DNA of 64,000 bases. It comes from Kaistella palustris DSM 21579. Lineage in GTDB: Bacteria > Bacteroidota > Bacteroidia > Flavobacteriales > Weeksellaceae. Below, one piece after another: positions 1 through 64,000 of this stretch (positions are counted from its first letter, which is position 1; each line of letters opens with the position of its first letter). The notes beneath the pieces are model-generated. The model did not search any database, was not told the origin of the DNA, and was given only the letters and a program-made list of their open reading frames with translations. The stretch spans positions 1 through 64,000 of the forward strand of contig NZ_KE383812.1 of the NCBI RefSeq assembly GCF_000422265.1, given 5' to 3'. The translations under genes and the position numbers were made by a program.

Positions 1-251
1 ATCGCTTTTTCGATTTTCCTGCTGGAATAGATATTATCCATATAAGCGTAAACCATTACCTTGAGCATCATCTTGGGATGAAAGCTGGGTTTGCCATCTT
101 TACTATACTCCTCAATGAGCAGTCTCAGATCAAGTTGCTCAATAACCCCATTAACGATGCGAACAGGATGACTTTCCGGAATCAATTCCTCGATTGAGGG
201 CGGGAATAACCAGTTTTGTTGTTGATTATAATCTTTAAATTTAATATTCAT
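1..251 (-). CDS. IS1182 family transposase, N-terminal part (cut by window edge)
   Basis: Translating the minus strand from the ATG at 251-249 gives a protein beginning MNIKFKDYNQQQNWLFPPSI. It continues with a segment containing LIPESHPVRIV and HPKMMLKVMVYAYMDNIYSS. This is the usual N-terminal (DUF772-type) domain of IS1182/IS1380-like DDE transposases, where the phrase 'HP..ML.V..YAY...IYSSR.IE' recurs. About 83 codons are present and the DDE catalytic core lies outside the window. The reading frame is open throughout, so there is no sign of decay in the visible part. Confidence 0.85.
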   Translation of the reverse strand, partial: MNIKFKDYNQQQNWLFPPSIEELIPESHPVRIVNGVIEQLDLRLLIEEYSKDGKPSFHPKMMLKVMVYAYMDNIYSSRKIEKA

Positions 252-353
252 ATCATTGATTATCAATACTTAAAGATACAAAACAACTATAAAATAGACA
301 ATACTTTGCAAAAAAAATCACAAAAAAACCGCCTCAGTTTTGAGACGGCTTCT
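1..353 (-). mobile_element. Partial IS1182-like insertion sequence, 5' end
   Basis: The first 251 bases encode the N-terminus of a transposase on the minus strand. The stretch up to about 353 is its short upstream region. It ends in a hairpin (stem arms about 329-336 and 341-348) whose outer arm reads inward as GAAGCCGTCTCAAAAC. IS1182-like elements of Bacteroidetes often end in similar GTCTCAAAA inverted repeats (from memory), so the IS boundary is placed near 353. The other end lies outside the window, so the boundary cannot be confirmed here. Confidence 0.5.
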
Positions 354-359
354 TTTTTT
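329..359. terminator. Hairpin near the IS end, terminator-like
   Basis: An 8-bp stem (CCGCCTCA / TGAGACGG, one mismatch) with loop GTTT is flanked by an A-run on the left and a T-run on the right. It can therefore terminate in both directions. It probably protects the transposase gene from outside transcription and insulates the genes to its right. Confidence 0.6.
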
Positions 360-394
360 ATGCTTTTTACTTAAAGTTTTTACTGCTGCAATAT

Positions 395-411
395 TTGGCA
401 AACGCTTTGCC
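395..411 (+). promoter_or_regulatory. Sigma54-like promoter candidate
   Basis: TTTGGCAAACGCTTTGC has the -24 GG (397-398) and -12 GC (409-410) separated by exactly ten bases, close to the consensus TTGGCAC-N5-TTGC. A start about 12 bases downstream would leave a leader of about 45 bases before the ATG at 469. The core is also an inverted repeat (GGCAAA CGC TTTGCC), so an operator or hairpin is an alternative. Confidence 0.4.
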
Positions 412-468
412 GCATAAATTAGCGTCTACTTAAAGACCGCGAAATTCTTAACAATAAAAAATAAAATT

Positions 469-666
469 ATGAATGCTCCCTCACAAAACAAACAGCTCAA
501 AGATTCGGAAATCCAGAAACAGAATCAGGATCTCCCAAACATTCCCGCTTCATCAGAAAAAATAAAAACCGGAAACGCTGCGGATGAACAGATACAGCAC
601 ACCTCCCAGCTCCAAAAAGACGGCAAAACCGAAAACACCGAAAAAAATCCTAAACAGCATCGGTGA
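469..666 (+). CDS. Small hydrophilic protein of unknown function
   Basis: A 65-residue ORF begins at an ATG in an A-rich context (AATAAAATTATG), typical of Bacteroidetes starts. The product is almost entirely polar (many Gln, Lys, Asn, Glu), with no signal peptide, membrane segment or recognised domain, and is likely disordered. It precedes a general-stress-like gene on the same strand by 104 bp and may share the promoter candidate near 400. The opposite strand also has an ORF here, but with no better start. The gene is plausible rather than certain, and no function can be assigned. Confidence 0.5.
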   Translation: MNAPSQNKQLKDSEIQKQNQDLPNIPASSEKIKTGNAADEQIQHTSQLQKDGKTENTEKNPKQHR

Positions 667-770
667 GCCCATACTGTTAAAGTATTTTAAAGTTTCTCTG
701 GTCATGTGTTTCTGCCACAGTTTTTGATTGTAAACACGCATCACATCAATATTAACTAAAAATATAAATT

Positions 771-1280
771 ATGTCTTACACCATTGTGGGAATGTTCCCA
801 ACCCCCGAAGAAGCAGATAAAGCCTCAGATAAATTAGACAGCGCAGGTTTCAAGAAAGAAGATTACCATGTCTCCCGCCATAACACCACGGGCGAATATG
901 ACGCGGCAAAAGGTTACGATTACGAGGAAGATAAAAAAACAGGCGAATTCTGGAACTGGCTTTTTGGAGATGACGAAGATGACAAAAACCGCTACAGCTA
1001 CGCCGGAACCAAAAGCAACCTTGTCACTGTTTATACGGATGATCTGGACCGCGCTGAAAAAGCCCGTGATATAATGAACGATCAGGGCGCCATCAATGTC
1101 AATGATTTTACCAAAGACAGATATGAGTCAAACACCAAGGTGAGCGCCGAAGAAAAAGCCAGGATCATCGCAAAAGCAAAAAACAACCTGTATTTCACGG
1201 AGGAAACACGAAATTATAAGACCCGGCCACGTGGCATGGATTCCGATATGGACAGTCAGGGCGACAACAACACTTTCTAA
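771..1280 (+). CDS. General stress protein, YflT/GSP17M-like domain
   Basis: The 169-residue acidic soluble protein begins MSYTIVGMFPTPEEADKASD. It continues with LDSAGFKKEDYHVS and, after an acidic Tyr-rich linker containing FWNWLFGDDEDD, a second half with VTVYTDDLDRAEKARDIM. This is the ferredoxin-like 'heat-induced stress / general stress 17M' fold: a short beta strand, a helix carrying 'EEAD.A...L...GF', then a second strand. In flavobacteria such proteins are often linked to osmotic, desiccation or oxidative stress, which is an inference here. The start is an ATG preceded by AAATATAAATT, and a terminator hairpin follows immediately. The small hydrophilic gene upstream may be co-transcribed. 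Confidence 0.75.
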   Translation: MSYTIVGMFPTPEEADKASDKLDSAGFKKEDYHVSRHNTTGEYDAAKGYDYEEDKKTGEFWNWLFGDDEDDKNRYSYAGTKSNLVTVYTDDLDRAEKARDIMNDQGAINVNDFTKDRYESNTKVSAEEKARIIAKAKNNLYFTEETRNYKTRPRGMDSDMDSQGDNNTF

Positions 1281-1292
1281 ATTCAGCAACTG

Positions 1293-1324
1293 CGGCTTCA
1301 AAAAATTTGAGGCCGTATTTTTTT
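1293..1324 (+). terminator. Rho-independent terminator after the stress gene
   Basis: A ten-pair stem (CGGCTTCAAA / TTTGAGGCCG, one G-T wobble) has loop AAA and is followed by TATTTTTTT. It lies 12 bases after the stop codon at 1280. Confidence 0.85.
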
Positions 1325-1364
1325 GGAGCACCGAGGGTACGTATCTTTCCACTGGTACGCCTGC

Positions 1365-1440
1365 TCTCCACTACAATTTTTTCTGCCAGCGCTCTGGCGC
1401 TGTCAAAAAAAGATTTTCGTTTCGATCAGGGCTAAAACTT
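1365..1440 (+). repeat. Structured intergenic element, copy 1
   Basis: CTCTCCACTACAATTTTTT leads into the perfect six-pair palindrome CAGCGC-TCTG-GCGCTG. The flanking T-run and A-run extend the stem. CGTTTCGATCAGGGC follows. The order 'TCCACT - palindrome - CGTTxCxATC' recurs, diverged and inverted, in the 8677-8792 element. Because the T-run precedes and the A-run follows the palindrome, it is not a normal terminator on either strand. The remaining bases of the 1281-1575 spacer show no gene. Confidence 0.45.
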
Positions 1441-1542
1441 CAGTATTGTTTTCTCCGGCAGGATATTTTTTACGAATTTTCTGTATTTAATTTATTGCAA
1501 AAAAACCTTGTAGCATTAAAATAAGATTTCATAGAAAAACCT

Positions 1543-1550
1543 TATTTTTG
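1543..1550 (+). promoter_or_regulatory. Promoter -7 box for thrS-infC
   Basis: TATTTTTG matches the Bacteroidetes -7 consensus TAnnTTTG, 25 bases before the thrS ATG. No clear TTG -33 box lies at the usual 19-22 bp spacing. Confidence 0.55.
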
Positions 1551-1575
1551 CATCTTACCACTTTTTAAAATCATA

Positions 1576-3495
1576 ATGATAAAGATTACTCTTCCCGACG
1601 GAAGCATCCGGGAGTTCGAAGGTGCGGTTACGCCGCTTGAAGTCGCAAGATCAATCAGCGAAGGATTGGCAAGAAATACAATATCTGCCGTGCTCAACGG
1701 AACGCAGGTTGAAATTACTACGCCGATCACCGGGGATGCTACGCTTCAGCTTCTGACCTGGAATGATGATCTTGGCAAAAAAGCTTTCTGGCATTCCTCT
1801 GCGCACCTTCTGGCGCAGGCGATCATGGAATTTTATCCGCAGGCCAAGCTGACTATAGGACCGGCGATTGAGCAGGGTTTTTATTACGATGTAGATTTCG
1901 GCGATGAGGTACTTTCCGAAAAAGATTTTGAAAAGATCGAGAAAAAAATGCTCGAGAACGCCAAAAAGAACACCACCTTCAGTTTATATCCCGTGTCCAA
2001 AGCAGATGCGCTGAAGGAGTATGCCGACAATCCATATAAAACAGAACTCATCACCAACCTCAACGATGGTGAGATTACTTTTTGTACCCACGACAATTTC
2101 ACAGATCTCTGCCGTGGCGGCCACATTCCGGCAACAGGAATTGTAAAAGCCGTAAAAATCCTCAACGCTGCCGGTGCTTACTGGCGCGGTGACGAAAAAA
2201 ATAAGCAGCTCACACGTGTGTACGGCATCTCCTTCCCGAAACAAAAAGATCTTACCGAATATCTGGAAAGACTGGAAGAAGCCAAGCGACGCGACCACAG
2301 AAAACTCGGCAAAGAGTTAGGCATATTTGCTTTCTCGGAAAAAGTGGGTGCCGGCCTGCCGCTTTGGTTGCCAAAAGGAACTGCATTAAGAAAAAAACTT
2401 GAAGAATTTCTGTCCGCCGCCCAAAAGAAATCCGGCTACGAATTTGTGATGACGCCTCATATTGGGGCAAAAGAACTTTACGTAACCTCCGGCCACTGGG
2501 ATAAATATGGTGCCGACAGTTTCCAGCCGATCAAAACACCAAATGAAGGCGAGGAGTTTATGCTGAAGCCAATGAACTGCCCGCACCACTGCGAAATCTA
2601 TAAAGTTGGTCAGTGGTCGTACAAAGACCTGCCAAAGCGGTTTGCAGAATTTGGAACGGTCTACCGGTACGAGCAGTCCGGTGAACTTCATGGTTTGACA
2701 AGAGTCCGCGGATTTACACAGGACGATGCTCATATTTTCTGCACGCCGGATCAGCTGCTTGCTGAATTTGAAAATGTGATCGATCTTACACTTTATGTAT
2801 TTGAGTCGCTGGGCTTTGAAGATTTTGTTACCCAGGTCTCACTGAGAGATCCGGAGAAAAAAGAAAAATATATCGGCAGCGACGAAAACTGGAAAAAGGC
2901 TGAAGATGCCATAGTTCAGGCGGCCAAAAAGAAAGGTCTCAACTATGTGATCGAATATGGCGAAGCTGCTTTTTACGGTCCGAAACTGGATTTTATGGTA
3001 AAGGATGCGCTGGGACGACGTTGGCAGCTTGGTACGATCCAGGTGGATTATAATCTGCCGGAACGTTTCGATCTTTGGTACACAGGCAGCGACGGCGAAA
3101 AACACAGACCGGTCATGATCCACCGCGCACCGTTTGGTTCTATGGAGCGCTTTATAGCAATACTTTTGGAGAATACAGCCGGTGATTTCCCGCTTTGGCT
3201 CGCTCCCGATCAGTTTATCATTTTGCCTATTAGCGAAAAATATGTGGATTATGCAAAAAAAGTTTCACAATTGCTGGAAAATCACGATATTTGCGGCTTG
3301 ATCGATGAGCGAAATGAGAAAACCGGTAAGAAAATCCGGGATGCAGAAATGCAGAAACTGCCGTTTATGCTGATAGTTGGTGAAAACGAAGAAGCCAATA
3401 TCACAGTATCGGTTCGCCGTCGTGGTCAGGGCGATCTTGGTGAAATGAGTATAGAAGATTTCATTAATTATTTTAAAAAAGAAGCCACGATATAA
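1576..3495 (+). CDS. thrS: Threonine--tRNA ligase
   Basis: ThrRS charges tRNA-Thr in the cytoplasm. The 639-residue length is normal for the full-size bacterial enzyme. The order is a TGS domain (about 1-60), the editing/SAD domain with HSSAH (His73, His77) and CRGGH (near 182-186), the class II catalytic core from about 245, and a C-terminal anticodon-binding domain (about 540-639, ending in the [11 protein letters not shown] block). Zn ligands are visible: Cys in MNCPHHC, His in DDAHIF and His in [11 protein letters not shown] (motif 3, about 515). Motif 2 is [15 protein letters not shown]. infC follows after 30 bp on the same strand, the standard arrangement. Confidence 0.98.
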
Positions 3496-3525
3496 TTGGA
3501 TATTTAACAACTTAAATTAAACACC

Positions 3526-4089
3526 ATAGCACAGAAATTTCATTACAGAGGAAGAGGTCCACAGCGACGCGTACAGGAGGATTTGCATCAGATCAACGAT
3601 AAGATCCGCGCCAGAGAGGTACGTCTCGTAGGTGATAACGTAGAACCGGGCGTATATCCTTTAGCAAAAGCGCTGGAAATTGCAAAAGATCAGGATCTTG
3701 ATCTTGTGGTAATTTCAGATAAAGCAGAACCTTATATTTCCAGGATTCTGGATTATAAAAAGTTCCTTTATGAGCAGAAAAAAAAGCAGAAAGAACTTAA
3801 AGCCAAACAGGTAAAAGTCGTTGTAAAAGAAATCCGTTTCGGGCCGCAGACCGATGAGCACGATTACGAGTTTAAAAAGAAACACGCCGAAAAATTCCTC
3901 GAAGAAGGCTCCAAACTGAAAACCTATGTTTTTTTTAAAGGACGTTCGATCATTTTCAAGGATCAGGGAGAAATCCTTCTTTTAAAACTGGCACAGGAAC
4001 TGGAGCATGTCGGAAAAGTTGACCAACTCCCCAAGCTGGAGGGAAAAAGGATGATCATGATGATGAGTCCGAAAAAACCTGCGAAGTAA
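3526..4089 (+). CDS. infC: Translation initiation factor IF-3, likely ATA start
   Basis: IF-3 binds the 30S subunit and checks initiator tRNA and start codon. The conserved core starts at [20 protein letters not shown] and runs to the C-terminal end at about 4089. The only conventional codon at the front is a TTG at 3583, which leaves just three residues before this core. The in-frame sequence upstream is conserved-looking and basic ([18 protein letters not shown]) and begins at an ATA at 3526. The frame is blocked by TAA at 3505-3507, with no ATG, GTG or TTG between. I therefore place the start at ATA 3526, giving 187 residues. infC genes classically use rare starts (AUU in E. coli) for autoregulation; ATA here is an inference. 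Confidence 0.85.
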
Positions 4090-4134
4090 TTTAGAATATA
4101 AAATGTACGTAAATACTGCATTTAACTAATAGAA

Positions 4135-4159
4135 AGAGACTGATGCAGTCTCTTTTTTT
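4135..4159 (+). terminator. Terminator after infC
   Basis: A perfect seven-pair stem AGAGACT / AGTCTCT with loop GATGC is followed by seven T. It ends the thrS-infC unit instead of letting it run into rpmI-rplT. Confidence 0.9.
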
Positions 4160-4198
4160 ATGACTTGTTTGTAGCTCGCAGGTGAATTTCTATGATCC

Positions 4199-5458
4199 GT
4201 GCCTTTAACATTACATAAACTTAAAAAAAATCAAAGCGTGTTTAATTATTATAAAAGCTTTCTCTTTATACTGTCTACGACGGCGACCTGCATAGTCAGC
4301 GCACAGATAAATACGTCAGAATACACCGCTGGGACACTCGCTACAAAAGAATGCGCTGCAATTCCGGGAAAAACCATGGGACAGAAAATGGAAAGTCTTC
4401 TGTTCTGGTCCCAGGCTGAAAAAGAGCGGCGCTTCCCACAGATGTACCGGATTTTCCCAAGTTTGCAGGTACAGACCGGCGATAAAGTTTTTCCTTTGAA
4501 AAAAGGCAGAGATATACGCAATCTTCTGCCAGCCGATTATCTGAAAAAGTATGTAACGGACAATCACATCACGGGTATTGTTGTTCTGCAAAACGGCAAA
4601 GTGCAGCTCGAAGTTTATGGAGCTGAATCCAACCGCCAAACAAAATGGACCTCCTTTTCGGTGGCAAAATCTGTAACTTCCATGCTTCTGGGTGCAGCAC
4701 TGAAAGACGGTTCGGTTAAAAGCCTGGATGATCCACTTTCCAAATATATCGCCGCACTGCAAAATGTGGATTATGGGAAAGTAACCGTGCGCCAACTGTT
4801 GACAATGACGTCGGGAATCGCCTGGAATGAGGATTACGCCGACGAAAACTCAGATGTGGCAAGTATGTACCGCCAGCCTTGTATTGGTAAAGAAGCGCAT
4901 ATTGTATCTTACATGAAAAATCTACCTGCCGCGCACGAGCCGGGAACAGTCTGGAATTACAGCACCGGCGAAACCGATTTACTGGGAATTTTAATTGAGG
5001 AAGCGACGGGGAAATCACTGGCATCTTACCTTTCAGAAAAAATCTGGAAACCCTGGGGCATGGAGTCCAGCGCGTTTTGGCTGGCAGACGAATGCAGCGG
5101 TGGTAATTTTGGTGGCAGTGGCCTTTCCGCTACAGTCAGGGATTTTGCACGGTTAGGAACGGTAATGCTTTTTCGCGATGAAAACGGCCACCACCCTTTC
5201 TTCGCTGATGAATATGTGCAGAACGCGGTTTCGCTCCTACAACCGACCGGAACAGGCGGCAGCGGATACGGATATCTCTGGTGGCGAAATGCAGATGGCA
5301 GTTACGCAGCTTTTGGAATTTTCGGTCAGATGATTTACATCAATCCCAAAACAAACGTGGTAATCGCGCAGATAGCGGCCTGGCCATCTGCCGGTTCCAG
5401 AGAACTTTCAGCGAAAAGAAGTGAATTTATAAAAGCAGTTGAGAAAGCTTTGCAATAA
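4199..5458 (+). CDS. Secreted serine hydrolase, beta-lactamase class C / esterase-like
   Basis: The 419-residue product has an N-terminal export signal ending around TTATCIVSAQ. The mature part shows the class C beta-lactamase/DD-peptidase-like fold. The SxxK motif is SVAK (about residue 154, in TSFSVAKSVTSMLLG) and the second motif is YST (about 252, in WNYSTGETDLLG). RQLLTMTSGIAW is also typical. The usual KTG is replaced near the C-terminus by a loop around GIFGQMIYINP (HxG-like position), as in esterase and 6-aminohexanoate-dimer-hydrolase relatives. The substrate is unknown. The annotated start is GTG at 4199; a second GTG at 4238 would give a shorter, more typical 22-residue signal. It belongs to the block separating infC from rpmI. 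Confidence 0.85.
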   Translation: MPLTLHKLKKNQSVFNYYKSFLFILSTTATCIVSAQINTSEYTAGTLATKECAAIPGKTMGQKMESLLFWSQAEKERRFPQMYRIFPSLQVQTGDKVFPLKKGRDIRNLLPADYLKKYVTDNHITGIVVLQNGKVQLEVYGAESNRQTKWTSFSVAKSVTSMLLGAALKDGSVKSLDDPLSKYIAALQNVDYGKVTVRQLLTMTSGIAWNEDYADENSDVASMYRQPCIGKEAHIVSYMKNLPAAHEPGTVWNYSTGETDLLGILIEEATGKSLASYLSEKIWKPWGMESSAFWLADECSGGNFGGSGLSATVRDFARLGTVMLFRDENGHHPFFADEYVQNAVSLLQPTGTGGSGYGYLWWRNADGSYAAFGIFGQMIYINPKTNVVIAQIAAWPSAGSRELSAKRSEFIKAVEKALQ

Positions 5459-5492
5459 AAATTTTCTTTTCACCGCCTAACGGAAAGCACTA

Positions 5493-7682
5493 TCAATCCT
5501 CGGAATTATCTCCGTCTCCCATCCCGCTTAAGTATTTTAAGTAAGCATCATACTGCTCCAGCACATCGTCAATTACCTGTTGCCGCGTCAGTCCCATCAG
5601 GTCGTAGCCACCGGAGCCTGTTTGGGTAGTGACCTCAAGACGGTAATATACATCGGTATCCGCAGCCATTTTACCGCTGAAGGTCGGTGTTGGTGTCGCT
5701 ACCATTGCCACCTGATAATAAAAATCATGAAGGTTGTCGGTCGATACACGAAGTAAAGGACCTGACGGCCGGCTGGGATCGATCGTTGATACGCCGTGAT
5801 CGTGATCTGCGTTTTGCCGCTCGGCCTCGTAGCCCTGACCGCGAAATTCCGCCGCCACATCATCCAGCGCGGGCCGAACCACACGCTCCAGGAATTGTAC
5901 AGCCTCACGTTTTGAAGCATAAGTCAGCATTTTACCCAAACGCTGCTTCCAGGTACGCTCCGGAACGTGACCTCCACTGGGCGTAATCGTGGAGCGTCGC
6001 AGCGTTCTGCCTTCCTGTTCTGCACGCTCTATCCGCAGTGCTTTGTAAAACGAAAACATGACCAGATACGCGATAACCGTCACAGGAAGTGCGAAAATCA
6101 AGGTGGCATATTCCATGGTAATTACGCCGCCAGCCAGCAGCATAGCGATCGTCAGCACAGCAGTTAACACCGCCCAGAAAATCCGCAGCCACTTGGGCCC
6201 ATCTTCACTTGGGTCCGGGATTGAGGCAGAAAAATTTGACATTACCATCGCTCCCGAGTTGGCACTGGTGATATAAAACAGCAGCCCGGAAAAAGTCGCG
6301 AGACCGATTAAAAACATCGGTGCGGGAAACATACTGAGCAACGCGTACCAGCCGTGTTCAGGACTGTTCATTGCAAGTTCGGCGAATTCGGTGTTGCCGT
6401 GAAGCACTTCATACAGAGCAGAATTGCCAAAAAAAGACACAATGATAAAATCACAAAGTACAGGAACTGTAATTGCCGCGATTACAAACTCACGCAAAGT
6501 CCTTCCCCGGGAAATCCGCGCCAGAAACACGCCGACAAAAGGTCCCCAGGCTAACCAGAATGCCCAGAAAAACAGTGTCCAACTTCCCATCCATTCGCTG
6601 CTGTCGGGCACATAAGCAAAAGTTTTAAACATCCTTGAGGGCAGCGTAACTATGAAATGGCCAATATTCTCGACAAGTCCATTGAGCAAAAAAGCGGTTT
6701 GGCCTGCGATGAGAATAAATGCCATCATGGCCACAGCACTCCAGAGATTAAGCTCGGAAATCCAGCGTATTCCCCGGTCGACACCGGAAGTTGTAGCAGC
6801 AATCGTTAAGATTACAGCTCCCACAACAAGCGCAATCTGCAGGGTCAGACCTTCTTTAAAACCAAAAAGCTCCGAAAATCCTACATTCAGCAACACCACA
6901 CCAATTCCCATGGTAGTCGCCACGCCGAACACAGTTCCCACAAGTGCAATGGTGCTGATGCCGTGTCCCAATGAACCTTTGACCCGTTTACCAAATAGCG
7001 GATAAAGTGCCGCGCGGATCGACAGTGGCAAATCCCAACGGTAGGCAAAGTAACCCATGGCCATACCCAAAAGTGCATATACCGACCACCCGGCAATGCC
7101 GTAATGAAACATGGTCCAGACGACTGCATCCTGCAGAGCGGCGGAGGATCCGGGCTCGCCGGAGGGCGGCTTCAAATATTGAACGACCGGTCCCGTGACC
7201 GAGAAAAACAGCAGGTCGATACCCACGCCTGCGGCAAACAACATGGCCGCCCAGGTACCGAGACCATACTGTGGCCGCGAATCATCAGGGCCCAACCGCA
7301 CGCTTCCTGCCTTTGAAAGTGCCACCCAAATCACAAAGAAAATCACCAGCGCCATGGTGAGTACATAATACCAGCCCAAATTCTCGGCTATCCAGTTGAC
7401 AACCAATTTCATGGTGCCGCCGGCCTCATTCGGCATCAGGATTGCCCAAACGGAAAACGCTGCGATCACGAGCGACGAAATTATCAAAACGCTCCAGTTG
7501 ATTTCGGCGGTTTTGGTTTGCGACAGTTTCTGAGCACCCTTTCCCAAATCGCTTTTTGTTACGGGGACTTCATCTTCAGCCTTATGCGGCTTTACGCTGC
7601 CGCCAAACCTGCTACGCTCAAATCTGGTTTTATGTAAGGGTTTGCTGTCCCGGGCGCTTTGGTTATCTGGCTGCTGACTCAT
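5493..7682 (-). CDS. BCCT family betaine/choline/carnitine transporter
   Basis: The 729-residue membrane protein imports a quaternary ammonium osmolyte (betaine or choline). A hydrophilic N-terminal tail of about 65 residues precedes roughly twelve membrane helices. Family motifs include GPDDSRPQYGLGTWAAMLFAAGVG, MFHYGIAGWSVYALLG and the substrate-box-like WTLFFWAFWLAWGPFVGVFL with RISRGRTLREF. The long cytoplasmic C-terminus (about 560-729) resembles the regulatory tail of proteobacterial BetT-type carriers. By eye the gene is richer in G+C than its neighbours and uses more CTG/GCC codons, which hints at transfer. It is transcribed opposite to its neighbour on the left and has no operon partner. 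The exact substrate cannot be read from sequence. Confidence 0.93.
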   Translation of the reverse strand: MSQQPDNQSARDSKPLHKTRFERSRFGGSVKPHKAEDEVPVTKSDLGKGAQKLSQTKTAEINWSVLIISSLVIAAFSVWAILMPNEAGGTMKLVVNWIAENLGWYYVLTMALVIFFVIWVALSKAGSVRLGPDDSRPQYGLGTWAAMLFAAGVGIDLLFFSVTGPVVQYLKPPSGEPGSSAALQDAVVWTMFHYGIAGWSVYALLGMAMGYFAYRWDLPLSIRAALYPLFGKRVKGSLGHGISTIALVGTVFGVATTMGIGVVLLNVGFSELFGFKEGLTLQIALVVGAVILTIAATTSGVDRGIRWISELNLWSAVAMMAFILIAGQTAFLLNGLVENIGHFIVTLPSRMFKTFAYVPDSSEWMGSWTLFFWAFWLAWGPFVGVFLARISRGRTLREFVIAAITVPVLCDFIIVSFFGNSALYEVLHGNTEFAELAMNSPEHGWYALLSMFPAPMFLIGLATFSGLLFYITSANSGAMVMSNFSASIPDPSEDGPKWLRIFWAVLTAVLTIAMLLAGGVITMEYATLIFALPVTVIAYLVMFSFYKALRIERAEQEGRTLRRSTITPSGGHVPERTWKQRLGKMLTYASKREAVQFLERVVRPALDDVAAEFRGQGYEAERQNADHDHGVSTIDPSRPSGPLLRVSTDNLHDFYYQVAMVATPTPTFSGKMAADTDVYYRLEVTTQTGSGGYDLMGLTRQQVIDDVLEQYDAYLKYLSGMGDGDNSED

Positions 7683-8105
7683 GGGTAGGTACTTATTTAT
7701 TTAAAATAAATTTACAATAAAATATCTTTCTTTTTAATGATGCTAAGGTAGCAGGTTCAACTGTAAAGCGTGTAATTAGCGAAGTAGTAAACAATTGTCA
7801 GGATCACTTTGTAAACTGACCGTAAAAAATGCAGTTTCTTACAAAATTCCCCCAACATTTCCCGGACTGGTTTTCAGTGGAATTATTGAATGAAGATACA
7901 AATTTCTGGGGTGCAAAAAGATGCGGCAAATAACAAAGATTCAAATCCAGCTTAAATCCCAGCCAGAAAAGAAATTTTTTAAGGCAAAATATTCCCCCGG
8001 AATTTGTTGGGCAGAAAAGCTTTTGAGGTTTTTTGCGCCGCGGCTAAAAATATTATTAAGACCGATGACAGAATTGACCTATAAATAAGTTAACGGCTGC
8101 ACTGG
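7683..8105. other. 423-bp spacer with no supported gene
   Basis: This lies between the BCCT start and the DUF2200 stop, both on the minus strand. I see no hairpin with a T-run and no clear TAnnTTTG box. A 34-codon ORF (7829-7933) is present but unsupported. It presumably contains the BCCT promoter. Confidence 0.6.
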
Positions 8106-8483
8106 CTAACTATTTTCTTTAGGTTGTCTTAGAATTTTTTCCATTTTTTTCCCTTTCGCCAATTCATCGACCAGCTTATCCAGACAGCGCGTTTGCCGGG
8201 TTAGCGTGTTTTCGACTTCTTCAATGCGGTAACCACAAATTGTACCGCTGATCAAAGAGGCGTTCCGATTGATTTCTGCTTCTTTAAAAAAAGTTTCGAA
8301 AGTGACTTTGGACTCAATCATTTCCTGAAGTTTTGTTTCATTATAGCCGGTGAGCCATTCAATCACCTGATGTAACTCTTGTTTCGTTCTGCCTTTTTTC
8401 TCGATTTTTGAAAGGTAGTGCGGATAAACAGATCCAAATACCATTTCGGCAATCCGTTTATTGTGTTCGTCGGTAACTTTCAT
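8106..8483 (-). CDS. DUF2200 family protein
   Basis: The 125-residue soluble protein shows the family hallmarks in order: [19 protein letters not shown] (about 16-34), [12 protein letters not shown] (about 36-47), [18 protein letters not shown] and [19 protein letters not shown] (about 98-116). The length is normal for DUF2200. Its biochemical role is unknown, and the family is scattered across bacteria as a single accessory gene. The ATG at 8483 is preceded by a possible -7 box (TATATTTG, minus strand, 8530-8537). It is part of the block between infC and rpmI. Confidence 0.9.
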
Positions 8484-8676
8484 ACATTTATTTTTACAGT
8501 GATATATTTAAGCGGGGCCTGCTGACTCTCAAATATAGGAACTATTCAAACCAATTCTTTTATTAGTCCTGAATAATGGGGAATTATTATAAATATTTCC
8601 GGAGAGCTTATTTTGTTTCGTGAAGACATTTCGCGGTGTCTTGCGCGGCGTTAAGTCGCATTAATGAAAAAAATGT

Positions 8677-8792
8677 TTTGGGCCGACTGCCGCGTGAGGG
8701 ATAGGAACGGTTACCCCGCAGCCCGCCGCAGGCGGGCGAGGAGTATGAGTGGATAGCCCGGCGCAATGAACGACTGCGGCGACACGCCCAAA
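8677..8792 (-). repeat. Structured intergenic element, copy 2 (GC-rich)
   Basis: The segment is bounded by TTTGGGC (8677-8683) and its complement GCCCAAA (8786-8792). Inside is a perfect hairpin GCCCGCC-GCA-GGCGGGC (8721-8737). On the minus strand it reads GGGCTATCCACTCATACTC, then the palindrome, then CCGTTCCTATCCCTCACGC. This matches the layout of the 1365-1440 element with different palindrome sequence. It is far more GC-rich than its surroundings and is likely an interspersed, REP-like family member. Confidence 0.5.
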
Positions 8793-8867
8793 TAAAAGTG
8801 CTGAAAAAGTATTTGCTGCCACAAACCTCGAAAACCTAAATTACTTTCATTATCCAGGGAAATTATG

Positions 8868-8875
8868 TACTTTTG
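8868..8875 (+). promoter_or_regulatory. Promoter -7 box for rpmI-rplT
   Basis: TACTTTTG fits TAnnTTTG. The resulting leader of about 75-80 bases before rpmI is long enough for a ribosomal-protein control element, but no specific structure was identified. Confidence 0.6.
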
Positions 8876-8957
8876 CAGTCGGAAAATTGTGGGAATTCCC
8901 CCGGGCGACACCACGACAACCAAAACGATTGATAACAACCAGATAAAATTAAGCAAA

Positions 8958-9155
8958 ATGCCAAAATTAAAAACTAAATCAGGTGCTAAAAAGCGTTTTA
9001 AGCTGACCGGAACCGGAAAGATTAAAAGAAAAGGTGCTTTCAAAAGCCACATCCTGACCAAAAAAGAAACCAAGCAGAAGAGAAATCTTACGCAAACTTC
9101 TTATGTGGCCGAAGTGGACAAGAAAAGCGTGCTTCGCCAATTAGCTTTAAAATAG
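8958..9155 (+). CDS. rpmI: 50S ribosomal protein L35
   Basis: The 65-residue basic protein [20 protein letters not shown] continues through [16 protein letters not shown] to the end, the normal L35 length. The start is the ATG at 8958. The longer open frame reaching back to 8865 runs across the promoter box and leader and is not credible. rplT follows after 118 bp. In most bacteria rpmI directly follows infC; here 4.9 kb intervene. Confidence 0.97.
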
Positions 9156-9273
9156 TTTTTATAAATCAACCGGTTTATAAGAATTACAAAAATTCAAAAA
9201 ATTTAACCCTGAAACGGTGCAGAAAAGTGTAATGAAATAATTTGCCGCCCTTTTCAAAAAAACAAATTTAATT

Positions 9274-9618
9274 ATGCCAAGATCAGTAAATGCAGTAGCT
9301 TCCAGAGCTCGCAGAAAAAAAGTAATGAAGCAGGCGAAAGGTTTTTTCGGTAGAAGAAAAAACGTTTGGACCGTAGCTAAAAACGCCGTGCAAAAAGCAA
9401 TGCAATATGCTTACCGCGGTAGAAAAGAGAAGAAAAGAAATTTCCGAAGCCTTTGGATCATGCGTATCAACGCGGGAGCCAGAGAACACGGGATGTCTTA
9501 TTCCCAGTTTATGGGCGCTCTGAAAGCCAACAATATCGAATTGAACAGAAAAGTTCTGGCAGATTTAGCAATGAATCACCCGGAAGCTTTCAAAGCAATC
9601 GTTGACCAAGTAAAATAA
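9274..9618 (+). CDS. rplT: 50S ribosomal protein L20
   Basis: The 114-residue product starts [20 protein letters not shown] and contains [19 protein letters not shown] and the C-terminal globular part with [19 protein letters not shown]. The length is standard. L20 is needed for early 50S assembly and in several bacteria represses its own operon. The 118-bp gap to rpmI is unusually long. A terminator follows the stop. Confidence 0.98.
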
Positions 9619-9647
9619 GTTAAAAAAGTGTTGTTATCAATATCAGG

Positions 9648-9679
9648 ATCTCCTACAGCGATGTAGGGGATTTTTTTTT
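9648..9679 (+). terminator. Terminator after rplT
   Basis: Ten-pair stem ATCTCCTACA / TGTAGGGGAT (one G-T wobble), loop GCGA, followed by eight or more T. Confidence 0.9.
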
Positions 9680-9702
9680 AAATTTATGCCTCAAAAGTAT
9701 TT

Positions 9703-10875
9703 ATGAAAAAATTATTGTTTTTCTCGGCGGTCTGCCTCTCCGCGAATTTCCGCGCCCAGACTTTTACGCAAACCTATCAGAACCGCGTGAACGAGGTATC
9801 GCTGACAAACATAGTCTCCAACCTCACCGATTTCTCAGATCTGGGCGTGAAAACCACGGGTTCCGTAAACAACAATAATGCTTTTGACTGGCTGAAAGCG
9901 AAATATCTTGCGTTTGGATATAACACCGTGCAACTTTCGGAAAATGCTTTTTCCTACAACGGCAAAACCACCAAAAATCTCATCCTTACCAAAACAGGAA
10001 CTGTATATCCAAATACTTACGTTATCGTCTGCGGACATTATGATACCATCGTTGGTCCCGGCGTGAATGACAATGGCAGCGGAACCTCAATTATCCTGGA
10101 AATAGCGAGAATCCTTAAAGACGTACCGACGGAGTATTCCATTAAATTCATCAATTTTTCCGGTGAGGAACAGGGTTTGCGCGGCAGTCAGAATTACGTG
10201 AACACCGTGGTAAACGGCACAAATCCTAAGATGGATATTAAACTCGTGCTCAACATCGATCAGGTGGGCGGTGTAGCCGGCGAGGTAAATAATACCGTTA
10301 CCTGCGAACGAGATACGAGCAGTCCGTCTTCCAACAATGGCGCCTCAAGCACGGCAACGCAGATGCTGATGAACTGCGTGGCGCTCTACTCGCCTCTACA
10401 GGCAAATCTCAATTATGCCTACGGCTCAGATTACATGCCTTTTCAGGCCAACGGCGAGGTAATCACAGGACTTTATGAGTACAATGAAAGTCCTTATCCG
10501 CATTCCGTAAACGATACTTTCGCGAATATGGATCCGACTTTTGTTTATAATGTAGGCAAAGCTGCTTTGGGCGCTGTTCAACATTTCGCACTGGCCAGTA
10601 TTTCGGCATTAGCCATTAATGATTGTCCGCCGGAAAAAATGCTGGAGTCACTGAAGATCTATCCGAATCCTGCGAACGGTTTTGTACAAATTGAGATGCT
10701 AAATTCTGATCTGAAAGATTTCAGTTTTGCGGTTACAGATTTAGCGGGGCGAACTTTAATACAAACAAAGAATGAGAAACGAATCGATGTTTCGAAACTT
10801 TCTTCAGGTATTTATTTGGGCACGATGACGGTTGAGAATCACAAAGTGACGAAAAAAATGATCATTAAAAAATAG
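9703..10875 (+). CDS. Secreted M28 family metallopeptidase with T9SS sorting domain
   Basis: The 390-residue precursor has a signal peptide (MKKLLFFSAVCLSANFRAQ) and an M28 zinc aminopeptidase domain (about 60-300). Visible metal-site motifs are GHYDT (His/Asp near 112-114), GVNDNGSGTS, NFSGEEQGLRGS (catalytic Glu and metal Glu), NIDQVGG and the late His in YPHSVND. The C-terminal 75 residues (from LESLKIYPNPANGFVQIE to VTKKMIIKK) are a type A T9SS sorting domain, so the enzyme is probably exported through PorSS to the surface or medium. It is monocistronic between the rplT terminator and the convergent his operon. Confidence 0.95.
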   Translation: MKKLLFFSAVCLSANFRAQTFTQTYQNRVNEVSLTNIVSNLTDFSDLGVKTTGSVNNNNAFDWLKAKYLAFGYNTVQLSENAFSYNGKTTKNLILTKTGTVYPNTYVIVCGHYDTIVGPGVNDNGSGTSIILEIARILKDVPTEYSIKFINFSGEEQGLRGSQNYVNTVVNGTNPKMDIKLVLNIDQVGGVAGEVNNTVTCERDTSSPSSNNGASSTATQMLMNCVALYSPLQANLNYAYGSDYMPFQANGEVITGLYEYNESPYPHSVNDTFANMDPTFVYNVGKAALGAVQHFALASISALAINDCPPEKMLESLKIYPNPANGFVQIEMLNSDLKDFSFAVTDLAGRTLIQTKNEKRIDVSKLSSGIYLGTMTVENHKVTKKMIIKK

Positions 10876-10966
10876 CCCATGGAATCAGCGCGAAATTTTC
10901 TGTTTCGCAGTTTATAACATTCCTGAAATCTGTGAAATCTGTGCGGGATAAATAAAAACGGTTCTG

Positions 10967-11557
10967 TTACTTTTGATTCCGATTCATTAACACTTCCTCG
11001 ATCTCGGTCAGCGAAAACGATTTTGCTTTCAACAGGATCAAAAGGTGGTAGAGCAAATCCGCGGCTTCATTTTTAAATAAGTCAGCGTTATCATCTTTCG
11101 CTTCAATCACCAATTCTACAGCTTCCTCTCCTACTTTCTGCGCCATTTTATTGATACCTCTTTGATACAAATCATAAGTATAAGAATTGGTGACTTTTTG
11201 ATCAATTCTTTCCGAAATGGTTTCTTCTAATTCATATAAAAAGCCTTTCGCTTTTTTTTCTTCAAAACAACCGAAACTTCCGGTGTGACAAACATTTCCG
11301 GCAGGTTTCACCTGAATTAATAAAGCATCTGAATCGCAATCTTGTTTGATGCTTTTTACGTATAGATAATTTTCAGAGGTTTCGCCTTTCAACCAAATTC
11401 TGTTTTTGGTACGGCTGAAGAAATGAACGCGTCCGTCTTTCTGCGTTAATTCCAACGCTTCTTTGTTCGTATAACCCAACATCAAAACCTGCTGCGTGCG
11501 ATCGTCCTGAATAATTACAGGAACTAAACCGTTTCCTTTTTCAAAATCTAATTTCAT
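10967..11557 (-). CDS. hisIE: Bifunctional phosphoribosyl-AMP cyclohydrolase / phosphoribosyl-ATP pyrophosphatase
   Basis: It catalyses steps 2 and 3 of histidine synthesis. From the ATG at 11557 (MKLDFEKGNGLVPVIIQD) the protein has about 196 residues. The HisI domain (about 1-110) shows the Zn/Mg residues in DCDSDALL and NVCHTGSFGCF. The HisE domain (about 115-196) contains ETISERI, GEEAVELVIEAK and NEAADLLYHLLILL. Twelve extra in-frame codons upstream (to 11593) have no homology, so the internal ATG is preferred. It is the last gene of the his operon, 88 bp after hisF. Confidence 0.96.
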   Translation of the reverse strand: MKLDFEKGNGLVPVIIQDDRTQQVLMLGYTNKEALELTQKDGRVHFFSRTKNRIWLKGETSENYLYVKSIKQDCDSDALLIQVKPAGNVCHTGSFGCFEEKKAKGFLYELEETISERIDQKVTNSYTYDLYQRGINKMAQKVGEEAVELVIEAKDDNADLFKNEAADLLYHLLILLKAKSFSLTEIEEVLMNRNQK

Positions 11558-11644
11558 ATGTGATTTTTTATTGTTTTTAAATGTCATATGCAATCGCCTT
11601 AAACAGTATTCGTATTTATTTGTAACTGGTTCCTGGCAATTTCA

Positions 11645-12397
11645 TCATCTTATGGATATTTTGTTTTGTTTTAAATTTTCTTTTAAGTCGGAGATTTTTA
11701 TTTCATTAAAGTGAAAAATACTCGCAGCCAAAGCGCCAGTAACATTTGTCTTAGTAAAAACTTCAGTAAAATCTTCCATCTTTCCTGCACCGCCTGAAGC
11801 GATAATTGGAAGGTGACAAACATCTGAAACATTTTGTAACATTCGGATGTCGAAACCATTTTTCGTTCCGTCAAAATCCATTGAAGTCAGCAGGATTTCT
11901 CCCGCTCCTAAATCGGCAACCGTTTTTATCCAGCCTAAAGTTTTCAGTTTTGTTTGAATTTTTCCTCCATTAATGAAAACATAATCTTCACCGTTGATAT
12001 TTTTGGAATCAACCGCAACTACGACACATTGATTTCCGAATTGTTGGGCGATTTCCGTAATCAGTTCCGGTCGGCGAACCGCTGCAGAATTGATGGAAAC
12101 TTTATCTGCGCCAGCTTTTAATAAAGCTGCAACATCTTGAACAGAAGAAATTCCGCCACCAATGGTAAAAGGAATATTGATTTCTAAACTGAGTTTTTCC
12201 ACGAGTTCAATTAAAGTCTTTCTACCTTCTAAAGTCGCCGTTATATCGAGGAAAACCAATTCGTCCGCACCATCTTTAACATACTTTTTTGCAAGTTCAA
12301 CTGGATCACCGGCAATTCTTAAATCTTCAAACTGAATCCCTTTTACCGTTTTTCCATCTTTGATATCCAAACACGGGATTATTCTTTTCTTTAACAT
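11645..12397 (-). CDS. hisF: Imidazole glycerol phosphate synthase, cyclase subunit
   Basis: HisF forms IGP and AICAR from PRFAR using ammonia supplied by HisH. The 250-residue TIM barrel starts [20 protein letters not shown] (catalytic Asp11 in CLDIKDG). It shows phosphate-binding loops FTIGGGISS and [12 protein letters not shown] and the second catalytic Asp in VVVAVDSKN (about 130). The hisA stop and this start overlap (TAATG), indicating translational coupling. Confidence 0.98.
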
Positions 12398-13110
12398 TAA
12401 TTAAATTTTTGAAGTTCCTGTAAACTGATTTTTCCTTCATACAAAGCCTTTCCGATAATCGCTCCGGAACAACCGAGTTCCTTTAAATCATCTAAATCTT
12501 TCATTGAAGAAATCCCACCGCTTGCGATTAAGGAAATATTTGATTGACTTAAAATTTCTTTATACAATTCGAATGACGGACCTTCCAACATTCCGTCTTT
12601 TGAAATATCTGTACAGATTACTTGATTGATTCCTTTTCTTTGATAAGCTTGAATAAACTCCAAAACATCGAAATTAGAATCCGTCAACCAGCCTGAAGTT
12701 TTCACTTTTCGGTCTAAACAATCTGCACCTAAAATTAATTTTTCAGCGCCAAATTCTTTAATCCATTCTTCACACATTTCAGGATTTTCTACTGCAATAC
12801 TTCCTATAGTCACTTGATTTGCTCCTGCATTGAAAGCACTTTCCAAACTTTCGCGCGTTTTGATTCCACCTCCGAAATCAATAATCAAATTTGTTTCAGA
12901 TGCGAGAATTTCTAAAGTTTTTAAATTTTTAATAGTCTTAGCTTTTGCACCATCTAAATCAACCAGATGCAAATATTGGATTCCATTTGCTTCATATTCT
13001 TTTGCAATATGTAATGGATCTTCGTGATAAATTTTCTTGGTATCGTAATCGCCTTTTGAAAGACGGACGCATTTTCCGTCGATAATATCTATGGCTGGAA
13101 TGAGTTTCAT
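12397..13110 (-). CDS. hisA: ProFAR isomerase
   Basis: HisA isomerises ProFAR to PRFAR. It is a TIM barrel of 237 residues beginning [20 protein letters not shown], with catalytic Asp8 and a later Asp in [14 protein letters not shown]. Phosphate loops are [10 protein letters not shown] and [12 protein letters not shown]. The internal ATG at 13110 is chosen; the ten upstream codons (to 13140) run into the inverted-repeat element and are not conserved-looking. It overlaps hisF by one base. Confidence 0.97.
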
Positions 13111-13126
13111 TTTATATTTATTTAAA

Positions 13127-13258
13127 ACCACAAAAGGCACAAAAGTTTTTTAATTCTTAAAGAACTCAAAAATGCATAAAAGTGTAAATGTTAACTTCAT
13201 ACCTTTTACGCACTTTAAACAGATCAAATTTCACCTGTACTTTTGTGCCTTTTGTGGT
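13127..13258. repeat. MITE-like inverted-repeat element inside the his operon
   Basis: ACCACAAAAGGCACAAAAG (13127-13145) is repeated exactly in inverted orientation at 13240-13258, a perfect 19-bp terminal inverted repeat bounding 132 bp. Inside, AAAGTGTAAA and TTTTACGCACTTT form a second, imperfect inverted repeat, so the whole unit can fold as one long hairpin. No ORF is present. Sequences of this type are scattered in flavobacterial genomes (from memory). It separates hisH from hisA on the operon transcript. Confidence 0.75.
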
Positions 13259-13262
13259 TAAT

Positions 13263-13844
13263 TTATTTTAGTTTTAAAAAGTTTTGAAGAACTAAAGAAC
13301 CAACATCGCCGGATTTCTCCGAGTGAAACTGCGTTCCATAGAAATTATCTTTCTGCAAAGTCGCACTGAATGGCAAAATATAATCACATTCAGAAGTTGT
13401 ATTTTCACCAATCTCACAATAATAACTGTGGACAAAATAGAAATTATCTTCTTCAGAAATTCCATTTAAAAGTTGATCCCTTATCTTCTGTAAATTATTC
13501 CAACCCATGTGCGGAACAATATCTCTGCCGGGAAATTGCTTCACTTTTAAATTAAAAATCCCCAAACATTCTGTATTTCCTTCTTCTGAAAAATTACACA
13601 ACAATTGTTGGCCTAAACAAATTCCTAAAAATGGTTGTTTCAAAGTCGGAATTAATTCGTCCAACATTAAAGATTTCAAATAATTCATTGCCGTTGAAGC
13701 TTCACCAACTCCGGGAAAGATGACTTTCTCCGCATTTCTAATTTCTTCCGTATTTGAAGTTATCAAAGTTTCATAACCTAGTTTCTTCACTGCATTTTCA
13801 ACGGATTTTACATTTCCGGCAACGTAATCGATAATCGCTATCAT
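13263..13844 (-). CDS. hisH: Imidazole glycerol phosphate synthase, glutaminase subunit
   Basis: HisH releases ammonia from glutamine for HisF. The 193-residue class I amidotransferase has the oxyanion region FPGVGEAS, nucleophile Cys76 in GICLGQQLL and the catalytic His-x-Glu in [10 protein letters not shown] (about 170). Its ATG overlaps the hisB stop by four bases. The downstream neighbour hisA is 152 bp away because of the inserted inverted-repeat element. Confidence 0.97.
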
Positions 13845-14935
13845 AATATTCCTTTGGTGCTTGGGATGGAGAAATTATTGGCATCTCGCTTTACTGCATC
13901 ACGTAAAACTTTGGCAAAAGCTTTAAAAATCGACTCAATTTTGTGATGTTCATTTTCACCTTCACATTGAATATTGAGATTGCATTTTCCAGTATCCGTG
14001 AATGATTTAAAGAAATGATAAAACAATTCTGTCGGAACATCACCAATTTTTTCACGTTTAAAACCGACGTTCCAAACTAACCAGTTTCGTCCGCCAAAAT
14101 CTAATGCGACTTGCGCCAAACAATCATCCATCGGTAACGCAAAAGCATAACGTTCAATTCCTTTTTTCGAACCTAAAGCCTGCTCAAAACAAGTTCCTAA
14201 AACCAAAGCCGTATCTTCAATCGTGTGATGTTCATCAACCTGCAAATCACCATTAACCAAAACTTCTAAATCAAAATTCCCGTGTTTTGAAATCTGCTCG
14301 AGCATGTGATCAAAGAAAGCTAAACCTGTATTGATATTGGATTTTCCGCTTCCATCTAAATTAAGTTCAACAGATATTTCCGTTTCTTTTGTTTTACGAT
14401 TAACTTTTACTTTGCGCGGAATTTGTTTTAAATATTGATAGATTTCATCCCAGTTGTTTGTTGTTAAAGTCGCATCATCAAAATTCCCATCAGAAATAAA
14501 AATCGATTTCGTTCCTAAGTTTTTCGCAAGTTCTACATCTGTTTTTCGATCACCGATAACAAAAGAGTTTTTTAAATCATAATTCCCGTAAATGTATTTT
14601 TGAAGCAATCCAGTTCTTGGTTTTCGATTGGGAGAATTGTCAGATTCAAAACTATCATCAATTAAAATATCTGAAAAAATAATACTTTCATTGGCTAAAG
14701 TTTTCAGCATTTTTTCCTGTGGAATTCGGAATTTTTCTTCCGGAAAAGAATCTGTTCCTAAACCATCTTGATTCGTAACCATGACCAATTCGTAATCCAG
14801 TTCCTGTACGATCTTGGCTAAATTTTGAATGACTTTTGGATAGAATTCTAATTTCTCCAAAGAATCTACTTGCAAATCTGTCGGCGGTTCAATAATTATA
14901 GTTCCGTCGCGGTCGATAAATAATACTTTTTTCAT
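13841..14935 (-). CDS. hisB: Bifunctional histidinol-phosphatase / imidazoleglycerol-phosphate dehydratase
   Basis: The 364-residue fusion covers two steps of the pathway. The N-terminal HAD phosphatase (about 1-165) has FIDRDGTI (Asp8 nucleophile, Asp10) and [17 protein letters not shown]. The C-terminal dehydratase (about 175-364) has the His-rich Mn sites [27 protein letters not shown] and the late [14 protein letters not shown]. The fused form is usual in Bacteroidetes and enterobacteria. It overlaps both hisC and hisH by four bases. Confidence 0.98.
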
Positions 14936-15963
14936 GATTCTTTTATTTCTGATAATACCTTTAATAATTCTGAATTTTCATCAGCATTTCCAACACTTAT
15001 TCGAAGGCAGTTATTTAAGCTTGGATGTCTTAGACTTGTCAGAATATTTTTGTCTAATAATTTCTGATAGATCAATTGTGCATCTTTAAATTCAATGAGG
15101 AAGAAATTAGCATCGGACGGAAATATTTTCACAACGGAATTAATTCCTTCTAAACCTAACTTCAGTTTTTCTTTCTCTTTTAAAATAATTGAAATGTTAT
15201 TTTTTAATACTTCCAAATTATTTAATTGTAGCAAAGCCAATTTTTGACTTTCTGAACTGATGTTGTAAGGAGGTTTAAGTTGTATGAACAAACTCGCAAT
15301 TTCTATTGAAGAAAATCCAACTCCAATTCGTAAACCTGCCATTCCAAAAGCTTTTGACAACGTTTTTAAAACAATTAAGTTTGGATATTTATTCAATAAT
15401 TTGACCGCAGAATCTTCTGGAGAAAACTCAATATACGCTTCATCGACTACTACAATCCCATTAAAATTTTGAATGTAAAATTCTAAATCGTCAATCGAAT
15501 TCCCGGTTGGATTATTCGGGGAACACAGAAATAAAACTTTAGCCTGACTTTTAGAAACTGTATCTAAAAACAAGTCTTTCTCCAATTGAAAACCTGAATT
15601 CAGTTCCAGTTTTTCAACCTGAACATTATTCATTCTTGCATAAATTTCATACATCACAAAACTTGGATTCATGATCAAAATCGAATCTTTCGTTGGTTCG
15701 CAGAAAATTCTCATGGTCAAATCGATCAACTCATCGCTTCCATTTCCTAAAAATAAATTCTCGGTTTTTGCCTGGTTAATTTCGGCCAGTTTCTTTTTTA
15801 ACTGAATCGGATCACCATCCGGATAGCGGTTAAATTCACCAAAAGGATTTTCATTCGCATCCAAATAAACCGCTTGTTTATTGATATAAGAATCACGTAA
15901 AGTTTGGTAAGATTTCACTCCAGCCAAATGTGGGCGAACCTTATTATTTAAATTAAATTCCAT
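14932..15963 (-). CDS. hisC: Histidinol-phosphate aminotransferase
   Basis: The 343-residue PLP aminotransferase (fold type I) makes histidinol phosphate. Visible motifs are [44 protein letters not shown], the PLP-lysine block [15 protein letters not shown] (about 205) and the C-terminal Arg in NCLRISVGN. The ATG overlaps the hisD end by 11 bases, consistent with coupling. Confidence 0.98.
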
Positions 15964-17248
15964 TCTGTAAAGATTTTAAGCGAAGTGAAACTGCATTTTT
16001 GTGAGCGATCAAACCTTCTGCAGCTGCCATAATTTCGATAGTTTTTCCAATATTCTTCAATCCTGTTTTTGAAATTTCCTGAATGGTGATTTTCTTAACA
16101 AAACTGTCCAGAGAAACGCCACTATAATTTTTAGCAAAACCATTGGTTGGCAAAGTGTGATTTGTTCCACTCGCATAATCTCCGGCTGACTCGGGTGTAT
16201 AATTCCCAAGGAAAATTGAACCAGCATTTTGAATTTTAGAAATATAACTTCCCGAATTATCCACGGCTAAAATTAAATGTTCAGGCGCATAGAAATTACT
16301 CATTTCAATTGCTTCATCAATTGATTTCAATAAAATAAAACGGCTGTTCACTAAAGCAGTTTTTGCAATTTCGTTCCTTGGAAGTTCAGCTAATTGCTTT
16401 TCAATTTCATTTAAAGTTTCATTAAAAATGATTTCATCGGTCGAAATAAAAATCACTTGCGAATCAGATCCGTGTTCCGCTTGAGACAATAAATCTGCCG
16501 CGCAAAATTCAGGATTGGCGGATTGATCAGCGATTACCAAAACTTCGCTTGGTCCTGCAGGTAAATCGATTGCCACCTTATATTCCGTCGCCAATTGTTT
16601 CGCCTGCGTCACATATTGATTTCCGGGACCGAAGATTTTATCAACTTTCGAAATAGTTTCAGTGCCAAAAGTTAAAGCAGCAATCGCTTGTGCGCCACCA
16701 ACTTTGAAAATTTTTGTAATTCCACACAATTGCGCAGTATATAAAATCGCGGGATTAACCGAACCGTCTTTATGTGGTGGCGTACAAAGAAAAATTTCTT
16801 TGCAACCTGCAATCTGAGCGGGAACAGCCAACATTAAAACCGTCGAAAAAAGTGGCGCTGTTCCGCCTGGAATATACAATCCAACTTTTTCAATCGCTCT
16901 GTATTCTCGCCAACAAATAACTCCTTCGGTGGTTTCAATTTCTTTGGTATTTCCTTTTTGAGCAAAGTGGAATTTGTAAATATTATTTTTCGCTTGATTA
17001 ATTGCAGCATTTAATTCTTCTGAAACTTCATTAATCGCAAATTCTATTTCTTTTTCAGAAACCAGTAAATTTTCAATATCGACTTGATCAAATTTCGCAG
17101 AGAATTCTTTTAAGGCGGAATCTCCTTCATTTTTTACTTTTAAGAAAATGTCCTGAACGGTATTTCTCAAATCCATTTTCGCAAGAACGGGTCTTTTTAA
17201 AAGTATTTTCCAAGTATGTTGCTCCGGATATTTAAATATATTTTTCAT
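15953..17248 (-). CDS. hisD: Histidinol dehydrogenase
   Basis: It oxidises histidinol to histidine with NAD in the last two steps. From the ATG at 17248 (MKNIFKYPEQHTW) the protein has 431 residues, the normal size. Motifs include GLYIPGGTAPLFSTVLM, FKVGGAQAIAALTFGT, KIFGPGNQYVTQAK, DLPAGPSEVLVIAD, SQAEHGSDSQ and the His pair regions ending in APEHLIL and SGTNHTLPT. Twenty-two in-frame codons upstream (to 17314) are ignored because the conserved N-terminus begins at the internal ATG. Confidence 0.97.
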   Translation of the reverse strand: MKNIFKYPEQHTWKILLKRPVLAKMDLRNTVQDIFLKVKNEGDSALKEFSAKFDQVDIENLLVSEKEIEFAINEVSEELNAAINQAKNNIYKFHFAQKGNTKEIETTEGVICWREYRAIEKVGLYIPGGTAPLFSTVLMLAVPAQIAGCKEIFLCTPPHKDGSVNPAILYTAQLCGITKIFKVGGAQAIAALTFGTETISKVDKIFGPGNQYVTQAKQLATEYKVAIDLPAGPSEVLVIADQSANPEFCAADLLSQAEHGSDSQVIFISTDEIIFNETLNEIEKQLAELPRNEIAKTALVNSRFILLKSIDEAIEMSNFYAPEHLILAVDNSGSYISKIQNAGSIFLGNYTPESAGDYASGTNHTLPTNGFAKNYSGVSLDSFVKKITIQEISKTGLKNIGKTIEIMAAAEGLIAHKNAVSLRLKSLQNGI

Positions 17249-17445
17249 TTTTACTGTTTTTGGACTTATTTTTAAAGCAAATACGCTAAGTAATTTTATT
17301 ATTCTGTTGATCAATTACGATTGCAAAGGCGTTTCACTCAGCAGAGGCGTGTGGCCTTTTGTAGTAGGTTGTACATTGTACTTTTTACAAATTATTAAAT
17401 TCTAACGGCTCATGTTTAATATCTAATTGTCTCATTTCTAACATT
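17249..17445. other. 197-bp hisG-hisD spacer without a gene
   Basis: Most his junctions here overlap, so this gap is unusual. It contains a short palindrome (GTACATTGTAC, around 17372) and no T-run hairpin or ORF. It may be a decayed insertion; no feature is claimed. Confidence 0.5.
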
Positions 17446-18303
17446 TTACAAAACCATTTTTTCAATTGGAATCACCAAGATACCTTCTGCACCAAACTTT
17501 TTTAACTCATCGATAATTTTCCAGAATTCATTCTCCCGAACAACAGAGTGAATACTACTCCATCCAGATTCTGCTAAAGGTAAAACGGTTGGAGATTTCA
17601 TGCCGGGTAAAATTTCAATTATTTTTTCAATGGAATCATTCGGAGCATTAAGCAAAATGTATTTATTTTCACGGGAATTAATAACTGCCTGAATTCGGAA
17701 AAGGAAAGATTCAAGAATTATTGAAATATCATCAGGAAGATTTTTGCTGCAAATTAAAACAGCCTCACTTTTTAAAACTTGCTCCACTTCTTTCAATCCA
17801 TTATGCAATAAAGTACTTCCGGAACTCACCAAATCGGCGATCGTATCTGCTAAACCGATACTTGGCGCAATTTCCACACTTCCGGAAATTTCAACGATTT
17901 CGGCATTGATATTATTTTTATCGAAATAATTTTTAACAATGGAAGGATAAGAAGTTGCTATTTTTTTCTGATCAAAAAAAGTCAAGTCGGTATACTCTTG
18001 ATCTTTTGGAATTGCTAATGATAATCTGCAATTTGCAAAACCTAATTTTTTAATCAAGTCAACATTTTTTTTCTGTTCCAGAACTTCGTTTTCTCCGATA
18101 ATCCCAATATCTACAATTCCCTGTTCCACATATTTTGGAATATCATCATCGCGAAGAAAGAGAATTTCTAAAGGAAAATTGGTAGCAGAATTTTTCAGTT
18201 TGCTTTTAAAATCAGGAATTTTAATTCCACATTCCTGCAAAAGCTCTAAAGATTTCTCGCTTAAGCGTCCGCTTTTTTGGAGGGCAATTTTTAATTTGTT
18301 CAC
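17446..18303 (-). CDS. hisG: ATP phosphoribosyltransferase, long form
   Basis: HisG starts histidine synthesis by joining ATP and PRPP and is the usual feedback target. From the GTG at 18303 (NKLKIALQKSGRLSEKSLE) it has 285 residues, the length of the long, self-sufficient form with a C-terminal ACT-like regulatory domain (about 210-285, around SPTVLPLAESGWSSIHSV). Catalytic-domain features are VDIGIIGENEVLEQ and the PRPP loop DTIADLVSSGSTL. A GTG at 18351 is also in frame, but it sits immediately after the attenuator's T-run and adds 16 non-conserved residues, so it is rejected. Confidence 0.95.
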   Translation of the reverse strand: MNKLKIALQKSGRLSEKSLELLQECGIKIPDFKSKLKNSATNFPLEILFLRDDDIPKYVEQGIVDIGIIGENEVLEQKKNVDLIKKLGFANCRLSLAIPKDQEYTDLTFFDQKKIATSYPSIVKNYFDKNNINAEIVEISGSVEIAPSIGLADTIADLVSSGSTLLHNGLKEVEQVLKSEAVLICSKNLPDDISIILESFLFRIQAVINSRENKYILLNAPNDSIEKIIEILPGMKSPTVLPLAESGWSSIHSVVRENEFWKIIDELKKFGAEGILVIPIEKMVL

Positions 18304-18321
18304 GTTCAATTTTGAGATTGG

Positions 18322-18332
18322 GTCTGAACAAA
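18322..18332 (-). promoter_or_regulatory. Sequence complementary to the his attenuator loop
   Basis: The transcript of this segment (UUUGUUCAGAC) is the exact 11-base complement of GUCUGAACAAA in the attenuator's 5' arm and loop (18363-18373). Pairing the two would be incompatible with the terminator hairpin. It lies about 20 bases before the hisG start. Confidence 0.45.
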
Positions 18333-18349
18333 TGCTGTTATTTTCACAC

Positions 18350-18378
18350 AAAAAAAACCGTCTTTGTTCAGACGGTTT
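18350..18378 (-). terminator. Histidine operon attenuator (terminator hairpin)
   Basis: On the minus strand AAACCGTC-TGAACAAA-GACGGTTT is followed by a run of eight T. It lies 46 bases after the leader peptide stop and about 47 bases before hisG. A segment just after the leader stop (AAAGACG) can pair with CGTCT of the 5' arm, which would form a competing antiterminator when the ribosome stalls on the His codons. Confidence 0.88.
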
Positions 18379-18423
18379 AATTTTATTTTATTCACTTAAT
18401 GCCATAAATATATCAACTCGTCT

Positions 18424-18468
18424 TTAGATGAGATGATGATGATGGAATAAAGCGGTTGTATTTTTCAT
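18424..18468 (-). CDS. hisL: Histidine operon leader peptide
   Basis: A 14-codon ORF encodes MKNTTALFHHHHLI, with four consecutive CAT His codons. It begins about 16 bases after the -7 box and stops before the attenuator hairpin. Such a run is the classical sensor of histidyl-tRNA: when His is scarce the ribosome stalls on these codons and termination is avoided. The gene symbol is by analogy with enterobacterial hisL; sequence similarity outside the His run is not expected. Confidence 0.88.
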   Translation of the reverse strand: MKNTTALFHHHHLI

Positions 18469-18483
18469 GTTGTTTTAACTCTG

Positions 18484-18515
18484 CAAATATAACTGATAAA
18501 AAATTTAACGTGCAA
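18484..18515 (-). promoter_or_regulatory. Promoter of the his operon
   Basis: Minus strand TTG (18515-18513), 21-base spacer, TATATTTG (18491-18484). Both boxes fit the Bacteroidetes housekeeping consensus. The leader peptide ATG is at 18468. Confidence 0.75.
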
Positions 18516-18526
18516 GAAATAATTTC

Positions 18527-19630
18527 TTATTTGGACATAAGTTCCTGATAAACAGCCTGCAAATTTTCAGCAATATTTTTATCACTGAACTTTTGAACGA
18601 ATTTTAAACTTTTTTCTGCTCTCCGATTTCTTTCAGATTCATTATTCCATAGAAATAAAATCTTGGCTTTAATGTCTTCGAAATTGTATGGATCGATATA
18701 AACAGAATCATTTCCTCCAGCTTCCGGCAGACAACTTACATTACTTGTTATGACCGGAGTTTCCGAAAAAAGCGCTTCAATCACAGGAATACCAAATCCT
18801 TCGAAAAAACTTGGATAAACGAAAATATTGGCGAGTTTATAGATGGCGGCCAATTCGTCCATGGAAACATTTTCCAGAAACTGAACCTGGTTTTCTAATT
18901 TGTTTTTGCTGAGAAATTTTTGAATTTTTTTAAAGTATTTTGTTTTCTTACCGATGACCACTAAAGGGATTTCTGTTCCGTTAATCGCATGCACGATATT
19001 CAAAAGATTTTTTCGCGCTTCAATTGTTCCGACATTCAGGATAAAACGCTCTGGAAGATTGTATTTTTCTTTAATTGAATTTAGAAATTCTTCAGTTTGA
19101 TTTTCTTTAAAGGCATGATGACAACCTTGATAAACCACCCGAATTTTCTCTTCTGGCACTTTTAAAAACTGAATAATATCACGCCTGGTCTGTTCAGAAA
19201 TGGCGATGATCAGATCGGCCTGTTCTGCGGCCTTCTTAAATTTCCAGAAATGAATTTTGCGGTCAAAAAAAGAATAATACTGCGGAAATCTCAGGAAGAT
19301 CAAATCATGAATGGTAACGATCTTTTTAATGGGTTTATCTGTCCATTTTAAAGGCAGTTCGCCGGAAAGCCCATGGAAAATATCGGCATTGATTCGCTGC
19401 GCATCTTTACCCATTTTCAACTGACGTGCCATCGTTCCTTTGGAAGTTTCAACGAAAGAAACGTTTGCCATTTTCAAAATATCTTTGCCTTTTTGGGACC
19501 TCTTTTCATTAAAAAGGACATACTCGTTTTCAGGAACGTAACTTCCTAAAATCCGTATTAAATCCCTGGAATAGTTTCCTAAACCCGACGTATTATTAAA
19601 GAAACGTTTACCGTCAAAGGCGATCTTCAT
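18527..19630 (-). CDS. Glycosyltransferase family 4 protein
   Basis: The 367-residue GT-B enzyme transfers a sugar from a nucleotide donor; acceptor unknown. The N-terminal domain starts MKIAFDGKRFFNNTSGLGNY with the Gly-rich acceptor loop, and VTIHDLIFLRFP is typical. The C-terminal donor domain holds FILNVGTIEARKNLLNIVHA and the E-x7-E block VYPSFFEGFGIPVIEALF, then ITSNVSCLPEAGG. No membrane helices. The gene is two bases after a GT2 gene and is the last of a GT87-GT2-GT4 run, suggesting a role in envelope glycan assembly. Confidence 0.92.
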   Translation of the reverse strand: MKIAFDGKRFFNNTSGLGNYSRDLIRILGSYVPENEYVLFNEKRSQKGKDILKMANVSFVETSKGTMARQLKMGKDAQRINADIFHGLSGELPLKWTDKPIKKIVTIHDLIFLRFPQYYSFFDRKIHFWKFKKAAEQADLIIAISEQTRRDIIQFLKVPEEKIRVVYQGCHHAFKENQTEEFLNSIKEKYNLPERFILNVGTIEARKNLLNIVHAINGTEIPLVVIGKKTKYFKKIQKFLSKNKLENQVQFLENVSMDELAAIYKLANIFVYPSFFEGFGIPVIEALFSETPVITSNVSCLPEAGGNDSVYIDPYNFEDIKAKILFLWNNESERNRRAEKSLKFVQKFSDKNIAENLQAVYQELMSK

Positions 19631-19632
19631 TA

Positions 19633-20571
19633 TTAGAAATTGTTGGAACGGATAATATAATTCGGCCGGTCTTTCACCTGTTTGAACATTTTACCCAGGT
19701 AAATGCCGATGATGCCCAGGATAATCAGCTGCACGCCACCGAAAAAAACGACTGTCATGATCAGAGACGCCCAACCGGAAATTTCGGTATGCGCGATAAA
19801 GGAATGAACCACATAAATACCGTACACCAATACAGCAAAAGCGGAAAAAATAAAGCCGAGATATGCCGCAAGATAAAGTGGTTTCACGCTGAAAGCTGTT
19901 ATTCCCGTAAACGCAAAACGCATCATCTTCTTCAAATTGTAACTGCTTTCGCCGGACGCGCGGTCTCCCGCCGTAAATTCTACGCCCGTTTGCTTAAAGC
20001 CGATCCAGGTGGAAAGGCCTCGAAGAAAAATATCGGCCTCATTCATGTTGCGAATTACATCAACCACGGAAGCATCCATCAAGCGAAAGTCAGAACCGCC
20101 ACCTTTAACGAGATTTACATCGGAAATACCGGACAATAAATGGTAAAATAACTCCGACGTTTTTCTTTTAAAAGTTGAAATGTGTTTCGGATAAGTGCGG
20201 ATCGTAAAAACAATATCAAAGCCCTTTTCCCACTGTTCGATCATTTTGGGAATAAGTTCAGGCGGATGCTGCAGATCAGCATCCATAGAAATTACGGCAT
20301 TGGCGCTGGAACTGTCGATGCCGGCTTTTACCGCGGGCTGATGGCCGAAATTGCGGGAAAATTCTATAAATTTTATTTCTTCATTTTCGCGGGCCAGTTT
20401 TTCCAGGATCTGCTGCGTGCTGTCGCGACTGCCATCATTAACGAAAATAATTTCGAAATGATAATCCTCCAGCTTCGCGAAAACCTCTTTGATCCTTTGG
20501 TGGATCAAAGAAATATTGCCTTCTTCATTATGAGCGGGAATAACAACCGAAATTTTTTTCACTGCGTTCAA
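19633..20571 (-). CDS. Glycosyltransferase family 2 (polyprenyl-phosphate sugar transferase type)
   Basis: The 312-residue protein has a GT-A domain (about 1-225) and two C-terminal membrane helices (about 235-300), as in DPM1/GtrB/ArnC-like enzymes that load a sugar onto polyprenyl phosphate. Motifs are VVIPAHNEEGNISLI, IIFVNDGSRDSTQ and the DXD-type ISMDADLQHPPELIP, then KGGGSDFRLMD. It directly abuts the GT87-like gene, a likely user of its lipid-linked sugar. Confidence 0.92.
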   Translation of the reverse strand: MNAVKKISVVIPAHNEEGNISLIHQRIKEVFAKLEDYHFEIIFVNDGSRDSTQQILEKLARENEEIKFIEFSRNFGHQPAVKAGIDSSSANAVISMDADLQHPPELIPKMIEQWEKGFDIVFTIRTYPKHISTFKRKTSELFYHLLSGISDVNLVKGGGSDFRLMDASVVDVIRNMNEADIFLRGLSTWIGFKQTGVEFTAGDRASGESSYNLKKMMRFAFTGITAFSVKPLYLAAYLGFIFSAFAVLVYGIYVVHSFIAHTEISGWASLIMTVVFFGGVQLIILGIIGIYLGKMFKQVKDRPNYIIRSNNF

Positions 20572-21741
20572 TTAAACTAATTCATAATCTTTTTCGAAAT
20601 TTTTCGTCAGTAATTCATAGATAACGTGAAACCAAACGAAACAACAAGGTAACGCTTTTAAGGAATACTTAATGACATACTCTTCTTTAATGAATTTCGG
20701 GAAGAGGTCGGAAAAGGAAAAGCAGGTTAAAATTATCACAAAAAGCAAAAGTCCGATGATCAACGGAGATTTTTTCTTTTGCATTAAAAACCAGATCATC
20801 ACACCTGCAACGGCAATAATATAAGTCGGTGATTCCGAACCGGAACTGAAAAGCACGATGAATAAAAGCGTCGAAGCCAAAATCATTAATTGGAAGGGAA
20901 GGTTCTTGTATTGCTTAATCCGTAAATATGGTAAACCTAAAATCACAATTCCGGGAATTAAGAAAATAAGATTTGAAATGTTCGGATTGCCTAAAACACG
21001 GCGTACAATTCCCATTAAAGAAAAATCCTGACGCGTTCCTAAAATCTGGTTTGAAGCATTTTTCTCCGAAAGTGACTGAAACCAATCCACATAAGACTGC
21101 AAACCAAAATGTACGCTCGAGATCAACATCGGTAAAATCAGGAATAAAAGCCCAAAACTTAGAAAAGACCAAATAAATTTCCATTTGTTTTTAATGAAAA
21201 AGAAAGCAGAAAGTCCGGCAATTCCGTAAATTTTAACAAAAAACCCGATGAGAATGGAAATGGCAGACTGCTTTTCTTTTTTTTCATAAATATAAATTGC
21301 AGAAAGCATCAGTAGTCCTGTCAAAGCAATATTGAACTGCAGACTTACCGCCGCTGTTATAAATTCCTGCAGACAAAGCCAGGCAAAAAAAGCCTGTTTC
21401 TGCCTGGAAAACGGCAGCTTATAAACCGCAAAAAGAAATACCAGTGTATTCGCCACGTTCCACAAAACCATTCCGAACCAGTCCGGAAGCAGTGCAAAAG
21501 GCGCGATTAACACGCTGAAAAATATACCATAGTGGTTTGAATCCAAATGTGCTTCCGGATAGAGAAGATAAATATTTTTTCCGCGAAGCGTGTTAAAAAA
21601 CACGTTTTTGAAAATCAGATAATTATTGTATTTCGCAGGTCCACCTGCATATTTTGCAAGCGCGGAAGCAACAGAAACAAGAAGATAAATCCCAAAAATA
21701 TATTTGGGATTTGAGATGAATTTTGAGAATTTATCTTTCAA
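20572..21741 (-). CDS. Polytopic membrane protein, GT87/DUF2029-like mannosyltransferase
   Basis: The 389-residue protein has about ten predicted membrane segments. Its first extracytoplasmic loop carries the feature typical of GT-C (DUF2029) enzymes (YNNYLIFKNVFFNTLRGKNI, then YPEAHLDSNHYGIFF). Such enzymes use polyprenyl-phosphate sugars made by neighbouring GT2 proteins. The gene ends exactly where the GT2 gene begins (no gap) and starts 18 bp after dapD. Specificity is unknown, and the assignment rests on topology and context. Confidence 0.75.
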   Translation of the reverse strand: MKDKFSKFISNPKYIFGIYLLVSVASALAKYAGGPAKYNNYLIFKNVFFNTLRGKNIYLLYPEAHLDSNHYGIFFSVLIAPFALLPDWFGMVLWNVANTLVFLFAVYKLPFSRQKQAFFAWLCLQEFITAAVSLQFNIALTGLLMLSAIYIYEKKEKQSAISILIGFFVKIYGIAGLSAFFFIKNKWKFIWSFLSFGLLFLILPMLISSVHFGLQSYVDWFQSLSEKNASNQILGTRQDFSLMGIVRRVLGNPNISNLIFLIPGIVILGLPYLRIKQYKNLPFQLMILASTLLFIVLFSSGSESPTYIIAVAGVMIWFLMQKKKSPLIIGLLLFVIILTCFSFSDLFPKFIKEEYVIKYSLKALPCCFVWFHVIYELLTKNFEKDYELV

Positions 21742-21759
21742 AATGTTTAAAAATAATAT

Positions 21760-22569
21760 TTAAACAGAAACATTATTTTCCCGAAGTGCGTCGTTCAGAG
21801 AAGTTTTTTTATCCGTAGATTCCTTTCTCTGTCCAATGATCAGAGCACACGGAACCTGATATTCTCCCGCCGGAAATTTCTTGGTATAACTGCCGGGAAT
21901 CACCACGGATCTCGAAGGAACACGTCCTTTGATTTCTACCGGACTTTCACCGGTAACGTCGATTATTTTTGTGGATGCAGTAAGAACAACATTCGCTCCT
22001 AAAACGGCTTCTCTTTCTACGTGAACGCCTTCTACAACGATACATCTGGAACCTACGAAAACGTCGTCTTCGATAATTACAGGGGCAGCCTGAAGCGGTT
22101 CCAGAACACCGCCAATTCCCACTCCACCGCTTAAGTGGACATTCTTGCCGATCTGGGCACAGCTTCCGACAGTTGCCCAGGTGTCGACCATGGTTCCGGA
22201 GTCCACGTAAGCGCCGATATTAACATACGACGGCATTAAAATAACACCCGAAGCGATATACGCGCCTTCTCTGGCCACCGCATGCGGAACCACACGAACG
22301 CCCTTTTCGGCGTAGCCTCTTTTCAGCGGCATCTTATCGTGAAATTCAAAAGGGCCGACTTCGATAGTTTGCATTTTTTGGATAGGAAAATACATTACCA
22401 CGGCTTTTTTTACCCATTCATTCACTTTCCAGCCATTGTCGGTTGGTTCGGCTACGCGGAGTTCGCCCAAATCGAGTTGGCGGATGACTTCACGGATGGC
22501 CTTGCCGCTTTCTTCTGTATTTAAAAGTTCACGATTGTCCCAGATATTTTCTATGGTTTGTTGTAACAT
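21760..22569 (-). CDS. dapD: 2,3,4,5-tetrahydropyridine-2,6-dicarboxylate N-succinyltransferase
   Basis: DapD succinylates tetrahydrodipicolinate in the lysine/diaminopimelate pathway that feeds peptidoglycan. The 269-residue protein has an N-terminal helical part and a left-handed beta-helix (about 100-230) of hexapeptide repeats, with PSYVNIGAYVDSGTMVDTWA, QIGKNVHLSGGVGIGGVLEP and FVGSRCIVVEGVHV. Length and motifs are standard. It heads the run that continues into the three glycosyltransferase genes. Confidence 0.97.
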   Translation of the reverse strand: MLQQTIENIWDNRELLNTEESGKAIREVIRQLDLGELRVAEPTDNGWKVNEWVKKAVVMYFPIQKMQTIEVGPFEFHDKMPLKRGYAEKGVRVVPHAVAREGAYIASGVILMPSYVNIGAYVDSGTMVDTWATVGSCAQIGKNVHLSGGVGIGGVLEPLQAAPVIIEDDVFVGSRCIVVEGVHVEREAVLGANVVLTASTKIIDVTGESPVEIKGRVPSRSVVIPGSYTKKFPAGEYQVPCALIIGQRKESTDKKTSLNDALRENNVSV

Positions 22570-22659
22570 GTTTTTTATTGTGGTTGATAGTTGACAGTTG
22601 ACAGTTAATTATTTGGCAGTTGCAGGATGAGGATCCATGAAAATAAAAGCCGTGCAAAT

Positions 22660-23196
22660 TTATAAAACTCTGCGTGCGAAGAGATATGCGCTGTTCCAGT
22701 ATTTCTCGTTGAGTGAAGATATGATCACACCTTTTGAGGTGGAGGCATGAATGAATTTTACTTCACCGTCGTTTCCTATATCGTGCACAATTCCGACATG
22801 TGTCACACGGCTGCCGCCGGAAGTGGCAAAGAAAAGCAGATCACCGGGCTTTGCTTCTTTTATAATTATTTCTTTTCCGGCATTTGACTGGTCTTCGGAA
22901 CGCCGTGGTAATTTCGTATTATTTTCATCAAAAACTTTCACTGTAAATCCCGAACAGTCAAATCCCGCAGACGTGCTCCCGGCATATTTGTAGGGTGCGC
23001 CAAGATATTTCTCAGCATCGCGCAGTATTTCCTGAATCTGCCCATCGACCTTTCCCGAAAAACGCGATTCGAGTGTCTTGATATCTTTGGTTTTAGCGAC
23101 TGTCTTGGTGGGAATGCTCCTTTTGACCACTTTTTGCGAAGTCCCGCAGGATAAAACAATGAGCGATAAAATTAGGACAAGAACGGAGTTTTTCAT
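22660..23196 (-). CDS. NlpC/P60 family lipoprotein (cell-wall endopeptidase)
   Basis: From the ATG at 23196 (MKNSVLVLILSLIVLSCGTS) the protein has about 178 residues with a lipobox-like LSCG, so it is probably a lipoprotein. The C-terminal NlpC/P60 domain (about 70-178) has the Cys nucleophile in FDCSGFTVKVF, the catalytic His in THVGIVHDIG and the third polar residue in FIHASTSKG. It likely cleaves peptidoglycan stem peptides. Seven extra in-frame codons upstream (to 23217) would spoil the signal and are dropped. Confidence 0.92.
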   Translation of the reverse strand: MKNSVLVLILSLIVLSCGTSQKVVKRSIPTKTVAKTKDIKTLESRFSGKVDGQIQEILRDAEKYLGAPYKYAGSTSAGFDCSGFTVKVFDENNTKLPRRSEDQSNAGKEIIIKEAKPGDLLFFATSGGSRVTHVGIVHDIGNDGEVKFIHASTSKGVIISSLNEKYWNSAYLFARRVL

Positions 23197-23337
23197 ATCG
23201 TTTTCGGCGTTTTTCAAAAATAGTAAAATTAATAAGAATTTGTGGCCGTTTTTAAAAATTAAAGCGCAAAAAGGCAGTGCAAAAAGAAAATGACGTAAAA
23301 AGGAATTATATTTAAGGCTTAATAATTTGCAAACCTC

Positions 23338-24186
23338 ATGACTGTTTCTGAACTAAAAAAAAATTATCTGGATGCGCTTGCCTCAGCATATTCCGAAAAC
23401 GAGATCAACATTATTTTTTCGTTATTCCTGGAAAAAGTCTGTGGATTTGATAAAATAACACAACGGTCCAGAATGCAGGCGAAATTGACACCGACGCAGA
23501 CGACAACTTTGAAACAATATTTGGCCCAACTGAACACAGGACAGCCTTATCAGCAGATTTTAGGCGAAACTGAGTTCTATGGACTGAAGTTCTTTGTTAA
23601 TGAGCACGTGCTGGTCCCGAGACCGGAAACTGAAGAACTTCTGGAACTCGCCATCGGGAAAATCCGCGAAACTGCCGGATCAAAACGAATTAAAATCCTT
23701 GATATCGGAACGGGTTCAGGAATTATTCCCATTGTTCTAAAAAAACATTTCCCCGAAGCAGAAGTTTCGGCAATCGATCTTTCGGAAAATGCCCTGAAAA
23801 CAGCAAAGAAAAACGCGGACTTACACCAGGTCGAAATTAATTTTATTCATCAGGATTATTTAAGCGAAAATTTAAATGACGTTTACGATGTGATCATTTC
23901 AAATCCGCCGTACATCGGGATTGATGAAGAATACGAGATTGCCGAGTCGGTAAAAGCGTTTGAACCCAAAATGGCCTTGTTTTCTCCGAATTCCAATCCA
24001 CTGGTTTTTTATGAAAAAATTGCAGAAGATTGTAAAAAGTATTTAACACCTGAAGGTTTGGTTTTCATGGAAATTAATCAGAAGTTGGGAAGGGAAACGT
24101 TGGATTTATTTACTAAGGTTTTATCGGAAGCGGAGTTGATGGAAGATTTGTCGGGGAATGAAAGAATTGTTTGGGGAAGAAAGTGA
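23338..24186 (+). CDS. prmC: Peptide chain release factor N5-glutamine methyltransferase
   Basis: PrmC methylates the Gln of the GGQ motif in release factors RF1/RF2. The 282-residue protein has the helical N-terminal RF-binding domain (about 1-75) and a Rossmann SAM domain with LDIGTGSGIIPIVL (about 121-134) and the catalytic NPPY in DVIISNPPYIG (about 190). Length is typical. It is alone on the plus strand between minus-strand genes. Confidence 0.97.
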   Translation: MTVSELKKNYLDALASAYSENEINIIFSLFLEKVCGFDKITQRSRMQAKLTPTQTTTLKQYLAQLNTGQPYQQILGETEFYGLKFFVNEHVLVPRPETEELLELAIGKIRETAGSKRIKILDIGTGSGIIPIVLKKHFPEAEVSAIDLSENALKTAKKNADLHQVEINFIHQDYLSENLNDVYDVIISNPPYIGIDEEYEIAESVKAFEPKMALFSPNSNPLVFYEKIAEDCKKYLTPEGLVFMEINQKLGRETLDLFTKVLSEAELMEDLSGNERIVWGRK

Positions 24187-24266
24187 AATTTGTTGATGGT
24201 TGAGAGTGGATAGTTGACAAGAACTGAATAAAATAAACCCAGACCAGCTGTTTTATAATCTTAGTT

Positions 24267-25100
24267 TCATTTATATTCTATCTTATGATTTAGCTCAATA
24301 GGATTATTATTTTCTAATAACATTTTCTGTGTTTCCATGATTCTTTTACGATAATCAATTTCCACAGTTCCTCCACTACCATTATCTTTAACAACTTTCA
24401 TCCCTTTCGCTATTGCAAAGTTGTAAGGACTACCAAAATATTCTTGTAATATCTTATTGAATTGGTTCCAAGTTATTTGTTTACCACCATCTATTTCAAA
24501 CAAAGAATTATTCGCTAAGTTTTTGATTTCAGTGGCTTTAAAAACATAATCTTCCTGGTCATCTTGAATCTGCAAAATAAGACCTGGAAGTCCATGAAAA
24601 TAATACGGACCTTCTGAAACTGGAATTTCTTTTGTAAACCACGCCGACCAATTTCTACCGCCATATTCCACTTCTGCTTTTTGGCAATTGATATTTGCGA
24701 TTACTGCGGTTTCAGGTAATATTTTCCAACTTAAAACGTCATCAATTTTAATAAAAAATTTATCACGACTCATTGGTGAAACGAAATGTTTTTTAATAAC
24801 TGAATGATCGCGGTCTTTCGTTAAATAGAATTCATGGTTAGGATCTGTATTATAACCCAAACCAAATCCTGTTTTCGCAATTAGTGAATCAGATGTTCTA
24901 CGGCTTTCAATACGAAAAATTGATGTTCCGCCTAAAATATCAAGCTTATAATTCTGCTTTTTTATTTTGTCTTTTTGAGTCGGATTGCTTTTATAAATAA
25001 GTTCGTAGGAAATACTTGAATTTTGGGCGCTTACTTTATTGACAAAACAGCACAATACTACAAGTCCTATTTTGAACGAAAAAGGTAAGTGATAAATCAT
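24267..25100 (-). CDS. GLPGLI family protein (secreted)
   Basis: The 277-residue protein begins with a signal segment (LPFSFKIGLVVLCCFVNKVSAQ). It contains the family name motif as YYFHGLPGLILQIQD (about 188), preceded by CQKAEVEYGGRNWSAWFTKEIP, where these proteins carry the conserved 'C.KA...F.GR.W.AW.....P...GP'. The family is confined mainly to Bacteroidetes and its function is unknown; a periplasmic or outer-membrane location is expected. It stands alone. Confidence 0.92.
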   Translation of the reverse strand: MIYHLPFSFKIGLVVLCCFVNKVSAQNSSISYELIYKSNPTQKDKIKKQNYKLDILGGTSIFRIESRRTSDSLIAKTGFGLGYNTDPNHEFYLTKDRDHSVIKKHFVSPMSRDKFFIKIDDVLSWKILPETAVIANINCQKAEVEYGGRNWSAWFTKEIPVSEGPYYFHGLPGLILQIQDDQEDYVFKATEIKNLANNSLFEIDGGKQITWNQFNKILQEYFGSPYNFAIAKGMKVVKDNGSGGTVEIDYRKRIMETQKMLLENNNPIELNHKIEYK

Positions 25101-25136
25101 GCCTCTAAATTAATAATTATTTACAATTATGGATAG

Positions 25137-25292
25137 AACCTTTTTCAACCTCCAAAATATAAAGTAAATTTTGTCAGCAGTAAAGAAAAACCGCCTGAAC
25201 TTGTAGCCCAGATTGAAACGGCATCCTTTTTTGAGGAGGAACGACGAAAAAAAGATATAGTGGAAAGCTGGACTGATTTCGCAAAGAAGTGA
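25137..25292 (+). pseudogene. Possible gene remnant, C-terminal fragment
   Basis: The frame is open from after a TAG (25134-25136) to TGA at 25292 but contains no start codon. The translation is protein-like and charged: VNFVSSKEKPPELVAQIETA, then FFEEERRKKDIVESWTDFAK. A short ATG ORF in another frame just upstream (25130) ends where this one becomes interesting. I read it as the decayed tail of a lost gene; its identity is unknown. Confidence 0.35.
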
Positions 25293-25315
25293 TAACCTTT
25301 ATGCTCCTAAAAATA

Positions 25316-25972
25316 CTACCCCACCCTCTTTTTTACGAAAACCATATACGCCATATACATTAACGGCAGAGCCATTACGGCCAGATACAGTCCGTTTTCA
25401 ATCGCCCGTTGCGGCTGCAGACCCACTGCGTAAACGAGGCCGAAAAAGGCACCACCCAAATGTGCGGCATGACCGATATTATCATGCTGCTTCGGATTAA
25501 GCATCATATAAACGGAATATGAAAAATAAGCAAGTCCAAAAAGATAGCCGGGAATAGCAATCGGGATAAAGAAAAAGTAAATTCCCAGATCCGGTATCAT
25601 AGCAATGGATGCAAATAATATCCCGGAAACTCCGCCGCTCGCACCAATCGCTGAGTACCATGACTGATCTTTGTAAAGGTAAAGTGAAAATATATTTCCC
25701 AAAAGCACCGATCCAAAGTACACAACCAAAAATCCAAGGTCGCCAAAGGCACTCACCACAATAGGACCAAAGAAATAAAGCGTCATCATATTGAACAGCA
25801 GGTGCATGAGGTCGGCATGCAGGAAGCCCGCAGAGAGTAAACGGATGTATTCCTTCCGCTGTAGGATGGCACCTACATTAAATTTATATTTTTCGAATAT
25901 CTGAGGATTGTTGAACGCCACAAAACTGATAAGTGCCGTAGCGGCGATAACAATTAAAAGAACTGAACTCAT
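25316..25972 (-). CDS. Rhomboid family intramembrane serine protease
   Basis: The 218-residue protein has six predicted membrane helices. Catalytic residues are visible: Ser in GASGGVSGILFA (about 110-115) and His in IGHAAHLGGAFFG (about 170-180). The L1-loop-like RLLSAGFLHADLMHLLFNMM precedes them. Substrate unknown. clpS follows upstream after 40 bp on the same strand, so the two may be co-transcribed. Confidence 0.94.
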   Translation of the reverse strand: MSSVLLIVIAATALISFVAFNNPQIFEKYKFNVGAILQRKEYIRLLSAGFLHADLMHLLFNMMTLYFFGPIVVSAFGDLGFLVVYFGSVLLGNIFSLYLYKDQSWYSAIGASGGVSGILFASIAMIPDLGIYFFFIPIAIPGYLFGLAYFSYSVYMMLNPKQHDNIGHAAHLGGAFFGLVYAVGLQPQRAIENGLYLAVMALPLMYMAYMVFVKKRVG

Positions 25973-26012
25973 AAGCTAATAAAAAATAAAAGTTTCGGAT
26001 CCGAAACTTTAG

Positions 26013-26321
26013 TTAGACAATTTCTGAAGTTAAACTTCTGGAAAGTAATTTCTCGTGCATGGGCTTCAGGACATCTAAACTACCGGTTTTCACAGTGCAT
26101 TTTCCTTTGTAATGTACAAGCATTGTACACTGCTCTGCCTGCTCAAGCGTATGGCCACAAATCTCGATAAGCGCCTCTATCACGTAATCGAACGTATTCA
26201 CATCATCATTCCAAAGCACGATTTTATATACTTCGTCTTCCTTCTCGAGCAACGCTACTTCTTCGTCGTATTCACGTTGCGGATTTTCATAATTTTTATA
26301 AATGGATTTCACAATAAACAT
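26013..26321 (-). CDS. clpS: ATP-dependent Clp protease adaptor ClpS
   Basis: ClpS delivers N-degron substrates to ClpAP. The 102-residue protein has a flexible N-terminus followed by the core: IVLWNDDVNTFDYVIEAL with the binding-pocket Asn-Asp-Asp, and CTMLVHYKGKCTVKTGSLDV with the His that contacts the substrate N-terminus. The length is normal. In Bacteroidetes the partner is ClpA/ClpC, not seen in this window. Confidence 0.95.
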   Translation of the reverse strand: MFIVKSIYKNYENPQREYDEEVALLEKEDEVYKIVLWNDDVNTFDYVIEALIEICGHTLEQAEQCTMLVHYKGKCTVKTGSLDVLKPMHEKLLSRSLTSEIV

Positions 26322-26368
26322 ATATTGAAATTTGGGTTTAACAGCTGACTCCTTAAAAAAAATATTCT

Positions 26369-27727
26369 TTAAATGTCATTCATCTCTTCCGCCAGATCAT
26401 TTACAATATTGGGTTCGATATATGAAAGTTCAACCAGATCTACACTTTTGTTCTGCATTTTCAGGATTTTGACATGGTAATCATTAATGACAAACTCCTG
26501 GTTTTCTGCCGGAATATCTTCAAGTCCGTGTAGAATATAGCCTGCAAGTGTATTATATTCACCATCATCCGACAGCGGAAATTTTTTGGGTAAATGCTCA
26601 TTGATCTCATCCAAGGGCTGCGTGGCCTGAACCCAATAAACGTTCTCACCAACTTTATCTACGATCTTGGCTTCTTCATCTTCTTCATCCTGGATCTCTC
26701 CTACAAGCTCCTCAAGAATATCCTCCAGCGTGATAATACCTTCTGTGCCACCAAATTCATCGATAACCACTGCCAAATGTTGCTTTTTCTGTTGAAAAAC
26801 CTTCAATAAGTCAGAGATTTTTTTACTGCCAACCACGAAAAATGCTTCACGCATTAATTCCTTCAGCACATCGTGGTCGATCTGGCCGTTTCTCTTGATA
26901 TATTCGCGGATGATTTCTTTGGCATAAAAAATTCCTATCACATTATCAATCGAATCCTTATAAACCGGAAGCCGGGAATATCCGCCTTCCATAATGATAC
27001 TGATAATATCGGCAACGGGCTCTTCGATATCGATAGAAGCGATATTCTGTCTCGGCACCATGATCTGTTTGGCAGAATGGTCTGTAAAATCGAAGGCATT
27101 TTTAATGATCTCGTAATTCTCCTCTTCAATCTCGCCGGAATCTGCGGACTGTTTCACCAGTAACTGCAGTTCTTCTGTGGAGTGAATTTCCTGTTCGGAC
27201 GCGGGATGAATCTTCATTAACCTTAAAACCGCGTTAGACATTTTATTCATTGTCCAGATAAAGGGTTTGAAGATCGTATAGAAAATCCGGAGCGGCATGG
27301 CAATCGCCATTGTCGTAGATTCCGACTTGCGGATCGCAATGGACTTGGGGATTAATTCTCCGAAAACAATATGCATCACGGTAATCAGCAGAAAACTAAT
27401 TACCAGCGAAACTGTAGTAATGGTAGCATCGGCCACTGCAAAATCGAAATAGTGGAATATATTTTCGATGACATGGTGCATGGCACTTTCACCCACCCAA
27501 CCTAAAGCCAGGGAAGCAAGCGTAATTCCCAGCTGCGTAGCCGACAAATACTCGTCTAAATGTTTGATAATGTGCTCAGCCTGCTTGGCCATTGAGTTGC
27601 CTTCGGCGGCTTTGAGCTGAATTTGTGAGTAACGAACTTTAACGATAGAAAATTCTGCGGCTACGAAAAACCCATTGAGTAAAACCAGCAATAATGCCAG
27701 CAAAAGCTTGACGACGTCTGAGTCCAT
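26369..27727 (-). CDS. Hemolysin/CorC family transporter (CNNM-CBS-CorC_HlyC)
   Basis: The 452-residue membrane protein has a DUF21/CNNM domain with four membrane segments (about 1-185; TQLGITLASLALGWVGE, FGELIPKSIAIRKSE), a CBS pair (about 205-335; IMVPRQNIASIDIE and VVIDEFGGTEGIITLEDILE) and a C-terminal CorC_HlyC domain (about 350-440). Relatives act in magnesium/cobalt efflux or as GldE-like gliding accessories. The historical 'hemolysin' label should not be read literally. A -7 box (TATCTTTG, 27757-27750) precedes the ATG. Confidence 0.93.
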   Translation of the reverse strand: MDSDVVKLLLALLLVLLNGFFVAAEFSIVKVRYSQIQLKAAEGNSMAKQAEHIIKHLDEYLSATQLGITLASLALGWVGESAMHHVIENIFHYFDFAVADATITTVSLVISFLLITVMHIVFGELIPKSIAIRKSESTTMAIAMPLRIFYTIFKPFIWTMNKMSNAVLRLMKIHPASEQEIHSTEELQLLVKQSADSGEIEEENYEIIKNAFDFTDHSAKQIMVPRQNIASIDIEEPVADIISIIMEGGYSRLPVYKDSIDNVIGIFYAKEIIREYIKRNGQIDHDVLKELMREAFFVVGSKKISDLLKVFQQKKQHLAVVIDEFGGTEGIITLEDILEELVGEIQDEEDEEAKIVDKVGENVYWVQATQPLDEINEHLPKKFPLSDDGEYNTLAGYILHGLEDIPAENQEFVINDYHVKILKMQNKSVDLVELSYIEPNIVNDLAEEMNDI

Positions 27728-27749
27728 TTAAATTAAAAAATATTTGATG

Positions 27750-27757
27750 CAAAGATA
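27750..27757 (-). promoter_or_regulatory. Promoter -7 box for the CorC-like gene
   Basis: TATCTTTG on the minus strand, 23 bases before the ATG, fits TAnnTTTG. No clear -33 TTG. Confidence 0.5.
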
Positions 27758-27814
27758 AAGAAATTAAAATTACCGTTTCTGCATCGACGCGCACAATATT
27801 AAGCACTTATAAAC

Positions 27815-27845
27815 AGGGAAGCACCCAACCGACGGGTGCTTCCCT
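27815..27845 (-). terminator. Strong hairpin terminator after the P-domain gene
   Basis: Perfect 12-pair stem AGGGAAGCACCC / GGGTGCTTCCCT with a 7-base loop. The following minus-strand sequence (TGTTTAT) is only weakly T-rich, but the position directly after the stop at 27865 fits termination. Confidence 0.7.
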
Positions 27846-27864
27846 TGTAAAAAAATTTCTAAAT

Positions 27865-28746
27865 CTACTTTTTAATGAACTTAATCGTTTGTTTACGTAC
27901 ACCATCCTGGATAGGAACCAAAAGATACATTCCGGGTGACAACGTTTTAACGTCTATGGAGAAATCTGTTTTGGAGTTCAGCATATTTTCTTTTTTAATG
28001 ACCTGACCGGCGGCATCATAAATTTCGAAAACCAGGTTTTTGAACCCAGTTTGGACATTTAATCTGAGATAATCCTGCACCGGATTTTGCTGTAATGAGA
28101 TTTCACTGCCATAAATACCGCCTTCATTTGTTTTTAATAAAGCTCCTGCCCCTACAATAATTTGCCAGGAATTGATATTGCTTAATCCTGACACTCCATA
28201 ATCATATATGATGAGTCGCCACTCACCATTAAGCGTTCTTCCGTTTAAAAATGTAGTCATATTTCCGGGGTGATGCTGTGGGAAAGGAGCAGTTCCGTAA
28301 GTAGGCGCATAATTACCTGCGGGGATCGCTACACCAGATGCATACGCGGCTGCATCGATCAGGGCGGTATTGCTCGAGTTAAATCCCAGAATATTGGCGG
28401 CGATAAAAGATGATGAATCACCACAAGAGCTATTATTACCGCCACCGATTCTGCGGATCAAAGTCAGTGCCTGTCCTGCAGGACTTACCAACTCTATTAC
28501 AACGTCGCCCAACCACTCAGCATTCACAGATAAGTTGACCGTAATTTTATTGGGATCTGCAATCGTTCCCACCAAAGGAATAGTAATTGCAGACATAGTG
28601 ACGCCGGGCTGCGTGCCAAATCCACAGGCGCTTATTCTCGCGGTGGCATCTGAAGCTACAGTCGCCGTGGTATTCTGATAAGTCTGCGCATTCAGCGAGA
28701 TGCTGACCGCCAGGAAACTCATTGCGAATAGGTAAAGATTTTTCAT
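27865..28746 (-). CDS. Secreted P-domain protein with T9SS sorting domain
   Basis: The 293-residue precursor has a signal peptide (ending SISLNAQ) and a proprotein-convertase-type P-domain beta sandwich (about 45-205; NLSVNAEWLGDVVIELVSPA, FLNGRTLNGEWRLIIYDYG, NINSWQIIVG). The C-terminal type A T9SS sorting tail runs from about 218 (SLQQNPVQDYLRLNV) to KQTIKFIKK. There is no protease domain, so it is probably a surface-attached or secreted binding/structural protein. Confidence 0.9.
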   Translation of the reverse strand: MKNLYLFAMSFLAVSISLNAQTYQNTTATVASDATARISACGFGTQPGVTMSAITIPLVGTIADPNKITVNLSVNAEWLGDVVIELVSPAGQALTLIRRIGGGNNSSCGDSSSFIAANILGFNSSNTALIDAAAYASGVAIPAGNYAPTYGTAPFPQHHPGNMTTFLNGRTLNGEWRLIIYDYGVSGLSNINSWQIIVGAGALLKTNEGGIYGSEISLQQNPVQDYLRLNVQTGFKNLVFEIYDAAGQVIKKENMLNSKTDFSIDVKTLSPGMYLLVPIQDGVRKQTIKFIKK

Positions 28747-28848
28747 AATGATTGTTTTAAAATTAAATTATGAATAAATCTACAGACATATCACGCAAAG
28801 TAATCAAGTAGAAACACCCCATTAGCCAACGTGAGATAACCCTTTAAC

Positions 28849-28877
28849 TAAAAAAAGACCATGCAAGCATAGTCTTT
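28849..28877 (-). terminator. Terminator of the atp operon
   Basis: Minus strand AAAGACTATGC-TT-GCATGGTCTTT (one mismatch) followed by a run of T, just after the atpG stop at 28901. Confidence 0.85.
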
Positions 28878-28900
28878 ATAATATTTCAAAAATAGAAGTC

Positions 28901-29758
28901 TTAAGAATTCTTCAATGCCTCCGCACCCGAAACGATTTCTAAGATCTCGTTTGTAATCGCGGCCTGACGCGCTTTGTTATAGAAGATAACAAGGTCGTTT
29001 TTCAGTGCCTGCGCATTGTCTGTGGCTTTGTGCATTGCAGTCATCCTTGCACCGTGCTCAGAAGCTACAGAATCAAGAATGGCTTTATAGACCTGCGTTT
29101 TAATGGATTTCGGAATCAGCACGTTTAAGATTTCTGCTGCGTTGGGCTCGAAAAGGTAATCTGTATTTAAGGTTCCCTCTTTTTCTGCCATCACCAGAGG
29201 CAAAACCTGCTCGGTCTGTACTTCCTGCGTTGCAGCATTGATGAATTTGTTATAAATCACATACACTTTGTCGAATTGGCCTTCTTTGTACGATTCCATT
29301 ACACGCTCCATAAAATTGGAGACGACCTGGAAGTTCATGCCATCAAAAAGCGCACTTTGGTTGTCATAAACAGTTCTCGACCGGCGCACAGCATCGTATA
29401 CTTTCTTCCCAACTGTAAGGATTTCCACTTCATGACCGGCATTACTGACCACGTTGTTCAGTTCCTTGATCACCGACGAGTTAAAAGCACCCGCAAGACC
29501 TTTGTTGGAAGTCACTACAATATAAAGTACTTTTTTAACTTCGCGCTCCGCAGTAAAAGTAGAAATACCTTCGAGATCAGTTGTGGAACTTACGTTACCT
29601 ATAATCTCCTGGAGTTTTTCCGAGTACGGTCTCAACATTACAATCGCATCGGTCGCTTTCTTCAGTTTCGCGGCGGAGACCATTTTCATAGCGCTCGTAA
29701 TCTGCATTGTAGAGGAGATCGAAGTGATCCGTGCCCGTATTTCTTTTAAGTTTGCCAT
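28901..29758 (-). CDS. atpG: ATP synthase F1 gamma subunit
   Basis: The rotor stalk of F1. The 285-residue protein begins MANLKEIRARITSISSTMQI, with ITSAMKMVSAAKLKKA. It ends in the long helix with GARMTAMHKATDNAQALKNDL and RQAAITNEILEIVSGAEAL. It is the last gene of the operon; the catalytic beta (atpD) and epsilon (atpC) genes are absent, as is usual in flavobacteria where they sit elsewhere. Confidence 0.98.
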   Translation of the reverse strand: MANLKEIRARITSISSTMQITSAMKMVSAAKLKKATDAIVMLRPYSEKLQEIIGNVSSTTDLEGISTFTAEREVKKVLYIVVTSNKGLAGAFNSSVIKELNNVVSNAGHEVEILTVGKKVYDAVRRSRTVYDNQSALFDGMNFQVVSNFMERVMESYKEGQFDKVYVIYNKFINAATQEVQTEQVLPLVMAEKEGTLNTDYLFEPNAAEILNVLIPKSIKTQVYKAILDSVASEHGARMTAMHKATDNAQALKNDLVIFYNKARQAAITNEILEIVSGAEALKNS

Positions 29759-29762
29759 TTAT

Positions 29763-29790
29763 TAATTTGAAAATTTGAAAATTTGAGAAA
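29763..29790. repeat. Short tandem AATTTGAA repeat between atpG and atpA
   Basis: About three copies of (A)ATTTGAAA in a row fill part of the 79-bp atpA-atpG spacer. Similar strings are common in flavobacterial intergenic DNA (from memory). Confidence 0.5.
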
Positions 29791-29837
29791 TTAGATAATG
29801 ACTTATTTTGAAATCATCTCATTCTCAAATAACCTCA

Positions 29838-31415
29838 TTAATTATACTTGGAAGCCAGTTCTGCAGCTGCCTGTTTCAATACGCCTGTAATATCGTTGTC
29901 GATCTTTCCGGATTTAATCGCAGCCATTGTTTCAGGATGCTTGGATCTCAGGAATGCTACATATTCCTTCTGGAATTCCTTTACTTTAGCAATAGGAACA
30001 TTTCTCAGTAAGTTTTCAGTTCCTGCATAGATCATCGCTACCTGAGAATCTACCGGAAGTGGTGAATTTACAGGTTGTTTCAGAATCTCTACGTTTCTCT
30101 CTCCTTTAGAAATAACCGCCTGCGTAGAAGCATCAAGGTCAGAGCCGAATTTTGAGAACGCTTCAAGTTCTTTGTACTGTGCCTGATCAAGTTTCAGCGT
30201 ACCTGAAACTTTTTTCATCGATTTGATCTGAGCGTTACCTCCTACACGAGATACAGAAATACCTACGTTGATCGCCGGACGAACACCTGAGTTAAATAAA
30301 TCGGTTTCCAGGAAGATCTGTCCGTCGGTAATCGAAATTACGTTGGTCGGGATATATGCGGAAACGTCACCAGCCTGCGTTTCGATGATTGGAAGTGCCG
30401 TTAAAGAACCGCCACCTTTTACAATAGGTTTTAAAACCTCAGGTAAGTCATTCATCTGGGCAGCAATCGTATCATCTTTAATGACTTTCGCAGCTCTCTC
30501 CAATAATCTGGAGTGAAGGTAGAAAACGTCTCCAGGATAGGCTTCACGGCCCGGTGGTCTTCTTAGTAGCAAAGAAAGCTCACGGTAAGCAACCGCCTGT
30601 TTAGACAAATCATCATAAATGATCAGTGCCGGACGACCAGTGTCACGGAAAAATTCTCCAATAGAAGCTCCCGCCATAGGTGCGTAAACCTGCATCGGTG
30701 TTGGATCGGAAGCGTTAGCAGCTACAACAACTGTGTAAGCCATCGCTCCTTTGTCCGTTAAAGTTTTTACAATTTGCGCAACAGTCGAACCTTTCTGTCC
30801 GATCGCCACATATATACAGAATACAGGCTCGCCTGCATCATAAAATTCTTTTTGGTTCAGGATGGTGTCAATCGCAACCACCGTTTTACCGGTCTGGCGG
30901 TCACCAATGATCAACTCACGCTGACCTCTTCCGATTGGGATCATAGAATCGATCGCAACGATACCGGTTTGCAAAGGCTCAGTTACCGGCTGACGGAAAA
31001 TTACACCCGGCGCTTTTCTTTCCAAAGGCATTTCGTAAAGATCACCGGTGATCGGACCTTTACCGTCGATTGGATTACCTAAAGTGTCTACAACTCTGCC
31101 TAAAAGACCTTCGCCCACTTTGATGGAGGAAATTCTTTTGGTTCTGTTAACCGTATCACCTTCTTTTACCAGTTTGGATTCTCCAAGTAAAGCAACACCC
31201 ACATTATCTTCTGCAAGGTTAAGAACGATACCCTCGATACCGCTGTCGAATTTTACCAATTCACCGTACTGTACATTTTCTAAGCCATATACCAAAGCGA
31301 TACCATCACCTATGGTCAACACCGTACCAACTTCTTCTACATTGCTCTGCGTATCGAAGTTTGCTAACTGTTGTTTAAGAATTGCAGATACTTCTGCCGG
31401 ATTTATTTCTGCCAT
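29838..31415 (-). CDS. atpA: ATP synthase F1 alpha subunit
   Basis: The non-catalytic nucleotide-binding subunit of F1, 525 residues. Walker A is GDRQTGKT (about 170-177), followed by [32 protein letters not shown] and the arginine-finger region [10 protein letters not shown]. Length and motifs are normal. 18 bp after atpH, 79 bp before atpG. Confidence 0.99.
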
Positions 31416-31433
31416 TTTATGGTTGTTTTTGTC

Positions 31434-31973
31434 TTAATTAAGTTGGAATTCTTTTTGAAGTTTGGTCAGTTTGTTTTTTACAGAAGCATTGATCTGCTGA
31501 TCACCTACCCGTAAAATATAGCCACCCAAAATTTTAGAATCGATAATGGTTTTTACATCAAAGGTTTTGTCGTGGTTTACCAGTGCCGAGGATTTAAGGA
31601 TCTTCTGAATATTGTCAGCTGAAAGTGCCGATGCTGAAGTAAGCGTAATCCGCTGTACCCCATTCTGATCTTCCACTTTATTCACATATTCCTGCGCAAT
31701 ATCCTGGAGTTGATTTTCTCTGCCATGTTTGATGACAAGCTGAATGATGTTTTGCGCCACAGGAGAAAAACTTTTGAAAATCTCTCTGGAAATGCTGATC
31801 TTTTTCTTTTCATCGATCACCGGTGAGGCGAAAAAATTCTGCAGATCTCTTGAATTTTGGATCGTCTTCACCACATCTGCCATCTCCGCTGCTACAGAAG
31901 CCGTATTACCGGTTTCCTGCGTGAAATTCAACAGACCCTGTGCGTATCTTTTTGCTACTTTACTTGTAAGCAT
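31434..31973 (-). CDS. atpH: ATP synthase F1 delta subunit
   Basis: It joins F1 to the peripheral stalk. The 179-residue protein starts MLTSKVAKRYAQGLLNFTQE and ends with the conserved segment IDSKILGGYILRVGDQQINA. It begins one base after the atpF stop, so translation is probably coupled. Confidence 0.96.
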   Translation of the reverse strand: MLTSKVAKRYAQGLLNFTQETGNTASVAAEMADVVKTIQNSRDLQNFFASPVIDEKKKISISREIFKSFSPVAQNIIQLVIKHGRENQLQDIAQEYVNKVEDQNGVQRITLTSASALSADNIQKILKSSALVNHDKTFDVKTIIDSKILGGYILRVGDQQINASVKNKLTKLQKEFQLN

Positions 31974-31974
31974 T

Positions 31975-32472
31975 TTAGTTCAGATTTGAAGAATTTAGAA
32001 TATTTTCAACAAGGGCATTCTGTGCATTATCATTATCCAGTTTTTGTTTTAAAATGGATTCTGCAATGGTTACAGATAAAGTTCCGATCTGGTTTTTGAT
32101 ATCCGACATTGCTGCCGATTTTTCTGCCTGAATGGACTGTCTTGCCTGCTCGATGATTTTGTCGCCTTCGGTTTTCGCAAGATCTTTCGCTTCACCTACA
32201 ATGCGCTCCTTGATTTCTCTGGCTTCTTTCAAAATATTGTCGCGCTCTACTTTCGCTTCGCGGATGATCACTTCGTTTTCAGCTTTAAGGTTCATTACTT
32301 CCTGCTTTGCCAATTTTGCCTGGTTCAGGGAATCTACGATGGTCACTTCTCTTTCATTAACAGCATCCATAATTGGTTTCCAGGCAAATTTCTTCAGCAC
32401 AAATACCAGGATCAGAAAAATGATACTCTGAATGATGAATAAACCTGATGAAAAATTTTCTAATAATCCCAT
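31975..32472 (-). CDS. atpF: ATP synthase Fo b subunit
   Basis: The peripheral stalk subunit, 165 residues: one N-terminal membrane helix (FIIQSIIFLILVFVLKKFAWKP shortened, about 12-33), then a long charged coiled-coil rich in Lys/Glu/Ala (about 40-150). It is separated from atpE by 101 bp containing a strong hairpin. Confidence 0.96.
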   Translation of the reverse strand: MGLLENFSSGLFIIQSIIFLILVFVLKKFAWKPIMDAVNEREVTIVDSLNQAKLAKQEVMNLKAENEVIIREAKVERDNILKEAREIKERIVGEAKDLAKTEGDKIIEQARQSIQAEKSAAMSDIKNQIGTLSVTIAESILKQKLDNDNAQNALVENILNSSNLN

Positions 32473-32519
32473 ACGAGTTATAATAAATAATTGTAAATAA
32501 TTTCGAATTTTTTAAAAAT

Positions 32520-32557
32520 AATCACCTGCCGTAACCAACCGTTCCCGGCAGGTGATT
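32520..32557 (-). promoter_or_regulatory. Strong intercistronic hairpin between atpE and atpF
   Basis: Perfect 12-pair stem AATCACCTGCCG / CGGCAGGTGATT with a 14-base loop. It is followed on the minus strand by ATTTTT. It lies after the atpE stop (32574) and before atpF (32472). It may act as a partial terminator or a 3' stabiliser that raises the amount of c subunit relative to downstream subunits. Confidence 0.75.
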
Positions 32558-32573
32558 GTAGTGTTGAAACTTC

Positions 32574-32771
32574 TTAGTTTACTGCGAAAAGCGCAGCAAA
32601 AGCAACCCCTTCTACAAGAGCTGCAGCGATAAGCATCGCTGTTTGAAGTTTACCAGCCTGTTCAGGTTGTCTAGCCATACCTTCCAAAGCAGCTGCACCG
32701 ATTTTACCGATGCCGATACCTGTTCCGATTACTACTAAACCTGCCCCGATGATTTTTGGCATTTCTTGCAT
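32574..32771 (-). CDS. atpE: ATP synthase Fo c subunit
   Basis: The 65-residue proteolipid of the rotor ring, with two hydrophobic helices joined by a polar loop (MARQPEQAGKL). The ion-binding carboxylate is the Glu in AALVEGVAFAALF (about 54). The first helix lacks the Gln, and the Glu is followed by Gly rather than Ser/Thr, so the Na-binding signature is missing and H+ coupling is likely (inference). Confidence 0.97.
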   Translation of the reverse strand: MQEMPKIIGAGLVVIGTGIGIGKIGAAALEGMARQPEQAGKLQTAMLIAAALVEGVAFAALFAVN

Positions 32772-32883
32772 AATATATAATTTTAAAAAATTAGTTTCCT
32801 TTTTAATATAATTGACTGTTGGTGATTTAAAACTGATGCTTAGAATTCAATATCCATAATCATTTATCACTCATCATCTTTTT

Positions 32884-34026
32884 CTAATGCGCCATTCCTT
32901 CTTCGCCCTCGTGGCCGTGTTCTTCATTTGCCATTCCAAAGTAAACCGCGGAAAGCATGGTAAAGATATATGCCTGTAAAAATGCCACTAACACTTCCAG
33001 CAAATAAATAACAAATGTGAGGAAAGGGAAAGCAACACCAGCGATGATATTTTTAAAGTAAAAAATCAAGGCGATCAAACTCATTACAATAATGTGTCCT
33101 GCGGACATGTTTGCAAAAAGACGTATTAAAAGCGCGAAGGGCTTAATAAAGATTCCCAGCAATTCGATCGGCATCATAATGATCTTCATCGGCCAAGGCA
33201 AGCCAGGCATCCAGAAAATATGTTGCCAGTAGTTTTTGTTTGCAGTGAACTGCGTAATTAAAAATGTAATCAGCGCCAGTGCAAAAGTGATCGCAATATT
33301 TCCGGTTACATTGATACCGAAAGGCATTAAGCCAAAGATGTTTAAGAAAAGGATAAAGAAAAATACCGTTAATAAATAACTCATGTATTTCTTGTAGTTC
33401 GGTCCGATGTTCGGTTTTGCGATTTCGTCGCGTACAAAAAGTAGTACAGGCTCCATAATTTTTCCGATACCTGAAGGAACCAGGCTTTTCTTATAGTTTC
33501 TAGCCATGGATCCGAAGATCAGTAACATCAAAATGCCTGTAACGATAATCATTGACACACTCTTCGTGATAGAAAGGTCGAGTACTTTTTCGTTGGTCGC
33601 ATGACCGTGCTCATCTACATTTAATGTGCCGTTGGCATCAGTCTTATAAATTTTTTCGTGGGAAAGTCTGTAATGTGCGCCGTTGCTCTCCACTGTCGCG
33701 TCGTGTTCAAATTTCGAACTCATGAAAGTGTGAAGTCCGTTGGCACTGTCATAAAAAATTACCGGCAGCGGAAAACCAATGTGATCTACGGTTCCGTCGG
33801 CCTTTTTCACGGCCATAATATCAAAGCTGTGACCATCTAAAAGGTGATGGCTGATGTATTCTTTGTTTTCGTTTTTTGTTTTCTCAGCTTCAGAAACAGA
33901 TGTGTTCACTTCCTGCGCCGCTGTAACCTGGTGCGTAACTGTGGGCACATTTTCGTGCTGCGCCGAAACCAGCGAAAACGTCGATAAAAAACCCATTACA
34001 AGTACTAATCTTTTCAGCATTGACAT
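32884..34026 (-). CDS. atpB: ATP synthase Fo a subunit, with long N-terminal extension
   Basis: The 380-residue protein is longer than the usual 230-270. A signal-like N-terminus (MLKRLVLVMGFLSTFSLVSAQ) and a His/Glu-rich periplasmic-type segment of about 140 residues precede the canonical domain. The domain contains the essential Arg in ALLIRLFANMSAGHIIV (about 295) and the proton-channel helices that follow. The C-terminus is His/Glu-rich (NEEHGHEGEEG). The extended form is typical of Bacteroidetes. Confidence 0.96.
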   Translation of the reverse strand: MSMLKRLVLVMGFLSTFSLVSAQHENVPTVTHQVTAAQEVNTSVSEAEKTKNENKEYISHHLLDGHSFDIMAVKKADGTVDHIGFPLPVIFYDSANGLHTFMSSKFEHDATVESNGAHYRLSHEKIYKTDANGTLNVDEHGHATNEKVLDLSITKSVSMIIVTGILMLLIFGSMARNYKKSLVPSGIGKIMEPVLLFVRDEIAKPNIGPNYKKYMSYLLTVFFFILFLNIFGLMPFGINVTGNIAITFALALITFLITQFTANKNYWQHIFWMPGLPWPMKIIMMPIELLGIFIKPFALLIRLFANMSAGHIIVMSLIALIFYFKNIIAGVAFPFLTFVIYLLEVLVAFLQAYIFTMLSAVYFGMANEEHGHEGEEGMAH

Positions 34027-34093
34027 ATCTTATTTTAAAGTTTTGCAAAAATAGGACAAATAATCATAATATAAAAATCAATTTTTACTGATT

Positions 34094-34483
34094 TTATTCA
34101 TCTTTTACCGGGCGCTCCGCCTCCTCAGTTTTAATGAGTTTTACTGCATAAAGCGTTTCCAACAGCAGTGAGATCAGGTATGGTAAAATAAAATGAATTT
34201 TGTAGGAAGGGACTTCGTTCAGATTCAGTTTTTTCATGATCAGAAACATGACCATCAGTTTAAACATCACCAAACCCATAAAGGCAAAACCGATGTACTG
34301 CGGATAAATTTTCTTGATCAGGGAAAGTATTGTGAGAACCATGGTGAAAAGCACCGTTAGGAAAAGATAATATCTAATGAAAGTTGCTTCGAAACCAAGC
34401 CCCAGAAACTGCCAAATTGCAAAATGGACAAAAAACATGAGGAAATAAAGGATAATGTAACGGGTATTAGTTTTTATCTTCAT
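34094..34483 (-). CDS. Four-helix membrane protein in AtpI position (DUF6168-like)
   Basis: The 129-residue basic membrane protein has four predicted helices (about 8-28, 38-58, 65-88, 97-115) and a charged C-terminus (KTEEAERPVKDE). Flavobacteria carry such a protein between atpZ and atpB; I recall the label DUF6168, with limited certainty. It overlaps the atpZ gene by 17 bases and precedes atpB by 67 bp, so a role in assembling Fo or the c-ring is an inference from place. Confidence 0.75.
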   Translation of the reverse strand: MKIKTNTRYIILYFLMFFVHFAIWQFLGLGFEATFIRYYLFLTVLFTMVLTILSLIKKIYPQYIGFAFMGLVMFKLMVMFLIMKKLNLNEVPSYKIHFILPYLISLLLETLYAVKLIKTEEAERPVKDE

Positions 34484-34745
34484 TCTTCTGAATGTTTTTT
34501 AATTGATGTAAAAGATTATAAAAAGCCAGTCCCATTCCCAGGAAACCCACGGCCACAATTAAGATTTTGCCATGGAAAGCGAAATATTCATTCAGCCAGT
34601 TCCCGCCCCAAAAAGCGAGTCCCATGGTCGCCAGCATCTGAAATACAACGGCCGAATAAACGCCGTACTGGCGAAGACCATTTTTCTGAAACTTCTTTTT
34701 ATCTTCCGGCGAAAAATCCTGCTTCGGGGAACTTTCTTCAGCCAT
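34467..34745 (-). CDS. atpZ: AtpZ/AtpI family protein
   Basis: The 92-residue protein has a charged N-terminus, then two membrane helices (about 28-48 and 60-80) with the family pattern GVYSAVVFQMLATMGLAFWG, GNWLNE and GFLGMGLAFYNLLHQLK. AtpZ/AtpI proteins assist c-ring assembly or Mg/Ca transport. It is the first gene of the atp operon, 14 bp downstream of a promoter -7 box. Confidence 0.85.
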   Translation of the reverse strand: MAEESSPKQDFSPEDKKKFQKNGLRQYGVYSAVVFQMLATMGLAFWGGNWLNEYFAFHGKILIVAVGFLGMGLAFYNLLHQLKNIQKNEDKN

Positions 34746-34758
34746 GTTTTAATTTTTG

Positions 34759-34791
34759 CAAAAGTACGGAAAATCGGGAGAGCGCAGGCAA
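34759..34791 (-). promoter_or_regulatory. Promoter of the atp operon
   Basis: Minus strand TTG (34791-34789), 22-base spacer, TACTTTTG (34766-34759). The ATG of atpZ at 34745 gives a very short leader. Confidence 0.6.
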
Positions 34792-34815
34792 ATTGTAATT
34801 ATTGGCTCTTCGTTT

Positions 34816-35265
34816 TTTAGAGACCTTTAGCCTTGACAATGTTCCTAACTTAAAAAATAATCAACTTTTATATTTTTTGGAGATAAGCCTTATCAAGGTT
34901 CCGAACCTTGACAAGGATAAACAAAGTCCGAAAAATTCAAAGGTGTAAGTTTGTTGCACTTAATGGTCTGTGTCCTTTGAGCCGCTGACGCGGAATTTTA
35001 AACAGATCTGAAAATCCATTCAAAATTTATTCTAATCATTTTTAATGCCTTTTAAAATCCCTTTAACCTTACCAAGGTTAAATTCGAAACGCACGGAGAT
35101 TATAAGCGTGTAAATTTGTTGCTTTGATGACTAATTTTTTTTATTCCGCTGACGTCGGGAATTAACCAGACTCAGAAGTTCGTAACTCAAAAACTGATCA
35201 TTTTTCATATTTTTTGGAGACCTAACCTTGTCAAGGTTTAGAACCTTGAGAAGGTTAAACAAAGG
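34816..35265. repeat. Degenerate tandem repeat array with AACCTTG palindromes
   Basis: Two clear copies of a block of about 57 bp start at 34869 and 35206. Both contain ATATTTTTTGGAGA, then paired AACCTTG/CAAGGTT strings, then AAACAAAG. Another module recurs at about 34944-35005 and 35104-35172: GTGTAA(G/A)TTTGTTGC, later CCGCTGACG and GGAATT, then AACAGA/ACCAGA. A further AACCTTACCAAGGTT lies near 35080, and a weaker piece near 34825. Together they suggest three or four diverged units of roughly 150-180 bp. Confidence 0.65.
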
Positions 35266-35440
35266 TTTTTTGATGCAGACTGGAAAGCGCCGTGTTAAAA
35301 ATTATTAAATACTTTCGGTTGTTAGCGCTCTTAACATTGACAAGAATTTCAAACTCAATATTTAGCGACAGCGATCACTTGTTTGAAGACTCCCGTTTCA
35401 CTCTTATAGAAATCCAATTTTAAAAAACGAAATATTTCCT

Positions 35441-35448
35441 TATTTTTG
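35441..35448 (+). promoter_or_regulatory. Promoter -7 box for ffh
   Basis: TATTTTTG, 19 bases before the ffh ATG, fits TAnnTTTG. No clear -33 box. Confidence 0.5.
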
Positions 35449-35467
35449 CCAACCATACAATAAAATT

Positions 35468-36838
35468 ATGTTCAACAGTTTACAGGATAAATTAGATAAG
35501 GCACTTCATAACATTTCCGGACGCGGTAAGATCACGGAAATCAACGTTGCCGAAACCGTAAAAGAAATTCGCCGCGCGCTCGTAGACGCCGATGTGAACT
35601 ACAAGGTCGCAAAGGACCTGACGAAACGCGTGCAGGATAAAGCGCTGGGACAAAATGTACTTACAAGTTTAAGTCCGGGCCAGCTGATGACCAAGATCGT
35701 GCATGATGAACTTGTAACTTTGATGGGTGGCACGCACGAAGGCATCGACCTTTCCGGCAAGCCGAGCGTAATCCTTATTGCAGGACTTCAGGGTTCGGGT
35801 AAAACTACTTTCTCGGGTAAGCTGGCAAACTATTTAAAAGTAAAAAGAAATAAAAAACCGCTTTTGGTGGCGTGTGACGTGTACCGTCCCGCAGCGATCA
35901 AGCAGTTGCAGATCCTGGGTGAGCAAACAGGAATCCCGGTTTACACCGAAGAAGGCGCCATGAATCCTTCTGTTATTGCAGAAAATGCCGTAAAGTTCGC
36001 GAAACAAAATAATCACGATGTGGTGATCGTGGATACCGCAGGCCGATTAGCGGTCGATGAGCAAATGATGAACGAAATTAAGTCGGTTCATTATTTCATT
36101 AAACCAAATGAAACCCTGTTCGTAGTCGATTCCATGACGGGGCAGGATGCGGTGAATACGGCGAAAGCTTTTAACGATGCTTTGAATTTTGATGGCGTTG
36201 TGCTTACAAAACTCGACGGTGATACGCGCGGTGGAGCTGCTCTGACGATCCGTTCCGTCGTTGAAAAACCCATCAAATTTATTTCTACCGGCGAAAAAAT
36301 GGAAGCCCTGGATGTTTTTTATCCGGAAAGGATGGCAGACAGGATTCTGGGAATGGGTGATGTTGTTTCTTTGGTTGAACGGGCTCAGGAGCAGTTCGAT
36401 GAAGAAGAGGCAAAAAAACTTCATAAAAAAATTGCCAAGAACGAATTTGGTTTCGATGATTTTCTGAAGCAGATCAACCAGATCAAAAAGATGGGAAATA
36501 TGAAGGATCTCATGGGCATGATCCCCGGTGTGGGAAAAGCGGTGAAAGATATTGATATTCAGGATGATGCCTTTAAACATATCGAAGCGATCATTCATTC
36601 CATGACACCCGAAGAAAGAAGACGGCCATCAATCATCAATACGCAGCGTAAAAACAGAATCGCCAGAGGTGCCGGCCGGAAAATCGAAGACGTAAACCAA
36701 CTGATGAAGCAGTTTGAACAGATGGGGAAAATGATGAAAATGATGCAGGGACCGCAGGGAAAACAGATGATGGAAATGATGAGCAAAGGAATGCCGAAAA
36801 TGCCGGGAATGGGCGGCGGCAATTTGTTTGGCAGATAG
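35468..36838 (+). CDS. ffh: Signal recognition particle protein
   Basis: Ffh binds SRP RNA and signal sequences and targets proteins to FtsY. The 456-residue protein has the N domain (about 1-85), the G domain (about 95-295) with GLQGSGKTTFSGKLA, DVYRPAA, DTAGRLA and TKLDGDTRGGAAL, and a Met-rich M domain (about 310-456) with SMTPEERRRPSIINTQRKNR and RIARGAGRKIEDVNQLMKQF. The tail ends in Met/Gly-rich sequence. Its length matches the family. A terminator follows. Confidence 0.98.
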   Translation: MFNSLQDKLDKALHNISGRGKITEINVAETVKEIRRALVDADVNYKVAKDLTKRVQDKALGQNVLTSLSPGQLMTKIVHDELVTLMGGTHEGIDLSGKPSVILIAGLQGSGKTTFSGKLANYLKVKRNKKPLLVACDVYRPAAIKQLQILGEQTGIPVYTEEGAMNPSVIAENAVKFAKQNNHDVVIVDTAGRLAVDEQMMNEIKSVHYFIKPNETLFVVDSMTGQDAVNTAKAFNDALNFDGVVLTKLDGDTRGGAALTIRSVVEKPIKFISTGEKMEALDVFYPERMADRILGMGDVVSLVERAQEQFDEEEAKKLHKKIAKNEFGFDDFLKQINQIKKMGNMKDLMGMIPGVGKAVKDIDIQDDAFKHIEAIIHSMTPEERRRPSIINTQRKNRIARGAGRKIEDVNQLMKQFEQMGKMMKMMQGPQGKQMMEMMSKGMPKMPGMGGGNLFGR

Positions 36839-36860
36839 ATCTATACCACAAAATAATAAT

Positions 36861-36892
36861 AAAAGGCGCTTCAAAAAATGAAGCGCCTTTTA
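36861..36892. terminator. Bidirectional terminator between ffh and a beta-barrel gene
   Basis: Perfect 11-pair stem AAAGGCGCTTC / GAAGCGCCTTT with loop AAAAAAT. A/T runs on both sides serve ffh on the plus strand and the convergent gene at 36910 on the minus strand. Confidence 0.85.
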
Positions 36893-36909
36893 TATGGAGG
36901 AAAATTTGG

Positions 36910-37425
36910 CTAGAACTTGTATCCTAATCCTAAATTCAAATAGTTGGCTCTAAGTGTATAGTCCGACGGTGCATTTTTCAAGTGGTTATTCACTTGGAAC
37001 GAATATCTGCCTTCTACGAATAACTTCTCAGTAAATTCATAAGCAGCTCCTAAAGCGATTCCGAAATTTGTAGAGTTGTACGCCTCCGGTAACGGATTAT
37101 CCTCCAGGTCAAAAGTAAACTGCGGACCAAACTGCAGATTAAATTTCGGTGCAGCGTAATATTTCACCATCACAGGGATCTGCAATGCACTTGCATTTTC
37201 GATGTTTGCATAATTTACAGCGGGCTGTATTTTAAACTTATTTCCTGCATTAATTTCTGCAAAGAAACCTGCGTAGAAACCCGTACTGTTGTCGGAGTCA
37301 TTTCCCATTGGAGTTTTCAGAGAGGCGAAACCTGTCAGCATTCCGGCATTTGCACCAAAATTTACATTCTGAGCGTTTACAAGGCCACAAAGTGCTACAG
37401 CTCCGGTTAATAATAATTTTTTCAT
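36910..37425 (-). CDS. Outer-membrane beta-barrel protein (porin-like), paralogue 1
   Basis: From the ATG at 37425 (MKKLLLTGAVALCGLVNAQ) the protein has 171 residues: a signal peptide, then alternating polar/hydrophobic strands ending in an aromatic C-terminus (ANYLNLGLGYKF), the mark of an OmpA/PorT-like 8-strand barrel. Segments such as NFGANAGMLTGFASLKT, FYAGFFAEIN, QPAVNYANI and QFGPQFTFDL parallel the barrel at 37539, but the identity is low. Eleven upstream in-frame codons (to 37458) would hide the signal and are dropped. Function unknown. Confidence 0.85.
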   Translation of the reverse strand: MKKLLLTGAVALCGLVNAQNVNFGANAGMLTGFASLKTPMGNDSDNSTGFYAGFFAEINAGNKFKIQPAVNYANIENASALQIPVMVKYYAAPKFNLQFGPQFTFDLEDNPLPEAYNSTNFGIALGAAYEFTEKLFVEGRYSFQVNNHLKNAPSDYTLRANYLNLGLGYKF

Positions 37426-37490
37426 AGTTTTTAATAATTTAATCTGCAAAAGTATCACTTCTGCTTTTCAAAAAAACATGAGTTTTATCA

Positions 37491-37519
37491 TTAAAAAATC
37501 CCGCAGTAACGCGGGATTT
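37491..37519 (-). terminator. Terminator after beta-barrel paralogue 2
   Basis: Nine-pair stem AAATCCCGC / GCGGGATTT with loop AGTAAC; on the minus strand it is followed by TTTTTTAA. Confidence 0.85.
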
Positions 37520-37538
37520 CGAGTAAATTGATATCAGG

Positions 37539-38093
37539 TTATTTTACAAATTTGTAGGCAAGTCCGACTTGGAAAACATTGTTTTTCACCGAGTCGCCGC
37601 CATTATCTTTTATCACATTCATCAGACCAGCTACATAACGCGCGGTTAAGCCCAACTGTGGAATGAAATAATATCCTGCGCCAAGACCAAGACCTACATC
37701 AAAACTTTCGGTACCGTCTTTAAAATCTACACTCAGTCCGCTGCCTTTAAACTTAGAGCCGACAACAAAACCGAATTCAGGACCTGCTTCCAGGTAGAAC
37801 TGTGGAGTTGCATTATATTGGAACATCACCGGAACAGAAATGTAATCAATATTAATTGTTCCGTCACCACCACTTTCCTTTGCGCCCTTCATATTATAAA
37901 GCAGTTCCGGCTGAATGCTGAAGTCAGCGGCCAGCGGTGCATTCATAAAAATGCCCGCATTCAGGCCTACTTTTGATTTGGAACCGTCGAAATTAGAAAG
38001 GCTGGAGATGTTCATTCCCGCCTTTGCACCGAACGTCTGAGCATTGATTGCCCCACAAAGTGCGATTGCACCGATTAAAAAGATTTTTTTCAT
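37539..38093 (-). CDS. Outer-membrane beta-barrel protein (PorT-like), paralogue 2
   Basis: The 184-residue protein has a signal peptide (MKKIFLIGAIALCGAINAQ) and barrel strands GAKAGMNISSLSNFDGSKSK, GLNAGIFMNAPLAADFSIQP, PVMFQYNATPQFYLEAGPEF and a terminal VFQVGLAYKFVK. It is strikingly similar to the gene at 56982 (same phrases FGxKAGMN, FMNAPLA, PVMFQYNATP.FYLEAGPEFG, GLTARYVAG, NNVFQVGLAYKF), so these two are close paralogues. It is monocistronic with its own promoter and terminator. Confidence 0.9.
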   Translation of the reverse strand: MKKIFLIGAIALCGAINAQTFGAKAGMNISSLSNFDGSKSKVGLNAGIFMNAPLAADFSIQPELLYNMKGAKESGGDGTINIDYISVPVMFQYNATPQFYLEAGPEFGFVVGSKFKGSGLSVDFKDGTESFDVGLGLGAGYYFIPQLGLTARYVAGLMNVIKDNGGDSVKNNVFQVGLAYKFVK

Positions 38094-38118
38094 AACTGTT
38101 AATTTTTAAAATGTAAGT

Positions 38119-38148
38119 CAAATATAAAAAAATTTATTTAATTAACAA
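38119..38148 (-). promoter_or_regulatory. Promoter of beta-barrel paralogue 2
   Basis: Minus strand TTG (38148-38146), 19-base spacer, TATATTTG (38126-38119): a textbook Bacteroidetes promoter, 26 bases before the ATG. Confidence 0.8.
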
Positions 38149-38239
38149 CTTATTAACATTTTAGCTGAAAAATTTCTATTAATTGACGCCGACCGCTAAA
38201 TTATTCAGCATTTAGGTAAATATGAGAAATGTTGATAAC

Positions 38240-39199
38240 TTACTCCTCACGTACTCTCTGTTCTTCCAGGTTATAGGACTGGATGATCTTCCGCACGACA
38301 GGATGGCGCACTACGTCTTCTTCGGTCAGGTGAACGAAGCCAATTTCCTGCACGTCTTTCAGGATCCGCATCGCCTCCTGCAGACCGGACTTTTGTTTCA
38401 GCGGTAAATCCACCTGGCTGGGATCCCCCGTGATAATAAACTTCGCATTCATTCCCATTCTCGTCAGGAACATTTTCATTTGCGCATGTGTGGTATTTTG
38501 TGCTTCATCTAAAATAACAAAAGCTTCATCCAAAGTCCGGCCCCTCATAAAAGCCAAAGGCGCCACTTCAATGGTTTGTTTTTCTATCAGTCCTTCAAGT
38601 TTCTCGTGCGGAATCATATCGCGAAGCGCGTCGTAGAGCGGCTGTAGATAAGGATCGAGTTTTTCCTTAAGGTCGCCCGGGAGAAAACCAAGACTTTCGC
38701 CCGCTTCCACGGCAGGTCTTGTAAGAATGATCCGTTTAACTTCTTTATCCCGCAAGGCACGTACAGCGAGTGCTACGCTGGTATAGGTTTTTCCTGTTCC
38801 GGCCGGACCGATCGCAAAGACCATATCTTTGGAATCAGTCGCTTTTACAAGTTTTTTTAAATTGGTGGTTTTTGCTTTAATGATTTTGCCGTTGACCCCT
38901 TTTACAATAATATCCTGATCGAAGACAAGTTGCTTCTCGTTCTCATCTTTAATGACAAGAATATTTTCGACATCTTTCAGCGTGAGCGAATTGTTTTTAT
39001 TGATGAACTGCACAATGTCGTCAAGCTGATGTTTCAGAACCTCCAGGGTTTCCTGATTTCCTTTTGCGTGCAGATGCTGATCACGTCCCGTCACTTTAAG
39101 CGTCGGAAACTTGGATTTCAGCAGGTTGAAATATTGATTGTTAACTCCATAAAAAACTTTGGAATCTATGCCTTTTAACTCATAACTTAATTCAAACAT
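38240..39199 (-). CDS. PhoH family ATPase
   Basis: The 319-residue protein has an N-terminal part (about 1-110) and a PhoH P-loop domain with Walker A GPAGTGKTYTSVALAVRAL (about 134-152), Walker B FVILDEAQNTTHAQMKMFL and sensor IITGDPSQVDL. PhoH proteins are cytosolic ATPases/RNA helicase-like factors linked to RNA metabolism; the ybeZ-like type is expected here. It stands alone, divergent from the SAM-hydrolase-like gene. Confidence 0.93.
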   Translation of the reverse strand: MFELSYELKGIDSKVFYGVNNQYFNLLKSKFPTLKVTGRDQHLHAKGNQETLEVLKHQLDDIVQFINKNNSLTLKDVENILVIKDENEKQLVFDQDIIVKGVNGKIIKAKTTNLKKLVKATDSKDMVFAIGPAGTGKTYTSVALAVRALRDKEVKRIILTRPAVEAGESLGFLPGDLKEKLDPYLQPLYDALRDMIPHEKLEGLIEKQTIEVAPLAFMRGRTLDEAFVILDEAQNTTHAQMKMFLTRMGMNAKFIITGDPSQVDLPLKQKSGLQEAMRILKDVQEIGFVHLTEEDVVRHPVVRKIIQSYNLEEQRVREE

Positions 39200-39301
39200 C
39201 TACGGTCTATTTAGGTTTATATTTTTATTAAAAGTATCAAATAAATTTGAAATGTCTCCTTTTAATTTTCCACAATGCTCCCGTACATCTATTATTTACC
39301 C

Positions 39302-39309
39302 TAATTTTG
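39302..39309 (+). promoter_or_regulatory. Promoter -7 box for the DUF62 gene
   Basis: TAATTTTG, 19 bases before the ATG at 39329, fits TAnnTTTG. Confidence 0.5.
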
Positions 39310-39328
39310 CAGTTCCCGAAATTTTTTA

Positions 39329-40156
39329 ATGGCAGTTATTACTTTTACCTCAGATTATGGCCTGGTCGATCACAGAGTTGCCTCTGTGAAAGGCACAATT
39401 TTAAGTTTGAACCCAAACTTACAGGTTGTTGATATTTCTCATCAGATCGAAGCCTATAATCTTCTGCAAACTGCATATATCGTAAGAAATGCTTATTCCT
39501 ATTTTCCCTCCGGAACAGTACATATAATCTCCGTAGACAGTTTCTTCACCAAAGACCGCAAAGCCATTCTTTATAAGGCCGACGGTCATTACTTCATCGC
39601 AGCCGACAACGGCGTTTTATCGCTTATCTTCTACGATGTGAAACCTGAAGAAGTTTATGAAATCACACTCAACAACAGATTCGACGACGAAGTAAATTTC
39701 ACATCCACGGATATTTTTGCACCCGTCGCGGTACATCTTCAAAACGGCGGTCTGCCGGAAGTGATCGGCCGAAAATTTAAAACACCTAAACAGCTCTCCT
39801 TTCCCCGCGCCGTTTACAGCGAAAATGAAAGGATGATCATTGGTGAAATTATGTACATTGATAATTTTGGAAATGTGGTGTCGAACATCAGCCGGAAATT
39901 TATCGAAAAACACAATCTTGTCCTCGAAAACTTTATCATTAAATTCAGAAATTTAGCACTGTCGAAAATTTACAACCAATATACAGAACTCGTTCATGAC
40001 TGGTCCCGCGAACACGAGTACCACGGGAAATCTGTAGCGGTTTTTAACGATGCCGGCTTACTGGAACTTACCATTTATAAAGGTAACAGCGAGAATGGCG
40101 CACGGTCTTTGTTTGGCTTAAAGGTGGGAGAAAATATTTATATAGAATTTGCATAA
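39329..40156 (+). CDS. SAM hydrolase / SAM-dependent halogenase-like protein (DUF62)
   Basis: The 275-residue protein begins MAVITFTSDYGLVDHRVASV, with the catalytic Asp near the start (TSDYG). It continues with DISHQIEAYNLLQTAYIVRN, VHIISVDSFF, ADNGVLSLIF and the C-terminal region IGEIMYIDNFGNVVSNIS. Most relatives hydrolyse S-adenosylmethionine to adenosine and methionine using hydroxide; fluorinase and chlorinase are rare members. Hydrolysis is the safe reading. It is monocistronic. Confidence 0.92.
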   Translation: MAVITFTSDYGLVDHRVASVKGTILSLNPNLQVVDISHQIEAYNLLQTAYIVRNAYSYFPSGTVHIISVDSFFTKDRKAILYKADGHYFIAADNGVLSLIFYDVKPEEVYEITLNNRFDDEVNFTSTDIFAPVAVHLQNGGLPEVIGRKFKTPKQLSFPRAVYSENERMIIGEIMYIDNFGNVVSNISRKFIEKHNLVLENFIIKFRNLALSKIYNQYTELVHDWSREHEYHGKSVAVFNDAGLLELTIYKGNSENGARSLFGLKVGENIYIEFA

Positions 40157-40171
40157 TATTCTCCATCAAAA

Positions 40172-40209
40172 AAAATAAAAAAATAGCCGGCTCAATTGAA
40201 CCGGCTATC
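40172..40209 (-). terminator. Terminator after the M12B peptidase gene
   Basis: Near-perfect 26-base palindrome ATAGCCGG...CCGGCTAT; the minus strand continues with a run of T. Confidence 0.85.
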
Positions 40210-40227
40210 ATTATAAAAATGCAGTAA

Positions 40228-42390
40228 TTATCTGATCACTTTTTTGGTTACTGTTTCTTTCGCCGTGGTTACGCTGATCACGTAAGTTCCCGGCGTATAA
40301 GATGCCATATCCAGTTTCTCGGTAGTCGAGTTCAGATTTGCGGCCTTTTTAAGGAGTTTTCCTGAAACATCAAAAACAGAGTAAGAAAGGATCCTATCTT
40401 TCGAAGTAAGCGCGAAAATCCCTTTGGCAGAAGTCTGCGCTACGGTTACAGATTTGCTCAGTGCGGTTTCACCTGTTGCCAGTGTAATACATTCCATCGT
40501 GGCGATCCATCCGGCTCCGGCTTCCCCGGCATCCGACATAAACCGTACTGTAATTGCACCGGTTGCGTGTGTAGACTGGAAAGGTCCGGGAATGGTGTTT
40601 CCACTGATCTGGGTTCCACCGGGGAATCTCGGCGATGCAATATTTGGTCCGTTGTATATATTCATAAAATCGTATCCGGCTTCGGTATCAAACTGGCTGA
40701 AGGTGAGCTTCACCTTATCGCCTTCGTTTGCAGGATAAAAAGTTTTGATCACTGACTGGTTGTCACCGTAATTCGCGTCGGCGCCGCCGGGATCAGTAAA
40801 CTGAACACCTGCACACCAATCCGCTTCTGTAAGAATAAGCTGCTCGTAAGAATAAGCCTGCGGACCTGAACAGTCAGTTCCTACAGCCACGGTATAATAA
40901 GTTCCCTGGTCCAGGTTGGTAAAGTTGAGCACCTTATTGGTGGTAATTCCGGAGTCGATAACGGTGCCGTCCATTTTCGATAATTTGTATTTCCAGCTGG
41001 TAGCCACAGGATCTACGATTGTTGCTGTAAATGTAGTCTTGGTAAGGTCTGAAACTGTAAGTCCAGAAATGGTAAGTTCACAACCTGATATACAGTCCAT
41101 ACCCAAACAACCTTTGGAGTTGATGGTATTTCTGATCAAAGCGCCGGGTTGCGGACCAAATCCTTTACTGAAATTAATTCCTACACTTGGAACAAGGTGA
41201 CAGTAGCTCATAATTGTTCCACCACCGGTTGGCAACGGTCCGTCACAACCTTCGTTATTTCCGGAAGCAGGGCCGCAACCGTCGATAGCGGTATTATTGC
41301 CATTCCATTTACAAGCATGTGTATGCGGCGAGCCCAGGTTATGCCCGATCTCATGCGTCATCGCCTCGATATTCCAGGAATAAGTCGGCACATTGGAGTA
41401 AGTGAAATTAACACCGGAATAGGAATATTTGTAAGTGGTACAAAGTGCGTTTACATATGCAATACTTGTAGTTGCAGGATTTCTTAAGAGCTGCGCTACA
41501 TCGCCATTGAAACTGGTACGTGTAGTACGGAACTTATTTAATATTTCTGAAGGCGTTCCTGTGAAGGGATCTACAGATGTCCATACAAATACTTCACTCA
41601 GTGCCACGGTAATTCCGTCGTTGGTATATAACGTAGAGATATTGTTGTGCATTGCACTCACCCAGTTAGTCGTGGTGGTTACATTAGAGCCATTCTGTGT
41701 GTACGGACCAAAGCCTACTTCGTAATAAATTCTTACGCAGTTGTCGGTTTTCTTAGCCGTCATCGTTTTCGGGTTGAAGGATTCACCTGCTAACTTCTGA
41801 TTTTCGATCAGGTCATCTGCGCCACAGGTAAATGGATTTTCGCCTTTCAGTTTGTGGTCGTTGTAAGAAACAAAATCTTCGGAGTTCTTTGCCCGCCCGA
41901 TTACTATATTTCCCACATCTGCCACAGAAGTTACACCGATCACGTCATCATTAAAAAAACTGATAGCCACTACAGATTCGTTATCACCTTTTACAATCCC
42001 GTGATAATAAACGCCGGGGGTGTAAGTAGCGTAACCTTTATCTGTATTTACTTTAAAGTTTTGCGTGAAGAACTTGTTTTTCACCAGTTCTACGGTGATG
42101 TTTTTCCCTTCGAAGGGAAAATTCATTTCCAAAGCTTCCGGTCTTTCCAAGGTAATCCTTTGAATTTCAGAAGTATTCAGTTTCATTACAGTAATTCCCT
42201 CTGCAGCACTTTGGTACATCTGCTGTTTTTGGGCAGAAGGATCTACACTAAAGAGGTTATACTTAACAAACGTTTTGTTTGCAATTTGTGCCTGCTTAAC
42301 TTTTTCGGCAATCGGCCGCAGGTTCTGCGAAAAGCCCAGTGCAAAAAATGCCAAGGTGAAACACAATTGGAAAATTCTTTTCATAATCAT
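40228..42390 (-). CDS. Secreted M12B-type zinc metalloprotease with CUB and T9SS domains
   Basis: The 720-residue precursor has a signal peptide (ending AFFALGFSQ), a pro-region (about 20-200), and a reprolysin-type catalytic domain with EAMTHEIGHNLGSPHTHAC (HExxHxxGxxH, about 343-353) and the Met-turn in GGTIMSYCHL. Then come a fibronectin-III-like segment (about 440-515), a CUB-like domain (about 525-635; WCAGVQFTDPGG, YDFMNIYNGPN, VRFMSDAGEAGAGW) and a T9SS sorting tail (about 650-720). It is likely exported to the cell surface or medium as a protease. The ATG at 42384 is an alternative start. Confidence 0.94.
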   Translation of the reverse strand: MIMKRIFQLCFTLAFFALGFSQNLRPIAEKVKQAQIANKTFVKYNLFSVDPSAQKQQMYQSAAEGITVMKLNTSEIQRITLERPEALEMNFPFEGKNITVELVKNKFFTQNFKVNTDKGYATYTPGVYYHGIVKGDNESVVAISFFNDDVIGVTSVADVGNIVIGRAKNSEDFVSYNDHKLKGENPFTCGADDLIENQKLAGESFNPKTMTAKKTDNCVRIYYEVGFGPYTQNGSNVTTTTNWVSAMHNNISTLYTNDGITVALSEVFVWTSVDPFTGTPSEILNKFRTTRTSFNGDVAQLLRNPATTSIAYVNALCTTYKYSYSGVNFTYSNVPTYSWNIEAMTHEIGHNLGSPHTHACKWNGNNTAIDGCGPASGNNEGCDGPLPTGGGTIMSYCHLVPSVGINFSKGFGPQPGALIRNTINSKGCLGMDCISGCELTISGLTVSDLTKTTFTATIVDPVATSWKYKLSKMDGTVIDSGITTNKVLNFTNLDQGTYYTVAVGTDCSGPQAYSYEQLILTEADWCAGVQFTDPGGADANYGDNQSVIKTFYPANEGDKVKLTFSQFDTEAGYDFMNIYNGPNIASPRFPGGTQISGNTIPGPFQSTHATGAITVRFMSDAGEAGAGWIATMECITLATGETALSKSVTVAQTSAKGIFALTSKDRILSYSVFDVSGKLLKKAANLNSTTEKLDMASYTPGTYVISVTTAKETVTKKVIR

Positions 42391-42514
42391 TAAATTAAAA
42401 TTTGTTGTGGTGCAAAATAACTAAAAAATTTTCAGATTCCTTCCCGAAGTAGGAATAATGGCGGTAAATATATTCATCCCAAATAAGCCGTGGAATAAAC
42501 AAGGTATAATTCTT

Positions 42515-42522
42515 TATATTTG
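42515..42522 (+). promoter_or_regulatory. Promoter -7 box for hemJ
   Basis: TATATTTG, 16 bases before the ATG at 42539, matches TAnnTTTG. Confidence 0.55.
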
Positions 42523-42538
42523 CACTTAAAATTTTCCG

Positions 42539-43099
42539 ATGCTTTATTCTGTGGTCAAAGCGGTTCACCTCATTTTTATGGTCAGTTACTTTGCGGGTAT
42601 TTTCTACCTGGTACGCCTGTTTGTATACTATAAAGATACCGATGAGTTCGATGACACAAAAAAGCATATACTTCGCGAGCAATATGTTTTTATGGCGCGC
42701 AGACTGTGGAATATTATTACCGTTCCTGCCGGCATCATTATGCTTACCAGCGGTCTCGTTATGATTTTTTTGAATTTTGGACTGATGAGAACGCCCTGGT
42801 TTCACCTTAAACTTACTTTTTTAGTCGGCCTTTTAGCATACCATATTTGGTGTTGGAAAAAAGTATTGCAGATCCGTGACCTACAGGGTGACACGATTCC
42901 AACCGCAAATTTAAAACTGCGCCAGGCTAATGAGATTGCCACTTTTATACTTTTTCTTATCATCTTTACTGTTATATTAAAATACATGGTCATCGATTAT
43001 TGGTGGCAATTAATTGTAGGATTCTTCGTTTTGGTATTCTTAATAATGGCAACGGTAAAACTTGTCAATAAAAAGAAATCCCAAAAATCACCTGAATGA
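42539..43099 (+). CDS. hemJ: Protoporphyrinogen IX oxidase, HemJ type
   Basis: HemJ oxidises protoporphyrinogen IX in heme synthesis. The 186-residue membrane protein has four or five helices. The conserved His is in VKAVHLIFMVSYFAGIFYLV (about 9), with the family's Arg/Leu-rich loop RRLWNIITVPAGIIML and WFHLKLTFLVGLLAYH (conserved Lys and His, about 88-103). Length and topology fit the HemJ/UPF0093 family. The C-terminal helix and Lys-rich end are usual. 60 bp upstream of gldF on the same strand. Confidence 0.92.
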   Translation: MLYSVVKAVHLIFMVSYFAGIFYLVRLFVYYKDTDEFDDTKKHILREQYVFMARRLWNIITVPAGIIMLTSGLVMIFLNFGLMRTPWFHLKLTFLVGLLAYHIWCWKKVLQIRDLQGDTIPTANLKLRQANEIATFILFLIIFTVILKYMVIDYWWQLIVGFFVLVFLIMATVKLVNKKKSQKSPE

Positions 43100-43159
43100 T
43101 CCCCACATTTTACAATTGATGAATGACCAATAAATGCAATGTGAATCTGGAAATTACTT

Positions 43160-43888
43160 ATGATCGCAATATTTAAAAAAGAATTATGGACCTATTTCGG
43201 TAACTGGAGCGCCTGGCTGATCATAGCGGCATTCAGCGTTATCGGTTCACTGTTTTTGTTTTTCTTTGAGAATGATTCCAATATTTTCGACATTGGAACT
43301 GCGAGTCTGCAGAGTTATTTTACTTTGGCGCCCTGGCTTTTAATGTTCATTGTTCCCGCGGTATCGATGAAAACCCTGGCAGAAGAAGAACAGTCGGGAA
43401 CGCTGAACTGGCTTTTTTCGCAGCCCGTGAAAATATCAGGGATCATCACCGGAAAATTCCTCACGGTTTGGCTGGTCGGTGTTTTGTGCATCGTTCCTTC
43501 CCTCGTTTATCTTTACACTGTTTTCTTATTGGGAGTTCCGGCAGGAAATATAGATTTGGGAGCAACTGCCGGCAGTTATTTTGGGCTTGTTCTGTTAATT
43601 GCGACGTTTGCTGCAGTAGGAATTCTTGCATCGTCTCTCTCGCCGAATCAGGTCATGGCGTATTTGCTGGGCGTATTTCTGTCCTTCATTTTATATTTCG
43701 GCATTGAGCAGCTTGCGAGTTACAAATTGCTTGGCGGTGCAGATTATGTGCTGAGCAGCCTGGGATTTTATCAGCATTTTATTGCGTTCAGCCGCGGGCT
43801 GATCGATACGCGTGACGTTTTCTACTTTCTGCTTGTGATCGGCATCTGCCTGTTTCTGGCTAAAAAAATCGTGCAGAAGAAAAAGTAA
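43160..43888 (+). CDS. gldF: Gliding motility ABC transporter permease GldF
   Basis: The 242-residue membrane protein has six helices of the ABC-2 type. The N-terminus MIAIFKKELWTYFGNWSAWL and the phrases SMKTLAEEEQSGTLNWLFSQ and GIITGKFLTVWL are characteristic of GldF. With GldA (ATPase, not in this window) and GldG it forms the gliding-associated ABC transporter of flavobacteria. gldG follows after 23 bp, so the two form an operon. Some related non-gliding species keep the genes, so motility itself is not proven. Confidence 0.94.
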   Translation: MIAIFKKELWTYFGNWSAWLIIAAFSVIGSLFLFFFENDSNIFDIGTASLQSYFTLAPWLLMFIVPAVSMKTLAEEEQSGTLNWLFSQPVKISGIITGKFLTVWLVGVLCIVPSLVYLYTVFLLGVPAGNIDLGATAGSYFGLVLLIATFAAVGILASSLSPNQVMAYLLGVFLSFILYFGIEQLASYKLLGGADYVLSSLGFYQHFIAFSRGLIDTRDVFYFLLVIGICLFLAKKIVQKKK

Positions 43889-43911
43889 GCAAGCTTATAG
43901 AAGTCATTAAA

Positions 43912-45567
43912 ATGAATAAAAAGAATATCATCTATATCATTCTTGCCGCCCTGCTTCTTTTGGGCGCTTTTGGAATATTCTCAAAACGTTTCGACCTTAC
44001 GCAGGAAAAACGGTATACCCTTTCCGAATCAACAGTAAAAGTGTTAAAGTCGGTCACAAAACCTTTGACGGTTGATGTGTATCTGGAAGGTGATTTCCCG
44101 GCGAGTTTCCGTCAGCTGCAGAACGAAACGCGTTTCATGCTGGAGGAATTCCGTAAAATAAATCCAAAGGTTGACTACAAATTCATCGATCCCATCAAAA
44201 CAAAAATGAGCAAGGAAACGCTGGCCGCTATGGGCATGCAACCCTCGGTCCTTCCCGATATGAAAGATGGCAAAATATCCGAAATCGTGATGTTTCCGTA
44301 CGCGGTTTTAAAATATAAAGACAGTAGTTTTTCAGTCCCGCTCATCATTAACCAAAACGGAATCGACGCTTCTGAGCAGCTGAACAGATCGATCGAAAAT
44401 CTGGAGTACAACTTCATTTCCAATATAAAATTACTTACCGAAAGCCAGAAAAAAACCGTAGGAATCCTCATTAACCAGGATGAACTGGGTCCTGCTCAGT
44501 TTCAGGGATTTATGGATATGGCGCTTGAAAATTACAACGCTGGCCCGATCATTCCGGCTAATCAAACGGAACTCTCGATCGCCGATATTCCGAGGTTAAA
44601 ACAGATGAATGCGCTGGTAATCGCAAAACCACGAAAAGCATTTACAGAAAATGAAAAAGTAATTCTGGACCAGTATATCATGAACGGCGGCAAAACGCTG
44701 TGGATGATCGACGCCGTAAATGCCGAGATGGACACGCTTTTCCGGTCAAAAAAAATCATGGCCTACCCGATGGATACCAATCTCACTGATTTCTTTTTCA
44801 ATTACGGGCTGCGCATAAATGCAGGTTTGGTAAAGGATATGAAAAAATCTGCGCTGCTGCGTATTGTGTCTGGCGAGGTAGCTGGCAACCCGCAATACAG
44901 CAGTTTTCTATGGCCGTACTTTCCTTTGGGAATTGCCGAAAATTCCAACGCGATTACCAAAAACATCAATCCTGTCAAATTTGAGTTTCCAACATCGATC
45001 GACACTTTGGGCCGGAAAAACATCAAAACAAAAGTACTTTTTGAATCAAGTGATGAAACCCATTTGAAGCAGGTGCCGAACTACGTATCACTTGCCGAGA
45101 TCGTGCGCACTGATTCACTTAGCGAATTCGACCAGCCTTCGCAACCCAAAATTTTTGCCGTAAGCCTGGAGGGAAAATTCAGATCTGCTTACGCCACGCG
45201 CAGCGAGAGAAATTCTTACCCCAACTTTAAAGCAGAAAGTATTCCCAATAAAATGATCGTGATCGCCGACGGCGATGTGGGCCGAAACCAGATATATAAA
45301 GGAAAAGCTTTGCCGCTGGGTGAAGATCTGCTTACCAAACAGGCTTACGGCAACGAGCAGTTTCTCAGAAATGCACTCGATTATCTTCTGGATGATTCAA
45401 ATCTTATGGAATTGCGAAACCGAAACATCGCGGCGCGTCTGCTCGACCGCCAGCGGATTGATGAAGAGAAAAGCAATTGGCAGTGGATCAATTTGCTTCT
45501 TCCCTTGGCAATCGTGGCGCTTGCAGGGGGATTATTCTACTTGTGGCGGAAAAGAAAATTCAGTTAG
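43912..45567 (+). CDS. gldG: Gliding motility-associated ABC transporter substrate-binding protein GldG
   Basis: The 551-residue protein has an N-terminal membrane anchor (about 5-23), a large periplasmic domain with YTLSESTVKVLKSVTKPLTV and FPYAVLKYKDSSFSVPLI, an ABC-2-associated (DUF4350-like) segment around MNALVIAKPRKAFTENEK and GGKTLWMIDAVN, and a C-terminal helix (about 522-545) ending in basic residues. This architecture is that of GldG. It pairs with GldF immediately upstream. Confidence 0.94.
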   Translation: MNKKNIIYIILAALLLLGAFGIFSKRFDLTQEKRYTLSESTVKVLKSVTKPLTVDVYLEGDFPASFRQLQNETRFMLEEFRKINPKVDYKFIDPIKTKMSKETLAAMGMQPSVLPDMKDGKISEIVMFPYAVLKYKDSSFSVPLIINQNGIDASEQLNRSIENLEYNFISNIKLLTESQKKTVGILINQDELGPAQFQGFMDMALENYNAGPIIPANQTELSIADIPRLKQMNALVIAKPRKAFTENEKVILDQYIMNGGKTLWMIDAVNAEMDTLFRSKKIMAYPMDTNLTDFFFNYGLRINAGLVKDMKKSALLRIVSGEVAGNPQYSSFLWPYFPLGIAENSNAITKNINPVKFEFPTSIDTLGRKNIKTKVLFESSDETHLKQVPNYVSLAEIVRTDSLSEFDQPSQPKIFAVSLEGKFRSAYATRSERNSYPNFKAESIPNKMIVIADGDVGRNQIYKGKALPLGEDLLTKQAYGNEQFLRNALDYLLDDSNLMELRNRNIAARLLDRQRIDEEKSNWQWINLLLPLAIVALAGGLFYLWRKRKFS

Positions 45568-45582
45568 CGTTCTTAATCCGGG

Positions 45583-46011
45583 TTACACGTCTTTAATGAA
45601 ATCCTCATATTCATAAAAGAACCGTTCGAAACCCTCCATCTTTTCTACAAAAAATTCGAAAATTTCGCGCCAGGTATTTTTGTTGAAAAGGGAAACGTTT
45701 TCTTTAGTCACCCAAATCCGGGCAATTACTTTTCCGTTTTCAAGTGTATAATATTCTTCTTTCTGAAAATCGCCCACTTCTTCCCTCAACATATCTTCCA
45801 GCGACCATATCTTTTCGTAATAGGCATTGCGAAAGAGTTCATCTTTCATTTCAATGTCTAATGAAACTTCGGCTTTTCTGGAATCTGCGCTGAATTTAAA
45901 GGAGAAATCCTTGATCCTGGTATTATAAAGCAACCACTTCCGCGGAAAACTCTTGCCAAAAGCAGTCCAGAATTCTTTGGTTAATGCAGCTTTTTCTTCT
46001 TTTGAAAACAT
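45583..46011 (-). CDS. DUF4268 domain protein
   Basis: The 142-residue soluble protein has the DUF4268 pattern: FWTAFGKSFPRKWLLYNTRI (about 14-33), FSADSRKAEVSLDIEMKD, a long charged middle, and the aromatic end with WREIFEFFVEKMEGFERFFY. The family is related to nuclease-like folds, but no catalytic motif is visible in this short version, and the function is unknown. It is convergent with gldG, with only 15 bp between the stops. Confidence 0.88.
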   Translation of the reverse strand: MFSKEEKAALTKEFWTAFGKSFPRKWLLYNTRIKDFSFKFSADSRKAEVSLDIEMKDELFRNAYYEKIWSLEDMLREEVGDFQKEEYYTLENGKVIARIWVTKENVSLFNKNTWREIFEFFVEKMEGFERFFYEYEDFIKDV

Positions 46012-46073
46012 GTATTTCAGTTTTAGTCTGAACTATAATAGCACTTTTTTACGATCTGCAACTTATATGAATA

Positions 46074-46808
46074 TTAGATGAATTTAAGTCTGAGCTTCAA
46101 ACATAAAAGATACACACCCGGAATTAAAAGCAATATCCAAAGCGCGAAAATCTGGTTCGAAGTTAATCCCTGGCTATTGCTTTCAGTTTGGATGACATTG
46201 TGCGTCACATAAAAAAATATGTTTCCTGACCAGTGCATAAATCCCGTGATCCACAGATTTTTGGTTAAAAGTAAAGGAATTACGAACAGGATTCCCAGTA
46301 GAAATATGTAACTCAATGTATCCCAACCGTCTGCCAGTCGGTAAATATGATTGCAAAGATAAACTGAAGCAGACACAACTGCAATCCAACGCATTTTAAT
46401 TTTCCCTTCAAAAAAGTTGAAAACTGTGGCACGCGTCAGTATGTCTTCCGAGAAAGATGAAAACAGGACACCAAACGCAAATGGTGCGCTTAACTTCAGC
46501 ATTTCGGTACCTTCGGGAATTTTTGCTACCTTTTCCACACCCAAATACAGGGAAATGGCAAGTGGAACGGCGTATAAAGTGATACCCAGAAAAGTACCCA
46601 ACAAAAAATGCCTTAACTTTAATTTTGAAAGGGAAAGTCGCCAGAATGTAAAACCATTCTTACACTGCCAGTTGCCAAGAAACCACGCCGCGATAAAAAA
46701 AAGCAGCTGAAATATGAAAAATCCAGCAACGCTGTTTTCAAACAGCAGCATGTATTCGGCGGCATGATACATGCAAAATAAGACAATAAAAGAAATTACT
46801 GTTTTCAA
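46074..46808 (-). CDS. CPBP family intramembrane metalloprotease-like protein
   Basis: The 244-residue membrane protein has seven or eight helices. The first catalytic motif of the CPBP/Abi family is normally EExxxR; here it is ED-xxx-R (SEDILTRATVFNF, about 117-129). The second motif is YLCNHIYRL (His) and the third is TGFMHWSGNIFFYV (His/Asn). The Glu-to-Asp change may keep metal or proton chemistry or reduce activity. Substrate unknown. It is a single gene. Confidence 0.85.
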   Translation of the reverse strand: MKTVISFIVLFCMYHAAEYMLLFENSVAGFFIFQLLFFIAAWFLGNWQCKNGFTFWRLSLSKLKLRHFLLGTFLGITLYAVPLAISLYLGVEKVAKIPEGTEMLKLSAPFAFGVLFSSFSEDILTRATVFNFFEGKIKMRWIAVVSASVYLCNHIYRLADGWDTLSYIFLLGILFVIPLLLTKNLWITGFMHWSGNIFFYVTHNVIQTESNSQGLTSNQIFALWILLLIPGVYLLCLKLRLKFI

Positions 46809-46921
46809 TAGAACGGCTGTTTATTTAGAGATCATTAAAAAAAATCGGTTTTATAACTGTTGATCTTTAAATCAGGACAATATGCAATAAAGCCGCCTTT
46901 CCGGCCAGGATCTCATTTTGT

Positions 46922-48115
46922 TTAAATGACGCCAAGTTCCTTTCCGACCTTTGTAAATGCCGCTATAGCTTTATCCAGCTGTTCTTTGGTGTGTTGCGCA
47001 GAAAGCTGTACACGGATTCTCGCCTTACCTTTCGGCACCACAGGAAAAAAGAAACCGATCACATAAATTCCTTCATCCATCAGTTTTTCAGCCATTTTTT
47101 GGGCTAAAGGTGCATCGTATAACATAACGGGAACAATCGCCGCATCACCATCAGGAATATCAAATCCTTTCGCTTTCATTTGGGCGCGGAAGTATTCTGC
47201 GTTTTCCATGACCTTATTCCGAAGCGTGGTATCATCCGAAATCATATCCAGAACTTTGATTGCCGCACCTACAATTCCCGGTGCCAGAGAATTTGAGAAA
47301 AGATATGGTCTTGAACGCTGTCTCAGCATATCGATAATTTCTTTCTTACCCGAAGTAAATCCGCCAAGCGCACCGCCCAGAGCTTTACCGAGTGTAGACG
47401 TAATAATATCTACACGACCGATCACATCGCAGGCTTCATGCGTGCCGCGGCCGGTTTCACCAATGAATCCGGTTGCATGCGAATCATCGACCATCACCAG
47501 GCAGTCGTACTTTTCGGCCAAATCGCAAAGGCCTTTGAGATCGGCAACAATTCCATCCATGGAGAAAACGCCATCGGTAACAATGATCCGGAAACGGTGG
47601 TTTTGTTCAGAAGCTGCTTTTAACTGGGCTTCGAGATCCTCCATATTGTTGTTTTTGTAGCGATATCTTGCTGCTTTACACAGGCGCACTCCATCAATGA
47701 TTGAGGCGTGATTAAGTTCATCGGAAATAATCGCATCTTCCTCGGTAAAAAGTGGCTCGAAAACGCCGCCGTTGGCATCGAAGCAAGCCGCGTACAGAAT
47801 TGTATCTTCCATACCTAAAAATTTCGAGATCCTGGCCTCGAGTTCCTTATGAATGTCCTGCGTGCCACAAATAAAACGTACCGACGACATACCGTAGCCG
47901 TGACTTTCGATCATATCCTGCGAAGCCTTCATCACTTCCGGGTTGTTGGAAAGGCCAAGATAATTGTTCGCACAGAAGTTGAGCAACTTTCTGCCGTTGG
48001 CTTCGATCTCAGCGGATTGCTGGGATGTAATGATTCTTTCGGTTTTAAAAAGTCCGTCGCTCTTAATATTTTGAAGTTCGCTCTGCAGGTTCTGCAGATA
48101 ATTTTGTGAGATCAT
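46922..48115 (-). CDS. kbl: Glycine C-acetyltransferase (2-amino-3-ketobutyrate CoA ligase)
   Basis: It cleaves 2-amino-3-ketobutyrate with CoA to glycine and acetyl-CoA in threonine catabolism; it belongs to the alpha-oxoamine synthase family. The 397-residue PLP enzyme shows [53 protein letters not shown] and the PLP lysine in [17 protein letters not shown] (about 240). The HELE/TxxxHxxLE blocks and the length are typical of KBL. No threonine dehydrogenase is adjacent. Confidence 0.95.
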
Positions 48116-48143
48116 AATTGAAATTTTTAGAAATGCTAATTTA

Positions 48144-48171
48144 AGAAAAAGCCCTCATTTCCGAGGGCTTT
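48144..48171 (-). terminator. Terminator after the M1 aminopeptidase gene
   Basis: Nine-pair stem AAAGCCCTC / GAGGGCTTT, loop ATTTCC; the minus strand continues TTTTTC. Confidence 0.85.
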
Positions 48172-48175
48172 GAAA

Positions 48176-50110
48176 TTAATCTTTGATAAACTTAAGATTT
48201 TGATCCTGTAATTTAAGAAGGTAAACACCTTTCGGAAGCGTACTGACATTCAGACTATTTTGTGACTGATAAACCCCGCTTTTCAAACGTTTACCATCCA
48301 GACCATAGATTTCGTACGGTTCATCTTTAGTTATACCGGAAACTGAGAGTTCATTTTTAACCGGATTCGGGTAAATCTGCACGGCTTCTTTTTCCGTATT
48401 TGATACGGCAAGAATACCGGTATCTTTTGTCACCGTAGAATTCCTTTGAATGATCTGATACTCGTAATTAAACTGTACCGATGACACAGGGAAACCGACA
48501 GTTTTAGCAAAGTTTTGGTTGTTGGTGGTATTATCTAAAACCATATAGGCGACCTGACCGCCAGTTCCCGTCACTTTTATCGGAAGCGGAAGTTCAAAGA
48601 AATTTACAGATGAATTGCTTTGTGTCTGACTAACCTTAAACCTTAAAACCTGATCCGAAGTCTGGTTCCAGCGGATCTGATATGTTGGGTAACCCTGGCC
48701 GTAAATCCAGTCATTGAAAAATTCTGTAAAATCTTTTCCTGTAGACTGCAGAAGTGAAAGGCGGAAATCTTCAGTCTTTGCGTAATTATAAGCAAGATTC
48801 GGTCTGTTGTGGTAATCTTTCAGTGCAGCGTAAAACGCATCGTCGCCCAGGATCCATTTGATCATCCGCAACACGTAACCGCCTTTTGAGTAAGTTAATC
48901 TGCCATCGAAAAGCACATTGTTATCGCCCAAATATGGATCTGCAACATATACACTTCCACCGCTTGAGCCTGTGATGTAACTCATTTCAGACTGCAGGTA
49001 ATTCATAAACTGTGTGTTGTTCATAAGCAGTTTTTCATTGGCTAAATGTTCCCCAAAAGTCGCAAATCCTTCATTAAGCCAGATATCGTTCCAGGAGCCG
49101 CAAGTGACTTTGTCGCCAAACCACTGGTGCGCAAGTTCGTGTGCGATGATTCCTCTGCCCCATGAACCCATGGAAGACATGGTAGCATGTTCCATACCGC
49201 CGCCCCAGCCAAATTCCATATGGCCATATTTTTCGTTTCTGTAAGGATAAGTTCCAAAATATTCTTCAAAAATGTTCATCGCAGATTTTGTCCAGGCAAT
49301 ATTTCCCATGATGGTACCATTGGACACCGTCGACGGATAAAGATAATTCACGAAAGGAAAAGCCGGGCTTCCCATTGTGTCGTTCAGTTTCATATAATTG
49401 GTAATCCCAAGCGCTACCAAATAAGCAGGTATTGGATAATTGGTTTGCCAGAACGTAACCTTTTTTCCACCGGCAATCGCCGTTTCAGAAACCAGCAAAC
49501 CATTCGAAGCGACATTATATTGCGAAGGTGTGGTAATTTTAATATCAACTTTATCGATCTTATCGCTCATGCTCTGTTTTGTCGGGAACCATTCCTGCGC
49601 ACCATAAGGTTCAGACAAAGTATACAAAACCGGATTTCCGCCCTGTGTAGAAACTGTAAAAGCATCGCCCGCGCTGCCCACTGTAGACGGCGCACCGGAA
49701 TATTTGATCGACAGCGAATCCAAAGCCCCCGCCGGCAGAGCAGTGGTGAACTCAATCATCACCTCTTTTGAACTAAGCTGAGTGAACGGAAGATTCGTGC
49801 CGTGAAATGTAACTTGGGATACCGCCAGATTATTGGCAAGATCAAAATAAATGCTGGACATGCTTTGGTTAGGAATAAAATGACTTGTTACGGTGCCGCT
49901 CACGAACTGCTGCGAGGGGTTAAGGTCAAGTTCCAGCCGCTGATATTTAAGGTCGTAATTCAGCGTATTCGGGTTTTCATTATAATTGATCATCTTCGAG
50001 TATTGTCCAAGCTCGTTTTTGATCATGCTTTTCCGTTCTGCTTCTTCATTTTTCTGTGAATAGATCTGCACAAAAATCAGCGCCAGAATAAGGACATAAA
50101 ATTTTTTCAT
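48176..50110 (-). CDS. Secreted M1 family aminopeptidase with T9SS sorting domain
   Basis: The 644-residue precursor has a signal peptide (MKKFYVLILALIFVQIYS), an N-terminal saddle domain (about 45-240) and the M1 catalytic domain. The domain shows GGGMEHATMSS (substrate-site GxMEN-like) and the zinc site HELAHQWFGDKVTCGSWNDI with the third ligand in NEGFATFGEHLA (about 327-355). The C-terminal 80 residues (IYPNPVKNELSVSGI to LKFIKD) are a type A T9SS tail. It likely trims peptides outside the cell. Confidence 0.95.
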   Translation of the reverse strand: MKKFYVLILALIFVQIYSQKNEEAERKSMIKNELGQYSKMINYNENPNTLNYDLKYQRLELDLNPSQQFVSGTVTSHFIPNQSMSSIYFDLANNLAVSQVTFHGTNLPFTQLSSKEVMIEFTTALPAGALDSLSIKYSGAPSTVGSAGDAFTVSTQGGNPVLYTLSEPYGAQEWFPTKQSMSDKIDKVDIKITTPSQYNVASNGLLVSETAIAGGKKVTFWQTNYPIPAYLVALGITNYMKLNDTMGSPAFPFVNYLYPSTVSNGTIMGNIAWTKSAMNIFEEYFGTYPYRNEKYGHMEFGWGGGMEHATMSSMGSWGRGIIAHELAHQWFGDKVTCGSWNDIWLNEGFATFGEHLANEKLLMNNTQFMNYLQSEMSYITGSSGGSVYVADPYLGDNNVLFDGRLTYSKGGYVLRMIKWILGDDAFYAALKDYHNRPNLAYNYAKTEDFRLSLLQSTGKDFTEFFNDWIYGQGYPTYQIRWNQTSDQVLRFKVSQTQSNSSVNFFELPLPIKVTGTGGQVAYMVLDNTTNNQNFAKTVGFPVSSVQFNYEYQIIQRNSTVTKDTGILAVSNTEKEAVQIYPNPVKNELSVSGITKDEPYEIYGLDGKRLKSGVYQSQNSLNVSTLPKGVYLLKLQDQNLKFIKD

Positions 50111-50190
50111 TTAAAGTTGTTTAGAAGTTAAAGATAAAAAAAACCTCACAATAAATATTGAAGGTTTCCTTAAGATTTGTAAAGTTGAAT

Positions 50191-51651
50191 TTAAAGATTA
50201 AGAGCCGGTTGCAGCAGCTGTTCCATTTTGCTTTTCACCTGATCCACGGAACCCGCATAGTTATTGATCAGAAGCGAGAATACAAGTGTTTTACCGGTAT
50301 TCGTTTTCATATAGCCGGCAAGGGTTTTCACCTTATTTAACGTGCCGGTTTTAGCGAAGATCTGGCCGTAGCCGTCGCCGGCAAACATGCGTTTCAGTGT
50401 ACCACTCTGCCCGCCTACAGGTAATGAGGTGAAATAAGTTTTGTAAAATTTTTCATCCATTACGCTTGTCAGGAATTTAACCTGAGAAAGTGGCGTCACG
50501 AGGTTGTTTCTAGAAAGTCCGCTGCCATCGATATAACTCAGGGACGCTGTATCGAATCCCATCGATTTCAAATGTTCCACAACCACGCTGCGACCTGATT
50601 CCAGGGACTGATCGCCTCCTTTCTGAAAACCAACCATCCGCAGCGTAGCTTCTGCCAGTGCGTTGTCACTGTGCTGATTCGTATAGAAAATGATCTCGCC
50701 CAGCGTTGGTGACTGGTAAGTTGTGATAATTTCCCTTTTCTCCGGGGTTGGATCTGTGGTCCTGGTCACCACTTTTCCGCTTACCGGTATTTTACTTTTT
50801 AATAATGTAGCGCGTAAAGTATTGGCAAGATATGCCGGCGCATCCGGAAGTTTGGTAATAAGACCGTGACCTTCGAATTTATCTGCATAAACCATCTGAC
50901 CGATATAGGGCGAAATATAATAGTAGTTCTTATTTTCCGCAAAAGGGTTGGATTTTTTAGCGATCAGCTTTTCATTTGCCGGATTAATTTCATAAGTTGA
51001 TCCGACAGGCAGGTAATAATTTCCGTTTTCGAGCCACACGATATTTTCCGGCAGTTTCTGAGATTTATTGGCTTTGAAAACGCCGGTCTGAATGATGATA
51101 TCGCCATTAACTTTTTTAATGCCCTTCTGCCCCATTTCAGAAATAAAGTCGGAAACTACAGTTCGGTAAGAAGCCGCTCCCGCTTTATTGGTTCCCAAAG
51201 AAATATCTCCACTTCCCACAATATACAGGTTGCCCTGCAAAACGCCATCAGCATCGATCTCACCGGAATACTCCAGCTGCGTCATCCAGCGGAAATTCTC
51301 GCCGAGCAGATCAATTGCAGTTTCCGTAGTCAGGAGTTTTGTAGTAGATGCCGGAACCAAAGGTGTATTCTCATTATAAGAACTTACAATCTTTCTGGTT
51401 TTCGGATCATAAATCACAAAACCCCAGTTTGCGTTTCGAAGAACAGCATCATTGGCAAGAGAATTGATATTAATGTCGACAAGCTCTTTTGCGGTCATCA
51501 GTTTTTCGGTAGAACCGAAATCTTTCGCACTGTTAGCATTTTGATTGTCGTAAGACTGAGGATAATTATTAGAAGTAAAAGTGCCCTGGCTGAAGGCAAA
51601 AGTAGAAAATGCCAGTGCCGAGGTTACAAAGATTTTCTTTAATCTAATCAT
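50191..51651 (-). CDS. dacB: D-alanyl-D-alanine carboxypeptidase / endopeptidase (PBP4, DacB)
   Basis: A low-molecular-weight penicillin-binding protein that trims peptidoglycan peptides. The 486-residue protein has a signal peptide (ending SALAFSTFAFSQ) and the three catalytic motifs SxxK as VPASTTKLLTTE (about 102-105), SDN in NQHSDNALAEATLRM and KTG in FAKTGTLNKVKTLAGY (near 430). A large inserted domain between motifs 1 and 2 is characteristic of PBP4/DacB. It is monocistronic, with a TACTTTTG box at 51732-51725 upstream. Confidence 0.95.
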   Translation of the reverse strand: MIRLKKIFVTSALAFSTFAFSQGTFTSNNYPQSYDNQNANSAKDFGSTEKLMTAKELVDININSLANDAVLRNANWGFVIYDPKTRKIVSSYNENTPLVPASTTKLLTTETAIDLLGENFRWMTQLEYSGEIDADGVLQGNLYIVGSGDISLGTNKAGAASYRTVVSDFISEMGQKGIKKVNGDIIIQTGVFKANKSQKLPENIVWLENGNYYLPVGSTYEINPANEKLIAKKSNPFAENKNYYYISPYIGQMVYADKFEGHGLITKLPDAPAYLANTLRATLLKSKIPVSGKVVTRTTDPTPEKREIITTYQSPTLGEIIFYTNQHSDNALAEATLRMVGFQKGGDQSLESGRSVVVEHLKSMGFDTASLSYIDGSGLSRNNLVTPLSQVKFLTSVMDEKFYKTYFTSLPVGGQSGTLKRMFAGDGYGQIFAKTGTLNKVKTLAGYMKTNTGKTLVFSLLINNYAGSVDQVKSKMEQLLQPALNL

Positions 51652-51724
51652 TTAAAATTATTTATTTGATTATGCTGTAATTCCTTTTCTGTTGAATCTT
51701 AACAGAAAACATATTTCCAACGCT

Positions 51725-51732
51725 CAAAAGTA
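51725..51732 (-). promoter_or_regulatory. Promoter -7 box for dacB
   Basis: Minus-strand TACTTTTG fits TAnnTTTG; the ATG is 74 bases downstream and no -33 TTG is evident. Confidence 0.45.
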
Positions 51733-51796
51733 TCATTTATTGTTGAATGTGAAACTCTTGCGCATCTTAAAAAACAATTATTTATGTTAATTTCTG

Positions 51797-54244
51797 TTAA
51801 AAGTCGACAAAAATCAGCTTTTTAATACTGCCGTACGCCGTAATTTCATCGAATTCCTCAAAACTGCTCACTACCAGATTTTTAAGGTCGCTGTATTTTT
51901 TACCACGTGGCAACTTCAGAAGGATCTGATACTGATAAAGTAAATTGATCTTCCCAACAGGGGATTTTTCAGGGCCAAGTACACACTCCCCGGGAAGGTA
52001 CTTTCGTAATACAGAACCAAGAAACTGTGCCGCACGATTCACCTTATCTTCTTTCCGGTGTTTGAGCTCGATCATGATCATCTTCACAAATGGCGGATAA
52101 AAGAATTTCTTCCGCTCTGCCAGAAAATGACCGTAGATATTTTCGGTATTATTTTCTTTGATCAGCTGAAAAACTGAGTGCTGCGGATTATAAGTTTGAA
52201 TCAGCACTTTTCCTTCACCGGACTTTCTTCCCGCTCTGCCGGAAATCTGCGTGATGAGCTGAAAAGCACGCTCCTCTGCCCGGAAATCCTGCACGTACAA
52301 CAGCGCATCGGCTCTGGGAATCGCCACAAGTTCGATATCGTCGAAATCGAGCCCTTTAGAGATCATCTGCGTGCCCACAATTATATCACTTTCTCCCGCT
52401 TCTATTTTCTCATACAGTTTTTCGTACGCGAACTTTTTTCGCATAGAATCAACATCCATTCTGTCAACCTCAGCTTCGGGGAAAATACGCGACACTTCCT
52501 CGTGAATCTGCTCCACGCCAACGCCTCTCTCGTTCAGCTTTTCGGAGTTGCATTTGGGACATACTTTGGGTTTTGCCGCTTTCTGACCGCAATAGTGGCA
52601 CTTCATTTCATTCGAAAACTTATGATAAGTCATCACCACATCGCAGTTGGAGCAGTAATTTACGTAGCCACAGGTTTCGCATTCAATTACATTGGCGTAG
52701 CCGCGCCGGTTATGCAGCACCATTGTTTGCTTGTGTTTTGCGATCTGCTCTTTAATATCCTCAATTATCTTTAACGAAAAATTGCCGATTACTTTTTTTG
52801 AATTCTGTTCTTCCTTGAAATCGATCAGTTCAAAATCAGGAACCTTCACTTTGCCGAAACGTTCTGTGAGCAAAACGTGTTTCAGTTTACTTTTGACCGC
52901 CATATAATACGATTCCACCGATGGCGTGGCCGAACCGAGTATCACATTTGCACCGTACATTTTCCCCAGCATAAGCGCGGCATCTTTTCCATTAAAAAAA
53001 GGGGAAACTTCCTGCGGTTTATAAGCGGCATCATGTTCCTCATCAACCACGATCAATCCCAGATTGGTAAAGGGCAGAAAAAGGCTGTTCCGTGTGCCGA
53101 TCAATATTTTTATCTCATTGTTTTTAACCCTTCGCCACACTTCTACCCGTTCAAAATCGGTAAGTTTCTGATGATAAAAACCCAGTTGCCGACCATATTT
53201 TTTTTCCAGCCGCTGTACAATTTGTTTTGTTAAAGCGATCTCGGGCAGCAGAAAAAGTACATTTTGTCCTTCTTCGACTGTTTTTTCAATTTGCTCCAGG
53301 TAAATATGCGTCTTGCCGGAGGAAGTCACGCCATGCAGCAAGACATTGATATCCGATTCAAAAGCCTGCGTAATCTGCTGGTTAGCAGTTTCCTGTTCCG
53401 GAGTCAGTTTTTCAAGTGCTTCAGTCTCGCCTTCATAGACTTGCAGTCGGTCCTTTTGCAGATAATATTCCTGCACCAGTTTTTTTTCTATTAATGATTT
53501 CAGCTGCGCATGTGCGAAAATACCTTCTTCAAAAATGTCTGATTTCTTAAAGTGAACTTCGAGATCTTCGGTATGTTTCTCTAGAAGCAGTAAGAAAAGT
53601 TCCTGCTGTTTCGGTGCTTTTTTCAGCGAAAGTAAAATCTGCGCCAGACTTTGTTGCTGAAGTACCTCCTCGGGAATGCGCAGGTAGGCAACTTCCCTGG
53701 CTTTATACTTTTCTGCAATTTTTTCATCGATCTCAATATACTGCAGGTCGATCAGCGAATTAACTGTTTTTACGATTTCCTTTTTAGGAATAAATGCTTC
53801 AATCTCCGTCAGATTGATGAGTTGCCGTACCTCCAGTGCCTGAATAAGATACATTTCGTGAACATCCAGATTTTCAAAATCAACCTCAATATGTGGCTTC
53901 AGTTTAAGGTAAGTCTCACTCTCAAGCTTTAGTGAAGATGGAAACGCAAAGCGGTAAATTTCCCCGATATTGCACATGTAATACTCTGAAAGCCAGTGCC
54001 AGAACGAAAGCTGCTCGGGTGGTAAAATAGGAAAATCATCCAGAATATTGATCACCTCTTTCGGTACAAATGTCTGCGGCTCTTCATCATGAAGGTCAGA
54101 AACTATTCCCGTGTATATTTTCTTGCCGCGGAAGGAAACCAACACGCGCATTCCAGTCTGTATTTTATCTGCCAAATCTTCAGGGACTTTATAGGTAAAA
54201 GTTCCTTTTAAATTCAGGGGTAAAATAATCTGTGCAAAATTCAA
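51797..54244 (-). CDS. priA: Primosomal protein N' (replication restart helicase)
   Basis: PriA reloads the replisome at stalled forks. The 815-residue protein has the N-terminal DNA-binding domain (about 1-110) and a superfamily 2 helicase core with Walker A GVTSSGKTHIYLEQ (about 305-318), motif II LIVVDEEHDAAYK and GSATPSVESYYMAV. The Cys-rich zinc region includes CETCGYVNYCSNCDVVM and CHYCGQKAAKPKVCPKC, and the helicase motif VI block QISGRAGR follows. Length and order are normal. Confidence 0.97.
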   Translation of the reverse strand: MNFAQIILPLNLKGTFTYKVPEDLADKIQTGMRVLVSFRGKKIYTGIVSDLHDEEPQTFVPKEVINILDDFPILPPEQLSFWHWLSEYYMCNIGEIYRFAFPSSLKLESETYLKLKPHIEVDFENLDVHEMYLIQALEVRQLINLTEIEAFIPKKEIVKTVNSLIDLQYIEIDEKIAEKYKAREVAYLRIPEEVLQQQSLAQILLSLKKAPKQQELFLLLLEKHTEDLEVHFKKSDIFEEGIFAHAQLKSLIEKKLVQEYYLQKDRLQVYEGETEALEKLTPEQETANQQITQAFESDINVLLHGVTSSGKTHIYLEQIEKTVEEGQNVLFLLPEIALTKQIVQRLEKKYGRQLGFYHQKLTDFERVEVWRRVKNNEIKILIGTRNSLFLPFTNLGLIVVDEEHDAAYKPQEVSPFFNGKDAALMLGKMYGANVILGSATPSVESYYMAVKSKLKHVLLTERFGKVKVPDFELIDFKEEQNSKKVIGNFSLKIIEDIKEQIAKHKQTMVLHNRRGYANVIECETCGYVNYCSNCDVVMTYHKFSNEMKCHYCGQKAAKPKVCPKCNSEKLNERGVGVEQIHEEVSRIFPEAEVDRMDVDSMRKKFAYEKLYEKIEAGESDIIVGTQMISKGLDFDDIELVAIPRADALLYVQDFRAEERAFQLITQISGRAGRKSGEGKVLIQTYNPQHSVFQLIKENNTENIYGHFLAERKKFFYPPFVKMIMIELKHRKEDKVNRAAQFLGSVLRKYLPGECVLGPEKSPVGKINLLYQYQILLKLPRGKKYSDLKNLVVSSFEEFDEITAYGSIKKLIFVDF

Positions 54245-54339
54245 GGGAAATCAGATAAAAATGATGAGGTGAAATTTGAAAAATATTCCACAAATTTAGA
54301 AAATAAATTACCGCTTTCCCGATATTGAACTTCAGACAT

Positions 54340-54363
54340 AAAAAAAACGGGCCGTAACCCGTT
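54340..54363 (-). terminator. Terminator after the proline dehydrogenase gene
   Basis: Six-pair stem AACGGG / CCCGTT followed on the minus strand by eight T; just after the stop at 54371. Confidence 0.75.
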
Positions 54364-54370
54364 ATGTGTT

Positions 54371-55546
54371 TCATTTTTTCTGAACTTTCCTCCGCTGAAG
54401 TTCTTTGCTTATAAGTCCGAGTTCGCGCCCGGTCTGCCCTGCTACCGACGTATTTTCCTGCGCCCGCCGCGTGAGATAGGGCACCACATCCCGCACAGGT
54501 CCGTATGGCAAATACTTACACACATTATAGTTCTCGGCACCTAACACGTAGGTAATATTGTCGCTCATCCCGTAAAGCTGACCAAAATAGATCTGCGGGT
54601 GATCATTGGCTAAACCCTTGGCTTTCATGTGGTTCATCACAAGTAATGTAGATTCTTCATTATGTGTACCGAAAAATGCCGAGACACGGTCAAGGTTGGC
54701 CAAAACAAAGTCTACGGCAGCATTATAATTATTGTCAGAAGCTTCCTTATTCGGCTGGATCGGATCCGGATAATTCATTGCTGCTGCGCGTTCCCGCTCT
54801 TTTTCCATATAGGCTCCGCGTACAAATTTATAACCGAGGAAATAATTTTTTTCTTTGGCTCTCTGCAGGTCTTCGGCCAGATATTCCATTCTGCCCGTGC
54901 GGTACATTTGTATGGTATTCCACACGATGGCTTTTTCCTTATTGAATTTTTCCATCATTTCGTTTACCAAATCGTCGGTTGCATCCTGCATCCAGCTGTC
55001 TTCGGCATCGATCATGAGAATTACATTGCGGTCAAAGGCCATTTGGCAGACTTCTTCATACCGTTTTACCACGCGCGCCCATTCTTCCTGTTGAGCGGTT
55101 GAAAGTGCCGTTTTTTTACCGACCGCTTCGTAAATATCAATCTTACCAAATCCTGTTGGTTTAAAAACTACGAAAGGAATTGCCGGATTTCCCTCGGCAA
55201 ATTTGATGTTCTGTTTTATTTCTTCACAAGTATGATCAAATGATTTTTCCTCGGCTTTACCTTCGATTGCATAATCGAAGATGCTGCCGACATGTCGTTT
55301 AAACATCTGTTTCACCACCTTCATACTTTCTTCCCGGGTTTCGCCACCGCAAAACTGCTCGAAAAGTGTGTTTTTTACAATGCCTTTCACAAAAGGCAGA
55401 TTGGCCTGTACGGAAAAATTCAGGGCAGAAATTCCCATATTGGTTACGAGTGGCTGCTCAATAGCTTTGAACATCCAGTAGGCTTTTTTCAGTTGGGAAT
55501 CGGTTTTGTCTGCAAAGGCAATCTGGGTATTGTCGAAAATGCTCAT
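54371..55546 (-). CDS. Proline dehydrogenase
   Basis: This FAD-dependent TIM-barrel enzyme oxidises proline to pyrroline-5-carboxylate. The 391-residue protein carries VFKPTGFGKID, NVILMIDAEDSWMQDATDDL, FLGYKFVRGAYMEKER and FFGTHNEESTLLVMN. The C-terminal FAD/substrate-binding block is YLPYGPVRDVVPYLTRRAQENTS (given here split: YLPYGPVRDVVPYL and TRRAQENTS), where the two Arg bind the proline carboxylate. The P5C dehydrogenase is not adjacent, as expected for the monofunctional form. Confidence 0.94.
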   Translation of the reverse strand: MSIFDNTQIAFADKTDSQLKKAYWMFKAIEQPLVTNMGISALNFSVQANLPFVKGIVKNTLFEQFCGGETREESMKVVKQMFKRHVGSIFDYAIEGKAEEKSFDHTCEEIKQNIKFAEGNPAIPFVVFKPTGFGKIDIYEAVGKKTALSTAQQEEWARVVKRYEEVCQMAFDRNVILMIDAEDSWMQDATDDLVNEMMEKFNKEKAIVWNTIQMYRTGRMEYLAEDLQRAKEKNYFLGYKFVRGAYMEKERERAAAMNYPDPIQPNKEASDNNYNAAVDFVLANLDRVSAFFGTHNEESTLLVMNHMKAKGLANDHPQIYFGQLYGMSDNITYVLGAENYNVCKYLPYGPVRDVVPYLTRRAQENTSVAGQTGRELGLISKELQRRKVQKK

Positions 55547-55607
55547 GTCGAATTTAAATTGGTCAAATTTAGCAATACTCCCCGAATCCGTAAACTAAAT
55601 TAATGTT

Positions 55608-55615
55608 TAATTTTG
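55608..55615 (+). promoter_or_regulatory. Promoter -7 box for aroB
   Basis: TAATTTTG fits TAnnTTTG and lies 18 bases before the ATG at 55633. An in-frame ATG at 55603 falls upstream of this box and so is not the start. Confidence 0.55.
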
Positions 55616-55632
55616 TGCAAAATATCAGTATC

Positions 55633-56673
55633 ATGATTTCGATTTTAGACGAAAATTTCAGTACACTCAACAACTTCCTTACTTATCTTCAACCGACGCA
55701 AATTTTTATTCTTGTTGATGAACACACGCACGAATACTGCCTCCCAATTCTATTGGGAAATCTGGAAACCGAAATACCTTTCGAGATCATCGAAATTGAA
55801 GCGGGTGAAGACCTGAAAACCATCGAAACCGCCACACAGCTCTGGGAGATTCTGGCAGAATTCTCAGCCGACCGCAAATCGCTTTTAATTAATCTGGGTG
55901 GCGGAGTGATCACTGATCTTGGCGGATTTGTGGCCTCAACTTATAAAAGAGGAATTCCTTTCGTTAATATTCCTACAACACTGTTGGCAATGTGCGATGC
56001 ATCGCTGGGAGGCAAAACCGGAATCGACCATCTTTTTCTCAAAAATATCGTGGGCACTTTTTCCTCAGCAGAGGAAGTCTTCGTTTATCCGGGATTTCTG
56101 ACAACACTTCCGTTTACCGAGCTTAGAAGCGGATTTGCTGAAATGCTGAAACACGGTCTTATTGCCGATGAAATGCACTGGACAAAACTTACGGCGGTTA
56201 CCAAGCTATCGCCTGAAAACGTCGCGCCACATATCGAGACATCAATGAATATCAAGCAAAATGTAGTTGAGCAGGATTTTCGGGAAGAGCATGTTCGCAA
56301 GATCCTGAACTTTGGACATACAGTCGGACATGCGGTGGAAAGCCTTTTCCTGCAAAAAGGGCAGATCCTGCCACACGGCGAGGCGGTGGCACTGGGCATG
56401 ATCTGCGAAACCTACCTTTCTTTTCTTGAGAACTTAATTACAGAAAAAACGGCCGATCAGGTTATAACTGAGATCCGGAAATTCTTCCCCCATGTTTCGA
56501 TCAGCGGATGGGACACTGCTGAAATCTTGTCCTTAATGAGAAACGACAAGAAAAATGCCGCCGGTAAAATCAATTTTTCTCTGCTCACAGACATCGGAAA
56601 ATCAAAATTTAACTGTCAGGTTGAAGAAAAACACATAAATTATGCGTTGCATTATTATCAAAATCTGACCTAA
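55633..56673 (+). CDS. aroB: 3-dehydroquinate synthase
   Basis: It makes dehydroquinate from DAHP in the shikimate pathway, using NAD and a divalent metal. From the ATG at 55633 (MISILDENFSTLNN) it has 346 residues. Motifs: NLGGGVITDLGGFVASTYKR (NAD and metal region, about 92-112), IPTTLLAMCDASLGGKTGID, RSGFAEMLKHGLI and the metal-ligand His in LNFGHTVGHAVES (about 237). The length is normal. It is divergent from the proline dehydrogenase gene. Confidence 0.96.
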   Translation: MISILDENFSTLNNFLTYLQPTQIFILVDEHTHEYCLPILLGNLETEIPFEIIEIEAGEDLKTIETATQLWEILAEFSADRKSLLINLGGGVITDLGGFVASTYKRGIPFVNIPTTLLAMCDASLGGKTGIDHLFLKNIVGTFSSAEEVFVYPGFLTTLPFTELRSGFAEMLKHGLIADEMHWTKLTAVTKLSPENVAPHIETSMNIKQNVVEQDFREEHVRKILNFGHTVGHAVESLFLQKGQILPHGEAVALGMICETYLSFLENLITEKTADQVITEIRKFFPHVSISGWDTAEILSLMRNDKKNAAGKINFSLLTDIGKSKFNCQVEEKHINYALHYYQNLT

Positions 56674-56981
56674 AAATCTAATTTTGACACAATTGGCAGT
56701 ATGTGCAAAATTTTTAAAAATTCCACTTTTGCAACTTGCATTTGCTTGTAAAAGATTAACTTTCACTGTATTACAAATACAGCTCACTAAACGCCTGTTT
56801 AATTTTTTTGGCTCTTAATAGTTTTTGGCACAGCATTTGTGATGTTAGTTGGGTAAAACAAAATTTAAAAGCGCGACTGAACGAGGTTTTTTAAGGTTTA
56901 GTATGACAGATGAAAATTTTAGTACGAAAACTTTTTGCCTTTATTAAATTCGCAAAAAATTAATTAGAAAAATTTAGAATT
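56674..56981. other. 308-bp spacer upstream of beta-barrel paralogue 3
   Basis: No gene is supported. It contains the sigma54-like site at 56825-56840 and an A/T-rich stretch before the ATG at 56982. No terminator hairpin was seen after aroB. Confidence 0.7.
56825..56840 (+). promoter_or_regulatory. Sigma54-like promoter candidate for beta-barrel paralogue 3
   Basis: TTGGCACAGCATTTGT has GG at 56827-56828 and, after ten bases, GT at 56839-56840. The consensus is GG-N10-GC with TGGCAC at -24, so only the last -12 base deviates. The start codon is 142 bases downstream, a long leader. Confidence 0.45.
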
Positions 56982-57608
56982 ATGAAAAAGTTATTTTTAA
57001 GTGCAGCAGTAGCAGTAAGCTCATTAACATTTGCACAACAGTTCGGAGTTAAAGCAGGTATGAATGTTTCATCATTATCGAAAGATGCTTCATTAAGCGA
57101 CCAGGGTTCAAAAATCGGTTTTAATGCCGGTGTATTTATGAATGCGCCTTTGGCCACAAACTTCAGTATTCAGCCAGAGATTCTTTATAATAATCTTGGA
57201 TCAAAAGTTTACTTAAGCGAAACCGACATCAACGGAACAACTTACAGAAATGAATACGCCAGACATTTGGATTATATTACAGTTCCTGTGATGTTCCAGT
57301 ATAATGCCACACCAGCATTCTATTTAGAAGCAGGTCCGGAATTTGGACTGATGGTCAGTGCAAAAGATAAATTTAAGAATACCGAAAACGGAGTTGCACA
57401 AAACACCGTAGAAAGTGACATCAGTACAGATAATTTCAACACCTTCAACTTCGGTGTAGGTATTGGTGCAGGTTATTACTTTACACCAAATGTAGGTCTT
57501 ACCGCACGATATGTAGCAGGTGTTACAGATATTGCCAAAGACAGACCAAACGGTTCTGATGCAGTAAGAAATAATGTATTCCAGGTAGGTTTGGCTTACA
57601 AATTCTAA
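56982..57608 (+). CDS. Outer-membrane beta-barrel protein (PorT-like), paralogue 3
   Basis: The 208-residue protein has a signal peptide (MKKLFLSAAVAVSSLTFAQQ) and barrel strands FGVKAGMNVSSLSKDASL, GFNAGVFMNAPLATNFSIQP, PVMFQYNATPAFYLEAGPEF and a C-terminal NNVFQVGLAYKF. It is a close paralogue of the gene at 37539, with an extra acidic loop near residues 125-145. It is single, and its upstream region has a sigma54-like site rather than a clear TAnnTTTG box. Function is unknown; the family is common in the flavobacterial outer membrane. Confidence 0.92.
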   Translation: MKKLFLSAAVAVSSLTFAQQFGVKAGMNVSSLSKDASLSDQGSKIGFNAGVFMNAPLATNFSIQPEILYNNLGSKVYLSETDINGTTYRNEYARHLDYITVPVMFQYNATPAFYLEAGPEFGLMVSAKDKFKNTENGVAQNTVESDISTDNFNTFNFGVGIGAGYYFTPNVGLTARYVAGVTDIAKDRPNGSDAVRNNVFQVGLAYKF

Positions 57609-57628
57609 AAGGGAGTAACATATAAAAT

Positions 57629-57658
57629 TAAAGGTTGAGAAATTTCTCAACCTTTTTT
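57629..57658. terminator. Bidirectional terminator between beta-barrel gene and purF
   Basis: Perfect palindrome AAGGTTGAGAAATTTCTCAACCTT flanked by A and T runs (stem arms AAGGTTGAGAAA / TTTCTCAACCTT). It serves both convergent genes. Confidence 0.85.
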
Positions 57659-57661
57659 ATT

Positions 57662-59152
57662 TTACTCATCGGTATAATCAGGATCGGGTCCTGCAGGTAC
57701 AGGATATTTTTCGGTAAAGCAGCCAAAACAGTGATTTGAACTGCCCAAAATACCCTTCAGATTATCCATACTCAGAAACTCCAGGGAATCAACTCCCAGG
57801 TAATCCCGTAATTCATCCACACTCATATTTGCCGAGATAAGGTCGTCCTTCGAAGGCGTATCGATTCCCAGATAACACGGCGCTATGATGGGCGGAGAGA
57901 CGCTTCTGAAATGTATTTCTTTTACGCCCGCATTTTTCAGAATCTTTACCAACCGTTTCGACGTTGTGCCACGAACGATGGAATCATCGATGATTACCAC
58001 GCGTTTTCCCCTAATCTCAGAAATAATGGGGTTCAGTTTTAAGTTTACGATACGTTCGCGCATTTCCTGCGTAGGTACGATGAAGCTCCGGCCAATATAT
58101 CTGTTCTTAATGAGCACCGGGCGGAACGGAATTCCCGAGGCGATTGAAAAACCAATAGCCGCCGGAACACCGGAATCCGGCACACCAATCACGATATCGG
58201 CTTCCACGGGAGCCTGCTCCCAGATCTTCATGCCGGATTTTTCCCGGATTTCGTGCACATTGATTCCTTCCAAAACAGAATCGGGACGTGCGAAATAAAT
58301 ATATTCGAAAGCGCAAATCCTGTTTTCACAATTTTCTTTCACCAGGAAACTTTTTAATCCAGGTTCATTTTCATTAGTGTAAACAATTTCACCCGGTAAA
58401 ATATCGCGGATATATTGCGCGCCAACCGCATCGAGTGCCACAGATTCCGAAGCTGCAACATAAGTTTTCTCATCGATCGCACCCAAAACCAAGGGCCGGA
58501 TCCCATGGAAATCGCGGAAAGCAAAAAATTTGTTCCGTGTCATTCCCACCACCGAATAAGCACCTTTGATTTTATCCATGGTTTCCCTGATCGCACCTCT
58601 CAGGCCGAGATCCAGGTTTTTTTGGATGAGCCGCAGGATGATTTCTGAATCGGAAGTGGCTTTAAAAACAACTCCTTCTGCTTCAAGTTCGCTTTTCAAC
58701 TCGCGTGCATTTGTAAGATTCCCATTATGAGCGATGGAAAGAATAATCTGATCATATTCGTTTTTAGCAAAAAATGGCTGAAAATTATATTTCTTTTTGT
58801 CACCGGCCGTGGTATAACGCGTATGTCCGATGGCGGAATTTCCCATAAAAGTTTCGGGGTTTCGGATCTCTTTAAAAACATCCAGCACCAAACCTTCATC
58901 TTTTAAGTTAAAGATTTTACCATCTTTCATTACGGAAATTCCACAGGCTTCCTGGCCGCGGTGCTGCAAAGCAAACAAGCCAAACTGCGACAGCGAAAAG
59001 GTGTCGACATCATTTTCGGAATAGAGGCCAAAAATTCCGCATTCCTCTTCCGGAGCGTCGAAAGGATCCTCATTTTTCAGCAGATTTCTGCCATAAGGTC
59101 TTTCTTTGAACTGATTCAAATAATCTCTACGCTCCTTTTCTAAATCTTTCAT
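57662..59152 (-). CDS. purF: Amidophosphoribosyltransferase
   Basis: It commits PRPP to purine synthesis. The 496-residue protein has an N-terminal glutaminase with nucleophile Cys38 in EEECGIFGLY, after a 37-residue leader that must be cleaved to expose the Cys (pro-enzyme, Bacillus type). The PRPP domain has VIIDDSIVRGTTSKRLVKIL (about 365-385). Fe-S cluster cysteines are present (CAFEYIYF, CYLGIDTP, CFGCFTEK), so it is the Fe-S type. purC is 21 bp upstream, so the two form an operon. Confidence 0.97.
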   Translation of the reverse strand: MKDLEKERRDYLNQFKERPYGRNLLKNEDPFDAPEEECGIFGLYSENDVDTFSLSQFGLFALQHRGQEACGISVMKDGKIFNLKDEGLVLDVFKEIRNPETFMGNSAIGHTRYTTAGDKKKYNFQPFFAKNEYDQIILSIAHNGNLTNARELKSELEAEGVVFKATSDSEIILRLIQKNLDLGLRGAIRETMDKIKGAYSVVGMTRNKFFAFRDFHGIRPLVLGAIDEKTYVAASESVALDAVGAQYIRDILPGEIVYTNENEPGLKSFLVKENCENRICAFEYIYFARPDSVLEGINVHEIREKSGMKIWEQAPVEADIVIGVPDSGVPAAIGFSIASGIPFRPVLIKNRYIGRSFIVPTQEMRERIVNLKLNPIISEIRGKRVVIIDDSIVRGTTSKRLVKILKNAGVKEIHFRSVSPPIIAPCYLGIDTPSKDDLISANMSVDELRDYLGVDSLEFLSMDNLKGILGSSNHCFGCFTEKYPVPAGPDPDYTDE

Positions 59153-59173
59153 TTTTATTTTATTCGAAAAAAA

Positions 59174-59893
59174 TTATTGCGCTAAAACTTTTTTTAGTCT
59201 TTCGTAAATTTCCACGTAAGCTTCGGTAACCTCACCAAGATCACGTCGGAAACGGTCTTTATCGAGTTTCTTCATGGTATCTTTATCCCAGAGTCTGCAG
59301 GTATCGGGTGAGATTTCGTCGGCCAGAATTATTTTGCCGTCCGGCAGTTTGCCAAGTTCTATTTTGAAGTCGACGAGAATAATATTCATCTTATCGAAAA
59401 GATCGGTGAGAATATCATTGATATCCGACGTAAGCTCATACATATCGTCGAGTTCATCATAAGTTGCAGCACCCAGGAAAACCGCGTGATGATCATTAAT
59501 AAGAGGATCGCCAAGTTCATCTTTCTTGTAGCAGAGATCGAAAATAGTGACGGGTGATTTTATACCTTCAGCAACACCGAGCCGCTGTGCCATGCTGCCG
59601 GCAGTATAGTTCCGTACAACCATTTCCAAAGGTATAATTTTCACTTTTTTCACCAGCTGCTCTCTTTCGTCGAGTTTTTTAATGAAATGCGTTGGGATTC
59701 CTTTTTTATTTAAATAATCGAAGATCAGTGTAGTAATAGCGTTATTCATCTCGCCTTTCAGATCCACGCTGCCTTTTTTCTGCGCGTTGAAGGCGGTTGC
59801 ATCATCTTTGAAACGGACAATTACCTCATCGGGATTTTCGGTTTCAAAAACTTGCTTTGCTTTTCCTTCATAAAGCAGGGCTCCTTTTTTCAT
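59174..59893 (-). CDS. purC: Phosphoribosylaminoimidazole-succinocarboxamide synthase
   Basis: SAICAR synthase joins CAIR and aspartate using ATP. The 239-residue protein starts MKKGALLYEGKAKQVFETEN, with KDDATAFNAQKKGSVDLKGE, EMVVRNYTAGSMAQRLG and DEISPDTCRLWDKDTMKKLD. Length is normal. It follows the DUF3307 gene by 32 bp and precedes purF by 21 bp on the same strand. Confidence 0.97.
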   Translation of the reverse strand: MKKGALLYEGKAKQVFETENPDEVIVRFKDDATAFNAQKKGSVDLKGEMNNAITTLIFDYLNKKGIPTHFIKKLDEREQLVKKVKIIPLEMVVRNYTAGSMAQRLGVAEGIKSPVTIFDLCYKKDELGDPLINDHHAVFLGAATYDELDDMYELTSDINDILTDLFDKMNIILVDFKIELGKLPDGKIILADEISPDTCRLWDKDTMKKLDKDRFRRDLGEVTEAYVEIYERLKKVLAQ

Positions 59894-59925
59894 TTTATTT
59901 TTATTTGATGGTTCTACGTTTTTAA

Positions 59926-60627
59926 TTAAATTTTCACAAAAATGCCGGTCAGCACTGCGATTCCGAAACTCAACAAAGTTCCTATGAGCACATATTCTGT
60001 GAGTTTTCTCTGTTTGGCTTCGGCCAGGTCGCTAAACCGGAAAACTGATTTCGCGGCGATCATGAAGCCCACACCTTCCCAATGGTTTACGAGTATGAAA
60101 ACAAAAACCAGCAGTCTTTCCAGAATACCGATGTATTTGCCTGCATTCACCAGGGATTCTGTCTGAATTTTACTGTGTTCCACAATCACCGGAGTCCAGA
60201 GAGAAATTAATGTCTTTATGAAAATAGACGAAGGTACGGTGAGAAATATGAGTGCTGTAAATATTTTTAAATGTTCCTGATTCAACACGTCGCTCCACGT
60301 AAAATAGGGAAAATAAAATACGGAAATTCCTGCAATAACCAGGAGATGCAGAAGCTGATCGATAAAGAACCAATTCCTTTTGGTTTTGGCCGTTTGAAAA
60401 TGAAGTTTTGCGGCATCGATTAAAAAATGTGTTACACCGATTATTAGAGCGATCCACCATAAATTCAGATCCCATAAAAAAATAAAGGTGAGCAGCGTGT
60501 GAACCAGCACATGGAGGTAAAGATAAATGCTTGCGCTTTTTTTCTTTTCTTTGGCCAAAACCCATGACGTAGGCTGAAGAAGGAAATCTCCGAGTAAATG
60601 TGCCAGTATGAGGTTGGTAAAAATCAT
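59926..60627 (-). CDS. DUF3307 family membrane protein
   Basis: The 233-residue protein has six or seven membrane helices. The family N-terminus is MIFTNLILAHLLGDFLLQPT, with VHTLLTFIFLWDL and GVTHFLIDAAKLHF (polar His/Asp in the membrane) following. Function is unknown. It starts directly after the satD stop with no gap, so the two are translationally linked. In several Bacteroidetes a DUF3307 gene accompanies satD (from memory). Confidence 0.88.
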   Translation of the reverse strand: MIFTNLILAHLLGDFLLQPTSWVLAKEKKKSASIYLYLHVLVHTLLTFIFLWDLNLWWIALIIGVTHFLIDAAKLHFQTAKTKRNWFFIDQLLHLLVIAGISVFYFPYFTWSDVLNQEHLKIFTALIFLTVPSSIFIKTLISLWTPVIVEHSKIQTESLVNAGKYIGILERLLVFVFILVNHWEGVGFMIAAKSVFRFSDLAEAKQRKLTEYVLIGTLLSFGIAVLTGIFVKI

Positions 60628-61233
60628 TTACAGTTCTGCAATTTTTTTTCTGAAGAACAGGTCGGTTTCCTGAAGAAGTTCATAATTTGCGCGCTTCATC
60701 CTTTGGCTGACTGATGACTGGCTGATGTTGAAATCTTTGGCCAGTTCATCCTGTGTGAGGTCTGGCTTTGTAAGAAGCCTGTGAATAATTTCTGCGGTCG
60801 CCACCGTCCAGCTGTTGAAGTCGATCGACGCCCATTTAAACAGAATATTCAGGTCCCGGTTTACTTTTTCGTTATCGGTTTTTATAGCCAGTGTCCTGCC
60901 TTCGTTCTTGATCGTATTGAGTAGTCTGCCGGAATTCACGTAGGCTGAACCATTTGATTCTGTAATTTTTTCGGAGGAGAAAACTTCATTGCCGATTCCG
61001 ACCGCTATTCGTACATCTAAATTTTCAAACGTTTTGATGAGCGACTTTAATATCAATGCGCGCTGAAAAACTTCATCAACACCACATTTCAGCTGAAATT
61101 CGTCGCCCCGGTAAACTTCCCAGTTGGCGGGAGCCGTCGAAAATGTTCCTAAAACTTCTTTCAGCTTTGGCATCCAAAGTTCCGAGTCGGTATTTTGGGA
61201 ATTTATAATGTCGCCGGTAATTATTGCTATCAT
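60628..61233 (-). CDS. SatD family protein (putative DNA-binding regulator)
   Basis: From the ATG at 61233 (MIAIITGDIINSQ) the protein has 201 residues. The N-terminal part resembles a nucleotide-cyclase/GGDEF-like fold (GDIINSQ, YRGDEFQLKC). The C-terminus (about 160-195) has a clear helix-turn-helix, LTQDELAKDFNISQSSVSQR. The family name comes from the Streptococcus sat operon; its function is unsettled. Palindromic TATAAG sites upstream suggest it regulates itself. Twelve in-frame codons upstream (to 61269) run into the operator and are dropped. Confidence 0.85.
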   Translation of the reverse strand: MIAIITGDIINSQNTDSELWMPKLKEVLGTFSTAPANWEVYRGDEFQLKCGVDEVFQRALILKSLIKTFENLDVRIAVGIGNEVFSSEKITESNGSAYVNSGRLLNTIKNEGRTLAIKTDNEKVNRDLNILFKWASIDFNSWTVATAEIIHRLLTKPDLTQDELAKDFNISQSSVSQRMKRANYELLQETDLFFRKKIAEL

Positions 61234-61237
61234 AACA

Positions 61238-61274
61238 CAAATATAAGCATTAATACTTATAAAACTCAAATATA
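61238..61274 (-). promoter_or_regulatory. Two overlapping -7 boxes of satD
   Basis: TATATTTG occurs twice on the minus strand, at 61274-61267 and 61245-61238. The upstream one gives a leader of about 27 bases before the ATG at 61233. The other would start at or inside the gene. Both touch or flank operator palindrome 1 (61242-61261). Confidence 0.55.
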
Positions 61275-61372
61275 GACTAAACTGCTTATATTATTCCATT
61301 ATTAGCGATTGGACTTATAAAACTCGCATTTACAAAGCGAATAAATATTCATTATAAGCGAATCGCCTTATA
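61242..61372. promoter_or_regulatory. Palindromic operator array upstream of satD
   Basis: Two palindromes have the same architecture TATAAG-N8-CTTATA: 61242-61261 and 61353-61372. Two more CTTATA half-sites lie between them (61285-61290 and 61314-61319). ACTTATAAAACTC is repeated directly at 61255-61267 and 61313-61325, 58 bp apart. The left palindrome overlaps a -7 box. This fits a dimeric HTH regulator, most simply SatD, binding at spaced sites. Confidence 0.65.
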
Positions 61373-61397
61373 TAGATTATTATAATTTAAAGAGCCT

Positions 61398-64000
61398 TTA
61401 ACGGAAATACTCCACGCCGTTCCTGAAAATATTATGATAATTTGCTCCGGGAATGTTTTTCAGCAAACCCTCTGCAAAACGTTCAGGATGGCCCATTCTG
61501 CCGAAAATTTTTCCGCTTTCATCGCTAATTCCCTCAATGCCGAAGAGCGAATTATTCGGATTGAACGGCATTCCGTGCGCCACTTTTCCCTCAAAATCAA
61601 TATACTGCGTAGCGATCTGCCCGTGCTCGAATAAATTCTGAATTACCTTTTCCGAAGCCATAAACCGGCCTTCGCCATGTGAAAGCGGAATAGTGAACAC
61701 CTGATCCCTCATTCCCTTTAACCATGGTGAGTCATCACTGACGACTTTCACATCAACCATTTGAGAAATATGTCGCCCGATCGCGTTATGCGCCAAGGTC
61801 GGTGAGTCTGCCGTGAGATCGCGAATTTCACCATAAGGCAAAAGTCCAGATTTAACCAAAGCCTGAAAACCGTTGCAGATGCCGAGGATTAAACCATCGC
61901 GCTGCAGCAGATCATGAACCGCGTTTCTCATCCTGTCATTTTTCAGCACATTCACAATAAATTTTGCGGAACCATCCGGCTCATCACCGGCAGAAAAACC
62001 TCCGGAAAAAACCAGGATCTGAGCCTGTTCGATTTCTGAAATCCAGGCATCTAAACTTTCATTAAGCAAACCGTGATTGAGATTGATCAAAGGCAAACTG
62101 GTGACCTCTGCACCTTCTTTTCTGAAGGCATTCTGGGTTTCATATTCGCAGTTCGTACCTGGAAAAACGGGCACAAAAACTTTAGGTTTTGCGAAGGAAT
62201 GTTTGCGGCCGCGAATATTTCGGGATTGTGTCGAATTGAGATCAGGGCGGATTTCGAGCACAATTTTTTCTTTTTCCCTGGTCGGGAAAATTTCTTCAAA
62301 CCTGCCGGTCCACACCTGAATCAATTTCGAGATACTTAAATTCAAACTATTGATTTTCAAATATTCCTGATTCGAAACCTCTCCTATTGCTTGAAGTAAA
62401 TTGCTATTCAGTTCTCCATCAGATTCGATGATAAAACTGCCGATATTTTTAGTAAGAAGTAAATCCTCAGCTGCTGTAATTTCTGCACCCAGCCCATTTC
62501 CAAAACTCATTTTAGCCAAAGCCACAGCTACTCCACCATCCTTAACCGTTTTCACAGAAACTATATTTTTTGATTTAATATTTTCGTGAATAAAATCAAA
62601 GACCTGTTTTAGTTTTTCATAATCCGGCATGCCATTTTCGGCAGAACCATGCTGAAATAAATAAAGTTTATTTCCGGCTTTTTTGAATTCGGGTGAAATT
62701 ATATGTTCTTTTTTTCCATTGGCACAGGCAAAAGAAATAAGCGTTGGCGGCACGTGGATATCCTGGAAACTGCCACTCATAGAATCTTTGCCACCTATCG
62801 CTGCCAGACCAAAATTCATCTGTGCGTTATACGCTCCAAGCAGTGAGGCCAGCGGTTTACCCCACTTATCGGGCTGTGTTCCCAATTTTTCAAAATATTC
62901 CTGAAAGCTGAGCCTGATATTTTTATAGTCGCCGCCCATGGCAACGATTTTTGCTACACTTTCCACCACAGCTTCTGCTGCGCCAATCAGGGAATTCTGC
63001 GCTGATCTTTCCGCATCAAAACCCCAGCTTGCCAGCGAAACCGTTTCCACATTTTCAGCATTTAAGACAGGTAGTGTCTGCACGCTGCCTTCCATTTGGG
63101 TAAGTTGGTATTTCCCACCGTACGGCATGGCAACGGTAGTTCCACCCACGGAAGCATCGAACATTTCCCCTAAGCCCTTTTGTGAAGCCACATTTTTGCG
63201 GGCTAATATATCCAGCAAATTATCTTCAGTGAAAGCTATTTGCTCCACCTGGATCGGTTTTAAATGAGAAATTTCTACGTTCTGCTTTTTTGCGCAACCG
63301 TTTGTATCAAGGAAATTACGGCTCAGATCCACGATCTTATTTCCCTGCCAGAACATCTGCATTCTTCCGGAATCTGTAACCTGCGCCACTTCTACGGCCT
63401 TAATGTTTTCTTTAATGCAATACTGCAGGAATTTTTCCTTGTCCGCCGCAGCAATAACCACGGCCATTCTTTCCTGTGATTCGGAAATAGCGAGTTCGGT
63501 GCCGTTTAGCCCCTCATATTTTAAAGGCAGAATATCAAGGTTTATTTCCAGCGAATCGGCGATCTCACCAATTGCGACCGAAACTCCGCCAGCACCAAAA
63601 TCATTGGATTTTTTTATTAACCCGGTGACAGCAGGATTTCGGAAGAGCCGCTGGATTTTCCGTTCTTCTACCGCATTGCCTTTCTGCACTTCGGTGGATA
63701 AAGTGTGGATGGAGCTTTCGTCCTGCTCTTTGGAACTTCCTGTGGCGCCGCCAACTCCATCTTTTCCCGTTGCGCCTCCTAAAACGATTACAATGTCACC
63801 CGGGACAGGTTTTTCTCTGCGCACCCAATCTTTTTTTACAGCGCCGACCACGAAGCCGACTTCCATACGTTTTGCCCGGTAACCTTCGTGATAAATTTCG
63901 TTTACAAGCGTTGTAGCCAGACCGATCTGATTTCCATAGGAGGAATATCCGTTTGCGGCCTGTTTCGTAATTGTCCGTTGGGGAAGTTTCCCGGCAATTG
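61398..64000 (-). CDS. purL: Phosphoribosylformylglycinamidine synthase (cut by window edge)
   Basis: FGAM synthase acts in purine synthesis. The frame stays open from the stop at 61398 to the window end (about 867 codons), so an internal ATG at 63866 is not the start; the full enzyme is about 1230 residues. Visible parts: VIVLGGATGKDGVGGATGSS, NDFGAGGVSVAIGEIAD, MNFGLAAIGGKDSMSGSF, and the C-terminal glutaminase with VFPGTNCEYETQ, LVFSGGFSAGDEPDGSA, nucleophile Cys in LILGICNGFQAL and IPLSHGEGRF. This is the large, single-chain type. satD lies 164 bp downstream on the same strand. Confidence 0.96.
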   Translation of the reverse strand, partial: IAGKLPQRTITKQAANGYSSYGNQIGLATTLVNEIYHEGYRAKRMEVGFVVGAVKKDWVRREKPVPGDIVIVLGGATGKDGVGGATGSSKEQDESSIHTLSTEVQKGNAVEERKIQRLFRNPAVTGLIKKSNDFGAGGVSVAIGEIADSLEINLDILPLKYEGLNGTELAISESQERMAVVIAAADKEKFLQYCIKENIKAVEVAQVTDSGRMQMFWQGNKIVDLSRNFLDTNGCAKKQNVEISHLKPIQVEQIAFTEDNLLDILARKNVASQKGLGEMFDASVGGTTVAMPYGGKYQLTQMEGSVQTLPVLNAENVETVSLASWGFDAERSAQNSLIGAAEAVVESVAKIVAMGGDYKNIRLSFQEYFEKLGTQPDKWGKPLASLLGAYNAQMNFGLAAIGGKDSMSGSFQDIHVPPTLISFACANGKKEHIISPEFKKAGNKLYLFQHGSAENGMPDYEKLKQVFDFIHENIKSKNIVSVKTVKDGGVAVALAKMSFGNGLGAEITAAEDLLLTKNIGSFIIESDGELNSNLLQAIGEVSNQEYLKINSLNLSISKLIQVWTGRFEEIFPTREKEKIVLEIRPDLNSTQSRNIRGRKHSFAKPKVFVPVFPGTNCEYETQNAFRKEGAEVTSLPLINLNHGLLNESLDAWISEIEQAQILVFSGGFSAGDEPDGSAKFIVNVLKNDRMRNAVHDLLQRDGLILGICNGFQALVKSGLLPYGEIRDLTADSPTLAHNAIGRHISQMVDVKVVSDDSPWLKGMRDQVFTIPLSHGEGRFMASEKVIQNLFEHGQIATQYIDFEGKVAHGMPFNPNNSLFGIEGISDESGKIFGRMGHPERFAEGLLKNIPGANYHNIFRNGVEYFR

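Follow-up and report, generated by a model that had tools for sequence, protein, structure and literature searches.

How a flavobacterium adjusts its histidine operon to the supply of histidine is the question raised by the locus described here, and it takes an unusual form, since a short stretch located between the terminator and the first gene of the operon has two alternative predicted pairing partners, the terminator itself and the start codon region of that gene. The locus lies on the minus strand of the window, by which we mean the whole analysed stretch of 64,000 nucleotides from contig NZ_KE383812.1 of Kaistella palustris DSM 21579. In this window, hisG is the first gene of a complete his operon, which has the order hisG, hisD, hisC, hisB (bifunctional), hisH, hisA, hisF, hisIE and extends to position 10967. 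The nearest named relatives of the window hisG are from Kaistella species. The features of the upstream region are listed in Table 1, where the RNA segments are numbered from 1 to 6, and a pairing between two of them is written in the form 3:4.

Table 1. Features of the hisG upstream region in the window, with the kind of evidence for each
Feature	Position	Strand	Evidence
Promoter-like element, TTG (18515-18513) and TATATTTG (18491-18484)	18484..18515	-	sequence
Leader peptide ORF MKNTTALFHHHHLI, 14 codons, TAA stop; putative ribosome sensor	18424..18468	-	sequence
Segment 1, third His codon through Ile codon; predicted partner of segment 2	18427..18437	-	fold
Segment 2, AGACGAGTTGAT; predicted partner of segment 1 or of the terminator 5' arm (2:3 antiterminator)	18412..18423	-	fold
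Terminator hairpin, AAACCGTCT / GAACAA / AGACGGTTT	18355..18378	-	fold; 3:4 covariation
Segment 3, 5' arm of the terminator	18378-18370	-	
Terminator loop	18369-18364	-	
Segment 4, 3' arm of the terminator	18363-18355	-	
T8 of the intrinsic terminator	18350..18357	-	sequence; hairpin runs into T8
Inner arm of segment 3 plus loop, GTCTGAACAAA; predicted partner of segment 5	18363..18373	-	comparison, shuffles
Segment 5, ATTTGTTCAGAC; predicted partner of segment 3 or of the hisG start codon region	18322..18333	-	comparison, shuffles
Segment 6, TGAACAAAT; predicted partner of segment 5	18294..18302	-	comparison, shuffles
hisG, GTG start (18303-18301)	17446..18303	-	NCBIfam name hisG

A promoter, a leader peptide with four His codons, a terminator with eight T and then hisG had been listed in the first-pass annotation of this DNA, and all of these elements are present on the minus strand, the promoter in the form of promoter-like sites. 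The pair formed by TTG and TATATTTG presumably corresponds to the -33/-7 promoter type of Bacteroidota. The fold of the 181-nt leader has a z-score of -2.83 and was equalled or beaten by one of 200 shuffles. A scan of the window against Rfam gave no family match at gathering score for the hisG leader, the best leader-type match being Phe_leader with 28.4 bits against a cut-off of 55, and no T-box was among the Rfam matches for the window. Elsewhere in the window, there are two Flavo-1 RNA motifs (RF01705, 62 bits each), at 1353-1437 on the minus strand and 25201-25278 on the plus strand; no clear role for such motifs was found in PMC9723704.

Ribosome-mediated attenuation at the window hisG is strongly supported by comparative sequence analysis, as the run of His codons is conserved, the terminator is conserved with compensatory changes, and the antiterminator arm is located at the leader stop codon. 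The first-pass annotation had suggested that the His codons and the terminator stem should be sought in close relatives. Among 36 genomes of the same genus, 27 have hisG and nine do not, and all 27 of the former carry a His-run leader of the form HHHH, HHYH or HHHYH; the terminator stem is kept in relatives as well, with compensatory changes seen as 3:4 covariation. A hisG match is missing from 51 of 148 genomes of the family, as it is from the nine genomes of the genus, and thus prototrophy for histidine seems to be gained and lost within the family.

On a broader scale, we collected 268 hisG upstream regions (251 distinct ones), a subset of the hisG genes found, from genomes at the levels of genus, family, order and class, together with contigs of named genomes. 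An ATG-initiated leader with at least three His within seven codons was present in 225 of the 251 distinct regions and in 12 of 1255 controls obtained by shuffling dinucleotide blocks; for at least four His within seven codons the respective numbers were 200 and none. Automatic detection found a leader together with a strong terminator in 200 of the 251 regions, and we infer that the his attenuator is old in Bacteroidota. The hisG terminators come in two styles, one with the core CCGTCTGAGTAAA or a similar sequence at some 40-75 nt upstream of hisG, and the other of the GGCTTACC type, mostly nearer to hisG. In representatives of the second style (e.g. loci L042, L050, L226 and L258), a GGCTTACC/GGTAAGCC-like terminator is shortly followed by hisG, and there is no segment 5.

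Folding of nascent RNAs agrees with classical attenuation, as came out when the comparison with and without a leader ribosome, proposed in the first-pass annotation, was extended to 115 genomes of the CCGTCTGAGTAAA style, including the window. These RNAs ended before the 3' arm of the terminator, and for the stalled state a ribosome was placed on the second His codon and all RNA as far as its leading edge was kept single-stranded. The 5' arm of the terminator was predicted to be paired upstream (P > 0.5) in 115 of 115 genomes with a stalled ribosome, in one with the ribosome at the stop codon, and in 17 without a ribosome, its antiterminator partner being located near the leader stop codon. 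The particular 2:3 pairing named previously, of AGACG (18423-18419, in segment 2) with the complementary CGTCT (18374-18370), can form and lies near the leader stop, but this complementarity is no better than chance in the window (p 0.25); taken as plain complementarity, 2:3 does better than shuffles (p <= 0.02) in just 60 of the 115 genomes. Equilibrium folding with the whole terminator was dropped as a test of the switch, as 3:4 dominated in every ribosome state: its mean probability was 0.89 with a stalled ribosome and 0.94 with the ribosome at the stop codon, and stalling lowered it by more than 0.3 in 5 of 115 genomes. The switch states were therefore examined on truncated RNA or with chosen segments kept single, and the choice between the structures must fall during transcription, as in all models of this kind. 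Sequence and folding thus support the ribosome-mediated attenuation of the first-pass annotation, but that reading was incomplete, since it had missed segment 5 and its predicted pairing with the start codon.

Segment 5 of the window, ATTTGTTCAGAC, sits between the terminator and hisG and has segments 3 and 6 as alternative partners; the sequence TGAACAAA is common to the terminator loop and the hisG start site. None of 5000 shuffles paired as well as the window 3:5, and 9 of 5000 paired as well as its 5:6. For the comparison, terminators were chosen by their arm motif, blind to segment 5, which gave 135 of the 251 distinct regions, and 3:5 exceeded the 99th percentile of shuffles in 115 of these; it is absent in the other 20 with the same arm motif. 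At least 11 more upstream regions outside the 135 have the element and were missed by the arm pattern. The mean 3:5 score was 24.0, compared with 17.8 when the post-terminator stretch was taken from a genome whose loop differs, and 12.1 for shuffled sequences. Over 11 nt in the 115 genomes, the 3:5 pairs comprised 1122 Watson-Crick, 100 G-U, 3 A-C and 40 other combinations, and in 58 distinct combinations the Watson-Crick share was 86.4%, versus 69.9% (sd 1.2) when whole partners were dealt anew. Segment 5 lies at a median of 18 nt from the start codon (middle half 16-20, range 12-34). An H-type pseudoknot between the terminator loop and segment 5 was set aside, as the pairing enters the 5' arm (positions 0-2); in many genomes it extends into the 3' arm too.

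The other partner, segment 6, runs from the second base of the hisG start codon through codons 2 and 3 to the first base of codon 4. In 104 of the 115 genomes, the 5:6 duplex covers the TG of the start codon with at least 6 nt, forming a predicted start-region hairpin, and in the remaining 11 it does not lie across the TG over 6 nt. The pairs over 8 nt were 759 Watson-Crick, 35 G-U, 5 A-C and 33 others, and the excess of G-U over A-C, here as in 3:5, points to pairing in the sense RNA rather than in DNA. Among 81 distinct combinations, 5:6 was above the 95th percentile of shuffles in 74 and above the 99th in 56. The hisG start sites ATGAACAAA, ATGAGTAAA, ATGAGTACA, ATGAGTTCA and ATGAATAAA each have a matching segment 5. 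A start-hiding segment at p <= 0.05 was detected in 87 of the 115 hisG loci with 3:5, and in 3 of the 20 with the arm motif and without 3:5, one of the three being L200, whose 3:5 score is right at the cut-off. The same threshold gave 22 of 114 other hisG loci, at least 11 of which are members missed by the arm pattern, and 2 of 29 trpE, 5 of 30 pheA and 2 of 23 ilvD loci. The start-hiding loci among these other hisG (13 of 114 at p <= 0.01) did not hold up as a separate group: a rerun with new shuffles gave 12 rows, of which 11 are the same element outside the arm pattern and one, L179, differs. In genus g24 (L085, L087, L096, L099 and L103), hisG begins with ATGAATCTGAAA or ATGAAACTGAAA; the pairing of segment 5 is here with codons 2-4 in a different register (ATCTGA:TCAGAT, AACTGA:TCAGTT), which is perhaps a re-invention of start hiding.

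As the genomes are related, none of the covariation and constraint numbers given in this paragraph amounts to a probability. The separate-constraint test used 109 of the 115 genomes, six with an extra T in the arm being left out. At the three arm positions that lie beyond the start-site copy, segment 5 can pair with segment 3 in 311 of 327 cells and with segment 6 in 39 of 327. Conversely placed is a loop position that carries T in 60 genomes, where the corresponding bases of segment 5 and hisG are G with C in 17, A with T in 25, A with C in 7, and other combinations in 11. Each pairing appears to be kept where the other cannot form, and on this comparative evidence both look selected. Covariation of 3:5 and of 5:6 is seen across genera. 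Alignment A1 comprises 47 of the 81 distinct combinations, chosen by hand, the rows left out including those with the weakest or shifted 5:6; in it the covariation scores were 0.344 for 3:5, 0.309 for 5:6 and 0.351 for 3:4, each reached by none of 500 shuffles, and slid versions scored at most 0.152. Pairs changed on both sides numbered five for 3:5, five for 5:6 and three for 3:4, counts that were equalled or exceeded in 160, 44 and 306 of 500 shuffles, respectively, so that the both-side counts of 3:5 and 3:4 are not above shuffles and that of 5:6 is barely so. On a tree of 51 HisG proteins, 10 of the 46 changes reconstructed at eight core positions were joint changes of segment 5 with segment 3, segment 6 or both, and the other 36 were not joint.

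The element appears to be tied to hisG. A covariance model of 3:4 plus 5:6, run with stricter filters on 246 genomes of the order, gave 75 matches of at least 46.6 bits, of which 74 end on a hisG start, and at 48 bits or above this holds for 73 of 73; seven matches of 40-47 bits that were inspected proved to be ordinary terminator hairpins without hisG. Members with 3:5 occur in four families of the order (f1, f3, f7 and f15), in other orders of the class (e.g. L201, L248 and L251, and also L039 and L041, two MAGs of Saprospiraceae), and in G729, a single genome from a different class of the phylum. As an attenuator control, 60 genomes of the order provided 29 trpE, 30 pheA and 23 ilvD loci, and a leader with a terminator was found in 18, 17 and 4 of them, respectively. 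A segment-5-like match at p <= 0.02 was seen in none of the 18 trpE, none of the 4 ilvD and two of the 17 pheA cases (both weak). In three trpE, two pheA and one ilvD cases the hairpin used in this control is located 5' of the leader, and many pheA cases have fewer than 15 nt after the terminator and hence no room for segment 5. The idea that segment 5 is a general feature of attenuators was rejected on these 60 genomes. Attenuators of trp genes with WW or WWW leaders in the same order (L271, L275, L277, L292-L297 and others) have the classical layout and no segment 5; one of them is the trpE attenuator of the window's own genome (L292, G000:C3), with the leader MNSRTNNTWWWHSNFFKV. Among the pheA loci (L310-L328), many of the 30 combine a leader rich in Phe/Tyr codons with a terminator that shortly precedes pheA.

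The reading that we favour, and regard as fairly probable, is that a ribosome-mediated attenuator for histidine is combined with a translational lock as a second layer, the leader ribosome setting both termination and the exposure of the hisG start. Comparison and folding support the leader, the 2:3 pairing of nascent RNA when the ribosome is stalled, and the helices 3:4, 3:5 and 5:6 with their predicted ranking, whereas we infer from them that the switch operates in cells, in what order the events occur and which way translation is affected. When histidine is ample, the ribosome would reach the leader stop codon, segment 2 would be covered or paired with segment 1, the 3:4 terminator would form, and most transcripts would end. 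In transcripts that arise by leaky read-through, segment 3 would be held in 3:4, leaving segment 5 to pair with the hisG start region (5:6), and translation would be blocked. When histidine is short, the ribosome would stall at the His codons, segment 2 would pair with segment 3, and RNA polymerase would read on. Segment 5, transcribed ahead of segment 6, would then meet the free terminator loop and capture segment 3 (3:5), so that the hisG start stays open. In this way, the terminator loop would serve as a working copy of the hisG start site.

With moderate confidence, we describe this arrangement as double control by one leader ribosome, in which the loop is an evolved copy of the start site that competes for segment 5, three mutually exclusive helices link termination to start exposure, and the whole, confined to hisG within the searches made, extends to at least four families, to further orders and to a second class. 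Such a scheme would suit ribosomes that work without Shine-Dalgarno pairing. Flavobacterium johnsoniae, a member of the same phylum, is described in the available part of PMC6847099 as lacking Shine-Dalgarno sequences and as tuning initiation by structure at the start, which makes start-codon hiding plausible as a means of control. Attenuation of amino acid operons is the textbook example of control at the level of transcription alone, and here it is apparently coupled to start-codon exposure. If true, this would account for the silencing of leaky read-through and possibly provide a tight switch for the genetics of Bacteroidota.

The two states of this switch are supported by folding to different degrees. 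The median predicted energies were -15.6 for 3:4, -11.8 for 3:5 and -7.7 for 5:6, and each step of the ranking 3:4 > 3:5 > 5:6 in predicted stability holds in 109 of the 115 genomes. With 3:4 enforced, the median P(5:6) was 0.99, and the OFF state, with a terminator and a hidden start, is thus well supported by the folding model, whereas equilibrium folding supports the ON state less. When segment 4 was kept single, P(3:5) was 0.84 in the window and on average 0.39 over the genomes, with a mean of 0.52 for 5:6; the mean unpaired probability of the start codon rose from 0.36 to 0.41, the start codon becoming more open by more than 0.2 in 14 of the 115 genomes and less open in two. For RNA whose 3' end lies upstream of segment 6, and in which the ribosome was stalled and segment 4 kept unpaired, P(3:5) exceeded 0.5 in 97 of 115 genomes. 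In the full RNA with segment 6 under the same constraints, the equilibrium P(3:5) was on average 0.09 and exceeded 0.5 in 11 of 115, a low value that results from the ability of 2:3 and 5:6 to coexist. The ON state would therefore need folding during transcription, a kinetic trap or another kinetic preference.

That the start codon is predicted to open so little in most genomes at equilibrium is what one would expect if the locus were a purely classical his attenuator that controls transcription only, with segment 5 either functionless or contributing in a static way, such as by setting basal translation or mRNA stability. The leader, antiterminator and terminator are enough for attenuation, and the GGCTTACC-type hisG attenuators of the phylum, as well as the trp, phe and ilv attenuators, manage without segment 5. 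We nevertheless consider such an account unlikely, though it is the most serious of the alternatives, as each of the two different partners of segment 5 constrains it separately, and as 3:5 and 5:6 tend to co-occur, start hiding being far more frequent among the loci with 3:5 than among those with the same arm motif and without it (87 of 115 against 3 of 20, as given above).

The terminator loop, complementary as it is to the message ahead of hisG, could also act in trans, with the terminated leader RNA binding, via this loop, to segment 5 of the read-through hisG mRNA. Action on other mRNAs has been attributed to attenuator RNAs such as rnTrpL, and the terminated leader RNA should be abundant when histidine is ample. 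Such action seems improbable here: with 3:4 more stable than 3:5 in 109 of 115 genomes, the terminated hairpin would need to be opened; each read-through mRNA carries its own copy of the loop in cis; and binding to segment 5 would free the start codon at ample histidine, which is the wrong direction. The least probable reading, which we give hardly any weight, is that the arms, being inverted repeats near the operon start, form a DNA operator for a regulator protein and not an RNA structure, since a DNA repeat would give G-U and A-C alike, in place of the 100 against 3 in 3:5 and the 35 against 5 in 5:6, and since the spacing and sequence of the arms vary while their complementarity is kept.

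The double control favoured here shares parts with several known systems. The enterobacterial his attenuator (hisL) has the same type of leader with a His run and the same mutually exclusive antiterminator and terminator in front of hisG. The window differs from hisL in having its antiterminator arm at the leader stop codon and in matching no Rfam family at gathering score; the enterobacterial His_leader is Rfam family RF00514. In the his operon of E. coli K-12, neither 3:5 nor 5:6 was found. As for the phylum itself, the abstract of Vitreschak et al. 2004 reportedly names attenuators in Bacteroidetes/Chlorobi. The available part of PMC9723704 gives clues from transcriptome data for leader-peptide attenuation of flavobacterial amino acid operons, and describes, for Flavobacterium psychrophilum and other Flavobacteriaceae genera, a conserved structured element that lies 5' to hisG and has no Rfam hit. 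The remark in the first-pass annotation that this mechanism is much less documented in flavobacteria is therefore right only in part. By its description, the F. psychrophilum element is probably of the same kind as that of the window, and relative to what the available part of that paper (PMC9723704) contains, a mechanism, the pairing scheme, the hiding of the start codon and segment 5 are proposed only here.

A leader ribosome that affects both the end of transcription and the access to a downstream start is known from Salmonella speF, which differs in using Rho and a long-range helix over the ribosome-binding site, according to the available part of PMC6386406, whereas in the window the loop of an intrinsic terminator mimics the start region. 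The vmlR gene of Bacillus subtilis likewise reportedly has one leader ribosome acting on transcription end and start access, but it serves antibiotic resistance, while here the target is a biosynthetic gene in a phylum without Shine-Dalgarno sequences. Attenuators of the erm type hide the Shine-Dalgarno sequence, unlike the present element, which would conceal the start codon along with codons 2-4 and whose switching arm is common to an intrinsic terminator. In these translational attenuators, stalling in the leader frees the hidden start region by alternative pairing; one of them, ermC, is named in PMC10314930. A terminator loop that imitates the start region of the downstream gene was found in none of the literature matches listed, a set with most subscription journals outside its scope. 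Within this partly available literature, the new part would be the translational layer on a his attenuator, as leader-dependent control of transcription plus translation is already known from speF and vmlR.

Finally, locus L053 belongs to a record labelled Spirochaetales, and its hisG is 52% identical to that of the window and is preceded by a His-run leader and a terminator; this locus was possibly transferred, or the record is possibly mislabelled.
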